Source: Fibrobacter sp. (GTDB lineage: Bacteria; Fibrobacterota; Fibrobacteria; Fibrobacterales; Fibrobacteraceae). From it: DNA of 64,000 nucleotides. How positions within the stretch are numbered: the stretch's first letter is position 1; every line of letters begins with the position of its first letter. Where the stretch lies: positions 1-64,000 of the forward strand of contig JAKSIL010000007.1 in assembly GCA_024398815.1 (NCBI GenBank), in the 5' to 3' direction. Shown in pieces: positions 1 through 64,000 of this stretch. The notes beneath the pieces were generated by a model that was not told the origin of the DNA, did no database searches, and saw only the letters and a program-made list of their open reading frames with translations. The position numbers were made by a program, and so were the translations under genes.

Positions 1-304
1 GAATTCATCCGTCTGCGGCTTGCCGGGATTCGTGGAAGGCAGCAAGGTCGAAACCGCTACGCCATATTCGACCGTCGCGGCAGCTGGGAGTCCCGTCACA
101 CCGACTTCGCTGGCAAAGGTCACTGAGTAAGTGCGGGTGACGGACGTAAACACCGCTTTCAGCGTCAGGTCGCCAGTCACCGTGGCACCGGCGACCAAAT
201 CCGTCTCGGAAGTTCCGTTCACCACTACCCACTTGTTGAACGTGTAGGTGAATTCATCCGTCTGCGGCTTGCCGGGATTCGTGGAAGGCAGCAAGGTCGA
301 AACC
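1..304. repeat. 249-bp period direct repeat inside the GH5 gene
   Basis: Bases 1-55 recur unchanged at 250-304, an offset of 249 bp (83 codons). This equals one InlB-type repeat of the encoded protein. The other repeats are similar only at protein level, so this pair is the youngest duplication. The array probably continues beyond the window. Confidence 0.85.
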
Positions 305-3300
305 AGGGTTCCTTCTTCCACAGTCATGCTGGAGGGAATACCCGTAACATCCGCATCACCTGTGAAAGCGACTGTATACGTGGTGCCCACTAAAGCCGTC
401 TGCGTATAGGCAGCCTTGTAAATCTGCTCGCCTGTCACAGCCGTAACGGTGGGGGTCCAGCCCGCAAAGGTGTAGCTGAACTCGTCGTCAGGGTCCCTAG
501 AGGGGTCGTCGGGTTTGACAATGTCGGCGGCAGCCGTACCGTAAGTATAAAGGGTTCCGCCACCCCAACGCGGAGTGTCATCGTAATCCACGAAGGTAAT
601 TACATACCTGCGATCAAATTCCTTGAACACAGCCTTGAGGGTCATACCGGCAACAAGGACCGCACCTTCGGCCAGTTCCATATCCTCGGTATCGGAAACC
701 TTGACCACCCACCTGTCAAATTCGTAGGTCTTTGCCACAGTCTGATCTTTGTACGGATCTGTAGACGGGATAAGAGTTGCGATTTCCGTGCCATAGTCCA
801 CAAGCCGAGCCGCCGGAAGTCCCTTGACTCCGTCATCGCCAACGAAGGAAACCTCATACTTGTTCTTGACCTGTTTGTACTTGGCCGTGTAAGTGGTTCC
901 GCCCGTAACGACAGTCCGGTCCATAATGGCCGGCATCCAGCCATCAAAAACATAGGTGTATTCGGCGGTCACGGCGCCATCGACCTGCGGAGCAAACGAT
1001 GCGACCGCTTCTCCGTACTCCTTGGAAACAGTGATGTTCGCATCGGGGTTATGCTCGGCCACAAATGTCACGTCGTACTTGTTCTTCACGCTTGTGTAGC
1101 TTGCCGTATATGAGGCATTTTCTGTTGCAACAACCACTGTGGGCGTCCACCTGTCGAATGTATAGGTGAATTCCGCCGTGGGGTCCTTGCCGGGAGCGGG
1201 ATCGTATTCAGGCATTTCGCCATTATCAAGGAAATCCTGGCGCAGCGTGGAGCCGTCGTCATCTTTCCAGGTGATGACAATCTTGTCGGTATAGACCGCC
1301 TTGTAAGTGACGTCTTTAGTGACGGTAGCAAGCCCCGGTTCCCAGCCAGCAAACTTAAGCGAGCCCTTATCGCCGACAACGGGAACATCAATCTGGTCAA
1401 CTGGCGTGCCGTAGTCATATTCTACTGCCGTCTTCAACGAGGTTTCATCGTCATCCACAAAGGCAACCGAGTACTTGTTCGTGACCGTGGTGAAGGTCGC
1501 CTTGTAGGACACATCCCCCGTCACAATGGTCTCGTCGGTAAAGGCCGGATTCCAACCACCGAAGGTGTAGGTGAACTGCGCATCGGCATCCTTGGTGGGC
1601 GCTGCGGGCACAATATCTGCAACGGGTGTACCATAATTCACATTTTCAACGACACCATTTTCAACCGGGGTCGCGTCGTCATCCATCAAGAAGGTAACCG
1701 TGTAGGCCCTTAGAACGGAGTTGTAAACGGCCTCGTAGGTGGCAGTGCCGGTCACATACCTCGTGGGATTACCATATCCGTCGCTGCCATAGGTCCAATT
1801 GCTGAAAGTATAAGTGAACTGGGCATCAGGGGCCTTGGCAGGTGTCCCTTCGGGGTCCGGTACATTGGAGCCTGCGGCCCAATCCTTTGCTTCATAGGGC
1901 TCGGTGCCGTTCATGAATGTAATCCTGTAGTACTGCGTTTCGGCAAGGCCCACGCAGCGGATATTGTCGATGGCGAGAGTGCCGCTGGATTTGTCGTCTG
2001 TATCCTCACCGTCAACCCTCCAGTCAAAGCCATTCGCATACTGGAGCACCGTTTCTACATCCACCAAGTTGCCGCTTGAGCCAGTCCATTCCTGCCTCAG
2101 GCTAGCGACGGGAATCGTCACGGTCTGCCAGGACTCGCTAGGCGACGTTACCGCAAAGGCGGGGAATCCCCAGTCCATGTCCAGCAGGTCATTCATGTCC
2201 GGACTCACCTTCAAGCGGAACTTGTGGGCTGCGCCCTTGTAATCGTAGCGGACTTCCGAGCACTGTGACAAATTCATCTCGTTAAAATTGTTGGTGGAAA
2301 TAGCTGCATAGGGAGAACCCAACGGATAGTCCCCCACATCCAGGGAGTATGACATTTGCAGAGCCTTGGCCGAAGCACTTCCCTTCACAAAGGAAAGCTC
2401 CGCATTCGAAGATCCGCCGCCAGCAACAACATCCGTCTCTGCCCAGAAATTTCCTATGCCTTCCCACAACGGCATGTAATCGCCGTCCTCGAAATCGTCG
2501 AACAGTTCCGTGTTGGTGGTGGGAGCCGCAACGACCGGGAGTTCTACGCCGCTAGAGCTGCTTGCAGGTTCGTCACCGCTGGAACTGCTGGAACCTCCAT
2601 CCAATACACACTGGATTTCTTTGACGTAGAGGTTTCCGTTTTCACCACCAGGAACCTGCCACTTGATATCAAGCACTCCTTCCAAATTGATTCCGGATAG
2701 TGAAGACATATTGAATGTATGGGTTGTCCAAGTGTTGCTACTGGGAATTTCCCATTCTGCCAACACATCTTCTCCATCGGGAGTATTGGCAAAAGTCAGG
2801 TTATGGCCAATGCCTATATACTGGTAAGATAGAACCTGGCATCCGTTCAAATTAGAAATGTTCATACCTACACCGGCATAACCTCCTTCCTCTTCTGTAT
2901 TCACATTTTTTAGGCCCCAGAAATCACCGCCCATTTCGTCGTCATAAACGGTCGCCGCTATATCCCCTTCATTTTGCGGGTTTTCAATAGTCCAGCCGTT
3001 ACCAGCGTAGGCATAATCGTAGTTCGGCGAGAGCGCATATTCTTCGAAGCTACCGGAACTTGCAGGTTCATCGCCGCTTGAGCTGCTGGAGGGTTCTCCC
3101 AGCACACACTCCACATCGTCGATGTAGAGGTAATCAGGACTTGGTTGACCAAATACCTCAAAACGGATGTCGGAAACGTTTCCTTCATTTCCTCCCAGTG
3201 ATCCATAACCATACATTTTTTCCATATCCGCAACGGTCACCGTCGCTACGGTCCAATCCGTCTTTGCCGTAAAGCCATCTTTTATGTAGGTATCGTCATC

Positions 3301-5436
3301 ATTTTCGTTCAGACGAACCTTGAAGTTGTGCCCTGCCCCCTTGTAGCTATATTGCAGCACTTTACAACCAGACAATCCCGGAACAGCGACATTGAACACC
3401 ACAGCGCTGGCGTCGGCATTCGCGCTTTTGGGGTCGCCAGTAATGTCCAGAAGGCCACCACCGTATGTTCCATTTTGGGCTGCGGCCTCCATTACCAAAA
3501 CATAGCACCCTTCTCCATCGTTGCATGTACCATCCCAGGTATTCCCGAAACCGGAGGAGCCGTATGCGTAGGCATAATTATAAAGAGCTTTTCCGTTCCC
3601 GTCAAAATCCGTAACCACATATTCGCCGGGTTCTTCGAAGCTGCTACCGGAACTTGCGGGTTCATCGCCGCTTGAGCTGCTGGAGGGTTCTCCGCACACC
3701 ACGTCATCTATGTAGAGATCTCCGCCACTAGGAGAACCTGAAACTTGCCATTTGAGCTCCAGTGGAGATTCAAGGACAACGGGGTCAATACCGTCCAAGG
3801 AAATTGACTGTGTCATCCACGATTCTGTGCCAATAAGACTTTCCTGTATAAGCACAGAACTGCCAGCATTGAACGAGAAATCATTCGCCAGGCCTTTGTA
3901 CTTGAACGACAAAACTTCGCAGCCCTTCATTTCTTTCAAGTAGATGCCAAAACCAGCCCAACCGGCACCATCATTGGCAAACACTTTCACCAAGCCCCCG
4001 GCATTAGAGCCATCTACAAAGAAGGTCTTTTCACCATCGTTGCCAATATACCAAGTCCAATCGCCATTGGGATCATCTAAACTTGAGTACACATAGGAAT
4101 AGTTGCCGCCTCCCAAGTTATTCATGTCAAAATCAACAACCACGAAATCGTGAGGGATAACCTCGTCCTCATAGACATCGCCGAAGTCATCGCCGGAATC
4201 ATCGAAACTCGGGTCATCGGCGGGAACAGAGGGCAGGCTTACATAACTTGCGCACTGGGTATAATTAATGGCCGTCAGTCCGGCAAACACGTTGGTGTTC
4301 ACCCACTGGCCGCTGGCGGAATAGGTCCAGGTTGCCGTGGCAGGGTCATCCGCATCAAAGTTCACCGTAAAATACTCGGCCGCAGTCTCACCATTCGGGG
4401 TACCGTTATAACCCAGGTTCCAGTTGGCCGAAGAAAGTTTGTTTGCATTCATCCAGGTCTGCCAGGACACGTTTTGCGCATCACTGTGGTTCACCGGGTC
4501 ACCAATGGTCCCGGCCCCGTCATAACCAATGGTACCCCATTCGGTCACAAAAACAGACAGCCCATGAGATATGGCGTTATCAGCATTCGTTGTATTATAG
4601 CCGCTGGTGGCCCCGTCGTCCGTAAATCCCGCATAGAAATGGAGGGTATAGGCGACATTGGGGTCATCAATCGCACTACCAACGACATCACCGGGCCTCG
4701 CAGACCACTGCGGCGTACCCACCACAATCAGGTTGTCGGAATAGCGGCGAATAACGGGAATCACTTCCTCCGCATACGCCTTGATTTCGGACCAAGTAAT
4801 CATGCCACCATACTCATTGCACATGTTACCGGAAATATCGGCCCATGCGCCATGACCAGGTTTGCAAAGGGGTTCATTGAATATCTCGAAAATCACGTTG
4901 TCATAAGCGCCCCACTTCTTTGCCTGAATCTTGAAAAATTCCTTAGCACGATTGACATTTTCCGCAGCGATGTGAGAATGGTAGTCGATAATCACGTAGA
5001 TGTCATTCTCGATAGCCGCCTGGATTGTTTCATCAAGCAAGTCCTGATAATACTCGGTCTTGCCGTTCATAAAGTAATGCCCGTTACCCCATTTCTGTAA
5101 ATCCACCGCCATGGCGGCACGAATTAACTGGATACCCTGCTTGTTCACCTCCCCCGTGATAACATCGCTTCTCCAATACCGATTCTGCGTCTCGTCGTTA
5201 CTCCAGAACAGGCTCATGCCCTTTACCTGGACTTCGTTGCCGCTGGTACTGTAGGCCGCACAGCTTCCGTAGATTCGGCCTTTGTTTTGAGCATTCTTAC
5301 CCGCCATCAGCTGGCCATATTGGCTCACGGGCCCCACGCGGGTGGGTTTTATGAGTTGAGTTTGCGCCGAAGCGAGTCCGATGCCCAGCGCCAACAGGCC
5401 AAGCATGATTATATAGGAAAAATTACGTCTGACCAT
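1..5436 (-). CDS. Secreted GH5-family endoglucanase with CBM-like modules and InlB-type repeats (3' end outside window)
   Basis: The frame is open from ATG 5436 to the window edge (1812 codons), so the C-terminus is missing. An AAGGAG ribosome site lies just before the ATG. Residues 1-24 are a signal peptide ending ASA-Q. Residues about 30-345 match a GH5 glucanase: the acid/base Glu is E188 in an FNEP context and the nucleophile is E299 in TEWG. Four modules of roughly 150 residues follow (about 430-580, 600-780, 796-946, 976-1163). Each resembles a Fibrobacter carbohydrate-binding domain ending in an IDD-C type motif, and they are joined by Ser-rich linkers containing SSSSSGDEPASS. From about residue 1164 to the edge there are eight complete repeats and part of a ninth of the Flg_new/InlB B-repeat type (Y-V-F ... 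Y-F-W-P ... TY-A-Y). Role: extracellular beta-glucan hydrolysis, probably surface-displayed. The GH5 assignment is firm; the CBM family is not resolved. Confidence 0.9.
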   Translation of the reverse strand, partial: MVRRNFSYIIMLGLLALGIGLASAQTQLIKPTRVGPVSQYGQLMAGKNAQNKGRIYGSCAAYSTSGNEVQVKGMSLFWSNDETQNRYWRSDVITGEVNKQGIQLIRAAMAVDLQKWGNGHYFMNGKTEYYQDLLDETIQAAIENDIYVIIDYHSHIAAENVNRAKEFFKIQAKKWGAYDNVIFEIFNEPLCKPGHGAWADISGNMCNEYGGMITWSEIKAYAEEVIPVIRRYSDNLIVVGTPQWSARPGDVVGSAIDDPNVAYTLHFYAGFTDDGATSGYNTTNADNAISHGLSVFVTEWGTIGYDGAGTIGDPVNHSDAQNVSWQTWMNANKLSSANWNLGYNGTPNGETAAEYFTVNFDADDPATATWTYSASGQWVNTNVFAGLTAINYTQCASYVSLPSVPADDPSFDDSGDDFGDVYEDEVIPHDFVVVDFDMNNLGGGNYSYVYSSLDDPNGDWTWYIGNDGEKTFFVDGSNAGGLVKVFANDGAGWAGFGIYLKEMKGCEVLSFKYKGLANDFSFNAGSSVLIQESLIGTESWMTQSISLDGIDPVVLESPLELKWQVSGSPSGGDLYIDDVVCGEPSSSSSGDEPASSGSSFEEPGEYVVTDFDGNGKALYNYAYAYGSSGFGNTWDGTCNDGEGCYVLVMEAAAQNGTYGGGLLDITGDPKSANADASAVVFNVAVPGLSGCKVLQYSYKGAGHNFKVRLNENDDDTYIKDGFTAKTDWTVATVTVADMEKMYGYGSLGGNEGNVSDIRFEVFGQPSPDYLYIDDVECVLGEPSSSSSGDEPASSGSFEEYALSPNYDYAYAGNGWTIENPQNEGDIAATVYDDEMGGDFWGLKNVNTEEEGGYAGVGMNISNLNGCQVLSYQYIGIGHNLTFANTPDGEDVLAEWEIPSSNTWTTHTFNMSSLSGINLEGVLDIKWQVPGGENGNLYVKEIQCVLDGGSSSSSGDEPASSSSGVELPVVAAPTTNTELFDDFEDGDYMPLWEGIGNFWAETDVVAGGGSSNAELSFVKGSASAKALQMSYSLDVGDYPLGSPYAAISTNNFNEMNLSQCSEVRYDYKGAAHKFRLKVSPDMNDLLDMDWGFPAFAVTSPSESWQTVTIPVASLRQEWTGSSGNLVDVETVLQYANGFDWRVDGEDTDDKSSGTLAIDNIRCVGLAETQYYRITFMNGTEPYEAKDWAAGSNVPDPEGTPAKAPDAQFTYTFSNWTYGSDGYGNPTRYVTGTATYEAVYNSVLRAYTVTFLMDDDATPVENGVVENVNYGTPVADIVPAAPTKDADAQFTYTFGGWNPAFTDETIVTGDVSYKATFTTVTNKYSVAFVDDDETSLKTAVEYDYGTPVDQIDVPVVGDKGSLKFAGWEPGLATVTKDVTYKAVYTDKIVITWKDDDGSTLRQDFLDNGEMPEYDPAPGKDPTAEFTYTFDRWTPTVVVATENASYTASYTSVKNKYDVTFVAEHNPDANITVSKEYGEAVASFAPQVDGAVTAEYTYVFDGWMPAIMDRTVVTGGTTYTAKYKQVKNKYEVSFVGDDGVKGLPAARLVDYGTEIATLIPSTDPYKDQTVAKTYEFDRWVVKVSDTEDMELAEGAVLVAGMTLKAVFKEFDRRYVITFVDYDDTPRWGGGTLYTYGTAAADIVKPDDPSRDPDDEFSYTFAGWTPTVTAVTGEQIYKAAYTQTALVGTTYTVAFTGDADVTGIPSSMTVEEGTLVSTLLPSTNPGKPQTDEFTYTFNKWVVVNGTSETDLVAGATVTGDLTLKAVFTSVTRTYSVTFASEVGVTGLPAAATVEYGVAVSTLLPSTNPGKPQTDEF

Positions 5437-5575
5437 AGTAGCTCCTTATCATTGTTTTGCTAAAAAAATAATTACAAAGCTAACTTTCTGAATCCTTTTT
5501 TTGAATTGAAAACAAATATTTACAAGACGTGTCTGAAACGTATTTTAGCCCGGTCACCATTTTTTTTTAAGAAAA

Positions 5576-5606
5576 TTGCCACCTGGATATTATTTTTCTA
5601 GATTTG
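5576..5606 (+). promoter_or_regulatory. Predicted serC promoter, TTG-N20-TAGATTTG
   Basis: TTG at 5576-5578 is followed, 20 nt later, by TAGATTTG at 5599-5606. This fits the Bacteroidetes-type -33/-7 promoter (TTTG, 19-21 nt, TAnnTTTG). The serC ATG lies 48 nt downstream and has its own AAAGGA site, so this transcript would have a normal leader. The rest of the GH5/serC divergent spacer (5437-5653) is A/T rich with no other feature I can support. Confidence 0.5.
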
Positions 5607-5653
5607 GCATCGCAAAAAAAAGAATAAGGAACAACCTTAAAAAGGAACGAATC

Positions 5654-6760
5654 ATGGCAAATAAAGTCTACAACTTCAGCGCAGGCCCGTCCGTCCTGCC
5701 GGAACAAGCACTCAAAGAAGCATCTGCAGCCTGCATCGACTATGCAAACTCTGGTATCAGTATCCTTTCAATGAGTCACCGTTCAAAGCCCATTGAAAAC
5801 ATGTTCGCCGAAACCGAACAGTTCCTTCGCGACCTCATGGGCATCCCCGAGAACTACGACATCGTGTTCCTCGGCGGCGGCTGCTCCCTCCTGTTCTGCA
5901 TGGTTCCGATGAACCTGCTGGGCCAGAACGAAACTGCCGACTACACCGACACTGGCGTGTGGGCATCCAAGGCACTCAAGGAAGCAAAGCTTTTCGGTAA
6001 CGTGAATGTCGCCTGCTCCACCAAGGCCGATGTTTACAACCACATTGACAAGAATCTCAAGCTGAGCGACAACGCGAAGTACCTCCACATTACCGCGAAC
6101 AACACCATCTACGGTACGGAATGGCACAACTTCCCGAAGCCGAAGTCCGGCTTCCTCGTCGCCGACATGAGCTCCGACTTCCTCGCCCGCAAGGTGAACG
6201 TCAGTGACTTCGGCATGATCTACGGCGGCGCCCAGAAGAACATCAGCTGCGCAGGCGTGACCGTTTCCATCATCCGCAAGGACCTCCTCGGCAAGGTCGA
6301 CCGCACGATTCCGACCATGCTCAACTTCCAGACCCACATCGACAGCCAGAACATGTTCAATACTCCTCCGGTATTCGCCGTCTACACCATGAACCGCACC
6401 CTCAAGTGGCTCAAGGACATGGGTGGTGTCGAAGCTATCGAAAAGATCAACCGCGAAAAGGCAGCACTTCTCTACAGCGCCATCGACGCCTCCAAGGTGT
6501 TCGTCGGTACTGCCGCCAAGGAAGACCGCTCCCTCATGAACGTTCCGTTCGTCTTCAAGAAGGACGTCGTGTCCGACGAAAAGAACGACGAAATGTCCAA
6601 GGACTTCATCGAATTCGCAAAGGCCCGCGGCCTCGTGCAGATCAAGGGTCACCGTTCTGTTGGCGGCTTCCGCGCCTCCATCTACAACGCTATGCCGATC
6701 GAAGGCGTCCAGGCCCTCGTCGACTGCATGGCCGACTACGAAAAGAAGATTCTCGGCTAA
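5654..6760 (+). CDS. serC: Phosphoserine aminotransferase
   Basis: This is a 368-residue PLP enzyme that converts 3-phosphohydroxypyruvate plus glutamate to phosphoserine, for serine and also pyridoxine synthesis; it is cytosolic. The N-terminus reads NFSAGPSVLPE, the family signature. The PLP-binding lysine is K195 in a GGAQKN context, and the C-terminal GHRSVGGFRASIYNA block is present. ATG 5654 is chosen because it follows AAAGGAACG and gives the canonical N-terminus; the frame is open further upstream to a TTG at 5576, which lies inside the predicted promoter. The gene is monocistronic, with a terminator after it. Confidence 0.97.
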   Translation: MANKVYNFSAGPSVLPEQALKEASAACIDYANSGISILSMSHRSKPIENMFAETEQFLRDLMGIPENYDIVFLGGGCSLLFCMVPMNLLGQNETADYTDTGVWASKALKEAKLFGNVNVACSTKADVYNHIDKNLKLSDNAKYLHITANNTIYGTEWHNFPKPKSGFLVADMSSDFLARKVNVSDFGMIYGGAQKNISCAGVTVSIIRKDLLGKVDRTIPTMLNFQTHIDSQNMFNTPPVFAVYTMNRTLKWLKDMGGVEAIEKINREKAALLYSAIDASKVFVGTAAKEDRSLMNVPFVFKKDVVSDEKNDEMSKDFIEFAKARGLVQIKGHRSVGGFRASIYNAMPIEGVQALVDCMADYEKKILG

Positions 6761-6888
6761 GAGCGCCTGTCTGCGTCACCCTGGAAGGAACAACGTGACT
6801 GACGGGGTCCAAGGCGGCTATACAAAACTTGAAACTTTGTTTCTTAGTTGCTGTTATCCACTATGTGGAAAAGCCGCAATTACTTTTT

Positions 6889-6919
6889 ATCCCGGTGCCT
6901 AGGCATCGGGATTTTTTTT
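6889..6919 (+). terminator. Rho-independent terminator after serC
   Basis: A 12-bp near-perfect stem (ATCCCGGTGCCT with AGGCATCGGGAT) with almost no loop is followed by eight T residues. It points in the serC direction and lies about 130 nt after its stop. The 6761-6888 spacer holds nothing else I recognise. Confidence 0.85.
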
Positions 6920-6989
6920 GCGAAATCGGACATGTTCCGCGAAACGACAGTCACAGTTCTGCGCGGAATCCAGAAGTACAGCGCGACAG

Positions 6990-9900
6990 TTACTTCTTCA
7001 CCAGTTTCGTGCGTTCAACCACGCGGTTGTTTACATGCAGTACGCCGATATAGCCGCCATTCCGCAGATTCGCCATATCAAGCGTCTGCATATGAGTGCC
7101 CGCGGCAAGGTTTCCGAAACTTCTCTCGGCAACGACGCGGCCCTGCATATCCATGAGGCTGAACTTCACGAGCCCATCAACAGTTGTCCTGAATTGCAGT
7201 TCGGCGAAATTCCCGTTGACAACAGCCTTGAGCATAGAGCAAACGACAACAGAGGATCCCGAAATGGATTCCTTTTCACCCTTGGAATCCTTATTCTTCG
7301 AGCTATCATCCTTCACATCCTTATCCTTCGCCGTTTCCTTTTCGCCCGGGTCGTCCTTTTCGGCCTTGGAGGAATCCGCCGTTACCGTAGTATCCTTCAC
7401 GTCGGTAGTATCACTCAGGTCGTCCGCATCACCCACCAAGGCGGACTCAGGATGGAACCGAAGAATCGGGTAAGAGCGTCCGTCGTCTATCGCCCAAGTT
7501 TTTTCAAAATTGAAATTCTTGAAATTCTTGGCGTAATGCATTTGATTATCCGTCAACAAAGCAAGTCCGCTAACGCTGTCCGGCATACTGCACTTGTCGG
7601 AATTGAAATAGACATTGGAGCCATCCTTTTGCCAGCTATTCAGAGCGCAAACCGTTTGATCTCCGGCTTTCACCCAACCGAGGGTGTACGCATTTGAAAT
7701 AGTCGCAGCCTGGTCGCCCACAAGGGGATTGACGTTATATGCAGCCAACGGCATCTTCGGATCCCCATAGAAAACGACAGCGCCCGTCGAATAGACATCC
7801 ATGATTTTTCCACCATCGATATTCTGGCCGGCAAAGCCGCCGAAATTGCGATCGTAGGAATTCTTGATTCTCACTTCGCCCGTGGAGTAGCTGTCACGAA
7901 TGGTGCCCTTATTGATGCCAACAAAGCCACTGCCGTCAGAAACAATTCCCGTCGCATAGCTTGTGCCAATAACACCGGAAGATTCGTTCGTACCAGCGAA
8001 GCCGCAGCCGTTTTCGATTTCTCCCAAGGCAACGGAATTAGAGATATGTCCGTTGTTCTTGCCGACAAAGCCACCTGCGCTATCATTGGCTAGCGGACTC
8101 CATGTTTGGGTCACCAGCACATTCGCCTCGACGCTATCAATGGTCGCACCATCGGCAAAGCCAACTGCACCACCCACGATTCCATTCGAGGAAGCCGTCC
8201 CTAAGGCCTTGGAATTCTTGAGCGTACCGTGGTCAATGCCGACAAGACCGCCCGCATAAATTTGGCCGACAAGTTCTACACTGGTAGAGCAATTTTCTAC
8301 GACGCCCCAGTTTTCGGCAACGATGCCGCCGGCCACGTGGTTTGCCCCGACAGCCCCTTCAACAAAACAATCCGAAATGGTTCCGAGATTGACAGTGGCA
8401 ATGCCCGCCGCCATTTCACCGCCCACAAGATTACCCTGGGCCTGCATTCCAAAAAGGCCTTCCACACGCACGTTCCTTATGGTTCCGCGATTCAAGGCGG
8501 TAAAGCCACTCTTTCCACTGCCAAAGGAATACATGTTCTTGAAATACAGACTGTCCACGAGACCGTCTTCCGCAATGACATTGATAAACACATAGCTTTC
8601 TGAGTCAAAGAAATCAGAAACGACAGACATGTTCGAAATGGTATGGCCGGCTCCATGAAGAGCTCCTGAGAATTCTCCGCCTTCGAAATCCGGAGCAAAG
8701 GGCGTGTACCCGCGTCCGAAAAAATATGAGTGCGCATAATTGACGCCAATGGCGTAGAATTCTTCGCCTGTAGAATAGTGTTCTTCAGAGAACTCGAGTT
8801 CGATATCGTTCGTCAGGCGGTACACCGAAGACAACGTGTACGGACCATAGCCAATGGATGCCAAGTCCTCCAGGGACGTGACCAGGAACGGATCCTTTTC
8901 TGTTCCCGAACCTTTCATGATGGATATCTCATGATAGAAGACAAGAGGCAAGTTGCCCTTTCCCCACATCAATCTAGGATAGGTCATACCTTCTGAAATT
9001 TTCCATACCTTGTCAAAATCCCAGTTTACATAGGTCGCCTTGTAAACCATCTCTACGGAATTCTTCATATCTCCGATTGCCGTAAAGTTCTGGTGCCAAA
9101 GCAAACTGTCGCAGTAAGCGGAAGTCCATGTGGACTTGTTTGCACTCCCGGCGAGGCCGCCCACCTTGCCGTTTCCCGTAATCTTGCCGATTGCCGTGGA
9201 ATTGGTAACCGTCGTACCCTCGGAGTTTCCAAGCAGGCCGCCCAAAACCGAATCGCCCGTAACAAACGCCATGGAGAACGTATTCTCCAAAGCGGCATTC
9301 TTCAAATTGCCGAAGAGGCCGCCGGCATAGCTCTTTGCCGTAATTTCGCCTTCGCTTTCTGCGATTTCCAGGCTTCCGCCAATCTTTTCGCCTGCGACGG
9401 CGCCCACGAAGTCCTGTGCATTTATATAGGCTTCCACGCTAATACTGTCGAGGTCAGCACCCAGGTCGACACCGACGAGACCGCCCACGTATTTCTTGCC
9501 GTTCACAACCACGGAATCCAGGCGGAGATTCGAGACCTTGGCTGTCGCAGTAAGCGACTTGAACAAGCCGACGGTATCTTCGTCAGCGCGATTGATGACA
9601 AGTCCCTTAATTTTAAAGCCGTTACCGAGGAAGGTTCCACTGAAATTCGCGATAGGTTCGAAGCCCTTGCAAATTGTGCTGTCCGCGTTGCAATCTTCCA
9701 TCGAGGAATACCATGAAGCATTGATGGAATCCACCAGCATGTAATGGAGGTCCGTCGTATATTCCGCCTTGCCGATAAGTTCCAAATCGTCATAAGTTTC
9801 AATCTGGTACGGATCGTTCTCTGTTCCACTTCCGAGAAGTGCGAAAAGCGTTCCGTCGTCTTCCAGTGTTCCTGGAAGCATGGGTTCCAATCCCTTGAAG

Positions 9901-12374
9901 TACGGGTACGATTTGCCTTCGTCTATCGCCCAGGTATTTTCGAAATCCCAATCAACGTAATTGCTCTGCTTGAGCATCTGCTCGGTTGTTCGGCCGGTAG
10001 TGTCTCTGTATTCGGCAAATAAGGTGCTATCGTAATAGCAAAGGGGCTCTTTAACAGACGAACCCATGTAACCAAATCCATATCGGTAATCACGGCCCTT
10101 TAAAAGGCTCGCCGAATAAGCCTCTTTAAGAGTAAATGAATCATAAAGAAAACCCGCAATACCGCCAATGAAATTAGCCCCCTTGACAACATTCATAGAA
10201 AAAGCCTTTTCCAAAGAACCATAATCCATATACCCAGCGATACCGCCTACATATTCATGGCCAGTGACTTTACCGGTAGTTCCGACTTTTTCCATTTGAA
10301 CTTTGTAAGTATTTCCAACAAGACCACCGACATAATCAGCCCCGTCGACTTCGCCATTGTACGAAACCACGTTGCGGATACCGGATTGACGAGCTTCGCC
10401 CGCCAAGGTTCCGACAAACCAGGAACCTTCGGCATGAATATTTTTCAACACAAGATTTTCGATGGAAGCATTGACGGCATAACTAAACAATCCGGAGAAA
10501 TCCCTATTCGGGCCACCCACGTTCAAATTGCTTATGGTATGATCGTTTCCATTGAACTGGCCCATAAACGCCGCAACGCTATCGCCGATGGGCTTGAAGT
10601 TGGAATTGAGACCGTCTATGTCCGCAGTAAGTTCGTAATTTGCAATAAGCGGATAGCTAGGAACATTTCCGATTTTTTCAAGGTCGGCCAAGGTCGCGAT
10701 TTCAATCTTGTTGGGCACAGCCATGTAGCTGGACGTACCCCAAACGGTATCCGCCCCGTCAAGATAGCCTATGACATAATTGTAGTAGATGGAATCGCCA
10801 GAGCTGTTCAAACCAAACCAGTTCTGCCACTTGCCGACCAAGGGATATTCAACATCTTCCTTCGCGGCAACCACGGGTTCCTCTTGCCAAGCCGAAGCAG
10901 AAGTGGGAAGCGCCGTGAGCACAGGTGTTGCGGTCGAGAATCCCTCCAAACTGGAAAGATTCAAGTACGGGTACGACATTCCTTCATCGATATTCCAAAT
11001 CTTTGCAAGCGTAAATTCATCTTCCAAATCCGCCCAGCCATCAAAGTTCGCAAGCGATTTCATTTGCGCAGAAGTCAGCCCATCGCCCAAATCTTCGACC
11101 GTACCCGAAGTGTAATCCTTGTTCCAGTAAGAGCCGACAACATTGCTATTGGCAGGTTGGCCCACAATAGAGCCGACCCTTTCCGTTCCCTGAACAGTCG
11201 TAATCGTATAACTGTATTCAATGGACGAATCATCGCCCATATTAAGGCCCACTATACCACCAACACCAGTCTCGCCCGAGACGGAACCAAGGGAATACGT
11301 ATACAAAATCCGGCCAGAGTTATAGCCAACAACCCCACCCACATCGTCTCGACCATTTACATTTCCAATGAAATAGGACCTAAAAACTTCACCTTTATTC
11401 CTACCGACTAGTCCACCCACATTACCATCAAAACCAGTAGTATAAGTAACAGAAGTAGGAGTCGTTTCTTGCGTGAGCCCCTTGATATCCATCCTGGCAT
11501 AGCTCCACGAGATGGAACCATTGTTTTCACCGACCAAGCCGCCCACATTGTCAACATAGGCTTTTTCAATGGTTGCATCTACAGACATCATGCCGGTAGC
11601 ACTGCAGTAAAGCATACTTCCATCCAAAGATCCCGCTACACCTCCGTAATACTGGGGAGCCTTGCTACCCGAAGAGAATGTCGCAATGACATGGACGTCA
11701 GCCTTGGCATTGGTGATTATGCCATCTGCATCGCCGACAATTCCGCCCACACAGTTCCTGCCCCTGACAGTCCCCTGGAACGATACACTGTCCAGCAGCG
11801 ATTTATCCGAATAACCCAGAGGATTAGCAGCACTCCCCGCAATACCGCCCACATAGTTTTCGCCCTGGACAAAGCCGTTCGTCACATGCACATTCTTTAT
11901 GGACCCAAAGGAACGCGCCACCACGCCCACAAAGTCCGACTCGGACACTCTGCCGGTAATATTCAGCGAATCGAATTTCAAGTTGGAAAGGGTGCCGTAC
12001 AGGCGATAAATGAAACCCACGTTACTTTCACAGGGAAGCCAGATGTTAAGATTTTTGATGGTGTGGTTTTTTCCGTCAAAACTGCCATGGAACGCCATGC
12101 TGTCGACGGCATCCTTCTTTTTTCCGATGGTAATAAACCCATTGCAGCTTCCGTCACTACCGCACATTTCATGCTTGGAGGCCGAAGCATCGATATCTTT
12201 CGTCAGCACATAGTGATTGCTGTAAAGGTACGGCCCAGTGCCAATCGCCTTCAAGTCTTCGTAATCCGCAATCTGCCATGGATCGGCTTCGGAGCCCTCG
12301 CCCTTCATGGCACCTTTTGCTGCAAAAGCCACCACGGGAATCAAGATTGTCAAAGCGAACAGAAGTTTTTTCAT
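6990..12374 (-). CDS. Giant secreted GLUG-repeat surface protein with a T9SS-like C-terminal domain
   Basis: The protein has 1794 residues. Residues 1-18 form a signal peptide (ending AFA). The body consists of four similar modules beginning near residues 24, 553, 846 and 1151. Each opens with a pattern like GSGTE-DPY-I-DLE-IG, runs through many GLUG motifs (VGGLVG-N-G-I) and closes with W-I-EG-SYP. This layout suggests four stacked beta-helices. About residues 1648-1711 are a Lys/Asp/Glu/Ser linker. The last roughly 80 residues resemble a Por_Secre_tail sorting domain (V-FSL-D-QGRVV, then L-GGYIGVL). It is probably exported by type IX secretion and surface-attached, with an adhesion or matrix role inferred from architecture only. 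ATG 12374 follows GAGGGAGAG. The gene lies 45 nt downstream of gerW on the same strand. Confidence 0.82.
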   Translation of the reverse strand: MKKLLFALTILIPVVAFAAKGAMKGEGSEADPWQIADYEDLKAIGTGPYLYSNHYVLTKDIDASASKHEMCGSDGSCNGFITIGKKKDAVDSMAFHGSFDGKNHTIKNLNIWLPCESNVGFIYRLYGTLSNLKFDSLNITGRVSESDFVGVVARSFGSIKNVHVTNGFVQGENYVGGIAGSAANPLGYSDKSLLDSVSFQGTVRGRNCVGGIVGDADGIITNAKADVHVIATFSSGSKAPQYYGGVAGSLDGSMLYCSATGMMSVDATIEKAYVDNVGGLVGENNGSISWSYARMDIKGLTQETTPTSVTYTTGFDGNVGGLVGRNKGEVFRSYFIGNVNGRDDVGGVVGYNSGRILYTYSLGSVSGETGVGGIVGLNMGDDSSIEYSYTITTVQGTERVGSIVGQPANSNVVGSYWNKDYTSGTVEDLGDGLTSAQMKSLANFDGWADLEDEFTLAKIWNIDEGMSYPYLNLSSLEGFSTATPVLTALPTSASAWQEEPVVAAKEDVEYPLVGKWQNWFGLNSSGDSIYYNYVIGYLDGADTVWGTSSYMAVPNKIEIATLADLEKIGNVPSYPLIANYELTADIDGLNSNFKPIGDSVAAFMGQFNGNDHTISNLNVGGPNRDFSGLFSYAVNASIENLVLKNIHAEGSWFVGTLAGEARQSGIRNVVSYNGEVDGADYVGGLVGNTYKVQMEKVGTTGKVTGHEYVGGIAGYMDYGSLEKAFSMNVVKGANFIGGIAGFLYDSFTLKEAYSASLLKGRDYRYGFGYMGSSVKEPLCYYDSTLFAEYRDTTGRTTEQMLKQSNYVDWDFENTWAIDEGKSYPYFKGLEPMLPGTLEDDGTLFALLGSGTENDPYQIETYDDLELIGKAEYTTDLHYMLVDSINASWYSSMEDCNADSTICKGFEPIANFSGTFLGNGFKIKGLVINRADEDTVGLFKSLTATAKVSNLRLDSVVVNGKKYVGGLVGVDLGADLDSISVEAYINAQDFVGAVAGEKIGGSLEIAESEGEITAKSYAGGLFGNLKNAALENTFSMAFVTGDSVLGGLLGNSEGTTVTNSTAIGKITGNGKVGGLAGSANKSTWTSAYCDSLLWHQNFTAIGDMKNSVEMVYKATYVNWDFDKVWKISEGMTYPRLMWGKGNLPLVFYHEISIMKGSGTEKDPFLVTSLEDLASIGYGPYTLSSVYRLTNDIELEFSEEHYSTGEEFYAIGVNYAHSYFFGRGYTPFAPDFEGGEFSGALHGAGHTISNMSVVSDFFDSESYVFINVIAEDGLVDSLYFKNMYSFGSGKSGFTALNRGTIRNVRVEGLFGMQAQGNLVGGEMAAGIATVNLGTISDCFVEGAVGANHVAGGIVAENWGVVENCSTSVELVGQIYAGGLVGIDHGTLKNSKALGTASSNGIVGGAVGFADGATIDSVEANVLVTQTWSPLANDSAGGFVGKNNGHISNSVALGEIENGCGFAGTNESSGVIGTSYATGIVSDGSGFVGINKGTIRDSYSTGEVRIKNSYDRNFGGFAGQNIDGGKIMDVYSTGAVVFYGDPKMPLAAYNVNPLVGDQAATISNAYTLGWVKAGDQTVCALNSWQKDGSNVYFNSDKCSMPDSVSGLALLTDNQMHYAKNFKNFNFEKTWAIDDGRSYPILRFHPESALVGDADDLSDTTDVKDTTVTADSSKAEKDDPGEKETAKDKDVKDDSSKNKDSKGEKESISGSSVVVCSMLKAVVNGNFAELQFRTTVDGLVKFSLMDMQGRVVAERSFGNLAAGTHMQTLDMANLRNGGYIGVLHVNNRVVERTKLVKK

Positions 12375-12419
12375 ACACTCTCCCTCTTTTAAGAGTATGA
12401 TTTTAAGAAAAAATTTAGA

Positions 12420-12755
12420 CTAGGCTTCGCCGGTTTTCTTGCTGAACTTGCTCACCACGTCTGGGACGATGTCCATGACCTTCGACACGAGCGAACTGTC
12501 CTTGGTCACCGGCATAATGCGAACATCGTCGCCCTTGATGACAAGGAAGGCCACCGGTTCCACGGATGCGCCGCCACCGCTCGCGGAGGTATCGCCCTTG
12601 CTCTGGTGGCCGCCGAAGCCGAAGCCCACGGATACGCGGCTCACGGGAACGACAGTGGATTCACCCGCCTGGATGGGTTTGCCGATGACAGTTTCCGCCT
12701 GAGTGATGAAGCGGAGCTTTTCCAAAAGAGTTTCTGCAAGTTTTTCTATAGCCAT
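12420..12755 (-). CDS. GerW/YtfJ-family protein
   Basis: A 111-residue protein containing the family signature: TVIGKPIQAGESTVVPV near residue 20, a Gly-rich FGFGGHQSKGDTSASGGG stretch, and V-PVAFLVIKGDDV-IMPV. GerW was named from Bacillus spore germination, but homologues are widespread in non-sporulating bacteria where the role is unknown. A sporulation role is not implied here. The gene lies 45 nt upstream of the GLUG protein and may be cotranscribed with it. Confidence 0.88.
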   Translation of the reverse strand: MAIEKLAETLLEKLRFITQAETVIGKPIQAGESTVVPVSRVSVGFGFGGHQSKGDTSASGGGASVEPVAFLVIKGDDVRIMPVTKDSSLVSKVMDIVPDVVSKFSKKTGEA

Positions 12756-12776
12756 GGTGATAATATATATAAAATA

Positions 12777-12899
12777 GTGGTTAGTGGTTGGTGGTTAGGA
12801 TTTAATTATGAATTATGAGTTATAAATTATGAGAAAGTGTCAGGCGACGCAACCGCGATTATAAATCTTGTAATTCGTACTTCGCAATTCATAATTAGT
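12777..12899. repeat. Intergenic period-7 degenerate repeat with inverted arms
   Basis: 12777-12799 reads as three GTGGTTA/G heptads. 12804-12833 reads as four heptads of the AATTATG class. 12856-12897 is a second heptad tract running in the complementary sense (AATTCGT, ACTTCGC, AATTCAT, AATTAG). The two AATTATG-class tracts can fold on each other imperfectly around a 22-nt loop. The element fills the gerW/lipoprotein spacer. No ORF. Confidence 0.6.
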
Positions 12900-12914
12900 G
12901 AAAAATCCTGTCTA

Positions 12915-13769
12915 CTAGAATCTTGCCTCGTAGATGCGGTCCGAGGCGACAAAGAACTTCCTTTCCAAATCGAACCAGCTCAGATAGCCCCAAACGACCA
13001 CGACTCGACCGCCAGGGAGCCTCGTCGCCATGCCGTTTACGCCGTCCCCGACCTGGAAATAGGCAATTTCGACATCGCGGGCGACATCCTTGGGCTTTAC
13101 TTTGTTCAACTGGGAAACCCATCCTTCGTAATCGGATTCTTCGACCTGTTCCCAACTGCGGGCCACGTTCCAACGCAGGTCGGCATCCTTGTAGCTTTGG
13201 ACGAGCACCGGGAAATACGACTTGACGCCCATAAAGAACTTGGTCTGAATGGAGGTTCGTCCGGCTTCGCGGTTTTCAAACGGCAGGCTCAGGAATTCCT
13301 GCGGGAAGCCTCCACGAAAACCGGGAAAACTGCGCACATAGTTTTCGAGGTCGCTGCGTTCATAGCGCCTGAAACTGTCGTGTTTGAAGATGTAAATTTT
13401 CGAGTCGGAGCGAATACTTTGTTCAAGATATTCCCCGCGCAAAATAGGTACGATTCCCTGGAAGCGTCCGCTGTTCATGTAATAGTCCAAAGCATACACG
13501 TCGCTTCTGAACGCCAGAACACAAACATCCAGAGTATCGCCCACCGTCACCGGATAGCGGAAATCCATACGACCGACAAGGGATTCAATGTTTTCGTCGA
13601 CTGGGTTTTCGTTGATATCCACGGAAATGGGCTTTACGCCCTTATACGGAATGCTCCTGTAATCCACAGGTTCTTCGACTTTTTGCTCACAAGATGCCAA
13701 AAGCACCAGGCACGCCAGCACGCACGGTCGCAAAACAAACTTTGATAAGAAGCCGGGAGTCATACGCAT
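12915..13769 (-). CDS. Predicted lipoprotein of unknown function
   Basis: A 284-residue protein. The N-terminal hydrophobic stretch ends in the lipobox LLAS-C at about residue 27, so it is probably attached to the outer or inner membrane. No enzymatic motif was recognised. The body is mixed alpha/beta with many aromatic residues, and the last part contains LPGGRVVVVWGY. Two ATGs six bases apart (13769, 13763) are possible starts. It ends an apparent minus-strand run of psd, the Fe-S protein and this gene, with 18 nt to the upstream neighbour. Function not assigned. Confidence 0.8.
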   Translation of the reverse strand: MRMTPGFLSKFVLRPCVLACLVLLASCEQKVEEPVDYRSIPYKGVKPISVDINENPVDENIESLVGRMDFRYPVTVGDTLDVCVLAFRSDVYALDYYMNSGRFQGIVPILRGEYLEQSIRSDSKIYIFKHDSFRRYERSDLENYVRSFPGFRGGFPQEFLSLPFENREAGRTSIQTKFFMGVKSYFPVLVQSYKDADLRWNVARSWEQVEESDYEGWVSQLNKVKPKDVARDVEIAYFQVGDGVNGMATRLPGGRVVVVWGYLSWFDLERKFFVASDRIYEARF

Positions 13770-13787
13770 ACAATTTAGTTTATGAAT

Positions 13788-14612
13788 TCACCGACGATGT
13801 TCTGCGTAATCGCAAAACTCGTATAAAGGACATTCGGCGCAATGGCGAGTGCGCTCGCGGCAAATGAAATCTTCGCAGCCCTCTTCCAAAAAGAACTGGA
13901 GCGCATGGGCAACGGCATATGGATTTTCGGCATTCGCAGCCACAAAGAAGTCTGTGGCCATCTTTTGCTTTTCTGAAGCTTCCAAATCGGCAAAACTGAC
14001 TTCGCGAGCAGGGCCGAGTATCGCCAAAAAACGACGAGCCCCCATGGTCAGCGGAAGCGGAGGCATCTTGCGGGATTCCCGATAAACAACGCCGAGACCC
14101 AGGGGCGCCTGCGCTATGATACGGTAAATGGCAGCACAGGCCTTCGGACGCGGATTCGACTTTCCCATGAAATAGATTTCGCCCAAGTCGCGCCACATTT
14201 CCTCGGGAGTGCGTTCGCAGGCCCAGTCCACCAAATTCGGATGATGCCGCACAAACAAGCCCACACTCCAGAAGATTCCCGCCACATGTTCGAACAGGCT
14301 CCAATTTCTGCCACCAAAGGTGGACTCCACCACGGCTTCAATTTCCAAGCCTGTAGGCACAGGGAGCGACCACAGCTTTTCGTCGGGGAACTTCGCATAG
14401 AGCGCATTCAAGAGCGCCCTGATTTCCGAGTAGTCGCGATCCTGGAACAGCACTGTCCCAAGCAAAACCCAGGCAATACGCGACGTTGGCGACTTTGCGC
14501 GCCTAGCGACAGAAACGACAGGATCCTCCACGGCACTGAACTGCGTCACAAAACCTTTCGCAGCACTCATCAGCGCAGGTTCATCTTGAACAAATCGCTT
14601 GACAGAAACCAT
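13788..14612 (-). CDS. Protein with an endonuclease III-type Fe-S cluster loop
   Basis: A 274-residue cytosolic protein. The C-terminus has C251-x6-C258-x2-C261-x5-C267, exactly the spacing of the [4Fe-4S] loop of the endonuclease III/MutY glycosylase family. The helical body shows no obvious helix-hairpin-helix LPGVG motif and no catalytic Lys/Asp pair in the usual place. It could be a very diverged glycosylase-fold protein or a DNA-repair accessory. The gene starts 20 nt after psd. No clear Shine-Dalgarno site precedes ATG 14612. Function remains open. Confidence 0.75.
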   Translation of the reverse strand: MVSVKRFVQDEPALMSAAKGFVTQFSAVEDPVVSVARRAKSPTSRIAWVLLGTVLFQDRDYSEIRALLNALYAKFPDEKLWSLPVPTGLEIEAVVESTFGGRNWSLFEHVAGIFWSVGLFVRHHPNLVDWACERTPEEMWRDLGEIYFMGKSNPRPKACAAIYRIIAQAPLGLGVVYRESRKMPPLPLTMGARRFLAILGPAREVSFADLEASEKQKMATDFFVAANAENPYAVAHALQFFLEEGCEDFICRERTRHCAECPLYEFCDYAEHRR

Positions 14613-14632
14613 GTCGCGCCCGGGAGACGAAG

Positions 14633-15484
14633 TTAAAGGGCCTCGCCCACCTTCACAGCCTGGCCTACACGACTCTTGAACAAGTCCGGATGACGTTCGC
14701 GAATCTTCTTGTCGACCACGAGAATCACGGTGCTGCCCATTTCGAAGCGACCGAGTTCGCCGCCCTTTTCAAACGTAATCTTATGGCCCGGATTCCAGTC
14801 CATGCGACGCCCGCTACGGGGAATCTTGCCGGCGTTCGTCAAGAGGTCGTCGCTGTATTCCACGCCGATGCGGCCCACGTTCGTAGCGCCCACCTTGACC
14901 ACGAGGATTTCGGAACCGTCTTCGAGGCGGATGCGGCTCGTGAGGCGTTCGTTGATGCAGAAAAGGCCCTCGACGCGTTCGACGCTGCCTACGTTCACCG
15001 GCCACAGCGTGCCGGGGCAGTAAGCCGCATCTACAAGTTCACCCTTCACCGGACTGTGGATGCGATGGTAGTTGAAAGGAGCCAAATAAATCGTCGCAAA
15101 GGCGCCACCTTCAAAGCGCTTCGCCATTTCTTCGTCGCGAAGCAAATCCTTGAGCAAATACGTCTTGCCTTTCGCCTGAATCAGTTCCTGCTTGCCGTCG
15201 AAAGTAGCCGTCTGCGAAAGCACGCCATCTACGGGGCTCACGATTTCCGCATCGGCAATCGGACGCATGCCGGGCTTGAGCCTGCGAATGAAAAGTTCAC
15301 CGATATTGCGATAATGGCTAAGCGGGAATTCAGCCTCGCCCATATTCAACTTGTAGTACTTCGCAAATGCGGTACGTGCAAGGCGGCTAAACGGCTGAAT
15401 TCGAAGGCGGGTAAACACACCGAAGGCGCGGCTTGCGGCATTCTTCGGCAAAAGCTTCATAAAAACGTAAAATGCGTTGTTCAT
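14633..15484 (-). CDS. psd: Phosphatidylserine decarboxylase proenzyme
   Basis: A 283-residue membrane-associated pyruvoyl enzyme that makes phosphatidylethanolamine from phosphatidylserine. Visible motifs are SPVDG (Asp of the self-cleavage triad), PFNYHRIHSPV (His), and MGST at about residues 248-251. The last replaces the usual LGST self-cleavage site; the Ser becomes the pyruvoyl group. Length is normal for the longer PSD type. A TATCTTTTG box lies 4 nt before the ATG and there is no Shine-Dalgarno site. The downstream neighbours are the Fe-S protein and a lipoprotein. Confidence 0.95.
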   Translation of the reverse strand: MNNAFYVFMKLLPKNAASRAFGVFTRLRIQPFSRLARTAFAKYYKLNMGEAEFPLSHYRNIGELFIRRLKPGMRPIADAEIVSPVDGVLSQTATFDGKQELIQAKGKTYLLKDLLRDEEMAKRFEGGAFATIYLAPFNYHRIHSPVKGELVDAAYCPGTLWPVNVGSVERVEGLFCINERLTSRIRLEDGSEILVVKVGATNVGRIGVEYSDDLLTNAGKIPRSGRRMDWNPGHKITFEKGGELGRFEMGSTVILVVDKKIRERHPDLFKSRVGQAVKVGEAL

Positions 15485-15488
15485 AAGG

Positions 15489-15521
15489 CAAAAGATAGAA
15501 AATATTTGGTTCGGGCTCGAA
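15489..15521 (-). promoter_or_regulatory. Possible leaderless psd promoter
   Basis: On the minus strand, TTCG, 20 nt, then TATCTTTTG ends 4 nt before the psd ATG. It resembles the TTG-N20-TAnnTTTG pattern seen at serC and uvrA but has an extra T and an imperfect -33 box. Confidence 0.3.
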
Positions 15522-15523
15522 CC

Positions 15524-16378
15524 TTAATGATTTTCAAGTTTGCTGAAATCCACGCTGAACATCTTCCAAAGACGCGGAGCAAAAGGTACGGCCCATTCCT
15601 TTTCGGGGGCCACGCGACTCGTCGTTGCCGCCGTAAATTCGGAATACGTGAGGAACACCAGTTCGCCGTAACGGGCGTCCCAGAAACTCCAAAGGATTTT
15701 CCAAGTATAGCCGCCAGCCGTTCCCAAATCCGGCATCATTTCGACTTCCAGCTTCACGGGCACAGAAATATAGCGAAGCCCGTAGCGGCTCGCGATATCG
15801 TTCAAAACATTCTTGAATTTCGCAGGCACCTCGCGTTTTAAAGTCTGCTCAATACCATCGCGTTCCAACCACGGGGTCATATTGTCAAGCGTTTTTCCAT
15901 CTGCAAATTTCGACTTCAAGAGGATTACAGACAACGTATCCAAGTAAAGCGAATCGGCATCGGGCAAACGCATTCCCGGAAGCATCAGCTCACGCTGCAT
16001 TTTCGGGAAAGCGGCAACGAACAGGGAATCTTCGAAATGCGCCAAATCAAAATCCAAGGCGTCCGGGCTGAAGCTGTGGCACATCTTGCATTTTTCAGGA
16101 CGCAAGGCCTTCACCGAAAGCGCCGGGAACACCCCCACCACCGCCGAGGAATCGATACGGCTGTAAGCCACCTGGTTCCATTCGCGGTAAAACTTTTCGT
16201 TCGTTATTTCAAGTTCAATATCGCCCTGCTTGCCGCACTCATCGCAGCCCGTGTCGGCCATGTCGTTAGACGCACCGCCATCGGGAGCATCGTCGCGCAT
16301 ACCGGCGCAAGAACAAAGCATCAAGGCAGCCCCAAGGCAAACTCCGCAAAGAATAAAACGGAAATCTTTCAAGTTCAT
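15524..16378 (-). CDS. Predicted lipoprotein with a single CXXCH motif
   Basis: The chosen start is ATG 16378 (284 residues). It gives a clean lipoprotein signal (hydrophobic stretch then LMLCS-C); the frame is open upstream only through the promoter region. After the lipid-attachment Cys there is an acidic linker, then CDEC, and later CKMCH, which is formally a c-type haem attachment motif. The remainder is mixed with no recognised fold. TATATTTA lies 5 nt before the ATG, so the mRNA may be leaderless. Function not assigned; haem binding is only a possibility. Confidence 0.75.
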   Translation of the reverse strand: MNLKDFRFILCGVCLGAALMLCSCAGMRDDAPDGGASNDMADTGCDECGKQGDIELEITNEKFYREWNQVAYSRIDSSAVVGVFPALSVKALRPEKCKMCHSFSPDALDFDLAHFEDSLFVAAFPKMQRELMLPGMRLPDADSLYLDTLSVILLKSKFADGKTLDNMTPWLERDGIEQTLKREVPAKFKNVLNDIASRYGLRYISVPVKLEVEMMPDLGTAGGYTWKILWSFWDARYGELVFLTYSEFTAATTSRVAPEKEWAVPFAPRLWKMFSVDFSKLENH

Positions 16379-16414
16379 ACCGTAAATATATAAATTGTCC
16401 ATTAAAACGAACAA

Positions 16415-16448
16415 AAAAAGCCGCCAGCACAATGCCAACGGCTTTCAA
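16415..16448 (-). terminator. Minus-strand terminator downstream of the acidic tail
   Basis: Read on the minus strand, AAAGCCGTTGGC and its G-U-tolerant complement in TGGCGGCTTT form a stem followed by seven T residues. It lies only 19 nt after the TAA at 16467-16469 rather than after the TAG at 16605. Confidence 0.65.
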
Positions 16449-16466
16449 ATTCAAAAAAAGCAAGGA

Positions 16467-16604
16467 TTAGTCTTCGCCGTCAACAAATTCCATTTCAGGA
16501 GCGCTTTCAGATTCAGAGAAGCTATCACCATCGGATTCGCCCTCGCTGGAGCCCTCATCGTCAGAGCCTTCGTCTTCGGACTCGGAATCATCCTTTTTGG
16601 AAGA
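16467..16604 (-). other. In-frame acidic Ser/Glu/Asp extension after an amber codon
   Basis: Reading on in frame past the TAG at 16605-16607 gives 45 more codons and then TAA (16467-16469). The segment is almost entirely Ser, Glu, Asp and Gly, ends EMEFVDGED, and is followed directly by a terminator. It may be the original C-terminus separated by a nonsense mutation, or a readthrough product. It has no good start codon of its own. Confidence 0.5.
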
Positions 16605-17252
16605 CTATTTACCGGTGGCGGCTTCTTCGAAAGAAAGACAATCACTCATGGCATCTTCAAACAGACTATTTAACTTTTCGGAGCTGTTTTTATAGTGATT
16701 TTCCGTAATCGACACTTCACCTTCGTCAGTACACTGCGCGTACGTTACCAGCCCATAGCCAGTATTCATCGTTTCTACTCTTTTTCCTTTTTCAAAATCA
16801 GAGGCACATTCATCATCGGCATACGAGCGTTCATTCTCTTCATCCCAATGTTCGCACCAAGCCATCTTAGCGATATCAATACAATACGACTTTGATCTAT
16901 TCTTATCAGTTTCAACTTGCGTTACAATAATAGAATCTTTGGTGATTTTATAAGTCGTAGAAAAGCCTTTTTTCGAATCGTTGTACTCATCAAGCACTTG
17001 GCGAGTATCAAAAGAATATTCCCATACATCATCGTCTTTAGTAAAATTGCAGCCTGAAAAATGTTGGTACACCGGTGAACCATCATCATTGAGTTCACCA
17101 CTATTGGAACCATCCTCCGAGCTGGAATCATCCCCTTTGCTAGAGGATTTATCATCACCAGAAGTAGAGGAACTGCTGCTATCGTCGCCGCAAGCGACGA
17201 GACCAAAGATTGCGGTGATAGACAACGCCAAACCTAATTTTTTGATGTTCAT
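16605..17252 (-). CDS. Ser-rich linker lipoprotein, possibly amber-truncated
   Basis: ATG 17252 follows AAGGAGTCTCT and gives 215 residues. The lipobox is LVA-C followed by GDDSSSSS and a Ser/Asp/Lys-rich linker to about residue 55, typical of Fibrobacter lipoproteins. The globular part has six Cys (first in SGCNF), consistent with disulfides in the periplasm or outside the cell. No known domain was recognised. The TAG stop is followed by a 45-codon in-frame acidic tail (separate entry), so this may be a truncated allele. Confidence 0.75.
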   Translation of the reverse strand: MNIKKLGLALSITAIFGLVACGDDSSSSSTSGDDKSSSKGDDSSSEDGSNSGELNDDGSPVYQHFSGCNFTKDDDVWEYSFDTRQVLDEYNDSKKGFSTTYKITKDSIIVTQVETDKNRSKSYCIDIAKMAWCEHWDEENERSYADDECASDFEKGKRVETMNTGYGLVTYAQCTDEGEVSITENHYKNSSEKLNSLFEDAMSDCLSFEEAATGK

Positions 17253-17295
17253 AGAGACTCCTTGATTGAACATCAAGAAATATACAATTTTATTT

Positions 17296-17323
17296 CAAAA
17301 TCGCTACAAAATAGTGCGATTTT
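17296..17323 (-). terminator. Palindromic hairpin between dtd and the lipoprotein gene
   Basis: AAAATCGC (17297-17304) is perfectly complementary to GCGATTTT (17315-17322). On the minus strand the stem ends in TTTTGAAATAAAA after dtd, so it may act as a weak terminator. It could equally be an operator for the lipoprotein gene, whose ATG lies 45 nt downstream. Confidence 0.4.
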
Positions 17324-17351
17324 ATAAAAAACGCCCGACTTTTTGCAATTT

Positions 17352-17789
17352 TCAATCCAAAATTATGGTAAAGGGGCCGTCATTCACGAGACTGACCTGC
17401 ATGTCGGCGCCAAAACGACCGGTTTCGACCACGGGAATCTCCTTGCGACATTCTGCGATAATGTACTCGTAAAGTTCATTGGCGAGAGTCGGATTCCCGG
17501 CATTGTTGAACGTCGGACGGTTCCCTTTGTGGCAGTCGGCATAGAGCGTAAACTGGGACACGAGCAGAAGCGAACCGCCTACGTCCTTGATGGAAAGGTT
17601 CGTCTTGCCGTTTTCATCGGCGAAAATGCGAAGGGCGAGCATCTTTTTGACGAGGCGGTCGGCAATTTCCTTGGTGTCGCCTTCACCCACCCCGATAAGT
17701 ACCAAGAAACCCTTGCCGTCTATGTGGCCTACGGTTTCGCCGTCGATATCAACTTGTGCGCGAGTCACGCGCTGTATTAAGAATTTCAT
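17352..17789 (-). CDS. dtd: D-aminoacyl-tRNA deacylase
   Basis: A 145-residue cytosolic enzyme that hydrolyses D-amino acids (and misacylated Gly) from tRNA. Family blocks present are MKFLIQRV at the start, [17 protein letters not shown] in the centre (Thr nucleophile region), and ND-GPFT near the C-terminus (the Gly-cisPro motif). The ATG is one nucleotide past the ansA stop codon, so the two genes are cotranscribed. Confidence 0.96.
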
Positions 17790-17790
17790 A

Positions 17791-18786
17791 TTAGGTTTCA
17801 GTTGTCAGGGGGCTGTTAAAAAAATTGTTCAGTTTTTTGGGGTTCGTCGTTTGTGTCAGGGCGAGTCGTAACAGCACGGCGGCTTTCGCTGGCGGAATGT
17901 CACCAGCGCTCACACGGGCAACTCCATCAGGCCCACGCGCAAGCGACGTGTCGAGAGCTACGCTGCCATGGTTGATGCGCGTCGCGACCACAACGGGAAT
18001 GTCTATTCGTTCAAGGGTTTTCGCCCACTCCAAGCTGAATTCGCCAGCTCCCGCCCCCGCAATTACAAGTCCTTCGGAAACGCTTGCCGCAAATTCAAGA
18101 ATTCTCGGATTCGCATCCACCGCAAAATAGACCACGTTCACACGCGGCAATTCTTCCATGTTTGAAACATCGAAAAAGTTCTTTTCGCGAGGAGCATTCC
18201 AGTTAGAGCCTTCGCCAGGACCGTCGACGCCCATGGAGTTCAAGGCGCAGGCACTGCATTTTTGCACATGGCGGGCATCGAAAAGCTCTCCGGCAAAGTA
18301 CACCCAGACAAAATTTTCGGGAGCATCGTCATCTACGGCAAAACCAACTGCGGCACGGACGGCACCCAGCAAATTCCCGGGGCCATCGGGTTCCGCAGCC
18401 GTCGCCGGCCGCATGGAACCGGTCAAAACCACAGGTTTTGCCCCCCGCCGCGAACTGCTCTTCGAACCGTCTATGGTGAGGCTCAAGAAATAGGCGGTTT
18501 CTTCCATGGTATCGGTCCCGTGCATCACCACGATTCCATCGACGTTCGAATCCTGTTCCAGTTCGTTTATGCGCCTTGACAGCTGGAGCCATATTTTATC
18601 TGTAATGTCGTCGGAATTTACGTTGCAGACTTGCTCAACGCTCACATTTGCGACATTTTCAAGTTCCGGAACAGCAGCCACCAGTTCGGCGGCGGCGATG
18701 GCCCCGGACTTGTAGCCCAGATTTTGCCCAGGTTCACCAGCACCGGCAATCGTTCCGCCCGTCGCTAGAATCGTTATATTTTTCAT
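17791..18786 (-). CDS. L-asparaginase
   Basis: A 331-residue enzyme from ATG 18786, preceded by GAGGTG. This start is preferred over an upstream in-frame start at 18834 because it gives the family N-terminus [10 protein letters not shown] (catalytic Thr). The second block HGTDTMEET carries the other Thr/Asp. There is no signal peptide, so the enzyme is probably cytosolic, converting Asn to Asp plus ammonia. The last eight or so residues (SPLTTET) look like a non-conserved tail. It forms an operon with dtd. Confidence 0.93.
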
Positions 18787-18837
18787 TCCATCACCTCGGA
18801 CTTTTTCCGTATAAATTTCATAGTTTACTTGCAATCA

Positions 18838-19845
18838 TCAATTTTTCTCAGTCACTTTCAAAAGCAACTGTTTAGCATCTGTTTCATAATGCTTTTTCAA
18901 AGCCTCGTCAACATCCAGCGTACGCAAGTCCTGCAAACAGGCGCGGAATTTCGGGAAGGCAGCCGTTCCGCCGCCATCCATGCGCAGAAGTTCCTCCACC
19001 ATTTTCTGCGAATACCAGTAAAGCCTTTCTGCCATGGACCTGTCGGATTCATTCACAAAAGGTTCCGTCAAAGCAGAAATCGACGGAACCGCACCACTTG
19101 GCCTGGGTTCACTATTACGCGAAGCATCCACGACCTGCGCGATTCCCTCGTTCATCCACAACGGCACCTTCGAACGCGTCATAGAGCGAACGAATGCGTG
19201 AGTAAGTTCATGAAACAACACCGGGCGATACACTTCGCGATACTGCATCATATCCACGGGAACTCGCAACTTTCCGTCGAAAACGGCCCCAACCCAATCA
19301 GGACGCGGGCCAACGCCTTGATATTCCGCCGACTGGTAAAGCACCAAGGCCATCTTATTTTCAGGTCTAAAGTCAAACAGTCTGCAGAGGGAATCGTACG
19401 CCACTTCCAGCACGGACAGCGCCTCGATGACATCCTTCTTGGAAAGGTTTCCTTCGAACTCCACGCGGAAATGCATGGATTTTTCGATGCCGAGTTCAGC
19501 CATCTCGCGCAAAAGCAATCCGGACTTTTCATAAATCAAATTCAGGTCATCATTCTTACGAGACAGCCCCTCGATGAATTTTCGGGACTCTTCGTACCGT
19601 TCCTGTTCAAACAGAACCCCCGCCAAATGGGTCTGCAAATTCCCGTCGTCCGGAGTCTCAGCAAGCAAAGCCCTTACGCATTTTTCGGCGCAAGACCAAT
19701 CGCCGGCCTCAAAACATTCGTTAAATTCCAAAACAACGGCATTTCGCTTGGAAACAGCCTCATTCCTGCGATTTTCAGCCACCGTAGATTTGATGAAAAT
19801 CACAATTACAACTATTGACAAAAAGGCAACGATTAAATTCTTCAT
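18838..19845 (-). CDS. Membrane-anchored peptidase MA-like (HELTH) metalloprotease
   Basis: A 335-residue protein. Residues 5-21 are an N-terminal signal-anchor. Residues about 38-115 look like TPR-type helices. The catalytic part has HELTH at 212-216 and a downstream Glu in WMNEGIA (E233), the gluzincin zinc-ligand arrangement of peptidase MA. The domain faces the periplasm and is predicted to be an active zinc protease; the substrate is unknown. It lies 51 nt upstream of ansA on the same strand. Confidence 0.82.
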   Translation of the reverse strand: MKNLIVAFLSIVVIVIFIKSTVAENRRNEAVSKRNAVVLEFNECFEAGDWSCAEKCVRALLAETPDDGNLQTHLAGVLFEQERYEESRKFIEGLSRKNDDLNLIYEKSGLLLREMAELGIEKSMHFRVEFEGNLSKKDVIEALSVLEVAYDSLCRLFDFRPENKMALVLYQSAEYQGVGPRPDWVGAVFDGKLRVPVDMMQYREVYRPVLFHELTHAFVRSMTRSKVPLWMNEGIAQVVDASRNSEPRPSGAVPSISALTEPFVNESDRSMAERLYWYSQKMVEELLRMDGGGTAAFPKFRACLQDLRTLDVDEALKKHYETDAKQLLLKVTEKN

Positions 19846-19904
19846 ACATAAAAACCGCTAAAACCAAAATTATATATTTTTTTACAAAGAGCAGGTTTGG
19901 CATT

Positions 19905-20732
19905 ATGGCATCAATATACGATTATACTGACTACCGCGACATCATTCGAGATTTTTATCTCGAAAAGAAGCAGAACAACTGCAAGTACTCGTACAGTGTA
20001 CTTGGCATGGCTATCGGCCTAGACGCGAGCCATGTGTTTTGCATTGTCGAGAAAAAGCGCAACCTGCCGGTCCGCTGCGTTCCTGCCGTGAAGAAGGTCC
20101 TAGGGCTCACGGGCAGAGCGTCGCAGTATTTCGACTTGCTGCTCGCAGCCTCGCGCACCAAGTCCGAAAAGACAAGAACGGAAATTCTCGAAAAAGCAAT
20201 TTTACTCAGGGACATCAAAAGACATTATCTTGAAGCCAAGGAACAAAAATACCTTAGCGATTGGTGGACCCCCGTCATTCGTGCCCTGATCGAAGTAAAC
20301 CAGGGCCGAGTGAACGCCAAAGAAATCGCAGACACCCTCGAACCGCCCATCGGCGAAGACAAAGTCCAGGAAAGTATCGACCTTTTGAAGGATTTAGGGT
20401 TCATCCAGCCCCTCGGAAACGACCGAGTCAGGCTTTCGGACGCCCATATTACCATTACCGGCGAAGAAAGGGCTCAGGCCATAAGGCAATTCCAGGCAAA
20501 TGTCATGCAAATTGGCGCCCGTTCCTTGAACACCATTGACCCAGCCGACCGAGATATTTCTACACTTACTATGGCTGTAGACCAAAAAGGTTTTGAGGAT
20601 ATCAAGAGCATGATCCAGGAGTTTCGAAAAGAAGTCCAAATCCGCGCGGACAAGTGTGGCAAGCCCACACGTGTTCTGCAGATGAATCTTGCGCTTTTCC
20701 CGGTCGCCATCAACAAAAAGAGAGCGAAGTAG
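19905..20732 (+). CDS. TIGR02147/DUF4423-type regulator
   Basis: A 275-residue protein. ATG 19905 is preferred over upstream in-frame starts because it gives the family N-terminus (MASIYDYTDYRDIIRDFY). The family is a paralogous group first defined in Fibrobacter succinogenes. The N-terminal part resembles a helix-turn-helix region (about residues 25-75). The C-terminal part contains a winged-helix-like segment ending in a long helix. There is no signal peptide. The stop is 2 nt from the next ATG, so it is tightly coupled to the lipoprotein gene. A regulatory role is inferred from family context. Confidence 0.85.
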   Translation: MASIYDYTDYRDIIRDFYLEKKQNNCKYSYSVLGMAIGLDASHVFCIVEKKRNLPVRCVPAVKKVLGLTGRASQYFDLLLAASRTKSEKTRTEILEKAILLRDIKRHYLEAKEQKYLSDWWTPVIRALIEVNQGRVNAKEIADTLEPPIGEDKVQESIDLLKDLGFIQPLGNDRVRLSDAHITITGEERAQAIRQFQANVMQIGARSLNTIDPADRDISTLTMAVDQKGFEDIKSMIQEFRKEVQIRADKCGKPTRVLQMNLALFPVAINKKRAK

Positions 20733-20734
20733 TA

Positions 20735-22303
20735 ATGAGTATTTCAAAAAAAATATTCTTGTACGCTCCTCTGGCATTAATTTGGGCGTGTGGCAATTCC
20801 ACTACGGAAGTTGCCGGTAGCACGACTGAAACCGAAAATGCCGCTCTCCAGGACGAAGGCGTCGTCACCATCAAGGTTTTCGATGGCAAGAAGCCCGCAG
20901 CAAATGTCAGCTACAGGGTCCTTCCCTCGTGGTATGTCACCGACACGACTGGCGTCATCGACGAAAACGACTATTCCTATACCGGCACGACGGACAGTAC
21001 CGGTTTGGCCCTTATCGAAAACCACAAGGACGGCTCGTACACCATCCAGTTCGAAAAGGGCGAATCCTCAATTTCGTACCAGTACACTTTGAACAAGCTG
21101 AGCCAGGAATTCTCCGTAGACAAGGCCACCCTCCAGAAAAAGGGTTCCGTCAAAGGCTGGCTCTCGCTTCCTGAAAAAGCTAAGCACGCCTGGGTCCACG
21201 TCCCTGGGCTTGGCCGCGTGCAAAAGACCGACTCCCTGGGCCAGTTCGTCATCGAGGATCTGCCCGTAGGCGACGTTTCAATCAAATCGTGGAACGAAAG
21301 CACCCAGGAATGCATCGCCCAGACCGAAGTCTCCGTCGTTTCTGGCGAAACTACGGATATCGGGCATGTTGAAGCGCCCGACGAAGTCATTACGAAAAAG
21401 TCCATGCGCATCAATCCGCGGAACCTGGTATCAAGCTGGATGAAGCCCAAGAGCGCTCCTTACGTGGTCGTTCTCCGTCTGGACTCCACCAACTTCAACT
21501 TTGACGAAGCCGCCGAAGACGGCAGCGACATCCATCTGCTTTCCAGCGACGGCGAGGAACTCCCCATCGAAATCGATAGCTGGGACGCGTCCATCCACAG
21601 TGCCGCCATCAACATCCGTTTGAACGACCTTAAGGACACCTCCGACATCTGGACCTTGGAATGGGGCGACATCTATGCAGAGCCCCAGAAGCAGTCCAAT
21701 GTGTGGAAAGGCCTCAGCGACTCGCTGCTGTACGAACTCAACTCCGTCGAAATCTTCAACTTTGACAGCGGATCCGTGAACAACGACCTTCCGTCGCCGC
21801 TAAAGCGCGAAGCCGTCTACATTCAAATCCACGAAGTCGTAGATTCGACAAAGGACTCCATCAACACGCAAACGCTCTCTACGTCCAACGCCTTGCAAAA
21901 AGATACCGAAGGGCGCAGCGGCACAGTACTGCACGTGGAATACACGGCAAACCACCCCGACTTGATGCTCATCGGCACGCACCTTTCCTCAATCCCGTGC
22001 AACTTCAGCCGCATGGATTCCCTAGTCGTATGGATTCGTAGCGACGGCGACTACGAAATCATCCTGGAAGCCCTCAAGACCGACAAGAACTACAAGGCCT
22101 CGTACAAAGGCAAAGGCAAATCCTCTTGGGAACGCCTTTCGCTCAAGCCCGAAGATTTCGACTACACCATCAAGGAATACCACGGCTGGGAAATCACCCG
22201 GAACAAGATTACAAACTTCACGATATTCGGCTACAACGGTTCGGAACTCTGGCTTGACAACGTAAGAATCTACGGCATCAACCGCGACGACATCAAGCAA
22301 TAA
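20735..22303 (+). CDS. Large lipoprotein coupled to the TIGR02147 regulator
   Basis: A 522-residue protein starting at ATG 20735, 2 nt after the regulator stop. The lipobox is LIWA-C near residue 19. After a short linker there are two carboxypeptidase-regulatory-like (beta-sandwich) segments (about 40-125 and 130-200, the latter with VHVPGLGRVQKTDSLGQF). The C-terminal third (about 390-522) looks like a jelly-roll ending in ELWLDNVRIYG, a pattern common in carbohydrate-binding modules. It is probably surface-exposed and may bind polysaccharide; that is inference. Confidence 0.8.
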   Translation: MSISKKIFLYAPLALIWACGNSTTEVAGSTTETENAALQDEGVVTIKVFDGKKPAANVSYRVLPSWYVTDTTGVIDENDYSYTGTTDSTGLALIENHKDGSYTIQFEKGESSISYQYTLNKLSQEFSVDKATLQKKGSVKGWLSLPEKAKHAWVHVPGLGRVQKTDSLGQFVIEDLPVGDVSIKSWNESTQECIAQTEVSVVSGETTDIGHVEAPDEVITKKSMRINPRNLVSSWMKPKSAPYVVVLRLDSTNFNFDEAAEDGSDIHLLSSDGEELPIEIDSWDASIHSAAINIRLNDLKDTSDIWTLEWGDIYAEPQKQSNVWKGLSDSLLYELNSVEIFNFDSGSVNNDLPSPLKREAVYIQIHEVVDSTKDSINTQTLSTSNALQKDTEGRSGTVLHVEYTANHPDLMLIGTHLSSIPCNFSRMDSLVVWIRSDGDYEIILEALKTDKNYKASYKGKGKSSWERLSLKPEDFDYTIKEYHGWEITRNKITNFTIFGYNGSELWLDNVRIYGINRDDIKQ

Positions 22304-22356
22304 TTAAATTCATCCGTATTTCGGACAACCCTTCAAACAAAACATTTTGCAATACA

Positions 22357-22387
22357 GAATGGCCTGCCCCTTTCGAGGCAGGCCATA
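22357..22387. terminator. Hairpin between convergent genes
   Basis: TGGCCTGCC and GGCAGGCCA form a 9-bp stem around a short loop in the spacer between the convergent lipoprotein and CE6 genes. The T tracts on either side are weak. It is a probable bidirectional terminator. Confidence 0.65.
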
Positions 22388-22415
22388 TTTGATTTAACAC
22401 AACAATAATTTTAAA

Positions 22416-23561
22416 CTATCGCTTTCCGGTCACCTCGTACTGCTTCACGACACCGTTCTTTTGAACGCGGATAAGCAGTTTCTGATTCTTGCGGTCGAAC
22501 ACAAGGCGCGGAGTCTCGTTCAACGAATTGAGCGATTTGCGACCTTGCGGAATCGCCAAGGAAGTATCAGCAGCGGGATCGACAGAAGCCAGGGAATCAG
22601 GATGCGTCGCATTCGTATCAAGAGCGACGTCGGTGCCCTTGGAAGCGGAATCCGCAGGCTGTACGGCGGGATTCGTCTTTGTAGAATCTTCGACAATCTT
22701 CGATGCGGCCTCGGCTTCCTGTTCCTTCTTCAGAATTTCGAGCATCTTTTCGGCGTAACGGGCACCGAACATATCGTAGCCCTCGCGCGTAAAGTGCAGC
22801 GTGTAGCTAGCCTCCTTGAGCGCCGGGCACCCCTCGGCAGAGATCAGGTGACCGTTTGGAATTAAATCCGCGGCTTCGGCGACGGCAGAATTACGCCAAC
22901 CCAGATCTCCACCTGCCGCCGTCGTCGCAAGCTCCCCGATAAGTATGGGAACCTTCGTCGGATCTAATTTCAATTCGGCAATAATATCATCGTAAACCTT
23001 TTTCACGCGCGAGGGCCAATCGTTCATTTGATAGTCCGCTTCGCCCTGGTGGAAAAGGAAACCCTTGATGACACCTTTCTTCTTGGCAATCTCACCCATT
23101 TCGATAATTCGTTTGTATACATCGCCGCCATATTCATTCAGATACTGAATCCACCAGGTATCGTTCTTGTTCTTGGCGTTCTGCACATACGCCGTATTGC
23201 GGTCCTTGTCGAACAAGTCGATACTTTGACCGCCAATGGCAATGTTTGCAACGGCGACGGTAATGCTGTCGGGCAGGTTCTTGACCATCGTGCGCCCGAA
23301 TACATCTACGATGCCCACCTTGGACTGGCTGTGCCCCATCGGAGGCGCCGCCGGATAGAATTCGCCTACCGTCTGGTTGGAGTGATTCGCAGCGCGTAAA
23401 ACAAGAAAACGCTGGTCGGCGACCTTGTCGGCCGCAGAGACTTCACCTTGGCCCGACATATTTGACTGACCATAGGCAATATAGATGTGCAGGTTCGGGT
23501 CCGGCTCCTGCGCATACGCAATCGATAAAGCCAAAGCGACCAACGGAATTATTTTTCGCAT
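22416..23561 (-). CDS. Secreted SASA-domain carbohydrate esterase (CE6-like acetylxylan esterase)
   Basis: A 381-residue protein from ATG 23561, preceded by AGGAAAGG. Signal peptide 1-17 (ending AYA). The SGNH-type catalytic Ser is S33 in YGQSNMSG. HQGEAD at about 172 and a C-terminal DxxH-like LHF (about 255) complete the expected site. After about residue 285 comes a Ser/Thr/Asp/Pro linker, then a short tail. Predicted to remove acetyl groups from xylan outside the cell. It follows the CE15 gene by 12 nt, so the two form a hemicellulose side-chain operon. Confidence 0.88.
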   Translation of the reverse strand: MRKIIPLVALALSIAYAQEPDPNLHIYIAYGQSNMSGQGEVSAADKVADQRFLVLRAANHSNQTVGEFYPAAPPMGHSQSKVGIVDVFGRTMVKNLPDSITVAVANIAIGGQSIDLFDKDRNTAYVQNAKNKNDTWWIQYLNEYGGDVYKRIIEMGEIAKKKGVIKGFLFHQGEADYQMNDWPSRVKKVYDDIIAELKLDPTKVPILIGELATTAAGGDLGWRNSAVAEAADLIPNGHLISAEGCPALKEASYTLHFTREGYDMFGARYAEKMLEILKKEQEAEAASKIVEDSTKTNPAVQPADSASKGTDVALDTNATHPDSLASVDPAADTSLAIPQGRKSLNSLNETPRLVFDRKNQKLLIRVQKNGVVKQYEVTGKR

Positions 23562-23573
23562 ACCCAACCTTTC

Positions 23574-25166
23574 CTATTTTTGCGTGTATTTAAAGAATTC
23601 CTTTTTCAGAAGCAATCCGTTCGAACTATAGACCGTCACGAAAAGCATACCTGCGCGGACACCCTGCAAAGAACCGCCGTTCTTGCCAAGCACGCCTAGC
23701 TGATGGCCCTTGACATCGTACAGTTTGACAACGGAACCCATCGGAGCGCCTTCGATTTCGAGCATTTGGCCCTTGATGCGCATGGAAAGCATCGGAGCAA
23801 CGCCATCAAAGGCCGCGCACTGGAGCGACGTATCCGTCTTGGCGGAATCGTTAGCCACGGGAACAACCGCAGTATCCTTTACAGCGGGGTCCTTCGCCGT
23901 AGTATCCTGACTCGGGCCCACAGGTTCCGAAACAGAAGCTTCATACTTGATGGTCGGAGTTTCCCAGTCAATCCAATCGCCGTAATTGTCTATCTGGAAG
24001 CCCTTGCCGTTAGAGGGCTTCACATGGATATCCGTGCTCACGTCCTTCCCGCGCATGAATTTGTCTACAAAGGCGGTCACGGAAGTATTCTGGTTCGAAG
24101 CCGCCTGGCAATGTTCATGATTGCCGGTAAAGTCAAAGCCTATGCGGTCTTCAATACCCATGGATTTCCAAACTTCGGTCGCGGCCATTACCGACTTGTA
24201 GCCGGATTCGTCGCCGAGCCATTCGTAACCGGGATTACCGAGAGCAAGAACCGCGCGAGGCGCAATCATGGCGATGAGTTCATGGTGGTCATGCGGCAGG
24301 CTATAAGGGTCCTGACGTTGCAGGCTCTGCATGAACCAGCTATAGTTGGTATTGTCGATTTTTTCGATGTTCGTGCCACGGGCAGCAAAATCGGCGGAAG
24401 TGCGCCAAGAGTTGATGCCGCCGCCACCGGATTCCTGGGCGATGGTAAGAGTCACGCGTTCGTCGAAGGCACCTGCGAAGAGGGCCATTTTTCCAGCGTA
24501 CGAGCAACCGGTAACAGCAATGCGACTCATGTCAAGATTGTACTGGTCGGCAATCTGGGCAAGACCATCAATCAGGCGGCTCACGCCCCACGACCATGCG
24601 GAATAGTCGCCATTCTGTTTTTTATCGCCATAGAACTTATAAAAACCAACATTTGTGTCCTTTTGACCGTTCATGGAATATTTTGCCACCTGGTCATGGC
24701 TGAACGGCACCTGCGCAAAGCCGCTAAAAAGCGAAGAAGAAAGGGAACCCGTACCACTATTCATGCCAATGATAATCGGGAAAGGTCCCGTGCCGCTCGG
24801 CATATTGAACTTGGAAGTAATCGTCGCCGTATTGCCACCTTCCTTCACGGTAACCGTGAGAGTCCCGCCTTCATATTTGGCGGTAACATCGGAAGGAATG
24901 GGCTTTTCACCAATTTCGTACTTTTCGATATCGGCCTTGATTTCGTTGCGGCGCTTGCTCCAGTCGTCGAACGTAGTCACCTTCGAACCGTCATGGAATT
25001 CAAAGGGATTGGGCAATTTTTTGTTGGTCTTGGTACTCCCCGCAGTAACGTTCAAATCGCTTCCACGATTTTCAACGTCGAAATTAAGGGGAATTTGCGC
25101 ACCGCAGAACACGGCGGAACACAGAAAAGATGCCACAACGGCAGTCTTCATATTGGTTTTAGTCAT
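23574..25166 (-). CDS. Secreted CE15-like 4-O-methyl-glucuronoyl methylesterase
   Basis: A 530-residue protein from ATG 25166 with AGGAG before it. The signal peptide ends FCGA. The alpha/beta-hydrolase core shows GCSYAGK (nucleophile Ser about residue 222) and GNHEHC (catalytic His about 350), the CE15 signatures. The enzyme cleaves the ester link between glucuronoxylan and lignin. Residues about 410-450 are a Thr/Asp/Pro/Val linker. The last 80 resemble a type IX secretion C-terminal domain (VVKLYDVKGHQL ... GMLFVTVYSSNG). It is the first gene of the pair with CE6. The 254-bp spacer to ychF is A/T rich; no specific site is claimed. Confidence 0.9.
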   Translation of the reverse strand: MTKTNMKTAVVASFLCSAVFCGAQIPLNFDVENRGSDLNVTAGSTKTNKKLPNPFEFHDGSKVTTFDDWSKRRNEIKADIEKYEIGEKPIPSDVTAKYEGGTLTVTVKEGGNTATITSKFNMPSGTGPFPIIIGMNSGTGSLSSSLFSGFAQVPFSHDQVAKYSMNGQKDTNVGFYKFYGDKKQNGDYSAWSWGVSRLIDGLAQIADQYNLDMSRIAVTGCSYAGKMALFAGAFDERVTLTIAQESGGGGINSWRTSADFAARGTNIEKIDNTNYSWFMQSLQRQDPYSLPHDHHELIAMIAPRAVLALGNPGYEWLGDESGYKSVMAATEVWKSMGIEDRIGFDFTGNHEHCQAASNQNTSVTAFVDKFMRGKDVSTDIHVKPSNGKGFQIDNYGDWIDWETPTIKYEASVSEPVGPSQDTTAKDPAVKDTAVVPVANDSAKTDTSLQCAAFDGVAPMLSMRIKGQMLEIEGAPMGSVVKLYDVKGHQLGVLGKNGGSLQGVRAGMLFVTVYSSNGLLLKKEFFKYTQK

Positions 25167-25420
25167 TTTGTACTCCTATGTTAACCAAACCCTTCGCAAC
25201 CCATACCCAAAAAAGTTGCACGAATACATCGGCGTACCAAGGTAAAAATATCTCCACAAACCATATATATGTCGGGAGGGCAAAAATAGACCTTTGACAA
25301 AATGTCAAAAAAAGTGGATATGGTCAAAAAAAACGTGCAAGACACCAAATAATTAGCTAACTTTACGCAGAAACAACGAAAAAGCGCCTTTTTGCGCTGT
25401 ACAATCAATCGGAGATTACC

Positions 25421-26518
25421 ATGGGATTCAAATGCGGCATCGTAGGCCTCCCCAACGTAGGCAAAAGCACCATTTTTAACGCAATCACGAACGCCGGAGC
25501 AGAATCCGCAAACTATCCTTTCTGCACCATCGACCCGAACGTCGGCATGGTGAGCGTTCCGGACTCCCGCCTCGACGAACTCGTCAAGGTTTACAACCCC
25601 AAGTCCATCGTCCCCGCCGTCACTGAATTCGTCGACATCGCAGGGCTAGTCAAAGGCGCAAGCAAGGGCGAAGGCCTCGGGAACCAGTTCCTCACCCACA
25701 TCCGCGAATGCGAAGCCATCATGGAAGTCGTGCGTTGCTTCGACGATGAAAACATCATCCATGTGAACGGTTCCGTCGACCCCATCCGCGACGTCGAAGT
25801 CATCGAAACCGAACTCATCCTGAAAGATTTGGACACCGTCGAAAAGCGCCTTGCCACCGAAACCAAGGCAGCCCGCACCGGTAATGCCGAAGCGAAAGCC
25901 CGCCTCGCCGCCTGCGAACTCCTGAAAAAGACCATGGAAGAAGGCCACGCCGCCCGTACCGTAATGCACGAAAGCGAAGAAATGGAAGGCATCATCAAGG
26001 ACCTCGGACTCCTTACCGCAAAGCCGCTTTTCTACTGCGCAAACGTCAAGGAAGACGACATCCTCACCGGTAACGCCTACGTGGACCAGCTGAAGGAATA
26101 CGCAAGCAAGAACGGGCACGCCGTCATCGTCATCAGCGGAAAAATCGAAGAAGAACTCTCCGCCATGGAACCCGCCGACAAGGCAGAATTCCTCAATGAA
26201 CTCGGAATGAAAGAATCCGGCCTCGACTCCGTCGTACGCAAAGGCTACGAAATCCTCGGACTACGCACATTCTTCACCGCTGGCGAAAAAGAATGCCGCG
26301 CCTGGACATTCCACGCAGGCTTCAAGGCCCCGCAATGCGCAGGCGTCATCCACACCGACTTCGAACGCGGCTTCATCCGCGCAGAGACGCTCTCCTTCGA
26401 AGACTTCATGAAGCACGGCAGTTGGAACGCCGCCAAGGAAGCCGGCCTTGTGCGCACCGAAGGCAAGGAATACGTTGTACAGGATGGCGACATCATGTAC
26501 TACTTGTTCAATGTGTAG
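25421..26518 (+). CDS. ychF: Ribosome-binding ATPase YchF
   Basis: A 365-residue Obg-family P-loop protein. GLPNVGKST (Walker A) is at residues 8-16 and DIAGLVKGASKGEGLGN (switch/G3) at about 67. The NVKEDD segment replaces the NKxD specificity motif, as expected for an ATP-preferring YchF. A coiled-coil insert (about 125-175) and a C-terminal TGS domain ending VQDGDIMYYLFNV are present. The ATG follows GGAGATTACC. Role: ribosome and stress-linked regulation in the cytosol. The heptad element and a terminator follow immediately. Confidence 0.97.
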   Translation: MGFKCGIVGLPNVGKSTIFNAITNAGAESANYPFCTIDPNVGMVSVPDSRLDELVKVYNPKSIVPAVTEFVDIAGLVKGASKGEGLGNQFLTHIRECEAIMEVVRCFDDENIIHVNGSVDPIRDVEVIETELILKDLDTVEKRLATETKAARTGNAEAKARLAACELLKKTMEEGHAARTVMHESEEMEGIIKDLGLLTAKPLFYCANVKEDDILTGNAYVDQLKEYASKNGHAVIVISGKIEEELSAMEPADKAEFLNELGMKESGLDSVVRKGYEILGLRTFFTAGEKECRAWTFHAGFKAPQCAGVIHTDFERGFIRAETLSFEDFMKHGSWNAAKEAGLVRTEGKEYVVQDGDIMYYLFNV

Positions 26519-26553
26519 TCAGGTTTCAGGCTTCAGAATTCAGGCCTCAAGGG
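26519..26553. repeat. Five-unit period-7 intergenic repeat
   Basis: The stretch divides without gaps into TCAGGTT, TCAGGCT, TCAGAAT, TCAGGCC, TCAAGGG. It starts at the base after the ychF stop codon. Confidence 0.55.
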
Positions 26554-26586
26554 ACGGCAGCCAATGCGCCGTCCTATTTTTTATTC
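26550..26586 (+). terminator. Terminator after ychF
   Basis: GGGACGGC pairs with GCCGTCC across a short loop and is followed by TATTTTTTATT. It overlaps the end of the minus-strand gene at 26574. Confidence 0.7.
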
Positions 26587-27152
26587 TTCTTTTTACGCTC
26601 TTTCATTTCTGCGACGATGGGGCGTACAATCACTGCCAAGTTCATCGCCGTACCTATAAGAATAAGCGCACTCGCGCAGTAAATGCCCTGCGCCGGGTTT
26701 ACAGTCAATAATTTCATGCCAATGGCTTCGCACATCGCCACGACCTGCGACAACAGAGCCCACAGCGAAACCATCGAAAGGAGTCCAACCGACAATGAAC
26801 CGAGCGTCGCCCAGAACCCAAACGGAGCAAGCCAGGCAAACATGGCGGCAAGCACAAGCGCACCGGCAATTCCATACAAATGATGCACCGGCTGGACTTG
26901 AGGAAATTCCGGCATGACCGCCTTGAATTTTTCCAAAGCCGCAGGATTTCCGTCTTCCATCTTTTTCAAATAACTTAACGCAGGCTCCTTGAGACTTTCT
27001 TCCAGATTCAAACCGCTAGCGACTTCGTAAAAAGAGGGCTCAGCAATCACGTCGTCGGCACACGAAACATTAAACAGCGGAAGCAAAAGTCCAAGCAGCG
27101 CAAGCAGATAAGGGGCTGCCACCAGCCTCTGAAAAAATTTGAAAGATTTCAC
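26574..27152 (-). CDS. Small multi-spanning membrane protein, GTG start
   Basis: A 192-residue protein. The GTG at 27152 is 4 nt after the stop of the upstream gene and is preceded by AAGGAA. Starts further upstream would lie inside that gene and encode a non-membrane extension. About five hydrophobic helices: one near residues 9-26, then four from about 88 to 180. A soluble loop of about 60 residues separates the first from the rest. The C-terminus is Lys-rich. No family was recognised. It is probably cotranscribed with the SUMF1-domain gene. Confidence 0.72.
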   Translation of the reverse strand: MKSFKFFQRLVAAPYLLALLGLLLPLFNVSCADDVIAEPSFYEVASGLNLEESLKEPALSYLKKMEDGNPAALEKFKAVMPEFPQVQPVHHLYGIAGALVLAAMFAWLAPFGFWATLGSLSVGLLSMVSLWALLSQVVAMCEAIGMKLLTVNPAQGIYCASALILIGTAMNLAVIVRPIVAEMKERKKKNKK

Positions 27153-27156
27153 AGGA

Positions 27157-29376
27157 TCATTCCTTGATGATATTAATCGGATACACGCAACGGAAGCCGA
27201 TGGATTCGGACCAGTAGCGCGGGTCCTCATCATCGCTATCGGTGACGTTCAATTTCTTTTCCTTGTCCTTCCAGGAGCCGCCCTTGTACACATAGGTCGA
27301 GCCCATCATGGCACCGGTCGGGTTAGAAGGTTCTACCCAAATCGAGAACATGAAGTACTTGTCGCGCGTCCATTCCGCCACGTTTCCGGACATGTCGAAA
27401 ATACCCCAGGCATTGGACTTCTTGGAAGAAACCACCTGCGGACCATATTCCGGGCCACCCTTCGGAGTGTCAAAGGAATTGTCGCGATAGACAGCGTAAA
27501 CGCCAGGATCCTGAGCATCGTCAAGATTCCAAATAGCACCTTCGTTGTTGTCGGCACGAGCCGCGAATTCCCACTGGGCTTCAGTCGGCAAATCGCCACC
27601 GAGAGTCTGGCAGACGAAGCGAGCGTCGTTCCACGTAATGTTGTGGACCGGCTTCTGCGGATGCTTGTAAGTAGGCTTGTTCACGACACGCTTTGCGGAA
27701 TCGAGCTTGTTCATCGTATTGTCGAACATCTTCTGCGTGAATTCCGTAGTCATGATGGCATACGGAGACAAGGAAACTACGCGGCCCTTGTAACGGAAGG
27801 TTCCGGAATCAATCAAAGCGACATTACCGTGAATGCGGTCACGCATCACGCGCGGAACGTTCATCGCCGGAATGACATCCGGAATTTCGGCATCCTTGGC
27901 CTTCACAACTTCCTTCTTCTCGGCAGACTGTTCCTGAATCGGATTTTCGGCAATGGAATCAAGCCAAGCCTTGACTTCAGGTTCGTTCTTAATGTATTCC
28001 GGCAAAACAAAATCGCCCTGACCGGCATGGACAGTTCCATCTACGGTAAAGTCCATCTTCACATAGCGATAATGATGGCGGGTGGGAACGTCGCTACCAG
28101 CATAAATCCAGACCGGCTTGTTGTTCGCAAGCTTTGCGGTAATCTTGATCTTGCCATTGTTGTCCTTGAGCCAAGCGTAGACGGAATCAGCGGGAACTCC
28201 CAAAACGACGCCAGTCCATGCAAAATCAACACGCTCCTTGTTTTTGCCAAAGGTCATCTTGACTTCGGTAACCTGCTTGGAATCGGCATTCTTCAAACCC
28301 TGGACAGGTTCCACAGCTGTAGGAACGAGTTCCAAATCCTTGGAAGGAGACTGCTGCTTGGCAAACTGCTTCTGGAAAGCTTCGTTGACTTCGCTAACTC
28401 CAGCCATCTTGGAATTTCTCCACAGAATCTTGGCTTCGGCCTTTTTGCCATTGTAGCGTTCAACATAGTCCTTGTAACCGGCATCGCTCGGAAGCGTTCC
28501 GATAGCGGAAGCATCCTTCATGGGAGGATAGACCTTTTCGAAGTCGTCCAGATTGACGAGAGCCACGTTCTTCTGAATGTCGGCGGTAAACTTGTCAAAC
28601 AGGACTTCGGTATCTTCAAGGGAATCCGTCATTTCGGCTTCGCCTTCGGTAACGGTAGTAAACACCTTGTTCACGGGAACAGGGTCGAGTCTCGGAAGAT
28701 TCGGAGTCATGACAGTCACTTCGCCAGCCTTGACAACAGCGGGTTCCACGACAGGCAGGTATCCCGGAGCAGTGAAATTCACGCTGTATGTCGCGGGATT
28801 CAGAGGAGCATAGAGGTTCTTGCCGCCTTTTGTCGAGAACTTCAACGAAGCTACACTCAAATCTCTGTAAGCATCGCCCTTAACCTGGATAACACCCGGA
28901 TTTTCCGTTTCCTTGAGCAGCTGCCAGCGACCATTCTTGATAAAGAACATCTTGGGAATACGGGGAGAATAGATATAGGATTTGTCGAAATAGATATCGG
29001 TTTCGTCCTGGAAAGCCTTTGCATTTTGCGTACCATAGAAACGAAGCTTTACCACTTCCTTGAGCGTCAAGTGGTTTTCTGCAAGGCTATAGGTATGAAG
29101 TTTTTTGAAATTCTGAGGATGAACCACACCGGAAACCCACTGGTATTCCTTCGGTCCCATTTTGTGACGGAGATACATCCTGTTGTCCTTCAGCGGGAAG
29201 GAGGGTTTCTGCGAAACCACGACCTTTCCATCTACAGTGATAGCCATATCGGCAATAGGCTCGATAATATTGCCTGCCGTAAATTGGCTGGACTGAATTT
29301 TAAAGTTTTTGTCGCTATCGGCCAAGGCAAGAGCCGGTATAAGCAACAAAAGCGGAAGTAAACGAACAAAAGACAT
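27157..29376 (-). CDS. Secreted SUMF1/FGE-sulfatase-domain protein
   Basis: A 739-residue protein. Signal peptide 1-19 (ending ALA). A PEGA-like beta segment near residues 190-230 (SVNFTAPGYLPVV) is followed by a long helical linker region. The last 210 residues are a formylglycine-generating-enzyme-type domain, with LPTEAQWEFAAR, GIFDMSGNVAEW and GFRCV blocks. Secreted proteins with this domain in the FCB group include GldJ/GldK-type motility and secretion components as well as unrelated structural proteins. Which of these applies is not resolved. The catalytic Cys pair of true FGE is not evident. Confidence 0.82.
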   Translation of the reverse strand: MSFVRLLPLLLLIPALALADSDKNFKIQSSQFTAGNIIEPIADMAITVDGKVVVSQKPSFPLKDNRMYLRHKMGPKEYQWVSGVVHPQNFKKLHTYSLAENHLTLKEVVKLRFYGTQNAKAFQDETDIYFDKSYIYSPRIPKMFFIKNGRWQLLKETENPGVIQVKGDAYRDLSVASLKFSTKGGKNLYAPLNPATYSVNFTAPGYLPVVEPAVVKAGEVTVMTPNLPRLDPVPVNKVFTTVTEGEAEMTDSLEDTEVLFDKFTADIQKNVALVNLDDFEKVYPPMKDASAIGTLPSDAGYKDYVERYNGKKAEAKILWRNSKMAGVSEVNEAFQKQFAKQQSPSKDLELVPTAVEPVQGLKNADSKQVTEVKMTFGKNKERVDFAWTGVVLGVPADSVYAWLKDNNGKIKITAKLANNKPVWIYAGSDVPTRHHYRYVKMDFTVDGTVHAGQGDFVLPEYIKNEPEVKAWLDSIAENPIQEQSAEKKEVVKAKDAEIPDVIPAMNVPRVMRDRIHGNVALIDSGTFRYKGRVVSLSPYAIMTTEFTQKMFDNTMNKLDSAKRVVNKPTYKHPQKPVHNITWNDARFVCQTLGGDLPTEAQWEFAARADNNEGAIWNLDDAQDPGVYAVYRDNSFDTPKGGPEYGPQVVSSKKSNAWGIFDMSGNVAEWTRDKYFMFSIWVEPSNPTGAMMGSTYVYKGGSWKDKEKKLNVTDSDDEDPRYWSESIGFRCVYPINIIKE

Positions 29377-29452
29377 AAGTGCTCCTGTTTTCTTAGTACA
29401 AAACTATAGGCAAAAGATAGTCTTTTCGTAAGCTAAGCAGAATTTTTCAATT

Positions 29453-32400
29453 TCAATTTTTGCCCATATTCAGCAAAAATCCGCCCTTCGAGCCCCCGAC
29501 AGGTCCCAATTCCACCTTCCAGTCAGCCAAACGGATGACATCCGGGTGATGTTCGATGACTATGACCGTGTTCCCTCGGGCCGAAAGCCTGCGCAAGACA
29601 TTCCAAAGCATCTGGATATCCTTGAGATGGAGACCGGTGGTGGGTTCGTCCAGCAGATAGACCATTTCGGTACGGGGAGTGGCCGAAAGTTCCGAGGCGA
29701 GTTTAAGGCGCTGGGATTCGCCGCCGCTCATGGTCGTTACGGGCTGGCCCAGTTTCAAGTAGCCAAGGCCCACGTCGCGAAGCACTTCCAACTTGGGAAG
29801 AATCTTGGGCTGGTCCTTGAAGAATTCACAGGCGTCCACGATGCGCATGTCGAGGACATCGGCGATGTTCCTGCCCTTGAAAGTGACGGAAAGCGTTTCC
29901 TTGTTGTAGCGCTTGCCGCCGCAAGCCTCGCAGGGCTCCCAGATATCCGAAAGGAAGTGCATTTCGACAGAGATGGCGCCACGTCCTTCACAAGCCTCGC
30001 AGCGGCCCCGGGCCAGGTTGTAACTGAACCTGCCGTAGTCAAAGCCCTTCGCCTTCGAAAGCGGAAGTTTTGCGAACAGGCGGCGAATATCGTCCAACAC
30101 CCCGGTGTAGCTGGCGGGCGTACTGCGTGGAGTCCCGGAAATCGGACTCTGGTCCACCAGCAACACCTCGCCCGACTGCTTTTTGCGGCCCCGGGCCAGG
30201 TTGTAACTGAACCTGCCGTAGTCAAAGCCCTTCGCCTTCGAAAGCGGAAGTTTTGCGAACAGGCGGCGAATATCGTCCAACACCCCGGTGTAGCTGGCGG
30301 GCGTACTGCGTGGAGTCCCGGAAATCGGACTCTGGTCCACCAGCAACACCTCGCCCGACTGCTTTTTGCGGCCCCGGGCCTGGAACGTCTTCTTGAGCGA
30401 GGGGAAGATTTCATCCATGACCATGGAACTCTTGCCGCTGCCGGAAACGCCGCAAACGACGCTGATGGCGCCCTTCGGGAACTTTACGGACAAATTCTTT
30501 AAGTTGTTCTTCTTGAGGTTCTTGAACTCGTAAAATTCCGTATCGTCATTGATAGGCTTCCCGGCAATTTCGTTCGCCATGGGAATCGATCGCGTCAGGT
30601 ACTTCACGGTTTCGCTTTGCGGGAACTGTTGCAGCGCATAAGGCTTCGAAAGTTGCGCAGGAGTCCCTTGCGCGACGACTTCGCCGCCGAATTCGCCCGC
30701 CGCGGGGCCCATGTCGATAATGTGGTCGGCGGCACGCATCATGTTCATGTCGTGTTCCACCACCACCAGTGTATTGCCCAAGTCGCGCAGGCGGTACAGG
30801 GAATCCAGAAGTTTCGCCGTATCGCTTTCGTGGAGGCCCACCGTCGGCTCGTCCAACACATAAAGGACGCCCTCCAAGCCGCTACCTATCTGGCTTGCAA
30901 GGCGGATGCGCTGGGACTCGCCACCGCTCAAGGTGTCGCCCGCACGGTCCAAACCGATATAGCCGAGACCCACGCTGCTGAGGAAGTTCAAACGTCCGAC
31001 GATTTCGCGAAGCAGCGGATCCGCAATCGTCTTGCGCGAAGCGGCCACCGCTGCAGTCGAACTATCCTTCGCAAAGTCCACATGGCCGAACCAGTCGCGG
31101 GCCTCGTCGATGCTCATGTGGTTTATGTCCATGATGTTCTTGCCTGCAATGCGCACCGCCAAATACTCGGGCTTGAGGCGTTCACCATGGCAATCGGGGC
31201 AGACATGGCCGTCGTCGTCGTGCCCTAGGCCAAGACATGTTTCACAGGCGCCCCAATGCGTATTGAAACTGAAATGACGCGGATTCAAAACGCTATCCAT
31301 GTACCAGCCGCACTTGGCGCAGCCCGGCTTTTCGCTGACGGAGAGGCGTTCTTCGCCGTCACATTCCACATAGAGGATTCCGTTGCCATCGCGATAACCG
31401 CGTTCAAAGGCTTCCACCAGGCGAGCGCGATTGGCTTCCTTCACAATCACTTGGTCGACAACGGCAAGCACTTCGCTTTCGCGTGTCGGAATTTTCGGGA
31501 AGGGCAACTCCACCATCTTTTTGCCAAGGTACGCCTTGCGGTAACCCTTGTCCAAAAGAATCTGCGAAAGTTTAACGATGTCCTTCACCTCGAACGCTGC
31601 AAGAACCGTTACCATCTTGCCTGTGCGCAATTCGAAGGACTGCTGCGTCAAATCGCCAGCGGAATAAGAACTGATGGGCTTTCCGCAATGGATGCAATGG
31701 GGCACGCCCGCACGCGCAAAGAGAATGCGGAAGTAGTCGTAAATTTCGGTAAGGGTCGCGACCGTACTGCGCGGACTCTTGCTCGCACTTTTCTGGTCGA
31801 TGGCGATGGCCGGAGCAAGGCCCGAAATGGAATCGATGCTTCCGCGGTCGGGGCGGCCCAAAAAGCGGCGTGCGTAGGTGCTGAGGGTTTCCACAAAGCG
31901 GCGCTGGCCTTCGCTGAAAAGCGTATGGAACGCAAGGCTCGACTTTCCTGAACCGGAGACGCCCGTAATCACGGTCAACTTGTGCCGCGGGACCGTCACG
32001 TCGATATTCTTCAGATTGTGCTTGCGGGCTCCGTGGACCTCGATATCCAGGGAATAGCCCTCGCCCGCCTTCAGGCTGCGATCGAACTGCTTGTTCTCGC
32101 CATGCTTTTTCGCAAGCACGGGCGCCAGATAGCGGCCAGTCTCGCTCTTTTTGCATTTGGCAATCTGCTCCGGAGTTCCCGTAGCCACGATGCGCCCGCC
32201 ATGCACGCCGGCATCCGGGCCGAGGTCGATAATCCAATCGGCGCACTTGATGACATCGAGATTGTGTTCAATGACGACGACGCTGTTCCCGAGACTGCGC
32301 AAGCGGTTCAGGCATTCCAGCAAACGACGGATGTCCTCGAAATGGAGACCCGTCGTAGGTTCATCGAGCAGGTAAAGCGTTTTTCCCGTTCCCGGACGGC

Positions 32401-34900
32401 GCAGTTCCGAAGCGATTTTCACGCGCTGCGCTTCGCCACCGCTAAGCGTCGTGGATGGCTGTCCCAAGCGCAAATAGCCGAGGCCGACTTCTTCCAGAAG
32501 TTTCAGCGGTTCAGCAATCTTCGGCAAATCCTTGAAGAACTCGCTCGCCTCGCTGATGCTCATTTCGAGAATCTCGGATATGTTCTTGCCCTTGAAATAG
32601 ATTTCGCGGGTGGCGTCGTTAAAGCGCTTGCCGTCGCACACGTCGCAAGTCACCTGTACGCTCGGCAGGATGTGCATGTCGATGACCTTGACGCCGGCAC
32701 CTTCGCAGGCATCGCAACGGCCGCCCTTCACGTTGAAACTGAACCGGCTCTTGGTGTAGCCACGGACTTTGCTTTCGGGGAGACTCCCGAACAAATCGCG
32801 GATGTCGTCCCAAATCTTGGTATAGGTGGCAGGGTTGCTGCGCGGAGTGCGGCCAATGGGCGTCTGGTCGATTTCAATTACCTTGTCTATATTTTCAAGA
32901 CCTTCCAGATGGTCGAACTTGCCGACAGGCTCTTCGCTATTGAAGAATACTCGAGCCAATTCCCTGCGCAAAATCTGGTTCACGAGCGTACTCTTGCCGC
33001 TCCCGGAAACGCCAGTCACAACCGTAAAGGCGCCATCCAGCGGGATTTCCACGTCGATGTTCTTCAGGTTGTTTTCGCAGGCACCGCAGACTTTGAGTTT
33101 CGGAGTATTCTTGTCAATCTTCTTGCGCTTCGCAGGAATCTCGATGCACTTACGGCCGCTCAGGTAAGCGCCCGTAAGCGAAGCCTTGTTCTTTTCGAGT
33201 TCATCGACTGTACCGGCGGCAATCACGCGGCCGCCTTCCACGCCGGCGCCCGGGCCCACGTCGACGATGTAATCGGCGTGCCTCATGGTATCTTCGTCGT
33301 GTTCCACTACGATTAGGCTGTTGCCCTGGGCCCGCAAGTGCTCGAGCATGCCGAGCAACTTGTCGTTGTCGCGGGGGTGAAGCCCGATGCTCGGCTCATC
33401 CATCACGTACAGCACGCCCTGAAGCCCCGCGCCAACCGCGCCGGCCAGCCTTATGCGCTGGGCCTCGCCGCCGCTGAGCGTCGCAGCCTTGCGGCTGATA
33501 TTCAAATATCCGAGGCCCACGGCCTGCAAAAAGTTCAGGCGCCCGCGAATCTCCTTGAAAATTTCCTTGCCAATCCGCTCTTCGCGATTGTTCAGTTTGA
33601 GGCCGTTGAAAAACTCCGCCGACTTCTCCACCGACCAGTCCGTCAACTGCGTCAAGTTCATCCCGTGGAACGTGACCGCGTTCGCGATGCGGTTGATGCG
33701 CGTCCCCTTGCACTCCGGACAGACGCCAATCTGCATAAACTTGCGGAAGTGGAAAATATGCCACATGTCCCACAGTTCCTGCATCACGGAAATCACGCCC
33801 GTCTCCGAACCGCTGGGAGTGCCGTACAAAAAAGCATGCTGCTGCTTTTCGGTGAGTTTGTACCACGGCGTATCCAGGCTGCAGTGCATCTCGTTCGCAA
33901 TCGTGCGCAAGTTGCGCCAGCCGAAGTCCGAGAAAAGTACGTCGCCGTCCTTTTTCTGGCAAGCAAGGCAGCCCTGCTTGATGGAAAGACTCTTGTCGGG
34001 CACCACGAGGTCAACATCGAATTCGCAACTTTCGCCCATGCCCTTGCAGACTGGACAACGGCCCTTGGGGTCGTTAAAACTGAAAAATCGCGGTTCCAGT
34101 TCCGGGATGGAAACGCCGCACTTGGGGCAAGCGAGCAGCGTTCCCTGCAAGCGGTAGTCCCCACCAGCAGCACCATCGCTCCCGGCAAAAAGGAAACTCA
34201 CGAGTTTCCCGTCGGTCAGTTTCAGGGCGCCTTCCAAGGCCTCGCGCAAACGGCTCATGTTCTTGGGTTCAATCACCAGGCGGTCTATCACCGCCTCGAT
34301 GGTGTGCTTCTCGTAGCGCACCAGTTGCGGCACATCCTCGAGCCTGTAGATTTCGCCATCCACGCGCGCGCGAACAAAACCGTTCTCCTTGAGTTCCAAA
34401 AGTTCCTTGCGGTATTCGCCCTTGCGGTCCTGCACAATAGGCGCCATCACCGTCACCTGGCGACCCACGTCGCTCACGTAAAGATTGTCGACAATCTGGT
34501 CCACCGTCTGCGCCTGGATGACCTTCCCGCATTCCGGGCAGTGCGGCACGCCAAGGCGAGCAAAAAGCAAACGGTAATGGTCCAAAATCTCAACCACCGT
34601 ACCCACCGTACTGCGCGGGTTCCTGTTCACCGTCTTCTGGTCGATGCTGATTGTCGGCGAAATTCCGCGCACGCTTTCCACATCCGGATGCTTCATGCGG
34701 CCAATGAACTGGCGCGCGTACGCCGAAAGGGATTCCACGAATCGGCGCTGGCCTTCCTGGAACACCGTATCGAACGCAAGACTCGACTTTCCGGAGCCCG
34801 AAACGCCCGTCACCACCACGATGGAATCGCGGGGAATGTTCAGGTTCACATGCTGCAGGTTGTGCTCGTGGGCGTCGCGGATGTCGATGGACTTTGTCAT
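29453..34900 (-). CDS. uvrA: Double-length UvrA (two fused UvrA copies)
   Basis: The protein has 1815 residues, about twice a normal UvrA (about 940). Four Walker A loops GVSGSGKSS/T occur near residues 33, 628, 977 and 1482, each with its own LSGGE-QR signature and DEP-G-H block. Zn-finger Cys pairs appear in every half. The two UvrA units join near residue 945. Role: damage recognition in nucleotide excision repair with UvrB. Chlamydial UvrA is also double-length. A perfect 61-residue duplication sits in the last ATPase half (separate entry). ATG 34900 has no Shine-Dalgarno site and lies 4 nt after a TAAATTTA box. Confidence 0.95.
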   Translation of the reverse strand: MTKSIDIRDAHEHNLQHVNLNIPRDSIVVVTGVSGSGKSSLAFDTVFQEGQRRFVESLSAYARQFIGRMKHPDVESVRGISPTISIDQKTVNRNPRSTVGTVVEILDHYRLLFARLGVPHCPECGKVIQAQTVDQIVDNLYVSDVGRQVTVMAPIVQDRKGEYRKELLELKENGFVRARVDGEIYRLEDVPQLVRYEKHTIEAVIDRLVIEPKNMSRLREALEGALKLTDGKLVSFLFAGSDGAAGGDYRLQGTLLACPKCGVSIPELEPRFFSFNDPKGRCPVCKGMGESCEFDVDLVVPDKSLSIKQGCLACQKKDGDVLFSDFGWRNLRTIANEMHCSLDTPWYKLTEKQQHAFLYGTPSGSETGVISVMQELWDMWHIFHFRKFMQIGVCPECKGTRINRIANAVTFHGMNLTQLTDWSVEKSAEFFNGLKLNNREERIGKEIFKEIRGRLNFLQAVGLGYLNISRKAATLSGGEAQRIRLAGAVGAGLQGVLYVMDEPSIGLHPRDNDKLLGMLEHLRAQGNSLIVVEHDEDTMRHADYIVDVGPGAGVEGGRVIAAGTVDELEKNKASLTGAYLSGRKCIEIPAKRKKIDKNTPKLKVCGACENNLKNIDVEIPLDGAFTVVTGVSGSGKSTLVNQILRRELARVFFNSEEPVGKFDHLEGLENIDKVIEIDQTPIGRTPRSNPATYTKIWDDIRDLFGSLPESKVRGYTKSRFSFNVKGGRCDACEGAGVKVIDMHILPSVQVTCDVCDGKRFNDATREIYFKGKNISEILEMSISEASEFFKDLPKIAEPLKLLEEVGLGYLRLGQPSTTLSGGEAQRVKIASELRRPGTGKTLYLLDEPTTGLHFEDIRRLLECLNRLRSLGNSVVVIEHNLDVIKCADWIIDLGPDAGVHGGRIVATGTPEQIAKCKKSETGRYLAPVLAKKHGENKQFDRSLKAGEGYSLDIEVHGARKHNLKNIDVTVPRHKLTVITGVSGSGKSSLAFHTLFSEGQRRFVETLSTYARRFLGRPDRGSIDSISGLAPAIAIDQKSASKSPRSTVATLTEIYDYFRILFARAGVPHCIHCGKPISSYSAGDLTQQSFELRTGKMVTVLAAFEVKDIVKLSQILLDKGYRKAYLGKKMVELPFPKIPTRESEVLAVVDQVIVKEANRARLVEAFERGYRDGNGILYVECDGEERLSVSEKPGCAKCGWYMDSVLNPRHFSFNTHWGACETCLGLGHDDDGHVCPDCHGERLKPEYLAVRIAGKNIMDINHMSIDEARDWFGHVDFAKDSSTAAVAASRKTIADPLLREIVGRLNFLSSVGLGYIGLDRAGDTLSGGESQRIRLASQIGSGLEGVLYVLDEPTVGLHESDTAKLLDSLYRLRDLGNTLVVVEHDMNMMRAADHIIDMGPAAGEFGGEVVAQGTPAQLSKPYALQQFPQSETVKYLTRSIPMANEIAGKPINDDTEFYEFKNLKKNNLKNLSVKFPKGAISVVCGVSGSGKSSMVMDEIFPSLKKTFQARGRKKQSGEVLLVDQSPISGTPRSTPASYTGVLDDIRRLFAKLPLSKAKGFDYGRFSYNLARGRKKQSGEVLLVDQSPISGTPRSTPASYTGVLDDIRRLFAKLPLSKAKGFDYGRFSYNLARGRCEACEGRGAISVEMHFLSDIWEPCEACGGKRYNKETLSVTFKGRNIADVLDMRIVDACEFFKDQPKILPKLEVLRDVGLGYLKLGQPVTTMSGGESQRLKLASELSATPRTEMVYLLDEPTTGLHLKDIQMLWNVLRRLSARGNTVIVIEHHPDVIRLADWKVELGPVGGSKGGFLLNMGKN
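30002..30367 (-). repeat. Perfect 183-bp in-frame tandem duplication within uvrA
   Basis: 30002-30184 and 30185-30367 are identical, and 13 bp of the unit recur again at 30368-30380. The unit encodes 61 residues (from KKQSGEVLLVDQSP to YNLARGR), between the fourth Walker A and its Zn finger. All reading frames of the two copies are identical, so the event is recent or an assembly artefact. The 13-bp GC-rich word encodes ARGR and probably mediated slippage. Confidence 0.95.
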
Positions 34901-34904
34901 GGCA

Positions 34905-34935
34905 TAAATTTAGTGAACTTTTGAGCATTAAGCAA
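34905..34935 (-). promoter_or_regulatory. Predicted leaderless uvrA promoter, TTG-N20-TAAATTTA
   Basis: On the minus strand, TTG (34935-34933), exactly 20 nt, then TAAATTTA (34912-34905). The uvrA ATG begins 4 nt further on. Such a promoter would start transcription at or next to the ATG. Confidence 0.5.
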
Positions 34936-34983
34936 GTACGTTCGGCATTTTTGTGGGTAAAAATTCAAAGCCACGCACCGCTG

Positions 34984-35014
34984 TTGACAAACCGCTCGCC
35001 AAAAACTATATTCT
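34984..35014 (+). promoter_or_regulatory. tRNA-Ala promoter
   Basis: TTGACA at 34984-34989, a 17-nt spacer, then TATATT at 35007-35012: a near-consensus primary-sigma promoter. Transcription would start just before the tRNA at 35027. In the alternative notation this is TTG-N20-TATATTCT. Confidence 0.75.
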
Positions 35015-35026
35015 GCACACCAAAAC

Positions 35027-35099
35027 GGGGATATAGCTCAGTTGGTAGAGCGACAGGTTCGCAATCTGTAGGTCATGGGTTCGACTCCCACTATCTCCA
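35027..35099 (+). tRNA. tRNA-Ala(CGC)
   Basis: A 73-nt cloverleaf. The acceptor GGGGATA pairs with TATCTCC and includes the G3-U70 pair that marks alanine tRNAs. The anticodon loop TTCGCAA gives anticodon CGC. The T-loop is TTCGACT. The discriminator is A, and CCA is not encoded. Confidence 0.92.
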
Positions 35100-35102
35100 C
35101 GC

Positions 35103-35130
35103 AAAAAGGCCGGAACAATCCGGCCTTTTT
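35103..35130 (+). terminator. Terminator after tRNA-Ala
   Basis: AAAAAGGCCGG and CCGGCCTTTTT form an 11-bp stem around AACAAT. It may work in both directions, also serving the minus-strand gene ending at 35150. Confidence 0.88.
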
Positions 35131-35149
35131 CGCATCCTGAACCAATCCA

Positions 35150-36541
35150 CTAAATATCGAACTTGAATCCGAGCTTGAACTCGCTCAACAAGCTCTCATC
35201 GGGAAAAACACCCGTAAGGGATTCAGGCGTGCCGTAACGCAGATAATTCTGTTCGACACCGCCATAAAGCGTAAATATTCCCAATTTCCAGTTGTACTGG
35301 AGCCCCCAGACGCCCGACAATTTCCTCACCTTTTCGTAATCATCCGAGTGGGCATTGAACAGAAATCCGTAGAACAGATTCAGCTTCGCCTCGAGCGACA
35401 TTCCATTACTGAACTTGTACACAAACCTTGACTTCAATACAGGTCCAATCCAGCTGCACCAATACCGCTTCAGAGTCGGCGCGGATCCCGTCTGCCAAGC
35501 GCCCTGCTGGCTCATGTACTGCTCCCAGTCCTCCGCAGTCCATTGATTTCCTCCCATATAATCCAGGCCCAGCGAATCCGTATTCCAGGCATTCTGGTTC
35601 CACTGCTGGCCCCAGGCATTGCCATTATTTTCGGCATTACCGTTATTTTCAGCATTGCCGTTGTTCCCGTTGTTTCCGTTGGCATAGTACTGCTGCCACA
35701 TGTCCGCATAGGTAGAGTCGTACCAAGAGGAATCGGTATACCACGTATACTGATTGGCGTAATACTGGTCCTGCGCAGTCCAGTACTCGATGTAGTCCGC
35801 CAGGGAATCAGCATCGAACTTCACGCCAATCGAAACATTCCCGTTAAATCCCGTGGGCACGGACCTATGCCAAGTTCCAAACAAGGACGCCGAAAGAGGC
35901 CCTTCCTGCTGGTAATACCCCCACAAGGCAAGCCCAACTCTCTGGTTTCCGAACTTATGCAGGCTCACTTCAAACCAAGAGTAAAAATCAAGACGCAAGT
36001 CAGCTTCGCTTGCAACATTAAAATCCACACCCAAGTCCAAGGTGATCACCCTGCCCATGAGCATGTATTCTAGACCCGGCGCGACAGTCCAATCGTTGGT
36101 GTCAAGCGCAGGCATATCGTCATTTGCAAAAAAGTAGTCACCGAGAACGTTCACTCCAAAGGAATGGCTCCAGTTCTTGGTCGAATAATCCAAGTACCCC
36201 GAAAGCGAGGCCGACAAATCGCCCCCCTTTTCGTTCACTTTTTCGATGCCCCCGAACTCCTGGTAAAGAAGTCCATAGAAGGCCACGTCCCCATACAGGT
36301 GGAACGCCCATGGATTTTCGGGTTCGTCGTAACCAAGCGCCTCACGGTACTCCCTCACGATTTCCTTGATTTCGTCGGTATATTCGCCATCCATCGCGGC
36401 AGCCTGCTCGAACAGTTCCAGCGACTTGGACACGTCACCGGCCTCCTCGGCCTTCATGGCACGATAATAAACGTCTTCCTGCGTCTCAGCAAACGCGAAG
36501 AAAGACAAGGCGAGCAAAAGTCCTATTGCCCGGGACAGCAT
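35150..36541 (-). CDS. Outer-membrane beta-barrel-like protein with TPR-like N-terminus
   Basis: A 463-residue protein. Signal peptide 1-18 (ending AFA). Residues 20-70 look like a TPR pair (AMKAEEAGDVSKSLELFEQAA). The rest alternates aromatic and hydrophobic residues in the manner of beta strands and ends in LGFKFDI, suiting an outer-membrane barrel. Residues about 285-325 form a low-complexity loop rich in Asn, Gly, Tyr and Trp with the repeated unit AENNGN. The ATG abuts the stop of the upstream small secreted protein (no gap), so the two are translationally coupled. Function unknown. Confidence 0.72.
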   Translation of the reverse strand: MLSRAIGLLLALSFFAFAETQEDVYYRAMKAEEAGDVSKSLELFEQAAAMDGEYTDEIKEIVREYREALGYDEPENPWAFHLYGDVAFYGLLYQEFGGIEKVNEKGGDLSASLSGYLDYSTKNWSHSFGVNVLGDYFFANDDMPALDTNDWTVAPGLEYMLMGRVITLDLGVDFNVASEADLRLDFYSWFEVSLHKFGNQRVGLALWGYYQQEGPLSASLFGTWHRSVPTGFNGNVSIGVKFDADSLADYIEYWTAQDQYYANQYTWYTDSSWYDSTYADMWQQYYANGNNGNNGNAENNGNAENNGNAWGQQWNQNAWNTDSLGLDYMGGNQWTAEDWEQYMSQQGAWQTGSAPTLKRYWCSWIGPVLKSRFVYKFSNGMSLEAKLNLFYGFLFNAHSDDYEKVRKLSGVWGLQYNWKLGIFTLYGGVEQNYLRYGTPESLTGVFPDESLLSEFKLGFKFDI

Positions 36542-36973
36542 TTACGGATGGGGTAAATACCATGGATACGGTCCATGGTAATCCCTCATGGGCATTGTAT
36601 TGGGCATTGTATTATTGTAATACTCGGGCCAATTAACTTTAGCCGGCTCCGGCACATGAGGATTCTTTTGACGAGTTTCCCCTTGGTTGAATGGCTTTTC
36701 GTTTTTCTTTTCGGGAGCGTTCTGCTTGATTTCTCTCTTTTCTTCCTTAGAACGGTTTTTCAAATTAGAGAGAATTTCTTCACGAGCCCGTTTGCGCTCG
36801 GCGCGCATTTTTTGCCAATCAGCATTTTCCTTAGCACCTAAGTCAGGGGCGCCTTTAGAGACGTCCATTCTTTCGGCGGGGGTGGGAACAACGGATTCCG
36901 GTTGTGCAGCGAAATTGCCGGCGAAGGAGCTCGCCGCCAAAATCAAAGCCGATATAAAAATCATCCGTTTCAT
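36542..36973 (-). CDS. Small secreted basic protein
   Basis: A 143-residue protein. The signal peptide ends SSFAG-N. A charged Lys/Glu/Arg helical segment (about 45-95) is followed by a Pro/Tyr/His-rich C-terminus. No domain was recognised. It is directly followed by the barrel protein gene. The upstream spacer to the sigma-54 regulator (36974-37142) has A/T tracts and no clear site. Confidence 0.65.
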   Translation of the reverse strand: MKRMIFISALILAASSFAGNFAAQPESVVPTPAERMDVSKGAPDLGAKENADWQKMRAERKRAREEILSNLKNRSKEEKREIKQNAPEKKNEKPFNQGETRQKNPHVPEPAKVNWPEYYNNTMPNTMPMRDYHGPYPWYLPHP

Positions 36974-37142
36974 ATTCAGTCTACTGCAAAAACCGTGCCA
37001 AATGTTCTTTTAGGCTTTTTCGTGGCCATTAGGACCACATATTATAATATAACATAAAATGCGGTCCTATTTCAAGCAAAAAATGCGGAACTTTTTTCCC
37101 CGGAACGGTCCAAAGTCCCATTTTTTTTAAAAGCCTATATTT

Positions 37143-38597
37143 TTAAATCTTGTATTCCTCTTTCTTCATCCCCAGGCGTTCCATGACCTCACGGAGCACC
37201 TTTCTGTCAATTCCCAAAATAGTCGAAGCCAAGGTCAGGTTCGCATTGCTGTCCTTGAGAGCGCGAGCGATTACATCGCGCTCCACGGCCTCGCGAGCCT
37301 CCTTCAGCGTCCTTGGCGATTCCTTCGCCTCGTTCTGCACATTGTCAAGTCCCAAGTCAGCAGGCTGGATTACTCCGTGGACCGACTGGACCAGGGCCTT
37401 CTGCACCCTGTTTTCGAGTTCACGCACGTTGCCCGGCCAATGATAGCCAAGCAAAGCCTTCTCCGTATTGCGGCTCATGCGGAACTTGCCGCGACCGTAC
37501 TCGGCTCCGTAGCGCTTAATGAATTCCTCGGCCAAGAGCACGACATCCTGTCCTCTATCGCGTAATGCCGGAAGTACTACGGGCATCACCTGGATACGGA
37601 AGTACAGGTCTTCGCGGAAACGGCCTTCGCGCACGGCGGCCTCCAAATCCACATGGGTTGCCGAAATCACCCTCACGTTCACGGGGATTTCACGATTGTC
37701 GCCTACTCGCGTAATGTGCTTTTCCTGCAACACGCGCAACAGCTTCACCTGCATATTCAGCGGAAGTTCACCGATTTCGTCAAGGAAAATAGTGCCTCCG
37801 TCGGCTTCCTCGAAGAAGCCCTTGCGGTTTTCTATGGCACCGGTAAACGAGCCCTTGACATGTCCAAAAAGCAAGGACTCAATAAGATTTTCAGGAATGG
37901 CGCCACAGTTCACGGCGATAAACGGACGATCGGCACGCGGACTGCGCTTGTGGATGTACCTTGCAAACACTTCCTTGCCTGTACCCGTTTCGCCACGGAT
38001 AATCACAGGAAGCGGCAAAGGAGCAAGTTTTTCGGCAAGGGCGACAAGTTCCGCCATGGCGGTGCTGGAAAAAACGATTCCGTCCTTGCGGACAACGTTT
38101 TTAAGAACGTCCAGCGATTCCTTGTCCCTGAGACGGTCGTAAGCCGCAAAGGCAAACTTTTCGCATACGGCCACAAAAGAATCAAACAGTTCGCTGTCTT
38201 CGGCGGTAAAAGGCTCTTCGCGGGCGGCACGCTGCAAATAAAGGTAGCCAGCCTCGGAATCCGGCGTGCGGAACGGCGAAACCATGATGCTCGTGAGTTT
38301 ATTCTGCACAATGGACTTCGACAAGTCGGCAGACTCGTCGTCGAGCTGGTTCCATACGACCGCCTTGTTTTCGGTTATGGCCTGCTTGACCGCAGAAATG
38401 GAAATAGGAACATTTTCGGGATTGGAATAATGAAGCGGAACTTCGCCAGCGACATCGAGAACGGCGGCATCGGCATGAAGCACGCCCTTCGCCACTTCCA
38501 ATATTTTAGCAAACAAAGAACTAGGCTGCTCCTCGTCAAGCAAAGTCTTGACGACATCCAGCATCTTCTCTGTAGCTATCATCGATTCCGATTTCAT
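37143..38597 (-). CDS. Sigma-54-dependent transcriptional activator with GAF domain
   Basis: A 484-residue protein from ATG 38597; a TTG six bases upstream is less likely. Residues about 25-165 form a GAF-like sensor. The AAA+ domain (about 178-410) has Walker A GETGTGKE at about 202. The sigma-54 contact loop reads GSFTGA (the usual form is GAFTGA) near 248, with Walker B LDEIGE and an R-finger region FREDLYFR. The Fis-type HTH occupies the last 50 residues. There is no receiver domain, so control is probably via the GAF ligand or by phosphorylation from the adjacent kinase. It lies 17 nt after the kinase gene. Confidence 0.93.
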   Translation of the reverse strand: MKSESMIATEKMLDVVKTLLDEEQPSSLFAKILEVAKGVLHADAAVLDVAGEVPLHYSNPENVPISISAVKQAITENKAVVWNQLDDESADLSKSIVQNKLTSIMVSPFRTPDSEAGYLYLQRAAREEPFTAEDSELFDSFVAVCEKFAFAAYDRLRDKESLDVLKNVVRKDGIVFSSTAMAELVALAEKLAPLPLPVIIRGETGTGKEVFARYIHKRSPRADRPFIAVNCGAIPENLIESLLFGHVKGSFTGAIENRKGFFEEADGGTIFLDEIGELPLNMQVKLLRVLQEKHITRVGDNREIPVNVRVISATHVDLEAAVREGRFREDLYFRIQVMPVVLPALRDRGQDVVLLAEEFIKRYGAEYGRGKFRMSRNTEKALLGYHWPGNVRELENRVQKALVQSVHGVIQPADLGLDNVQNEAKESPRTLKEAREAVERDVIARALKDSNANLTLASTILGIDRKVLREVMERLGMKKEEYKI

Positions 38598-38614
38598 ACA
38601 CAACCCACTACTAG

Positions 38615-39769
38615 TTACTCGTTTTCGTTGACCGAAGAATCCAGACCCGGCATAGGCAAGGATTCCAGCACATTTTCAGGTAAAGAAGCGGTTCCGCTAT
38701 CGACAGATTCCGTTTGAAGGCCCTGCTCAATCGCCCTGGATTTCAGGAGCATTTGAGCACCGGTCTCATCAACACCGGAAGATCCCGTATTCAACACCAA
38801 AAAAAGTACAACGCACGATAGTACAACAACAAAAATAGATAGAAGCAATAGCTTTTTCGTAGTCCAAAAAACCTTTTTTTCGGCAAATTCCGGCAAAATA
38901 ATGCCGAAATTTTCTTCCCCGCGACAATCCGTTCCGTTTTTTTCAGCAATAATTTTTTGAAAACGGACGTTCTCGTTTTCCCAAGCCACGGCACCGCAAA
39001 TACCATCAAACGCAATTTCCAGGAGTTCGTCGAGTTCGTCGAAGTCCTCGACACGGTCCTCGGGATCCACTCGCAAAAGGCCCTTCCAAATCGGAGAAAG
39101 TTTCGACAGGCACGAAACATCGCCGCCCAAGTTCGAAAGGGTATCGAGCTTTCCAAAAAGAAGCGCATTAGGATCGATGGAATCAATGGAAGCGCCAGCC
39201 TCGGCAAAGCCATCGAAACTATCGGCCTTCAACAAATCTTCGCCGGCAATCCAGCGGTACAAAAGCAAGCCAAGGCTATAAAGATCGCTCTTTTCGTCGG
39301 CCTTCGCGCCCTGGATGCGTTCAGGAGCGGCAAAAGCCAAAGTTCCCGGTCCAACGATACCACAATCGATAAGTACCGGTCGACCATCGAGCCCAAAGAC
39401 AATGTTCGACGGATTCAAGTCGCCATGATGGACGCCCGCCCGCGACATGCTCTGCAACGCGCGCACCACGAGCCGCAAACTGCGAAGAGCCACCGCCAAG
39501 GACATTGGACTTAACTTGTCCGAAACGACTCCTTCGATATAATCGTAAACCATGTAGGGGCGACGAGAGCGCACCCCCGTCTCAAGTACGCGGAACACTC
39601 CATCGAAGCGATTTGACTGCAGTAATTCGATAGCCTTGGAATCTACGGAAATTCCTTCCCCGTACCATTTCAAAGCATAGGTACGGCTACCGTTCCAAAG
39701 CTTGTAAATTTGCGCCTCGCCTCCGGAGTGCAAAGTTTCACAACGGGAAATTCCCTGGAAGAAACTCAT
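38615..39769 (-). CDS. Membrane-anchored Ser/Thr protein kinase
   Basis: A 384-residue protein. ATG 39769 overlaps the upstream TGA by 4 nt (ATGA), which fixes the start. Kinase motifs: Lys34 (YALKWY), HGDLNPSN with catalytic D117 and N122, then DCG (135-137) in place of DFG with the Asp kept, and AAPE (147-150). The Gly-rich loop is reduced. A single transmembrane helix lies at about 306-327, leaving about 57 Ser/Glu-rich residues outside. It is the middle gene of a TPR lipoprotein/kinase/sigma-54 activator operon. Likely active, given the retained Lys, Asp and Asn. Confidence 0.88.
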   Translation of the reverse strand: MSFFQGISRCETLHSGGEAQIYKLWNGSRTYALKWYGEGISVDSKAIELLQSNRFDGVFRVLETGVRSRRPYMVYDYIEGVVSDKLSPMSLAVALRSLRLVVRALQSMSRAGVHHGDLNPSNIVFGLDGRPVLIDCGIVGPGTLAFAAPERIQGAKADEKSDLYSLGLLLYRWIAGEDLLKADSFDGFAEAGASIDSIDPNALLFGKLDTLSNLGGDVSCLSKLSPIWKGLLRVDPEDRVEDFDELDELLEIAFDGICGAVAWENENVRFQKIIAEKNGTDCRGEENFGIILPEFAEKKVFWTTKKLLLLSIFVVVLSCVVLFLVLNTGSSGVDETGAQMLLKSRAIEQGLQTESVDSGTASLPENVLESLPMPGLDSSVNENE

Positions 39770-40488
39770 AGACTCCCCGACTCCACAAGAGTTTTGAGGG
39801 AGTCCTCGGCAACCTGCGTCCAATGCGCCAAGCCAGGTTCGTCAGGAAGGGCGTTATGGCCCATGGACCAGATGTCCCAGGCCGACTCCACATCGCCAAG
39901 CTTCCAGTAAAGGTTCCCGAGATTCATGTACGCCGGACCGAATTTCGGTTCCTTGGTAACGATGTAGACATACAGGTTCTTAGCCTCTTCAACCTTGTTG
40001 CGACGTTCCAGCAAAAGCGCCTTGAGGTTGTAGCTAAAGTAATTCGCGCTGTCAAGGCGTATGGACTGGTCCAGGATAGGCAGTACGTTCGCTTCGCCGT
40101 GTTCGACAAGAGTCGCTCGGGCAAGGTAGAAAAGGCTGGTGGAATAGGCGGCGTCAATTTTCCCGGAGCTGTCGACCTTCGACAAAATGCGAAATTCGCT
40201 TACCGTTTTTTCCCAAAGTTCCAAAGTCGACGTCTTCAGAAGTTCCTTTTCTTCGGCGATGGCGTAATAGGCCAAGGCAAGCCCGTAGCGGGCGTCCCTG
40301 TGCGCCGGAGACTGGTCCAAAGCCTTTGAAAAATTCGTAACGGCTCTTTCAAAGTCGCCGATTCTCAAAGCTTCGTTACCGCGATTCACGTCGTCTTCAA
40401 GGCATCCGCAAAAACACAGCGGCAGCAAGAGCAGCGCTATTTTGAGCACAGCAATCAACTGTGTCTGTAAGCAAACACCTTTGAGCAT
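39766..40488 (-). CDS. TPR lipoprotein
   Basis: A 240-residue protein from ATG 40488. The lipobox is LCFCG-C, about 30 residues in. Three to four TPR motifs cover residues about 35-215 (GNEALRIGDFERAVTNFSKAL, then AYMNLGNLYWKLGDVESAW). It lies in the periplasm or on the outer membrane, probably as a protein-interaction module. It is first in the operon with the kinase (4-nt overlap) and the sigma-54 activator, so it could be the envelope input of that pathway. Confidence 0.83.
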   Translation of the reverse strand: MLKGVCLQTQLIAVLKIALLLLPLCFCGCLEDDVNRGNEALRIGDFERAVTNFSKALDQSPAHRDARYGLALAYYAIAEEKELLKTSTLELWEKTVSEFRILSKVDSSGKIDAAYSTSLFYLARATLVEHGEANVLPILDQSIRLDSANYFSYNLKALLLERRNKVEEAKNLYVYIVTKEPKFGPAYMNLGNLYWKLGDVESAWDIWSMGHNALPDEPGLAHWTQVAEDSLKTLVESGSL

Positions 40489-40503
40489 ATCGTTAAAATA
40501 CAA

Positions 40504-40531
40504 AAATTCCCGACCAATGGGCCGGGAATCT
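40504..40531 (-). terminator. Terminator after the DUF3332 gene
   Basis: On the minus strand, ATTCCCGGCCC and TCGGGAAT form a stem followed by TTTTTG. It separates the DUF3332 gene from the TPR lipoprotein gene. Confidence 0.7.
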
Positions 40532-40555
40532 TCTCAATTGACTAAAGTAATCGAA

Positions 40556-40990
40556 TTACTTTTCAATTTCGTACATGGAAACGAGATTGCCTTCGGCGTC
40601 GAGGGCGCGGATCACGTTTTCATCGCGCTGGAGGGTCATGGTGGCCTTTTCGCCAGCAGCGGTGGTGAGTTCCATGGTCAAGGAACCGTCAGCGTTCTTG
40701 ACAGCAGCAACGGAGTTGCCCTGATCGTCCTGTTCGAAGTAGGAGTCACCAGCGGCGAGCGGGTTGGAGCCAGTCCAGAATTCGACAGTGTTGAGCACCA
40801 GCCAGTCAACGAAGAATGCAATGCCGTAGACCGGGATGATGTTCATGCCGAAGTGAACGATAGAATTGAGCCACTTGTTGCCAAGAGTTCCGTTCCACTT
40901 GTGGAGCTTGTGGAAGCAAGCATAGCTACCGTAGCAGCCAGAGAGAGTGATCACGGATGCGCAAAGAAGAGCGGCAATACCTTTTTTCAT
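40556..40990 (-). CDS. DUF3332-family lipoprotein
   Basis: A 144-residue protein. The lipobox is LSG-C at residue 19. The family block KLHKWNGTLGNKWLNSIVHF is followed by one hydrophobic segment (IIPVYGIAFFVDWLVLN) and EFWTGSNP. The C-terminal third is a small beta region. DUF3332 members occur in many Gram-negatives with no known function. The ATG follows AAGGAG. Probably monocistronic. Confidence 0.88.
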   Translation of the reverse strand: MKKGIAALLCASVITLSGCYGSYACFHKLHKWNGTLGNKWLNSIVHFGMNIIPVYGIAFFVDWLVLNTVEFWTGSNPLAAGDSYFEQDDQGNSVAAVKNADGSLTMELTTAAGEKATMTLQRDENVIRALDAEGNLVSMYEIEK

Positions 40991-41064
40991 TTTATATTAC
41001 TCCTTAAGGGTTAAGTTATCGTATATACGATTGCAAAACAATATAACTAAAATTTTCTGTTTTT

Positions 41065-41451
41065 TTACAAGTTTTCAAGATATTTTTTTAACATGTTGAC
41101 AAATATCACACATGGCCGAAAAAGCCCTTTTTTGCGTAAATCATTGATTTTCACCCATTTAAAAGCATCGTAGCCACATAAATTCACAAAGTTGTTCGTT
41201 AAATTTACTCTAAATCCGTACAACCTACCCCCCTCCCCATCGTAAAAATCGGCGGCCCCCAGGGGTTCCATACAATCCACATTTGTCGAAAGTCGGTCAA
41301 AAACACCCCTTTCCAGGGCGTCTTCCATGGTATCGAGCCCCTCCAGAGGCTCCGTCGGAAACTCCCACCACCCCGGGAAAGCCCCCTGGGCGGGGCGCTT
41401 GCACAAAAGAACGCGACCTTTTTTCTCGACAATTGCAGAAACAGCTAGCAT
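41065..41451 (-). CDS. Nudix-fold protein with degenerate Nudix box
   Basis: A 128-residue protein. The fold is recognisable from KGRVLLCKRPAQGAFPGWWEFP near the N-terminus, as in CTP/8-oxo-dGTP pyrophosphatases. The Nudix box should contain RE-x-x-EE, but here the segment reads ALERGVFDRLSTN. The metal-binding glutamates are therefore absent. It may be inactive or a nucleotide sensor. The upstream 110 bp up to the solute-binding protein gene is T-rich with no clear Shine-Dalgarno site for this gene. Confidence 0.7.
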   Translation of the reverse strand: MLAVSAIVEKKGRVLLCKRPAQGAFPGWWEFPTEPLEGLDTMEDALERGVFDRLSTNVDCMEPLGAADFYDGEGGRLYGFRVNLTNNFVNLCGYDAFKWVKINDLRKKGLFRPCVIFVNMLKKYLENL

Positions 41452-41562
41452 TTTTACCCTTTTTTTGCTTTTCTTTTCATTTTTTTTCTTTTTTTTGGCT
41501 AATTTACAAATATATTACTGACAAACGCAACCCCCCGCGTATGGGTTCTTTCGGAGTTTTTC

Positions 41563-43071
41563 ATGAAGCAAGCCTTTAAAGCATTCGCATTCGCCTCTTT
41601 GTGCGCCATTTCGACTATTTATGCAGCAGAACCGTTGACAGTTTGGATTATGCCAAACGGAGCATCGCCCCAGGAAAAACTGGAACAACGTTTAAACGAA
41701 TACACACAAAAGACAGGTATCCCGACCCAGGTGCAAGTCCTCGACTGGGGAGAAGCCTGGAACCGCATTTCCACGACCCTTGCTTCGGGGAAGGACGCTC
41801 CCGACGTACTGCAGCTGGGAACCACCTGGATACCCTACTTCGCTTCGCGCGGCGAAATCAAGCCGTTGAACAAATGGCTCGATAAGATTGATTCCACCCG
41901 TTTCGAACCTGTCAGCTGGAACACTACGAGAATAGACTCCGACAGTATCGTTTATTCCATCCCGTGGTTCATTGATGTGCGCCCGGTTCTCGGGAACAAG
42001 AGAATTCTGAAGAAAAACGGAATCTCCAAGGAAAGCCTCGTCTCTTACAAAGGCTTCATCGACGCCATCAAGAAGATCAATGCGAGCAAAGACGCACTCG
42101 AAGACGGCACGAAGATTCACGCCTACGCATTCCCCGGAAAAAGCGACTGGAACATTCCGCACAACTTCGCCCCGTGGATATGGAGCAATGGCGGGGACTT
42201 CATTACCAAAGACGAGAATGGGAAATGGCACGCCAACATTCTTTCAGAAAAAACTTTGGTGGGCATCGCCAAGTACCTGAACTTTGTGCTGGATTCGCTG
42301 GTCGCCCCCGAAGCGCTACAGACAAATACGGCCCAAGTCGCCCAACGTTTTAACGCAGGCGAACTAGCATTCATCGTCAACACAGCTGAAATCGTGATGC
42401 AGACCAGGTTCGACGCGACCCAGGGAGGACTCTCCAATGCAAAGATTGGACTTGACAGCATCGTCGTACTGCCGATTCCCAGTGGTGAATCCGGCTCCAT
42501 AAGCTTCATCGGCGGAAGCAACCTCGCCATACCTGCCACAAACAACCGCCCGGAAGCCCTTGACTTATTGCTTTTCCTCACGAACGACGAAAATCTGGAC
42601 GCCTACACCAAGCAAATCGGATTCCTGCCGACGTCCAAGAAGGTACTCGCCAACTGGGCCGAAGACGAAGAGTACAAAGAACTGGTAAAGGCTCTCGAAA
42701 CCGGCAAGACATATTCCGCCATTCCCGAATGGGGCGACATTGAGCAGAAGCTCGTGTCCATGTTCAGCGCAGTCTGGGACCATCTCGAAATTCCGGCCCT
42801 GTATTCCGAAAACAAGCTATACCAGATTTTCAAAGACTACACCACCGAAATCGACAACATACTTGGCTATTCCTTCACCAAGACCGTCACTTTTGCAGAA
42901 TTCCAAGATATTTGGCACAAAACGCTCAATAAACAGGACGCCGTAGCCGACGCAAACAAAGACGAAGTCCAGTACGACCCCATCAAGAGCAATCTCCGCA
43001 AAGCTCCATGGGTATTTGCCATAATGATTCTTCTCGGATTCGCCTTTTCATTTAAGCGCAAGAAAAAATGA
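41563..43071 (+). CDS. Membrane-tethered extracellular solute (sugar)-binding protein
   Basis: A 502-residue protein. Signal peptide 1-21 (ending IYA). The body is an ABC-type family 1 sugar-binding fold, with the N-terminal LTVWIMPNGA, LASGKDAPDVLQLGTTW and a later FIGGSNLAIPA. Unusually it ends in a hydrophobic helix (about residues 479-496) followed by KRKKK, so it should stay fixed in the inner membrane facing the periplasm. No permease or ATPase gene is adjacent. The ATGA overlap with the next gene ties it to a diguanylate cyclase, suggesting sensing rather than transport. The ATG follows GGAG. Confidence 0.85.
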   Translation: MKQAFKAFAFASLCAISTIYAAEPLTVWIMPNGASPQEKLEQRLNEYTQKTGIPTQVQVLDWGEAWNRISTTLASGKDAPDVLQLGTTWIPYFASRGEIKPLNKWLDKIDSTRFEPVSWNTTRIDSDSIVYSIPWFIDVRPVLGNKRILKKNGISKESLVSYKGFIDAIKKINASKDALEDGTKIHAYAFPGKSDWNIPHNFAPWIWSNGGDFITKDENGKWHANILSEKTLVGIAKYLNFVLDSLVAPEALQTNTAQVAQRFNAGELAFIVNTAEIVMQTRFDATQGGLSNAKIGLDSIVVLPIPSGESGSISFIGGSNLAIPATNNRPEALDLLLFLTNDENLDAYTKQIGFLPTSKKVLANWAEDEEYKELVKALETGKTYSAIPEWGDIEQKLVSMFSAVWDHLEIPALYSENKLYQIFKDYTTEIDNILGYSFTKTVTFAEFQDIWHKTLNKQDAVADANKDEVQYDPIKSNLRKAPWVFAIMILLGFAFSFKRKKK

Positions 43072-44795
43072 GAAACCATAGACTTACCAAATTCAAAAAC
43101 AGCATCGTCGTCAAGAGCATCGCATTCTTGATTGTGGCCATGCTGCTCATCGTCGCTGTAGGAACGTACTTTTTTACAGAGCGCCAGATGGCGACTACGT
43201 TGAACTGGACATTCAATACAAATCAAACCCAGCTCGACCAACTAGGCTCGTCCGTCAACAACGAGATGAAGCAGTTTGGCGACAAGATGACCCTGCTTGC
43301 CAAAAGCTACGAAGTGCAAAGCATGGACCCATTGATTGCCGGCGGCTACCTCAAGAGCTACAACATCTCGGACCTGTTCATCTCGGGAGAAACGGTAACG
43401 CTTTACGACAGACGCGACAGCATGGTCTGCAACAATTCCATGCTCGATGCGAACAAGGTGAGCTACCCCATCAACTTTGCAAAAATCACGCCACACCGCC
43501 CCTACATCAGCAACTGGTACAGGGACTCGGACAATACGCCAAAAAGAGCTTTCGGAGCCGTCGTGAGCGACAGGGCCTCAGGCGACGGAAGCCTGGTCGC
43601 CAGCTTTTCCTCTAGACGCCTATGGAAATACTTCGAACGCCATAAAATCGGCAAGGACGGATTCCTTATCGCCATCAACGCAGCCGGGGAAATTCTTTAC
43701 CATCCCGACCTCAAAACTTGGCTAGACGAACCCCACAAGATTTCCGAATTCGGAATCAAGGAGCTGAACGCAAGGCACTTCGAGACAAGCGACCTCACGT
43801 TCCAGCACCTGAGCGACGGCAAGGACTATCTGATAAACTACAATTACAACCCGACCTACGATCTCGGACTTATCAGTCTCCAGCCGAAAGCGGAAATTGA
43901 CGAAATGGTTTCGTCGGTAAAACTCATCAGCTGGGCCATCCTCGCCTGCTCCATTCTCGTGATGCTGATAGCCGCCCTCTGGCTCATGTTGATGCTGTGG
44001 AGGCCCATGAACAGGCTGATTGTGCACATAAATCAGATTACCGACGGTAACCTCGACGTAAAGGACATCGTGGTCGGCAAACGCAAGGACGAAATCGGAC
44101 AACTGTCACGTTCGTTCAACCTGATGCACAACACCATCAAGCGTCAGATTCGTGAATTGAACGCCCACAGGGAAATGCTGGAACAGGAAGTCAGTGAACG
44201 CACCAAGGAGTTGGAAGACGCCAACAAGAAGTTGGACCTTATATCCAGGACCGACGAGCTGACCAAGCTCCCGAACCGCCGCGACATGAACGAGACTATC
44301 GAAAACGAAGTCGGACGCTCAACGAGAACCCGCAAGCCGTTCTGCTTCATCTTTATCGACATTGACCACTTCAAGAACGTCAACGACACATACGGACACG
44401 CTGCCGGCGACGAGATTCTCAAAGCTGTTGCAGAAATGGTCCGCTCGCTGCTTCGCAAATACGACGTTCTTGCCCGCTACGGCGGCGAAGAGTTCCTGAC
44501 GCTTTTGCCTGAAACCGACTTGGAAGGAGCGTTGATTGTCGCAGAGCGCTTCCGCGAGCAGGTCGAAGCCATGACCATCGAATACGGCGAACACAAAATC
44601 AAGGTGACCATTACCCTTGGTGTCGCACAGTACGACTACGGTCTGGGAGCCGACCGAAGCATCCAGCTCGCAGACAAGGCGCTGTACGAAGGCAAGGAAA
44701 GCGGCCGCAACAAGGTCGTCGCCTGGAACCCCGAACGCACAACTACAGAAGAGTACAAGCGCGCCGCCATGGATACGGTCGACGCCGTACCTTAA
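43068..44795 (+). CDS. Cache-like/HAMP/GGDEF diguanylate cyclase
   Basis: A 575-residue protein. TM1 is at about 17-38, followed by a periplasmic sensor region of about 250 residues resembling a double Cache domain. TM2 is at about 288-312, HAMP at about 313-365, and a coiled-coil at 365-390. The GGDEF domain (about 395-560) has GGEEF at 472-476 and the product-inhibition site RKYD at 463-466, so it should be active and feedback-inhibited, making c-di-GMP. The start overlaps the stop of the solute-binding protein gene by 4 nt, implying a fixed stoichiometry and a shared signal. Confidence 0.93.
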   Translation: MRNHRLTKFKNSIVVKSIAFLIVAMLLIVAVGTYFFTERQMATTLNWTFNTNQTQLDQLGSSVNNEMKQFGDKMTLLAKSYEVQSMDPLIAGGYLKSYNISDLFISGETVTLYDRRDSMVCNNSMLDANKVSYPINFAKITPHRPYISNWYRDSDNTPKRAFGAVVSDRASGDGSLVASFSSRRLWKYFERHKIGKDGFLIAINAAGEILYHPDLKTWLDEPHKISEFGIKELNARHFETSDLTFQHLSDGKDYLINYNYNPTYDLGLISLQPKAEIDEMVSSVKLISWAILACSILVMLIAALWLMLMLWRPMNRLIVHINQITDGNLDVKDIVVGKRKDEIGQLSRSFNLMHNTIKRQIRELNAHREMLEQEVSERTKELEDANKKLDLISRTDELTKLPNRRDMNETIENEVGRSTRTRKPFCFIFIDIDHFKNVNDTYGHAAGDEILKAVAEMVRSLLRKYDVLARYGGEEFLTLLPETDLEGALIVAERFREQVEAMTIEYGEHKIKVTITLGVAQYDYGLGADRSIQLADKALYEGKESGRNKVVAWNPERTTTEEYKRAAMDTVDAVP

Positions 44796-44807
44796 CAGCA
44801 AATTAAA

Positions 44808-44866
44808 GCTCGCGCACGAAATCGAAAGAATGCTCGCGCACGAAATCGAAAGAATGCCCGCGCACT
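44808..44866. repeat. 24-bp tandem repeat, 2.4 copies
   Basis: A 24-bp unit beginning GCTCGCGCACGAAATCG occurs at 44808-44831 and again at 44832-44855, then in part. It follows the diguanylate cyclase stop and precedes the terminator. Confidence 0.8.
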
Positions 44867-44886
44867 TGGAACATTGCGTACATACA

Positions 44887-44928
44887 AAAAGACCCGCCCT
44901 AAAGAAAAATCTTTGGGCGGGCTTTTTA
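44887..44928. terminator. Strong bidirectional terminator between the diguanylate cyclase and tRNA-Pro genes
   Basis: GACCCGCCCTAAAGA pairs with TCTTTGGGCGGGC, flanked by A tracts on the left and T tracts on the right. It can serve both convergent transcripts. Confidence 0.88.
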
Positions 44929-45002
44929 TCGGGATGACTGAATTCGAATCAGCGACCTCTTGAACCCCATTCAAGCGCTCTACCAGGCTGAGCTACATCC
45001 CG
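44929..45002 (-). tRNA. tRNA-Pro(GGG)
   Basis: A 74-nt cloverleaf on the minus strand. The acceptor CGGGATG pairs with CATCCCG and the discriminator is A. The anticodon arm CTTGA-ATGGGGT-TCAAG gives anticodon GGG. C1 paired with G72 is typical of proline tRNAs. CCA is not encoded. Confidence 0.92.
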
Positions 45003-45089
45003 AGGTCTTATGTAAGAGTGAACCAAATTTAGTTAAGAAAGGCCATTTTTTCAAGGGACAACCGCAAAAATCGCCAAAAAAGCGAAAAA

Positions 45090-45869
45090 TCAATCCTTCC
45101 AGTAACCCACAATCAACACTTCCGGAGTCGCCTTGGGATACTTTTTGCTTTTGAAACCGACAATCTTGCGAAGACTCTTTTGTTTGAGTTCCCAACCCGT
45201 ACGGGTCATGCCCTTGGTGCTAAGCGTGATTTTCTGGGCGGGAATCTTGCCACCTTCGGTAACCTTCCCCTTTTCGTCCACCTTGACCATCACGTTTTTT
45301 GCCTTCATGGAGAATTCCTTTGCCGCCTCGTCAGAAAGCGAAAGGTCGGGGCGTTCCTTCTTGTCGGTTTCCCAAACGTAGAACGTCCATTCGCGTTTTT
45401 CGTTAGCCTTGTAGTAGCCAGCATCGAACATTTTTTCGCCAAAGAAGATGGGGGCGACGACAAAGCCGTCCAGTTTGGCCGTATAGGGCTTGCCATCGGT
45501 ACCAACCATCACGACGACAGGATTGATTTGACCGTCCATGCCGGAAAAATCCATATCGAATTCAATCGTGACAGGAGCGTTCGGCGCAATCTTCGTCGGA
45601 AACTTGAAGTTACTCATGCCAATGCCCTGGCCGAAGGAATTCTCAAGTACGATTTCGCTCTTGGTGACGTTTGCGCCCTTCAGCACGATGTGCTTGGTAG
45701 AACCTTGTTCAACATAGCCGATGGGATAAACATCAGGAACAAAACGGATAGCGTCTTCCTGGGCGAAGGACATCACTGCTAGAGAGGAAGCGAGAACGGC
45801 TGAGGAAATTGCAGAACGAACCGCCGTCGGGGCTTCACGCAACGAAAAAAAAGATTTGAGCATATTCAT
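45090..45869 (-). CDS. Secreted protein of unknown function
   Basis: The start is 45869, or 6 nt downstream (259 or 257 residues). Signal peptide of about 35 residues ending MSFAQ. The body looks like beta-sandwich repeats (IVLENSFGQGIGMSNFKFPTK and similar) followed by a Lys-rich C-terminal region. No family was recognised. It is transcribed divergently from the membrane protein at 45904 across a 34-bp spacer that contains TATATTTC close to this ATG. Confidence 0.65.
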   Translation of the reverse strand: MNMLKSFFSLREAPTAVRSAISSAVLASSLAVMSFAQEDAIRFVPDVYPIGYVEQGSTKHIVLKGANVTKSEIVLENSFGQGIGMSNFKFPTKIAPNAPVTIEFDMDFSGMDGQINPVVVMVGTDGKPYTAKLDGFVVAPIFFGEKMFDAGYYKANEKREWTFYVWETDKKERPDLSLSDEAAKEFSMKAKNVMVKVDEKGKVTEGGKIPAQKITLSTKGMTRTGWELKQKSLRKIVGFKSKKYPKATPEVLIVGYWKD

Positions 45870-45903
45870 GCCCGAAATATACAAATTTTATAAATTAGGA
45901 CAC
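45870..45903. promoter_or_regulatory. Compact 34-bp divergent promoter
   Basis: Only 34 bp separate two opposed ATGs. On the minus strand TATATTTC lies 5 nt before the ATG at 45869. On the plus strand TATAAATT lies 7 nt before the ATG at 45904. Neither gene has room for a normal leader, so both mRNAs would be leaderless or nearly so. Confidence 0.4.
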
Positions 45904-46452
45904 ATGGACTTCAATAGCAAAAAAGCCCCTTTTACCAAGGCCTACTTGAAAGACTACGAAAGGAAAATCCGCAGATTGCCTCTTGTAGAACTCTATGACA
46001 TTTTGGACCAAATTGAAGACCACCCCTTTAACAAAGACCCTTCTCCAGAAAGAATCAACATCGTCAAAAAGCGCATTCGCGAACTGGAACCGAAAGCACT
46101 AAAAAAAGAAGAAGAAAAGGAAGCTTTCCACGCCAAGGTCGTCGAGGAATACGAAAAGAACAGAGGCGTCTGTTCTATTTTACTGGACATCATAACCTGG
46201 GTATGTTTTTTCATTGCATTAATTTACAAAGTGTCCGAGAATTCAAACATCCACACGATGAGTCTTTTTGCTGGTAGCGGACTATTTGCAGCGACGGGAT
46301 CCGCAATGCTCGTAAAAATGGCTGTAGTAAAAGGGAGCCGAATCTACAAGGCTGAAAATCCATTTTTATTCAAAATCACTGTCGCCATGTACTTATTCTT
46401 CGCGACAGGTTTCATGGCCTATGGAATTTCTGGAACGCTTGGAATCGTCTAG
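45904..46452 (+). CDS. Membrane protein with charged helical N-terminus
   Basis: A 182-residue protein. ATG 45904 is chosen because upstream in-frame starts overlap the divergent gene. Residues 1-90 are charged and helical, probably a coiled coil (ELEPKALKKEEEKEAFHAK). Three hydrophobic helices follow (about 97-117, 128-146, 160-180). No family was recognised. The C-terminus is short. Confidence 0.65.
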   Translation: MDFNSKKAPFTKAYLKDYERKIRRLPLVELYDILDQIEDHPFNKDPSPERINIVKKRIRELEPKALKKEEEKEAFHAKVVEEYEKNRGVCSILLDIITWVCFFIALIYKVSENSNIHTMSLFAGSGLFAATGSAMLVKMAVVKGSRIYKAENPFLFKITVAMYLFFATGFMAYGISGTLGIV

Positions 46453-46458
46453 CAAAAG

Positions 46459-46489
46459 TTTCAAGCAACATTTTATTTTTCTAAATTTG
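46459..46489 (+). promoter_or_regulatory. Predicted leaderless gph promoter
   Basis: TTTC at 46459-46462, then 19 nt, then TAAATTTG at 46482-46489. The ATG begins 5 nt later with no Shine-Dalgarno site between. The 17 bases before the ATG are nearly the same as those before miaB. Confidence 0.5.
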
Positions 46490-46494
46490 GCGCC

Positions 46495-47352
46495 ATGAAT
46501 TCCCACGAATATTTGACGCCGATTGCAGAAATCAAGAAGTTGCTCGCCACGAAGGAACTGTTCATTTTCGACTTGGACGGCACCTTGTTCAATACGCTCG
46601 GGGACTTGGCGCCAGCCGTGAATTACGCATTGAAGCAGTTCGGTGTTCGGGAAATTTCAAAGGAAAATGTCAGGAGCTGCATCGGGAACGGTTCCAAGAA
46701 TCTCATTCGCAGGTCCGTGGCATCGGGGCTCATGTTTGCCGCCGGGAAAACTGCCGGCGAACCCATTGCAGGCAAAAGCAGCGCCGAGCATATGGATGTT
46801 CGCGACAACGAAGCCGTTGCCGCCATCTTGGAAAGCGCAGGTTTTGACGATGCCAAAATCGACGAAGTCCACAAGGTCTATTCCGCCTACTACTGGGAAC
46901 ACTGCACCGAAAACACCGAGCCGTACGAAGGCGTCATTGAAATCATTCGTCGGATAAACGCGACCGGAATCGCAGACAAGAGAGACGCAAGCAAAAAACG
47001 CGCAGCCATGCTCACGAACAAGCCCGTGAATCCCGCAAAGAAAATTCTTGAAAAATTCGGGCTCATCGGCGATGCAACCGCAGCCGACCTCATCTCCGCT
47101 TACCTCTGCGGTGACACAACGCCCGAACGCAAGCCTAGCCCCGCCGGGATTTTCGCACTTTTGCAGCAAACCGGAGTCGCCCCCGAAAAAGCCGTGATGA
47201 TTGGCGACGACATGCCCGATGTACTTGCAGCAAAGAATGCAGGCATCGACTGCATCACGCTTTTGGAAGGATTCGGCCGCCCCGAAAATCTACTGCCCTT
47301 GGAACCCAAGTGGACCGCAGGCCACATCAAGGATTTCGCAGAGTTGATTTAG
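46495..47352 (+). CDS. HAD-family phosphoglycolate phosphatase-like hydrolase
   Basis: A 285-residue protein. Motif I FDLDGTLFNT is at about residues 25-34 (nucleophile D25/D27), motif II is in MLTNKP (about 173), then KPSP (Lys) and IGDDMPD (motif IV). The cap domain carries Phosphatase-like CIGNGSKNLIRRS. The protein is about 60 residues longer than a typical Gph because of two insertions, one in the cap (about 82-105) and one before motif II (about 158-170). Predicted role: hydrolysis of 2-phosphoglycolate or another small phosphoester in the cytosol. Confidence 0.85.
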   Translation: MNSHEYLTPIAEIKKLLATKELFIFDLDGTLFNTLGDLAPAVNYALKQFGVREISKENVRSCIGNGSKNLIRRSVASGLMFAAGKTAGEPIAGKSSAEHMDVRDNEAVAAILESAGFDDAKIDEVHKVYSAYYWEHCTENTEPYEGVIEIIRRINATGIADKRDASKKRAAMLTNKPVNPAKKILEKFGLIGDATAADLISAYLCGDTTPERKPSPAGIFALLQQTGVAPEKAVMIGDDMPDVLAAKNAGIDCITLLEGFGRPENLLPLEPKWTAGHIKDFAELI

Positions 47353-47612
47353 ACCATTTCTGCAGAAACAGTACTGGAACAGACTCCTACAAGTTTTTTT
47401 CGGCGAAAACCGACACCAAATCAACTTTTTTCAAATTTGGCGTCTATCAAGTCATGAAAAAAACGCAAACGCCCCAAAACAACATTAGTTTGTCTGTAAA
47501 AACAGACGCCAAAACCGCAATTTTTCAAAAAAGGCGTCTATTTTTCGCAAAAACACACCCGTTTTCAACATCCTTTCGCAGAAACAAGCGCAAATTTTCT
47601 AAATTTGGCGCC
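47353..47612 (+). promoter_or_regulatory. miaB leader with inverted repeats
   Basis: The 260-bp spacer contains TTTGGCGTCT (47436-47445) and its exact complement AGACGCCAAA (47504-47513), and a third GGCGTCT copy near 47533. TAAATTTG at 47600-47607 lies 5 nt before the miaB ATG. The miaB frame stays open through the whole spacer, but the encoded sequence is a low-complexity Lys/Thr/Phe stretch and is probably not translated. Confidence 0.4.
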
Positions 47613-48965
47613 ATGAAGAAGTACCACTTGGCCACATACGGCTGCCAGATGAACGAATACGATTCCGCAATGATAGCTGAACAGCTGGAATTACGCGGAT
47701 GTATCGCCACGGACACCCCCGAGAACGCCGATTTCATCATCGTGAACACCTGTAGCGTCCGCGAAAAGGCCGAAGACACTGCGATTGCGAACATCAGCAA
47801 ATTAAAGCATGCCAAGGAACTGAATCCGAATTTGAAAATCGCCGTATGCGGCTGCATGGCGAAGAACCGTGGCGAAGAACTTCAAAAAAGGCTAAAGATG
47901 GTGGACTTCTTCGTAGGTCCGGACCAGTACCGCAAAATTCCGGACTTGTTCTTCGAAGATGCAGAGCACCCCGCTTGCAACGTGAACGGAAAGTCAACCA
48001 AGCTCCGCAAGCGCCCGCAGCTGTTCCTTGAAGACGATATCAACGAAAATTACCTCGGCGAATACGCCAAACTGCAAAGCGACTTCAGCACGTTCGTCAC
48101 CATCCAGCGCGGCTGCAACAAGCGATGCAGCTACTGCATCGTGCCGTACCTCCGCGGCCCGGAAAAGTACCGCGACATGAACGACGTTTTGACCGAGGTC
48201 CAAAGGGCCGCGGACAAAGGAGTTTCCGAAGTGACGCTCCTTGGCCAGACGGTGAACGCCTACAAGAATGCAGATGCGGACTTCGCCACCCTCCTTACGA
48301 AAGTTTCCGAAATCGGAGGCATCAAGCGCATCCGCTTTACGAGTCCGCACCCGCGCCATTACACGAACGAACTCATCGACGTTCTTTTGAACAACCCGAA
48401 GGTCTGCCACTATGCGCACATTCCGCTGCAGAGCGGAAGCGACACCATGCTCAAAAAGATGCGCCGCCAGCACAACATGGAACAATACATGACGGTCATC
48501 GAGCAACTCCGCAGCAAGGACCCGTTCTACGGAATTTCCACCGATGTGATTTGCGGATTCGTTGGAGAAACTGCCGACGATTTCGAACAGACCATGAAGG
48601 CATTTGAAGCGTGCCAGTTCGACACGGCGTTCATGTTCATCTACAGCCCGCGCAAAGGCACGGAATCGTTCAAGGCGACGGAAACACTTACCGCCGAAGA
48701 AAAACTGGAGCGCCATACGCGCCTCGTGGAACTGCAGAATGCCATCACGCTCAAGCGAAACGAGATGATGCTCGGCCGCACCGAAGAACTTCTTGTCGAA
48801 AAGAATTCCATCCGCGACGACAGCGAGCTCCGCGGCCGCACGGACAACTTCAAGAAAGTGGTATTCAAGCCGGAAGAAGGCAGCATCATCAAGCCCGGCG
48901 ACTATGTAAAAGTCAAGCTGGACGACATTCGCGGCTGGACCATTCGCGGAACGCTTTGCAAGTAA
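47613..48965 (+). CDS. miaB: tRNA-2-methylthio-N6-dimethylallyladenosine synthase
   Basis: A 450-residue radical-SAM methylthiotransferase. The N-terminal UPF0004 domain begins YHLATYGCQMNEYDS (first cluster Cys) and has NTCSVREKA and CGCMA. The radical SAM centre is GCNKRCSYCIVPYLRG. A C-terminal TRAM domain ends near the stop. It modifies A37 of tRNAs reading UNN codons. ATG 47613 matches the canonical MiaB N-terminus; the upstream open frame is discounted. No Shine-Dalgarno site is seen, and a TAAATTTG box lies 5 nt before the ATG. Confidence 0.96.
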   Translation: MKKYHLATYGCQMNEYDSAMIAEQLELRGCIATDTPENADFIIVNTCSVREKAEDTAIANISKLKHAKELNPNLKIAVCGCMAKNRGEELQKRLKMVDFFVGPDQYRKIPDLFFEDAEHPACNVNGKSTKLRKRPQLFLEDDINENYLGEYAKLQSDFSTFVTIQRGCNKRCSYCIVPYLRGPEKYRDMNDVLTEVQRAADKGVSEVTLLGQTVNAYKNADADFATLLTKVSEIGGIKRIRFTSPHPRHYTNELIDVLLNNPKVCHYAHIPLQSGSDTMLKKMRRQHNMEQYMTVIEQLRSKDPFYGISTDVICGFVGETADDFEQTMKAFEACQFDTAFMFIYSPRKGTESFKATETLTAEEKLERHTRLVELQNAITLKRNEMMLGRTEELLVEKNSIRDDSELRGRTDNFKKVVFKPEEGSIIKPGDYVKVKLDDIRGWTIRGTLCK

Positions 48966-49002
48966 GGTGCGAGGTTCAAGGCGCAAGGCTGATGTTCAAG
49001 GT
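48965..49002. repeat. Period-7 intergenic repeat after miaB
   Basis: AGGTGCG, AGGTTCA, AGGCGCA, AGGCTGA form four clean heptads starting at the miaB stop codon, then the phase slips. Confidence 0.5.
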
Positions 49003-49037
49003 CAAAACGACAAAATTTGAATTTTAACGAGGTTTAA

Positions 49038-50000
49038 ATGGCAAATTATTTTATTCGCAACGCTATCATTTGCGGAATCGCTATTTCCGCAGCATTTGCA
49101 GCCTCTACCGACGCAATCACTATGGCCGATGCCCAGAAGGCCTACGTTTCGGGCAATTGGAAAGAAGCCGCAGCCGCCTACGAACAAGTGTGCCCGACAG
49201 AAACCGAAGAGGCACGCACCGAGTGCTACCTGTGGAATGTACTCGCCCTTTCGCAAATCGGCAACGCCAAGGATTTCAGTAAAGCAGGCAAACGCCTCGA
49301 CAGCTTGATTCAAGCGACAAATCCGCAGCACCCGGTCTATGCCGACCTGATGATGACGAAAGCGCAATTCCAGATGTATCTGGGAAAATACGACAATGCG
49401 GCGGAATCCCTAATCCACGCCATTGAAACAGCCCAGCCGCGACAGGCGACAGTTCTGCAAAAAGTTTGCACGGCCGTACAGGCGCGTGTGAAAAAAGAAA
49501 ACTTGAACGAAGCCTGCCAAAGACTTTCAAACCCGGAGAACCTGGCAAACAAGCCTGCAAGCCCAGATTCCACCAAAACCGTAGAAAAAGCGGATTCCAC
49601 AGCAACAAAGGCAACGGCAGCCGCAGACACCGCAAAAAAGCAGCCGACCCCGGCAAAAGCTGCGGAACCGACTAAAACCGCCGAGCAAGTAAAAACTGCC
49701 GAACCCGTAAAAGAAGCCAAACAACCGACCCCCGCGGTTCAAGAAACGGTCAAACCGGACACCGCGGTCTACTGGACTTTGCAACTTGGGGCCTTTGGAG
49801 TAAAGCCGAATGCCGAACTTCTGGTGAACAACCTCAAGAAACAGAATATTGTCGCAACAATCGACGAACGCAAAAGCGAAACAAAGACACTTTACGTCGT
49901 TCAATCGGGCAATTTTGCAACAAAAGAAAAGGCCATAGACTTCGGAGCAAAAAAACTTGCCCCGTTAAATGTTGAATTTAGGGCGATTTTAAAGAAATAA
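49038..50000 (+). CDS. Secreted SPOR-domain protein with TPR-like region
   Basis: A 320-residue protein. Signal peptide 1-21 (ending AFA). Residues about 28-150 look like TPR helices (DAQKAYVSGNWKEAAAAYEQV). A Lys/Ala/Thr/Pro-rich linker spans about 170-240. The C-terminal 75 residues are a SPOR domain (TLQLGAFGVKPNAELLVNNLK ... YVVQSGNFATKEKA), which binds denuded septal peptidoglycan. Predicted location: periplasm, at division sites. ATG 49038 follows GAGG. Confidence 0.88.
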   Translation: MANYFIRNAIICGIAISAAFAASTDAITMADAQKAYVSGNWKEAAAAYEQVCPTETEEARTECYLWNVLALSQIGNAKDFSKAGKRLDSLIQATNPQHPVYADLMMTKAQFQMYLGKYDNAAESLIHAIETAQPRQATVLQKVCTAVQARVKKENLNEACQRLSNPENLANKPASPDSTKTVEKADSTATKATAAADTAKKQPTPAKAAEPTKTAEQVKTAEPVKEAKQPTPAVQETVKPDTAVYWTLQLGAFGVKPNAELLVNNLKKQNIVATIDERKSETKTLYVVQSGNFATKEKAIDFGAKKLAPLNVEFRAILKK

Positions 50001-50057
50001 TTACCAAAAACTGCCGTTTTTTTGCAAATTTCCCCTACAAAAAAAATAAAAGTGTTC

Positions 50058-50065
50058 TATATTTG
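50058..50065 (+). promoter_or_regulatory. -7/-10 box of tRNA-Leu
   Basis: TATATTTG starts 19 nt before the tRNA. It fits both TATAAT-like and TAnnTTTG models. No matching upstream box is seen at 20 nt. Confidence 0.45.
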
Positions 50066-50076
50066 TGTTACCCCAA

Positions 50077-50160
50077 GCCGGGGTGGTGAAATTGGTAGAC
50101 GCGCTGGACTCAAAATCCAGTACTCGCGAGAGTGTGAGGGTTCGATTCCCTCCCCCGGCA
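50077..50160 (+). tRNA. tRNA-Leu(CAA)
   Basis: An 84-nt class II tRNA with a long variable arm (TACTCGCGAGAGTGTG region). The acceptor GCCGGGG pairs with CCCCGGC and the discriminator is A. The anticodon stem CTGGA/TCCAG encloses loop CTCAAAA, giving anticodon CAA. CCA is not encoded. Confidence 0.93.
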
Positions 50161-50188
50161 CTAAAGGATAGGACAAAGAGGTCAGAGA

Positions 50189-50935
50189 ATGTCAAAATGG
50201 TGTAAAATAGTATCAACGATGCTGGTAGCAGGGTCCATGGCTTTTGCCCAGTTCGATGATTCCGACGACCCGCTTTCCGACAACTACCAAGACCCCCTGG
50301 AACAGACCGAAGAAACCTCCAGCGATGACGCCGAAAACAGCGAAGAATCCAAGCCCGTAGGTTCGGCAACCGCTACTGGCGACGAATGGGAAGGTTTCAA
50401 GTACGAAGAAATCGGTCTTACCCAAAGAGAATTCCAAGAAGCAAAAGAATCCGGCCTTACCCGTGAACAGCTCACGCAGCTTGTGGAACTCGGGGTACGT
50501 CCTTCCGAATACCTCCAGAAGCCCTGGGTTCGCCTTGGCGTTTCCGAAGAAGACTGGCTGAGCCAGCGTTCCGAAGGCATGGAAGATTCCGATATCGACC
50601 GTTCTTACCGCTACAAAAGCGGCGACCAGAGCTACGCCTACCTTTCCCTTCTGGTTCCGAGCCTTTACCAGTGGAAGACCAACAATTCTACCATTGCTAT
50701 CGGCATCGACGCCCTTTGGGTTGTCAGCATGGGCGCAACAGTCTATCTGGCCGTCGACGGAAATACCGCCTGGTGGTACGGACTTCTCTTTGTTGCCGGC
50801 GCACACGTCTGGTCGTTCGCCGACGCCTTCTTCCACACACAGTGGGACAGCAACCCCGACGCAAACCGTTTCAGCTTTGGCATCATGCCTACTCCCGACA
50901 AGGGCGTAGCCAGCATGTTCCAAGTGAAATTCTAA
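50189..50935 (+). CDS. Secreted/membrane protein upstream of panD
   Basis: A 248-residue protein. Signal peptide 1-20 (ending AFA). An acidic region (about 22-65) precedes a helical section with two short repeats like LT-REF-EAKESGL and [14 protein letters not shown]. Three hydrophobic segments follow between about 150 and 215. The C-terminus ([21 protein letters not shown]) resembles an outer-membrane strand. No family was recognised. The stop is 1 nt before the panD start. Confidence 0.68.
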
Positions 50936-50936
50936 A

Positions 50937-51293
50937 ATGCAGCTCGAGCTTCTTAAAAGCAAAATTCACAGAGCCACCGTTACCGATGCCAACCTCAATT
51001 ACGAGGGTTCCATCACTATTGCCCGCGATCTCATGGATGCGGCAGGAATTCTTCCGTTCGAAAAGGTCGGTGTGCTGGACGTGAACAACGGAAACCGCCT
51101 CGAAACTTACGTCATCGAAGGAGCTGCCGGTTCTGGCGTAATTTGCCTCAATGGCGCCGCTGCGCGCCTTGTGCAACCCGGAGACCTCGTGATTATCGTC
51201 GCCTACGCAAGCATGAGCCCAGAAGAAGCCAAAACCTGGAAGCCTACGGTTATTAGAGTGAACTCGAAGAACGAGATCATCGAAAAAATCTAG
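50937..51293 (+). CDS. panD: Aspartate 1-decarboxylase proenzyme
   Basis: A 118-residue pyruvoyl enzyme that makes beta-alanine for pantothenate. Self-cleavage occurs between G24 and S25 in NYEGSIT, exactly the expected position. ENVDxxNGxR-type [13 protein letters not shown] and [11 protein letters not shown] blocks are present. It is cytosolic and tetrameric in the family. A terminator follows. Confidence 0.97.
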
Positions 51294-51321
51294 ACGAAAC
51301 CAACAGCATTTTTTCGCAAGC

Positions 51322-51350
51322 CCCGACATCCACATGTCGGGATTTTTTTT
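51322..51350 (+). terminator. Terminator after panD
   Basis: CCCGACAT and ATGTCGGG form an 8-bp stem around CCAC, followed by eight T residues. Confidence 0.88.
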
Positions 51351-51378
51351 GCGAAGCCCTTTTGCTATATTATAAAAT

Positions 51379-51954
51379 ATGGGCAGGTTCGTTTTAACAA
51401 TCATCATAGCCATTGCAGTCTGTGCGAACGCCCAGCTTGTTTCGAAAGCTCCGCTACCCGAAGCCGAAGTCGCAACTCCCGACACGATATACGATACCGT
51501 CTATGTTTCGACGGACCGTGGAATTCCCTACGACAGGACGCGCTTCAACCCGGATAGACTCTTGCGCCACAACACGTTTGACCCGGCACTCTCAGTCGCC
51601 TACACATATTCAGTAAGTTTCATAAGCGGACCGCTAGGGTCTTTGAGCCAGACAAGCTATCTGGCGCACTTGAACTACGAATTTACGCCCAATTTGCACC
51701 TGTTCGCCGACATGGGACTTTGGATGCCGTTGTACTCCACGATACACACTCCAGGCAGGTTTGAGCGCGAAGATTTGCGCCAGGGAAACGTGCAGTTCGT
51801 CTTGCCCGACATCGGTTTAGAATACAAGCCCAGCGAAAACACCTACATGCGAGTCTTGTTCGTGAACGAAAACGACGCAATAAAGTCTTATGGGCCTTGG
51901 AGAGACCCTTTCTACCCACATCATTCCTATAGAAATTCTAGATTTGGGAACTGA
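51379..51954 (+). CDS. Outer-membrane beta-strand protein
   Basis: A 191-residue protein. Signal peptide 1-18 (ending ANA). Strand-like alternating segments (SVAYTYSVSFISGPLG, LAHLNYEFTPNLHLFADMGLW) suggest a small barrel or surface protein. Stop and next start overlap as TGATG, so the LytR_C lipoprotein gene is coupled. No family was recognised. Confidence 0.65.
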   Translation: MGRFVLTIIIAIAVCANAQLVSKAPLPEAEVATPDTIYDTVYVSTDRGIPYDRTRFNPDRLLRHNTFDPALSVAYTYSVSFISGPLGSLSQTSYLAHLNYEFTPNLHLFADMGLWMPLYSTIHTPGRFEREDLRQGNVQFVLPDIGLEYKPSENTYMRVLFVNENDAIKSYGPWRDPFYPHHSYRNSRFGN

Positions 51955-52358
51955 TGTACAACAAAGTTTATTTAGCAGCACTATTTTTGCTTTTGCTCTT
52001 TTTTGCGGGTTGCAAGGAAGAGGTTAAGCAGGAAGTCCACATCGTGCGACATTACAATGGCGACGTGGAAGTGCTGAACAGTTGCGGAGAGCAGGGTGCA
52101 GCCGCTAAAATGAAAGCCTTCCTTAGAAAAAACGGATTTGACGTGGTCAGCTACCGCAACGACCGGTTGCAGAACTACGACGAGACTATCGTCGTCCTGA
52201 GAAATCCGGAATGGGAAGGGGCGCAGGCTTTGGCCAAAGCTCTCAAAACTGACAACGTAATGACGATTATAAGCAAGAGGGCCGTTGTTGACGCCGCTGT
52301 TTATATCGGAAAAGATTTTCATCAAATAATAGAACCCGAACAGGGAGAAAAAAAATGA
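51954..52358 (+). CDS. LytR_C-domain lipoprotein
   Basis: A 134-residue protein. The lipobox is FAG-C at residue 20. The rest fits a LytR_C domain: VEVLNSCGEQGAAAKM, LRKNGFDVVSYRN, ETIVVLRNPEWEGAQALAKAL. This is normally fused to LytR-CpsA-Psr enzymes, but here it is free and lipid-anchored. It is located in the envelope. The start overlaps the previous gene (TGATG) and its end overlaps rsfS (ATGA). A TAGATTTG box 7 nt before the ATG may be an internal promoter. Confidence 0.8.
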   Translation: MYNKVYLAALFLLLLFFAGCKEEVKQEVHIVRHYNGDVEVLNSCGEQGAAAKMKAFLRKNGFDVVSYRNDRLQNYDETIVVLRNPEWEGAQALAKALKTDNVMTIISKRAVVDAAVYIGKDFHQIIEPEQGEKK

Positions 52359-52771
52359 CAACAAAGAAAGATAACCTGCCGAAAGTCATTGAACTTGGTG
52401 CCAAGATTCTATTTGAATTGCGCGCCCAGAACGTGCAACTCATCGACCTTCGCGGTATTAAGGACGTTACCGACTTCTTCCTTGTCGCCTCATGCGATAG
52501 CGAAGCGCAGATGCAAGCCATCCTGAACGAATTCCACAAGGAATTCAAAGCTCAAAAGCATCCTTTCGTTGGCGTAGAATACAAGGAAGGCGTACGCTGG
52601 GCCGTATTCGACGCGGGTCTTGACCTGATGGTTCACCTGTTCGAAGAAGAAAAGCGCGAAGAAATCGCACTGGACCGCCTCTATGCCGACGGCAAGGTGG
52701 AAACTCTGAACGAAAGCGACTTTATAAAGACTACAGACAACAAGAAGAGCGACGACAATGAACTCGTTTGA
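52355..52771 (+). CDS. rsfS: Ribosomal silencing factor RsfS
   Basis: A 138-residue protein of the Iojap family: LIDLRGIKDVTDFFLVASC, then VGVEYKEGVRWAVFDAGLDLMVHLF. It binds L14 and prevents subunit joining under starvation. Its ATG overlaps the lipoprotein stop, and its 3' end overlaps argS by 14 nt, so the three genes are co-translated. Confidence 0.95.
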   Translation: MTTKKDNLPKVIELGAKILFELRAQNVQLIDLRGIKDVTDFFLVASCDSEAQMQAILNEFHKEFKAQKHPFVGVEYKEGVRWAVFDAGLDLMVHLFEEEKREEIALDRLYADGKVETLNESDFIKTTDNKKSDDNELV

Positions 52772-54470
52772 GCAAGAGATTGCAGAGGCCCTTGCGGCCA
52801 CAGGCAGCTTCGAAAAAGACGCAGCATTGAAACTTATCTCCGTGCCGCCTGATACCACGCACGGAAACTTCACCATTCCCTGCTTCTCACTCGCAAAGGT
52901 GATGCGCAAGGCCCCGAAGATGATTGCCGAAGACTTGGCCGCCCAGGTGAAACTTCCAGCCGGGCTTTCCAAGGTGGAAGCCGTCAACGGTTACCTGAAC
53001 TTCTTCATCGACCGCGGTTTCCTCGCGAAGTCCACATTGGACGAAATCGCAGCGAAGGGTCTCAACTACGGCCATGCCGAACCGAACGGAAAGGTCGTGT
53101 GCATCGACTTCAGTTCCCCGAACATCGGTAAGGAACTGGCCTTCCACCACCTGCGTTCCACGATGATCGGTAACTCGCTCAGCCGCATCTACAAGGCCGC
53201 CGGTTACAAGGTCGAACGCATCAACCACTTGGGCGACTGGGGTACAGCTTTCGGTAAGCTCATCGTGATGTACCTTCGCGAAAAGCGCCCCACGGACCAG
53301 GCTACGCTCGATAGCCTCACTGTTAAGGAATTGAACATCCTCTACGCCGCATTCTCCAAGGTAAGCAAGGAAGAACCGGGCCTCGAAGACGAAGCGCGCG
53401 CCGCATTCACTAAGCTTGAACAGGGCGACGAATTCTACCGCACCTTGTGGACCGCCTTCCGTGCAGCGACACTCAAGGAACTCATGCGCATCTACGACAT
53501 GATGGGAGTCGGCTTTGACCACTACACCGGCGAATCCTTCTTCGAAGACAAGATTCCGGCGATTTTGGACGAACTCCGCGAAAAGAACTTGATGGTGAAG
53601 AGCCAGGATTTGGACGTGGTGATGCTCGACGAATTCGACCTGAACCCCTGCCTTATCCGCAAGAGCGACGGTTCTACGTTGTACGCCACCCGCGACCTCG
53701 CCGCCGCCAACTACCGCATGAAGGAATACAATTTCGACAAGTGCCTTTACGTGGTGGACCTCGGCCAGGCGCTCCATTTCAAACAAGTTTTCCATGTGCT
53801 CAAGAAGATGGGCCGCGAATGGTACAAGAACATGTACCACATTCCATTCGGCGTCATTTTGCAGATGGTGGACGGCAAGTGGGAAAAGGGCAAGACCCGT
53901 ACAGGTACCGCAAGCCTTTTGCGCGACGTGATTGAAGCCGCCCAGAAGAAGATTCTCGAATTCATCGACCAGAAGAATCCGGATTTGGAAAACAAGGAAC
54001 TCATCGCACGCCAGATCGGCATTAGCGCCCTCACCTTCAACGACTTGAAGAACAGCCGCTTGAAGGACGTCCGCTTCGACTGGGATGCCGTGATGAGTTT
54101 CGAAGGCGACACTGGCCCGTACGTGCAGAACGCACACGTGCGCCTTTGCAGCATCATGAAGAAGGCCGGCTACACAGTACCCGTTGCTGAAGCGGACTAC
54201 AGCCAGCTCACCGACGATGCAGCCTACAGCCTCATCAACCTTCTTGCAAAGAAGGGCGAAAAGATTCTCGCTGCGGTGAAGGACGATGAACCAAGCGTTT
54301 TGGCCCAGTATGCACTGGAAATCGCCGAAGCCGCCCACAAGTTCATCCACGAAGACCGCGTGCTCGGAAGCGCCGAAGAAAAGTCCCGCCTGTTCCTCGT
54401 GCAGTCTACCCAGATTGTGCTCGAGAACGTGCTTGACCTGCTCGGACTCTTCCCGATTAGGCAGATGTAA
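52758..54470 (+). CDS. argS: Arginyl-tRNA synthetase
   Basis: A 570-residue class I synthetase. The N-terminal Arg_tRNA_synt_N domain ends near residue 90. The signature HIGH element reads AFHH within SSPNIGKEL-AFHH-LRST (about 118-135), so the first His is Ala. As in most ArgRS there is no clear KMSKS; the equivalent region is WEKGKTRTG. The C-terminal DALR anticodon-binding domain is present, with a typical FLVQSTQIVLENVLDLLG end. Confidence 0.95.
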   Translation: MNSFEQEIAEALAATGSFEKDAALKLISVPPDTTHGNFTIPCFSLAKVMRKAPKMIAEDLAAQVKLPAGLSKVEAVNGYLNFFIDRGFLAKSTLDEIAAKGLNYGHAEPNGKVVCIDFSSPNIGKELAFHHLRSTMIGNSLSRIYKAAGYKVERINHLGDWGTAFGKLIVMYLREKRPTDQATLDSLTVKELNILYAAFSKVSKEEPGLEDEARAAFTKLEQGDEFYRTLWTAFRAATLKELMRIYDMMGVGFDHYTGESFFEDKIPAILDELREKNLMVKSQDLDVVMLDEFDLNPCLIRKSDGSTLYATRDLAAANYRMKEYNFDKCLYVVDLGQALHFKQVFHVLKKMGREWYKNMYHIPFGVILQMVDGKWEKGKTRTGTASLLRDVIEAAQKKILEFIDQKNPDLENKELIARQIGISALTFNDLKNSRLKDVRFDWDAVMSFEGDTGPYVQNAHVRLCSIMKKAGYTVPVAEADYSQLTDDAAYSLINLLAKKGEKILAAVKDDEPSVLAQYALEIAEAAHKFIHEDRVLGSAEEKSRLFLVQSTQIVLENVLDLLGLFPIRQM

Positions 54471-54481
54471 GCAATATAAGC

Positions 54482-54566
54482 AATTATGAATTATGAGTTA
54501 TTAGTTATGAGGGTTCCCGCTGCAAAGCATTTCTCTAATAATCCATAATTTATAGTTCATAATTAA
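54482..54566. repeat. AATTATG-class period-7 element with inverted arms
   Basis: Left arm 54482-54511: AATTATG, AATTATG, AGTTATT, AGTTATG, AG. Right arm 54537-54566: CTAATAA, TCCATAA, TTTATAG, TTCATAA, TT. The arms are complementary with mismatches. The first 19 bases match the 12804 element exactly. Confidence 0.6.
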
Positions 54567-54584
54567 CAAGCACTAGCCACTAAA

Positions 54585-54672
54585 TTACGGGGAGCTGGGA
54601 AACCGGCTGAGAGGAATACATCAAGTATTCGACCCGCAAACTTGATCTGGGTAATACCAGCGATAAGGATAA
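54585..54672 (+). promoter_or_regulatory. TPP riboswitch (THI element)
   Basis: The conserved THI-box segments are present in order: ACGGGGAGC, then GGCTGAGAGG, then GACCC, then CTTGATCTGGGTAATACCAGCG, ending AAGGAT. It lies directly before thiM, so thiamine pyrophosphate probably blocks the thiM ribosome site or transcript. Confidence 0.95.
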
Positions 54673-54674
54673 AT

Positions 54675-55544
54675 ATGAATAGCAAAGACGACCCCAGCGT
54701 ATATGCACGCATGCTAACACAGGCACGCGAGCAAAAAGCGCTTATCCATTGCATCACAAACTACGTCACCGCCAACGACTGCGCGAACGCTATTCTCGCA
54801 ATAGGCGCCTCCCCCATCATGGCGGACGACCTCCGCGAAGTCGCGGACATCGTAAAGATTTCCAAGGCGCTCGTGCTGAACATCGGCACGTTGAACAGCC
54901 GCACCGTGGAATCCATGATTGCCGCAGGCAAAAAGGCGAACGCGCTTGGCATTCCTGTAATTTTCGACCCCGTGGGCGCAGGCGCGTCCGCTTACCGCAA
55001 CGAAACAACGCAAAGACTTTTGCACAGCGTGAGCATGACAATCATCCGAGGGAATCTCTCCGAAGTAAGCTTCATTGCAGGTCTTGACGTTTCCACCAAG
55101 GGCGTTGACACTGCTGAAGAAGATTCCACGAAGGATCCTGTCGCCATTGCAAATAAAGTCGCCAAGGAATACAACTGCATTGCAGCCATCACTGGTGCCG
55201 TGGACACGGTTTGCAACGGAAGCCGAGTAGCCCGCATCGAGAACGGTACGGCAGAACTTTCGCGCATCACGGGTACCGGTTGCATGACAACAGCCCTTGT
55301 CGCCGCCTTCTGTGGCGCAATCTTTGCAATCGACTTACACTCCGCCGCCAACGTTGCAAAGTCTGCGAGCGCATACTTTGACGCTAGCATCGCAGGAATC
55401 GCCGCAATGGGCATCGCAGGCGAAATCGCCGAATCAAGCGTTCAGGAAAAAGGTACGGGAAGTTTCCATGTCGCCCTCTTGGACGCCCTCAGCAAGCTTG
55501 ACGCAAATACATTTATGACAAAGGCAAAAATTCATGAAGCCTAG
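54675..55544 (+). CDS. thiM: Hydroxyethylthiazole kinase
   Basis: A 289-residue protein from ATG 54675, preceded by AAGGAT. An upstream in-frame TTG lies inside the riboswitch and is discounted. Motifs: MADDLREV, FDPVGAGASAYRN, and TGTGCMTTALVAAF (anion hole and Cys). It phosphorylates the thiazole for thiamine salvage. It overlaps thiE by 11 nt. Confidence 0.95.
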   Translation: MNSKDDPSVYARMLTQAREQKALIHCITNYVTANDCANAILAIGASPIMADDLREVADIVKISKALVLNIGTLNSRTVESMIAAGKKANALGIPVIFDPVGAGASAYRNETTQRLLHSVSMTIIRGNLSEVSFIAGLDVSTKGVDTAEEDSTKDPVAIANKVAKEYNCIAAITGAVDTVCNGSRVARIENGTAELSRITGTGCMTTALVAAFCGAIFAIDLHSAANVAKSASAYFDASIAGIAAMGIAGEIAESSVQEKGTGSFHVALLDALSKLDANTFMTKAKIHEA

Positions 55545-56154
55545 TGTTGACTACAGTCTTTATCTTTGCACAGACCGCGGCCTGATGAGCTGCAAAACCA
55601 TCGAAGAATCCGTAGAGCAAGCCATCGCCGGTGGCGTCTCCGTAGTGCAGCTCCGCGAAAAGGACTGCAGCACTCGCGAATTTTACGAGCTCGCCAAGCG
55701 GGTTCAACAAATCACTCGTCCGAACCGCATTCCGCTGATTATCAATGACCGCATCGACATCGCCATGGCCGTAGGTGCCGAAGGCATCCACATCGGTCAA
55801 AGCGACATGCCCGCCACAATCGCTCGAAAGATTGTCGGTCCCGACATGATCATCGGAGTTTCTGCCAGCAACTACCGCGAAGCAAAGCTGGCCGTAGAAG
55901 ACGGCGCTGACTACATCGGTGTAGGCGCCATGTTCGCTACAGGTACAAAGACCGACGCCATCATCACTCCCTTCGACGATTTAAGACAAATTCGCAAGGA
56001 CTTCGATATTCCCATCGTGGTTATCGGCGGCATCAACGAGCGCACCATTCCGCAGTTTGCAGGCATGGGAATCGACGGCTACGCAGTCGTAAGCGCCATC
56101 GTCGCCCAGCCGGACATAAAAAAAGCCGCGGAAAAGCTCCGCGGACTTATTTAA
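55534..56154 (+). CDS. thiE: Thiamine-phosphate synthase
   Basis: A 206-residue TIM barrel that joins the pyrimidine and thiazole phosphates. Motifs: VVQLREKD, NDRIDIAMAVGAEGIHIGQSDMP, GVSASN, DYIGVGAMFATGTK and VVIGGI. The pathway step fits thiM. thiD and thiC are not next to these genes. Expression is controlled by the TPP riboswitch ahead of thiM. Confidence 0.95.
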   Translation: MKPSVDYSLYLCTDRGLMSCKTIEESVEQAIAGGVSVVQLREKDCSTREFYELAKRVQQITRPNRIPLIINDRIDIAMAVGAEGIHIGQSDMPATIARKIVGPDMIIGVSASNYREAKLAVEDGADYIGVGAMFATGTKTDAIITPFDDLRQIRKDFDIPIVVIGGINERTIPQFAGMGIDGYAVVSAIVAQPDIKKAAEKLRGLI

Positions 56155-56171
56155 CAGACTTTCTATAATTT

Positions 56172-56208
56172 CGAGCGATTCGCGCGCATTAACCGAGCGG
56201 TTCGCGCG
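56172..56208. repeat. 15-bp direct repeat, CGAGCG(A/G)TTCGCGCG
   Basis: Two copies lie 22 bp apart between thiE and the FISUMP gene (56172-56186, 56194-56208). Their CGCG ends are self-complementary. Significance unclear. Confidence 0.6.
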
Positions 56209-56209
56209 A

Positions 56210-57328
56210 CTAGTTCCCGTTGATGCAACGCACCGAGTAGGCGTTGTTCTTAGCGTTGTTCGGAACCAGCTGACGCACCATCTGATCGCTCATGCGGCCC
56301 ATGGACCAAAGCCAAATGGTTTCGTTACGACCGTTCTGGGCGCTCCAGAAGCCAGCGTATTCGCCCATGTCTTCGTAGCGCACGATGGACTTGCCGACAA
56401 CCTTGCGATAGCCCGAAGAGAAGACGGTAAAGCCGTATTCATCGGTACCGCCGCCACCCTGCCAACCGGTTGTGGCCTTCATCTTGGTGGCAAACTTTTC
56501 GCACTTGTCCACGCCATCGTAGCACTGGGTAAGGCCCTTGAGCATATCGGACCATTCGCGGTCACGGGGCAGGTGCCAGCCTTCGGGGCAAGCCTGACGC
56601 GCACCTTCGAGGTCGTACAGACGGCCACTGCGCATGCAGAACTTTTCCTTGTCTTCGTAGCACCAGGAATGGTCCTTCACGGCGTAATTCGCATTTTGGG
56701 CGAACCATTCACGGCCTTCGACCTTGATGGTTCTGTACACCTGGCCATCACGAGGGTCGGTAAACATTCCGGACTTGTCCTGGATGGATGCACGATGTTC
56801 CTGTTCGGCCTTGCGGAATTCCACAAGCTTTTCACGCTTGTACTTCTGATAGCCTTCAATATTGGCGGCCCAGAATTCCTGAGCTTTGGGATTTGTGAAC
56901 TTGATTCGCAAATCTCCGACGGCATAGAGATCGTCGCCGCAGGCAAGATCGACGCCAGCGACATTCACGATATATTCGGTACCGTCAAAGTTCATGGGCT
57001 TGTTGAAGAACGAAATCCAAGCTTCGCTCGTCTCCTGGCACAGTTCGTAGAAACCGCCCTTTTCAATCTTATCAGCAGGCACAGTCAAGTTTCCTGCCAC
57101 GGAAAATGCAAACTGGCCTTCGTTCACCTTGAACGAAACAGGCTGCACTTCCTTGTAATGTGTGTATTCGCCCATGCGAATCTTGCCATCGATTTTTGCA
57201 GAAGTGTAGTCGCCTTCGCCTTCGGCGTTGAAGATAACATCCCAAGTTTTGGGAGCTACGGCCCAAACACTTCCGACCAGGACCGTCAAAACAGCACTAG
57301 CTGCCAATGAAATTTTACGATATAACAC
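56210..57328 (-). CDS. FISUMP (Fibrobacter major paralogous) domain protein
   Basis: A 372-residue protein with a GTG start preceded by AAAGG. Signal peptide 1-23. Residues about 28-185 form a beta-rich domain of unknown type. From residue about 195 on is the FISUMP domain: FTDPRDGQVYRTIKV, WFAQNANYA, C-RSGRLYDLEGARQACPEGWHLP, and a closing SVRCI. The family was defined in Fibrobacter succinogenes, where it is greatly expanded; its function is still unclear but it is secreted. Transcribed divergently from purU. Confidence 0.92.
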   Translation of the reverse strand: MLYRKISLAASAVLTVLVGSVWAVAPKTWDVIFNAEGEGDYTSAKIDGKIRMGEYTHYKEVQPVSFKVNEGQFAFSVAGNLTVPADKIEKGGFYELCQETSEAWISFFNKPMNFDGTEYIVNVAGVDLACGDDLYAVGDLRIKFTNPKAQEFWAANIEGYQKYKREKLVEFRKAEQEHRASIQDKSGMFTDPRDGQVYRTIKVEGREWFAQNANYAVKDHSWCYEDKEKFCMRSGRLYDLEGARQACPEGWHLPRDREWSDMLKGLTQCYDGVDKCEKFATKMKATTGWQGGGGTDEYGFTVFSSGYRKVVGKSIVRYEDMGEYAGFWSAQNGRNETIWLWSMGRMSDQMVRQLVPNNAKNNAYSVRCINGN

Positions 57329-57426
57329 GTTCAGCCTTTTTGTTTAATTGTGGAACGTACTTTAATGTTAGCTTTTTTCAAAGAACTTCTCAAGGCGGTC
57401 CTCTTAGAATTAACTACATTTTGCGC

Positions 57427-58272
57427 ATGGCTATTACCCGTTATATTTTACAGATTCACTGTCCCGACCAAAAAGGCCTGATTGCCGGCACCACGCAAGT
57501 TTTGGCTAAAGCCGGGGCAAACATCATCGATTTACAGCAGCATACCGCCAAAGATATCGAGACATTCTTTTTGCGTGCCGTTTTTGACCTGGAATCCGCA
57601 GATATCCAGGAAGTTTACAAGCATCTCGAGACTTTGGCACCGCATTTACAGCTGAATTGGAAACTTTTTGACACGTCCAAGACCGAGCGAGTCGCCATTT
57701 TCGTGTCGAAGACGGACCATTGCCTTTACGACCTGCTTTTGAAGCGTCGCGACGGCGACCTTCCCTGCGAATTCAGCTGCATCGTCGGAAACCATCCCGA
57801 CCTCGGGCCCGTGGGCGGCACCTTCGGCGTGCCGTTCTACTACGTGCCGTCGAACCCCGACAAGACCATTCCCGAGAACCGTTTCCGCGAAATCATCGCA
57901 GAAACCAAGACCGACACGGTAGTGCTGGCCCGCTACATGCAGATCCTAAGCCAGGAATTTACGGAAGAATACAAGTACCGCATCATCAACATTCACCACG
58001 GGTTCCTCCCGGCATTCAAGGGGGCGAAGCCCTACCACCAGGCATGGCACAAGGGTGTGAAGATTATCGGCGCCACGGCCCACTTCGCCACAGAAGACCT
58101 GGACCAGGGCCCCATCATTTGCCAGGACATCCAGCGGGTGCCCGAAACGGCAAGTATCGACGAGCTTGTAGAACTGGGCAAGGACATCGAAAAGCGCACC
58201 CTTTCCCAGGCCCTTAAACTTTGGCTAGAACACCGCGTATTCGTTTACGCCGGTCGAACCTTTATCCTCTAG
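57427..58272 (+). CDS. purU: Formyltetrahydrofolate deformylase
   Basis: A 281-residue protein from ATG 57427; an in-frame extension upstream encodes no conserved sequence. The N-terminal ACT domain (ILQIHCPDQKGLIAGTTQVLAKAGANI) is followed by a formyltransferase fold with SKTDHCLYDLL, HHGFLPAFKGAKPYHQAW and the catalytic Asp/His in TAHFATEDLDQGPI. It releases formate from 10-formyl-THF in purine metabolism. TACATTTTG lies 3 nt before the ATG, so the mRNA may be leaderless. Confidence 0.95.
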   Translation: MAITRYILQIHCPDQKGLIAGTTQVLAKAGANIIDLQQHTAKDIETFFLRAVFDLESADIQEVYKHLETLAPHLQLNWKLFDTSKTERVAIFVSKTDHCLYDLLLKRRDGDLPCEFSCIVGNHPDLGPVGGTFGVPFYYVPSNPDKTIPENRFREIIAETKTDTVVLARYMQILSQEFTEEYKYRIINIHHGFLPAFKGAKPYHQAWHKGVKIIGATAHFATEDLDQGPIICQDIQRVPETASIDELVELGKDIEKRTLSQALKLWLEHRVFVYAGRTFIL

Positions 58273-58281
58273 GAGAAACAC

Positions 58282-58773
58282 ATGTCCGAAGAACTCAACA
58301 ACGAACAGCCGGTGCAGGAACCGGAACAAAACGCAACCGTGGACCAGGCCGTCGAACAGCCGGCAGTCGAACCGACAGCCGAAGCCGTCGTCGAACCCGC
58401 CGCAGAACCCGCCGCAGAACCCGCCCAGCCCCAGGTCATTGTCCAGAAAGAACGCGGTTTTTCTCACTATGTGGGTTTCGCCCTGCTCAGCGTGCTCTGC
58501 ATCTGCTTCTTCTTTTTGCCGGGCATCGCCATCACGTTTGGCGTCAGCTGCGCCGTAGACCTGTCTGCCGCCGCCGCTTGGATTTTCAGCGCCATTTTGA
58601 GCGTGATCGCATGGCTCGTGTTCAAGATGAAGATCAAGGGCTTCAAAAAATCCTTCTACTGGTACATTGGTCTTTGCGTACTGGTTCTTGCTATATTGAT
58701 AGCGATTCAGGTTATGACCGAAGTTAGCGTATTCGCAAACATCTTGACTCTTTTGACTGGAGCCAAGGCCTAG
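58282..58773 (+). CDS. Membrane protein with Glu/Pro/Ala-rich N-terminus
   Basis: A 163-residue protein. Residues 1-52 are low complexity (Glu, Pro, Ala, Val, Gln), probably flexible cytoplasmic. Three or four hydrophobic helices follow (about 60-80, 86-112, 122-145). The ATG follows AGGAG and lies 9 nt after purU; pyrE starts 9 nt downstream. No family was recognised. Confidence 0.7.
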   Translation: MSEELNNEQPVQEPEQNATVDQAVEQPAVEPTAEAVVEPAAEPAAEPAQPQVIVQKERGFSHYVGFALLSVLCICFFFLPGIAITFGVSCAVDLSAAAAWIFSAILSVIAWLVFKMKIKGFKKSFYWYIGLCVLVLAILIAIQVMTEVSVFANILTLLTGAKA

Positions 58774-58782
58774 GAGCTATAA

Positions 58783-59454
58783 ATGACCGAAACAGATACT
58801 TTTGTACATTTTCTTGTTGAATCCGGAGCACTCAAGTTCGGCAATTTCGTAACCAAGAGCGGCCGCGAAACACCGTATTTCATCAACACTGGAGAGTTCC
58901 GCACTGGAGCCTCCCTTTCGAAGCTTGCCGAATTCTACGCTGCAGCTTTCATGAAGCACTTCGACGGCAAGGCCCAGAACCTTTACGGACCGGCCTACAA
59001 GGGCATTCCCCTTTGCGCCGCCACCGCCATGAAACTTTCAGACGTCTACGCCAAGAACCTCACCTTCACCTACAACCGCAAGGAAGTGAAGGACCACGGT
59101 GAAGGCGGTTCCCTCGTCGGCTACAAGTACGCCGAAAAAACGAACGTCGTCATCATCGAAGACGTGATTACCGCAGGCACCAGCGTGAACGAAACCATGC
59201 AGGCGCTTTCGCAGATTGAGAACGCCAACGTCATCGGCCTCTTGATTTCCGTGGACCGCAAGGAAAAACTCGAAAACGGGAAATCCGCATTGCAGACTGT
59301 ACAAGACGAATACGGCATCGAAGCGCATTCCATCGTGAACATTAACGACATCATCGCATTCCTTGAAAACGAAGAGAACCGCAAGGCCGTGGGCGCCCCC
59401 GAAGGAATCCTTGACCGCGTTTATGCCTACCGCGAGAAATGGGGCGCAGTTTAG
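58783..59454 (+). CDS. pyrE: Orotate phosphoribosyltransferase
   Basis: A 223-residue protein. The PRPP-binding loop is VVIIEDVITAGTS (about 123-135), with GPAYKGIPLCAATA and YNRKEVKDHGEGG upstream. It makes OMP in pyrimidine synthesis in the cytosol. Length is standard for the E. coli-type enzyme. It is in a run with purU and the small membrane protein. Confidence 0.96.
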   Translation: MTETDTFVHFLVESGALKFGNFVTKSGRETPYFINTGEFRTGASLSKLAEFYAAAFMKHFDGKAQNLYGPAYKGIPLCAATAMKLSDVYAKNLTFTYNRKEVKDHGEGGSLVGYKYAEKTNVVIIEDVITAGTSVNETMQALSQIENANVIGLLISVDRKEKLENGKSALQTVQDEYGIEAHSIVNINDIIAFLENEENRKAVGAPEGILDRVYAYREKWGAV

Positions 59455-59518
59455 GTTAAAGGATAAAGGACAAAGGTTAAAGGAATCATCTTTACGCTTT
59501 AACCTTTCCACTTTGCGC
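59454..59518. repeat. Period-7 inverted-arm element after pyrE
   Basis: Left arm 59454-59483: GGTTAAA, GGATAAA, GGACAAA, GGTTAAA, GG. Right arm 59490-59518: CTTTACG, CTTTAAC, CTTTCCA, CTTTGCG, C. The arms are complementary with mismatches around a 6-nt loop. The next ATG begins 2 nt later. Confidence 0.65.
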
Positions 59519-59519
59519 T

Positions 59520-60212
59520 ATGAGGAAACCATTTGTTCTAGTGATGCTGATATTGGCTTGCGCTCTTACAGGGTGTGGCCATAGTTATCATTGGACACAG
59601 TCGCACCCCGACTATAGACAGGTTCCCTACGGAGACTTAGCCATAGCCGGCACGGAGAACGCCTTCGTGCTTACCCGTGCGGCCTGGTTCGCAAAGAAAC
59701 TGGAAATAAGCACGGATAGCGTGCAACTTAAAGTCACCAGTTTTTGCGAACAAGTTTTCCTGGACGAGCTCAAGCGAGCCTACCCGTCATTCACCCGAAT
59801 TCCAAAGGAAATTCACAAGGCGTTTCCCGAAGAAAGCCAAAAGCTGGACGACCGAATATTTCTGAAAGGGCACATTCCCGAACAGGGAGTCGTCGTAAAG
59901 GACAGCGAAGGAAAGATTCCGCCGCGAATACTGATTTTACATGAATTCTTTATCGGCACGGACCTGAAGCGGGAACTGTTCTTCGACTACGCCTTGATTC
60001 ACAACGAAAGCGCAGACAAAAAGACTTCAAAGAATCTAAGCGCAGTCATTTCGTACACCCTTTGGGACAACGAGAAGCAGAGACCGCTATTCAGCGCAGT
60101 GGACGAAGTCCAAAAAAGCATCATCACGCCCACAATGGCCGACATGGAATCCCTGATTCGCACGTCGGTACAGCAGATTCGTAAAAACATGTACGCAGGA
60201 GTTGTCCGATGA
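59520..60212 (+). CDS. Predicted lipoprotein
   Basis: A 230-residue protein. The lipobox is LTG-C at residue 19. The body is mixed alpha/beta with no family recognised. It overlaps the next gene by 4 nt (ATGA), so both are co-translated. The heptad element forms its 5' flank, leaving no room for a Shine-Dalgarno site. Confidence 0.75.
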   Translation: MRKPFVLVMLILACALTGCGHSYHWTQSHPDYRQVPYGDLAIAGTENAFVLTRAAWFAKKLEISTDSVQLKVTSFCEQVFLDELKRAYPSFTRIPKEIHKAFPEESQKLDDRIFLKGHIPEQGVVVKDSEGKIPPRILILHEFFIGTDLKRELFFDYALIHNESADKKTSKNLSAVISYTLWDNEKQRPLFSAVDEVQKSIITPTMADMESLIRTSVQQIRKNMYAGVVR

Positions 60213-61474
60213 ACCGACTTCTCGTACTAATTTCAATTGTTATGTTGTACGCAACCGCAGCCTTTGCGGGCGAAACATACTTTGACAACCACCCTACCAT
60301 GTGGAAGGATCCGGAAATCCTCATTTGGACTCCCGATGCAGAACCTCCAATCGACCCCAAGGAATTCTGTCTATCGCTCCGTCGCAACAACACGGGAATC
60401 GGAGAACCCAAATGCCGTCAATTCGGCGAATGGGAACGCGATTCCGTAGCCGTACGCTATGCGAACTGGCTCAAGCTCAACATGGAATCCAGGCTGGAAC
60501 CGGAATACTTAAGGGCCAGGCATCCGGCAATGAAGGCGAAACTGCAAGAGCTCGAAGACAAAATCGTACTCTTCGTCACCTCGAATGGAAACAAAATAAG
60601 CGTCGCCATTTTTGACGAAACCGCCACGGAACCAAAATCGGCAGGGACGCTATTCCAACACGGCGACAAAATCGCCTTGGGCGACGAAATCGCAAGCGAA
60701 TATTTCAGCGGAAAAACAAGAAGGCGCCTTACCAAGGACGAACGTAAAAAAATGCAGACCGCCCCGGACGACCTTTACCAGGAAGTGCCGAAATTCGTTG
60801 CATGGGTGGGCATTGGCGCCGGATATTCGCAAGCAAAAATTCCCTTGACTCCCGACAACTGGTACAGAAGCCACATCAGGAGCCAGGTCCGCAACTATCG
60901 AATCACGAAGGACTCCGTAAGCCTTTGGAATTTCCTGGACGATTCCGGCCCGTTGTTCTCCGTTTACGCCGGCGGGACGTGGTACGGATTCATCGGCCTT
61001 GAACTGATTTATAGATTTGCACAGCACGATGTGAAAACAGATTCCAAGGATACGGTCTATAAGGAACTAGACTACTGGAAATTCTACCAGCATGAAATCG
61101 GGTTGAACGTTTTACTTTCTCGAACTTACCCGGCGACCAAATGGCTGGACATCACGCCCTTCGCCTTTTTGGGATTTCAGTACAGCTTTTTCGTCGAGGA
61201 TATCGGACTCAAAGACGACGTAGTCAAGCCATCAAGAGCCTACGGAGTACGCATCGAATTTGAAGAGGCGTACAAGGGAGCCCTCGTTGGAATCGGAAGC
61301 CAGTTCGTTTTCAAGAAGCACTACGGCATTGGTCTACGTACGGGAATTTCCAGCCGCGGTCGAAACGTCTACTCGGATCCGACCCCTGATGCGGCCGCCG
61401 AGCCCACGACCATCGGTGCATCTACTATAGACTGGTTCATCAGTGGGGGGCTGGAATACCACTGGACGCTGTAG
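60209..61474 (+). CDS. Outer-membrane beta-barrel-like protein
   Basis: A 421-residue protein. Signal peptide 1-20 (ending AFA). A periplasmic or surface region (about 20-190) precedes a strand-rich part (WVGIGAGYSQAKIPL ... FSVYAGGTWYGFIGLELIYRFA) that ends GGLEYHWTL, as in outer-membrane barrels. Its ATG overlaps the stop of the lipoprotein gene; the two may form a complex. Function unknown. Confidence 0.7.
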   Translation: MNRLLVLISIVMLYATAAFAGETYFDNHPTMWKDPEILIWTPDAEPPIDPKEFCLSLRRNNTGIGEPKCRQFGEWERDSVAVRYANWLKLNMESRLEPEYLRARHPAMKAKLQELEDKIVLFVTSNGNKISVAIFDETATEPKSAGTLFQHGDKIALGDEIASEYFSGKTRRRLTKDERKKMQTAPDDLYQEVPKFVAWVGIGAGYSQAKIPLTPDNWYRSHIRSQVRNYRITKDSVSLWNFLDDSGPLFSVYAGGTWYGFIGLELIYRFAQHDVKTDSKDTVYKELDYWKFYQHEIGLNVLLSRTYPATKWLDITPFAFLGFQYSFFVEDIGLKDDVVKPSRAYGVRIEFEEAYKGALVGIGSQFVFKKHYGIGLRTGISSRGRNVYSDPTPDAAAEPTTIGASTIDWFISGGLEYHWTL

Positions 61475-61478
61475 CTTC

Positions 61479-61510
61479 TTTGCCGTATTTTTCAAATTTT
61501 TCTAAATTTG
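61479..61510 (+). promoter_or_regulatory. Predicted DEAD-box helicase promoter, TTTG-N20-TAAATTTG
   Basis: TTTG (61479-61482), exactly 20 nt, TAAATTTG (61503-61510): a complete match to the Bacteroidetes primary-sigma consensus. The ATG starts 8 nt later without a Shine-Dalgarno site. Confidence 0.6.
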
Positions 61511-61518
61511 GCTTCACT

Positions 61519-62913
61519 ATGAGTGAAGAAATTAAAGAAACAGAAGTTCAAGAAAAAGTCAATCCGTTTTTAACTCCCGTCAAGATTATCGAACCCGAGC
61601 ACAAGCTCCCCGACTACACTTTTGACATGCTCCCCGAAGAGCAGAAGAACATTCTCAAAGGCCACGGTTGGACAGACCTGATGCCCGTCCAGCGCAAGAC
61701 TATCCCCTACATGCTCGCCGCCCGCGACATGCTCGTGCAATCCAAGACCGGCTCGGGAAAGACCGGCGCCTACGTGCTTCCGCTTTTGCAGGTGATTGTC
61801 CGTGACCATGTGTTCCCGCAGGCACTCATTCTCGTTCCGACCCGCGAACTCTGCATGCAGGTGCAAGACGAAATCGAAAAACTTTCCGTAGGTACGGGAA
61901 TCCGCTCCGTCGCCATTTTCGGCGGTGTGAGTTACGAACCGCAGCTCAAGGCCCTCCGCGCCGGCGTGCACATCATCGTCGCCACTCCGGGCCGCCTCAT
62001 GGACCATGTGAGCCGCGGGAATGTGGACTTCCTCGACATTCGCGACCTCGTGCTTGACGAAGCCGACGAAATGCTTTCGATGGGTTTCTACCCCGACATG
62101 CAGAAGATTCGCAAGTATTTGCCCAAGATGATTTCGTGCACCATGTTCAGCGCCACGATTCCGCAGACGGTCAAGAGCCTCGCCCGCGAATTCCAGCGCC
62201 CGAGCGCCGAATTCCTTTCGCTCTCTTACGACAAGGTCATCGCAAACAACCTGGAACACCGCTACTACCCATGCGACGTGATGGACAAGGACTCCATGAC
62301 CATCAAAGTCCTGGAATACTACAATCCTGACAGCTGCATGATTTTCTGCAACAAGAAGTGCGACGTGAGCTACCTGGAACAGGTGCTTTCCGGTTACGGC
62401 TTCGAAGTCGGCGCCTTGAGTGGCGACGTGGCCCAGAGCCTCCGCGAAAAGACCTTGAACGCCTTCCGCGACAAGAAGATTCGCATTTTGATTTGCACCG
62501 ATGTTGCAGCCCGCGGCATTGACGTGGACCACGTGACCCACGTGATTGTGTACGACCATCCGGCCGACCACGAAGTCTACGTGCACCGCAGCGGCCGTAC
62601 CGCGCGTGCCGGCCGTAACGGTCTCTGCATTTCGCTCATCACGCCGGTCGAAGAAATCGACCTCAAGCAGACCGCTGTAGATTTCGGCATCAACTTCATC
62701 AAGATGGACCCGCTCACGAACGAAGACGTCGCAAAGAAGGTCAGCGAACGCGCCCGTCTTAAACTTGAAAAGGAACAGAACCATTTCGGCGGTCAAAAGG
62801 CCAAGGAACGCATCAGCCATTTCATTCCGCTCGCAAAGGAACTTGCGAACGGCACGGAAGACGAACAGATGCTCCTCGCCTGGCTGCTGGACAGGTACAT
62901 GTGGAAAAAATAG
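61519..62913 (+). CDS. DEAD-box ATP-dependent RNA helicase
   Basis: A 464-residue protein from ATG 61519. Motifs in order: Q motif region, SKTGSGKT (I), PTRELC (Ia), ATPGR (Ib), DEAD (II), SAT (III), then HRSGRTARAGR (VI). There is a short charged C-terminal extension. Role: RNA remodelling (ribosome assembly or mRNA decay); which paralogue it is cannot be decided by eye. An upstream in-frame start overlaps the promoter and is discounted. Confidence 0.94.
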   Translation: MSEEIKETEVQEKVNPFLTPVKIIEPEHKLPDYTFDMLPEEQKNILKGHGWTDLMPVQRKTIPYMLAARDMLVQSKTGSGKTGAYVLPLLQVIVRDHVFPQALILVPTRELCMQVQDEIEKLSVGTGIRSVAIFGGVSYEPQLKALRAGVHIIVATPGRLMDHVSRGNVDFLDIRDLVLDEADEMLSMGFYPDMQKIRKYLPKMISCTMFSATIPQTVKSLAREFQRPSAEFLSLSYDKVIANNLEHRYYPCDVMDKDSMTIKVLEYYNPDSCMIFCNKKCDVSYLEQVLSGYGFEVGALSGDVAQSLREKTLNAFRDKKIRILICTDVAARGIDVDHVTHVIVYDHPADHEVYVHRSGRTARAGRNGLCISLITPVEEIDLKQTAVDFGINFIKMDPLTNEDVAKKVSERARLKLEKEQNHFGGQKAKERISHFIPLAKELANGTEDEQMLLAWLLDRYMWKK

Positions 62914-63027
62914 GTATGAGCTATGAGGTACGAGGTCGGCTCCCAAGGGAGCCTAGAGGAAAAGTCCCAAAGCCTCAAAGCGACCTCTACAGACAACCTC
63001 GAGCCTGGAACCTCGAACCTGGAACCT
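62913..63027. repeat. Period-7 element between the helicase and map genes
   Basis: Left tract 62913-62939: GGTATGA, GCTATGA, GGTACGA, GGTCGG. Right tract 62997-63027: CCTCGAG, CCTGGAA, CCTCGAA, CCTGGAA, CCT. In between lies GGCTCCCAAGGGAGCC (62938-62953), a perfect small palindrome. The map ATG begins 5 nt after the last heptad. Confidence 0.6.
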
Positions 63028-63032
63028 AAAAA

Positions 63033-63794
63033 ATGGCAAAGATAAAAGTCAAATCCGCAAAAGAAATCGAACTGATCCGCGACGCCGGCGCACTTGCCGC
63101 CGAAACGCTGATCCGTGCAGGCGAAATGGTCAAGCCCGGCGTTTCAACTCTTGAAATCGACGAATTCATCGGCGACTACACCCGCAAGCACAAGGGAATC
63201 TCCGCCTGCATGGGCTACCACGGATACCCGCGCTACGCCTGCATCAGTATAAACGAAGTTGTCTGTCATGGCATCCCGAACGCAAAGACCATCCTCAAGG
63301 AAGGTGACATCGTGAACATCGATATCACCACCATCCTTTCGGGCTACCACGGCGACACTAGCGCCATGTTCGCTTGCGGAAAGATTTCCAACCTGGCCAA
63401 GGAACTCGTAGATACCGCCAAGTTCTGCATGGAAGAAGGCATCCGCGCAGCAGGCGAACAAGGAGCCAGGTTCAACGACATCGGCTGCGCCATCCAGGAC
63501 ATCGCCGACGAGCACGGATTCAGCGTAGTGGAAGACTACTGCGGCCACGGAATCGGTCGCGGATTCCACGAAGAACCGACCGTCCTCCACTTCCGCAACT
63601 ACGAACGCACCCCCTTCATCGAAGTCGGGAACGTGTTCACCGTGGAACCGATGATCAACGTCGGTCGCCCGGGCACAAAGACGCTCAATGACGGCTGGAC
63701 CGCCGTGACCCGTGACGGAAGCCTCTCCGCCCAGTGGGAACACACCATCGTAAAGACCAAGGACGGAATCGAAATTCTCACGCTTCCGAGGTAA
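63033..63794 (+). CDS. map: Methionine aminopeptidase
   Basis: A 253-residue type I enzyme that removes initiator Met. Metal ligands are in DITTILSGYHGDTS (two Asp), GHGIGRGFHEEP (His), TVEPMI (Glu) and AQWEHTI (Glu). Start MAKIKVKSAKEIELIRDAG is canonical. The stop overlaps the next ATG (TAATG). Confidence 0.96.
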   Translation: MAKIKVKSAKEIELIRDAGALAAETLIRAGEMVKPGVSTLEIDEFIGDYTRKHKGISACMGYHGYPRYACISINEVVCHGIPNAKTILKEGDIVNIDITTILSGYHGDTSAMFACGKISNLAKELVDTAKFCMEEGIRAAGEQGARFNDIGCAIQDIADEHGFSVVEDYCGHGIGRGFHEEPTVLHFRNYERTPFIEVGNVFTVEPMINVGRPGTKTLNDGWTAVTRDGSLSAQWEHTIVKTKDGIEILTLPR

Positions 63795-64000
63795 TGGCCA
63801 AGATGTCCATTCTTTCCAACATGCGCGACAAGGCCATCGAGGCCATTATACGCAGAAACGAGCTCGTGAAGCGGTTCGGCGACATCCAGAGTTTGTCCAT
63901 AAACTCCGAACAGGGTTTCGCCGATGTTTCCGTATTGCTCCACGGCGAGCCCTCTGCATTGAAGTTCCGAGCCTACTACACCTTCAACGACATGGGAAAG
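63794..64000 (+). CDS. Unknown protein, 5' part only
   Basis: 69 codons are visible from ATG 63794, which overlaps the map stop, to the window end. A charged helical N-terminus is followed by strand-like LKFRAYYTFNDMGK. No family was recognised. Probably translated by coupling to map. Confidence 0.5.
   Translation, partial: MAKMSILSNMRDKAIEAIIRRNELVKRFGDIQSLSINSEQGFADVSVLLHGEPSALKFRAYYTFNDMGK

Follow-up and report, generated by a model that had tools for sequence, protein, structure and literature searches.

The window, the whole 64,000-nt stretch of Fibrobacter DNA that we analyzed, carries six intergenic tracts containing degenerate 7-nt units (heptads), among them one that starts inside the stop codon of pyrE, one after argS, one after ychF, and one between a helicase gene and map. 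A preliminary description had grouped these six spacers into one repeat family; five of them pass our thresholds, and the sixth, at 48965, is weak. Several tracts are compared below with genes of the protein family PF05635 (23S_rRNA_IVP, S23, "four helix bundle"), and we coined the name IVP element for a heptad-armed element encoding a PF05635 protein. The features are as follows.

12775 to 12800, forward strand: AGTGGTT-type array, 24/24 identical to an arm of IVP elements L195/L196
12803 to 12834, forward strand: AATTATG-type left arm, 32/37 identical to an arm of IVP element L283
12869 to 12898, forward strand: right arm, complement of the AATTATG arm
26519 to 26553, forward strand: single arm after ychF, CAGGTTT/CAGGCTT type (heptad tract 26519-26549)
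48965 to 49002, forward strand: weak single tract and doubtful member, AGGTGCG AGGTTCA AGGCGCA AGGCTGA
54482 to 54512, forward strand: left arm after argS, AATTATG AATTATG AGTTATT AGTTATG
54544 to 54566, forward strand: right arm, CATAATT type, pairing with the left arm as one long hairpin (z = -6.6)
54571 to 54583, forward strand: outer-arm remnant CACTAGCCACTAA, AGTGGTT type; at the same site, L031 has a complete AGTGGTT array that ends in these bases
59451 to 59484, forward strand: left arm of the pyrE tract, about five heptads (AGGTTAA AGGATAA AGGACAA AGGTTAA AGGAATC), starting inside the pyrE stop TAG
59487 to 59520, forward strand: right arm of the pyrE tract, CATCTTTACGCTTTAACCTTTCCACTTTGCGCTA, 29/34 ungapped identity to L256:1085-1118
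62911 to 62937, forward strand: left arm of the helicase-map element, AGGTATG AGCTATG AGGTACG AGGTCGG, starting in the helicase TAG stop
62938 to 62994, forward strand: core of the helicase-map element, GC-rich cap hairpin GGCTCCCAAGGGAGCC, without an ORF
62995 to 63027, forward strand: right arm of the helicase-map element, complement of AGGTTCC/AGGTTCG, stopping just short of the map start codon

Tract detection at the 12777 locus gave heptad extents of 12775-12833 and 12869-12898. The earlier statement that the spacers divide into heptads without gaps was overstated, as the heptads are confined to the arms and the cores (about 12835-12868, 54513-54543, and 62938-62994) are nonheptadic. A second, complementary tract had been reported for four of the six spacers, and we confirmed an inverted arm at each of them (12777, 54482, 59454, and 62913). 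Many tracts also start at or near a stop codon as described, the rightward cases lying 0, 0, 0, 3, 6, and 9 nt away. The idea of a shared period without a shared sequence was too strong, as word families (AATTATG, AGTGGTT, AGGTTCG/AGGTATG, and AGGTTAA) recur across loci; read toward the loop, nearly all words start with AG or AA.

The analyzed genome is Fibrobacter MAG G000, from a rumen bacterium (3.14 Mb in 88 contigs, 85.75% complete). We scanned the window and 20 further stretches of this one MAG, 458 kb in total with 40.2 kb in 221 spacers, using a home-made gene caller for the division into spacer and coding DNA. At a threshold of at least 16/21 matches, the spacers of this sample held 17 lag-7 windows, whereas 60 dinucleotide-preserving shuffles averaged 0.23 and never exceeded 1. 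Lags 2-6 and 8-13 gave 0-3 spacer windows each, lag 14 gave 7, the expected harmonic of 7, and lags 24 and 30 gave 6 and 5. The density of lag-7 windows was 41.8 per 100 kb in spacers versus 0.7 in coding DNA. The autocorrelation at lag 7 that had been proposed as a check on the spacers is present in the 458-kb sample, and the lag controls uphold a period fixed at 7 within the family. Chance or composition as the source of the heptads is ruled out by the shuffles together with the lag controls. Related Fibrobacter loci show a lag-7 excess too (19 windows versus mostly 2 at other lags, with 17 at lag 14), N runs contributing about 2 to each of these counts. Repeats of other kinds were seen: a perfect tandem duplication with a 183-bp unit in 2.1 copies at 30002-30380 of the window, inside the long reading frame 29453-34900, and, in an 846-bp spacer (L124, 2748-3593), a long block with terminator-like hairpins that is present in at least two direct copies.

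The pyrE tract gave the closest comparison. Its left arm is 31/34 identical to the arm L256:688-721, the best match among the compared DNA outside this genome, and in L256 (genome G031) that arm flanks an intact PF05635 ORF. The order and strand of the two arms agree between L256 and 59451-59520, and between the arms lies the PF05635 ORF in L256 versus only 2 nt at the pyrE tract. The right arm, which is matched about equally well by an IVP flank on a Treponema plasmid (L298), opens with CAT, which in L256 is the start codon of the ORF on the reverse strand, and retains its context CATCTTTA, so that the ORF, before its loss, would have run antisense to pyrE. Judged by these alignments, the pyrE tract is both arms of a PF05635 element whose ORF appears to have been deleted. 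Occupancy of the pyrE junction differs among related genomes.

PF05635 genes are present in 53 of 80 Fibrobacter genomes. We read 70 of these genes closely, scoring a lag-7 tract of at least 15/21 within about 100 nt; the loci compared are related by descent. Such a tract was found at the flanks of 60 of the 70 genes (41 upstream, 38 downstream) and at 21 of 698 flanks of other genes, while none of the 70 reached the threshold at lags 4-6 or 8-13. The Fisher value for this association, 2.7e-60, sets genes against flanks and counts related elements as if they were independent, and is to be read only as "very large." Eight to ten of the 70 ORFs have no clear lag-7 tract. In a full copy, the left arm comprises about 3-6 heptads, a single PF05635 ORF of some 115-140 codons follows, and the right arm is reverse-complementary to the left one. 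This complementarity was seen in all 36 elements with both arms clear (6.13 versus 3.18 of 7 matches). Individual arms contain between 2 and 13 heptads, mostly 3.5-6, with right arms clustering at 4.3-5. For pairs of elements at different sites, similarity of the arm words tracks protein identity (rho 0.343, with 0 of 500 permutations as high), and since the correlation holds across different sites, the words go with the element rather than with its location. Proteins of the FAYRKL type, for example, go with AGACGAG arms and those of the KDLVVWQ type with AGTGGTT arms. In genome G051, elements L250 and L271 lie at unrelated sites; they resemble each other from arm to arm, and the resemblance ends at the flanks.

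No PF05635 ORF was detected in the 85.75% complete genome G000 or within the window tracts, and we file these tracts as ORF-less derivatives because their arms match those of ORF-bearing elements. PF05635 arms rank among the best matches of the other double tracts as well. Besides the matches listed above, 54482-54512 resembles arms of the PF05635 elements L273, L282, and L283, and the right arm at 62995-63027 is 28/32 identical to an arm of IVP element L194 (TRF score, 59). The helicase-map element as a whole has an ortholog in L180 (80% over 125 nt), and L194 is among its next best matches. The tract at 26519 has a fold z of -0.46 and weak similarity to IVP arms (E 0.1); the one at 48965 falls under the thresholds, with a fold z of +0.77 and poor arm similarity (E of at least 1). 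Assignment of these two of the six original tracts to IVP elements is not convincing. A TPP riboswitch lies at 54578-54686, directly downstream of the argS heptad element, and CACTAGCCACTAA overlaps its 5' edge. At the corresponding argS-thi site in L031 (5300-5800), there is a long composite spacer of successive AGACGAG, AGTGGTT, and hairpin units, which looks as if elements had been inserted into elements.

At the helicase-map junction, which is 62913-63033 in the window, we compared about 50 Fibrobacter species. In many species the two genes are just 1-2 nt apart. Other species, including that of the window, have an ORF-less heptad hairpin whose words vary by lineage, AGGTATG/AGGTTCG here and AGTGGTT/AGTAAAC, AGTAGAC, or AGTTATG in other lineages. 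Four species (L147, L157, L159, and L179/L182) have a PF05635 ORF at this junction, in inserts of 428-442 bp composed of a left arm (AGGTTTT AGGTTGT), the ORF, and a complementary right arm; the ORF product matches PF05635 with an E of 1.7e-39. No target-site duplication was evident by eye when filled and empty helicase-map junctions were compared. Within the genus, PF05635 elements are found most often at lysS-lolC, where most of 30 species carry an ORF-bearing element, other species have a gap of 0-4 nt or a 21-nt relic, and this genome has an ORF-less heptad hairpin (L126:17088-17141). The same small set of junctions is occupied repeatedly, a pattern also consistent with old elements undergoing turnover. 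Absence from close relatives had been put forward as a sign against the repeat family. The tracts are indeed absent at many orthologous sites, yet this reflects variable occupancy and not an artefact, and such a test would have misfired because orthologous sites differ in occupancy.

Outside Fibrobacter, we compared plasmid and genomic sets picked by protein similarity; one search used an approximate type-2 PF05635 protein as the query, and the records found were then read directly. The named plasmids came from seven phyla: Cyanobacteria, Azospirillum (Alphaproteobacteria), Gemmatirosa (Gemmatimonadota), Monoglobus (Bacillota), Treponema (Spirochaetota), Bernardetia (Bacteroidota), and Chlorohelix (Chloroflexota). 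Period 7 was dominant at 19 of 23 plasmid PF05635 genes, period 8 at three (L242, L294, and L295), and one was unclear. The period-8 elements are scattered over three unrelated branches of the protein tree. On cyanobacterial plasmids, PF05635 genes are bordered by arrays (AGTAGGG, GCTAAAA, AGGTGAC, and GAAAAGG) resembling the cyanobacterial heptanucleotide repeats known as STRRs. At other genomic loci, mostly from Clostridia, heptad tracts accompany 9 of 18 PF05635 ORFs versus 1 of the 22 ORFs used as controls (P = 0.002). A clear lag-7 tract is missing at about half of the genomic PF05635 ORFs outside Fibrobacter. A well-supported clostridial clade (L213, L214, L217, L218, L219, L229, L231, and L237) lacks plain heptad arms, and in L213 and L217 short words (ATATCAC and GTGAATT) alternate with tiny GC-rich hairpins in place of heptads. 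Many insertions fall between adjacent genes of one operon, such as cas6-cas4, cas10-cmr3, cas2-cas1, the ribonucleotide reductase genes, hsdS-hsdR, and helicase-methylase. We also observed PF05635 elements between the genes of CRISPR-Cas, restriction-modification, and other defence operons (L240, L242, L245, L297, L300, and L301). PF05635 genes in cas loci were noted earlier, without the repeats (PMC3936711), and IVP elements offer a reason for their presence inside CRISPR-Cas operons.

Arms and ORF form a unit that is found at unrelated sites with variable occupancy, with arm words that match protein clade and with lengths that, at one site, vary by 7- or 14-nt steps. The tracts of the window are, with high probability, short gene-less derivatives of this small PF05635-encoding IVP element. 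The earlier statement that no known mobile element explains the repeats was unsupported, given arms that match those of a PF05635-encoding element and words that follow protein clade. A related explanation, which differs in the inferred mechanism only and can be held alongside this one, is that the tracts are MITE-like and owe their movement to a transposase or reverse transcriptase unrelated to the PF05635 ORF, which would be only a passenger. It would suit the presence of tracts in a genome with no PF05635 ORF detected and a protein family without a known catalytic motif, and PF05635 genes occur in 15 of 18 genomes with a reverse transcriptase versus 38 of 62 without one (P = 0.10). However, arm words correlate with protein clade, and this one gene recurs between arms of this kind in eight phyla; both observations favor a functional tie, and we think a mere passenger unlikely. 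A resident reverse transcriptase as the required partner was rejected, because one was detected in just 18 of the 80 Fibrobacter genomes.

It is very improbable, in our judgment, that the tracts are instead selected RNA hairpins at gene ends (a terminator, an RNase III site, or an mRNA stabiliser) at which PF05635 genes preferentially insert. Many tracts do come after stop codons, and for several the fold is much stronger than in shuffled sequence (z -6.6, -5.6, and -3.8). However, folding strength alone is uneven among the inverted tracts of the window (z -1.3 at 12777, -6.6 at 54482, -1.7 at 59454, and -2.3 at 62913), some tracts do not fold, and orthologous junctions in many species are without any hairpin. 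Moreover, words vary between species at one site and agree across sites within one protein clade, and the similarity of elements at two sites stops at the arms. Intrinsic terminators were rejected, as no consistent T-run was seen and some tracts do not fold; so were G-quadruplexes, since AATTATG and like words have no G-tracts, and all-frame stop codons as the purpose of the words, since AGGTTCG, CAGGTTT, and AGACGAG have no forward stop.

Ordinary simple repeats made by replication slippage, with a second arm from hairpin template switching and no link to a gene, would account for the gain and loss of units at one site in 7- or 14-nt steps (element lengths in relatives differ in this way in L134/L135/L139, L173/L176, and L143/L160) and for neighbouring copies that are alike, as in L121, but slippage alone gives no reason for a single dominant period and predicts neither the concentration at PF05635 ORFs (60/70), nor arm words that follow protein clade across sites, nor the match of both pyrE-tract arms to one ORF-bearing element (L256), so that we give this explanation almost no credence and consider it largely refuted, while slippage probably operates inside the arms.

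Returning to the IVP element, we propose that it moves between stop-start junctions, where insertion would be tolerated, and that loss of the ORF leaves hairpins, which would be far more numerous than full copies, in a putative decay series from full copy to hairpin to relic. Arrays would gain and lose units, so that words drift while the period stays. The PF05635 protein may act on the arms of its own element, in either DNA or RNA form; no recombinase for the element was identified. In this genome, with no PF05635 ORF detected, the tracts would be old or would have been moved in trans, or else the gene would have been missed. The TRAP protein contacts its triplets one per subunit and is the model for a more speculative idea, that a five-membered ring might touch one heptad per subunit, fixing the spacing near 7 nt and letting each clade keep its own word. 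Solved PF05635 relatives include 2gsc and 2rld, and the Xanthomonas campestris protein XCC0516 is among the solved structures. In Xanthomonas, the PF05635 protein forms a homopentamer whose subunits are four-helix bundles (PMC4990558). We rejected protein clade as the setter of period 7 versus 8, since the period-8 elements are scattered in the tree. As these elements form no single clade, protein geometry alone is weakened as the source of the period, and with the wide range of arm lengths this makes the ring geometry a proposal, not a result. A wider generalization, which we hold only tentatively and regard as somewhat doubtful, is that heptanucleotide repeats across bacteria could largely be arms or relics of one ancient single-gene mobile class, with a ring reading one heptad per subunit and a period that stays fixed while the word evolves with the protein. 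It would take in the cyanobacterial STRRs and, by extension, the TAACTGA repeats of Beggiatoaceae and GGGAATC of Xanthomonas.

We found no published link between PF05635 and heptad repeats in the papers searched, which included few from subscription journals and few preprints, and a prior report is possible. PF05635 is a widespread family without a known function, and the link gives the repeats a role as element ends and the protein one as the gene product of the element; protein clades with matching arm words are a natural series for reading recognition rules. PF05635 resembles the accessory protein Avd of diversity-generating retroelements (DGR) in sequence and structure (PMC10053308), but unlike in a DGR, reverse transcriptase was not detected in this genome and turned up in just 18 of the 80 relatives. 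MITEs, REP, and other palindromic repeats are, like the tracts, short, gene-less, inverted, multicopy, and intergenic. Their sequence is common family-wide, whereas the tracts have just a period and a loose word skeleton in common; compared with MITE terminal repeats, the tracts have inverted arms with words common only within word families.

The intervening sequences (IVS) of 23S rRNA that carry an S23/IVP ORF in Leptospira and Coxiella were described as a selfish element (PMC4990558), and both ORF-bearing and ORF-less insertions occur in rRNA genes of CPR bacteria (PMC11270868). Like IVP elements, the rRNA IVS have one small PF05635 ORF, complementary ends, and a length of about 430 bp. Their location is within rRNA helices, from which RNase III excises them, whereas IVP elements lie at protein-gene junctions and have heptad arms; there is no rRNA in the window, where all tracts lie between protein genes.

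Heptameric repeats are generally over-represented in bacteria, according to work cited in PMC4692102, which has long been noted without an explanation; IVP elements suggest one. The GGGAATC and GGGGA(C/T)T repeats of Xanthomonas and Nostoc were explained by G-quadruplexes (PMC4692102). They are, like the IVP tracts, heptameric, intergenic, and often less than 50 bp from a stop codon, with about four units preferred, but G-quadruplexes are impossible for AT-rich words such as AATTATG. The TAACTGA repeats of Beggiatoaceae, Cyanobacteria, and Bacteroidetes were interpreted as translational control sites (PMC4679880). They share with IVP tracts intergenic heptamers, a patchy distribution, empty orthologous spacers, and indels in 7-nt steps; unlike IVP tracts, they are mostly in a single orientation, and a PF05635 link was not proposed for them (PMC4679880).

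The preliminary description had named the cyanobacterial STRRs as the nearest analogy, and this comparison holds. STRRs of Calothrix and Nostoc are tandem heptanucleotide repeats in intergenic DNA with several words per genome, in the account cited in PMC4692102. The lag-7 excess of this genome likewise represents tandem heptanucleotides in intergenic DNA, and the 7-nt period and multiple words per genome are common to both. STRRs are described in that account as direct repeats without a gene, an inverted partner, or a mechanism, whereas here the arrays appear as arms of an ORF-bearing element. The taxon is cyanobacteria for STRRs and Fibrobacter for the window tracts, and the kind of array is common to both.
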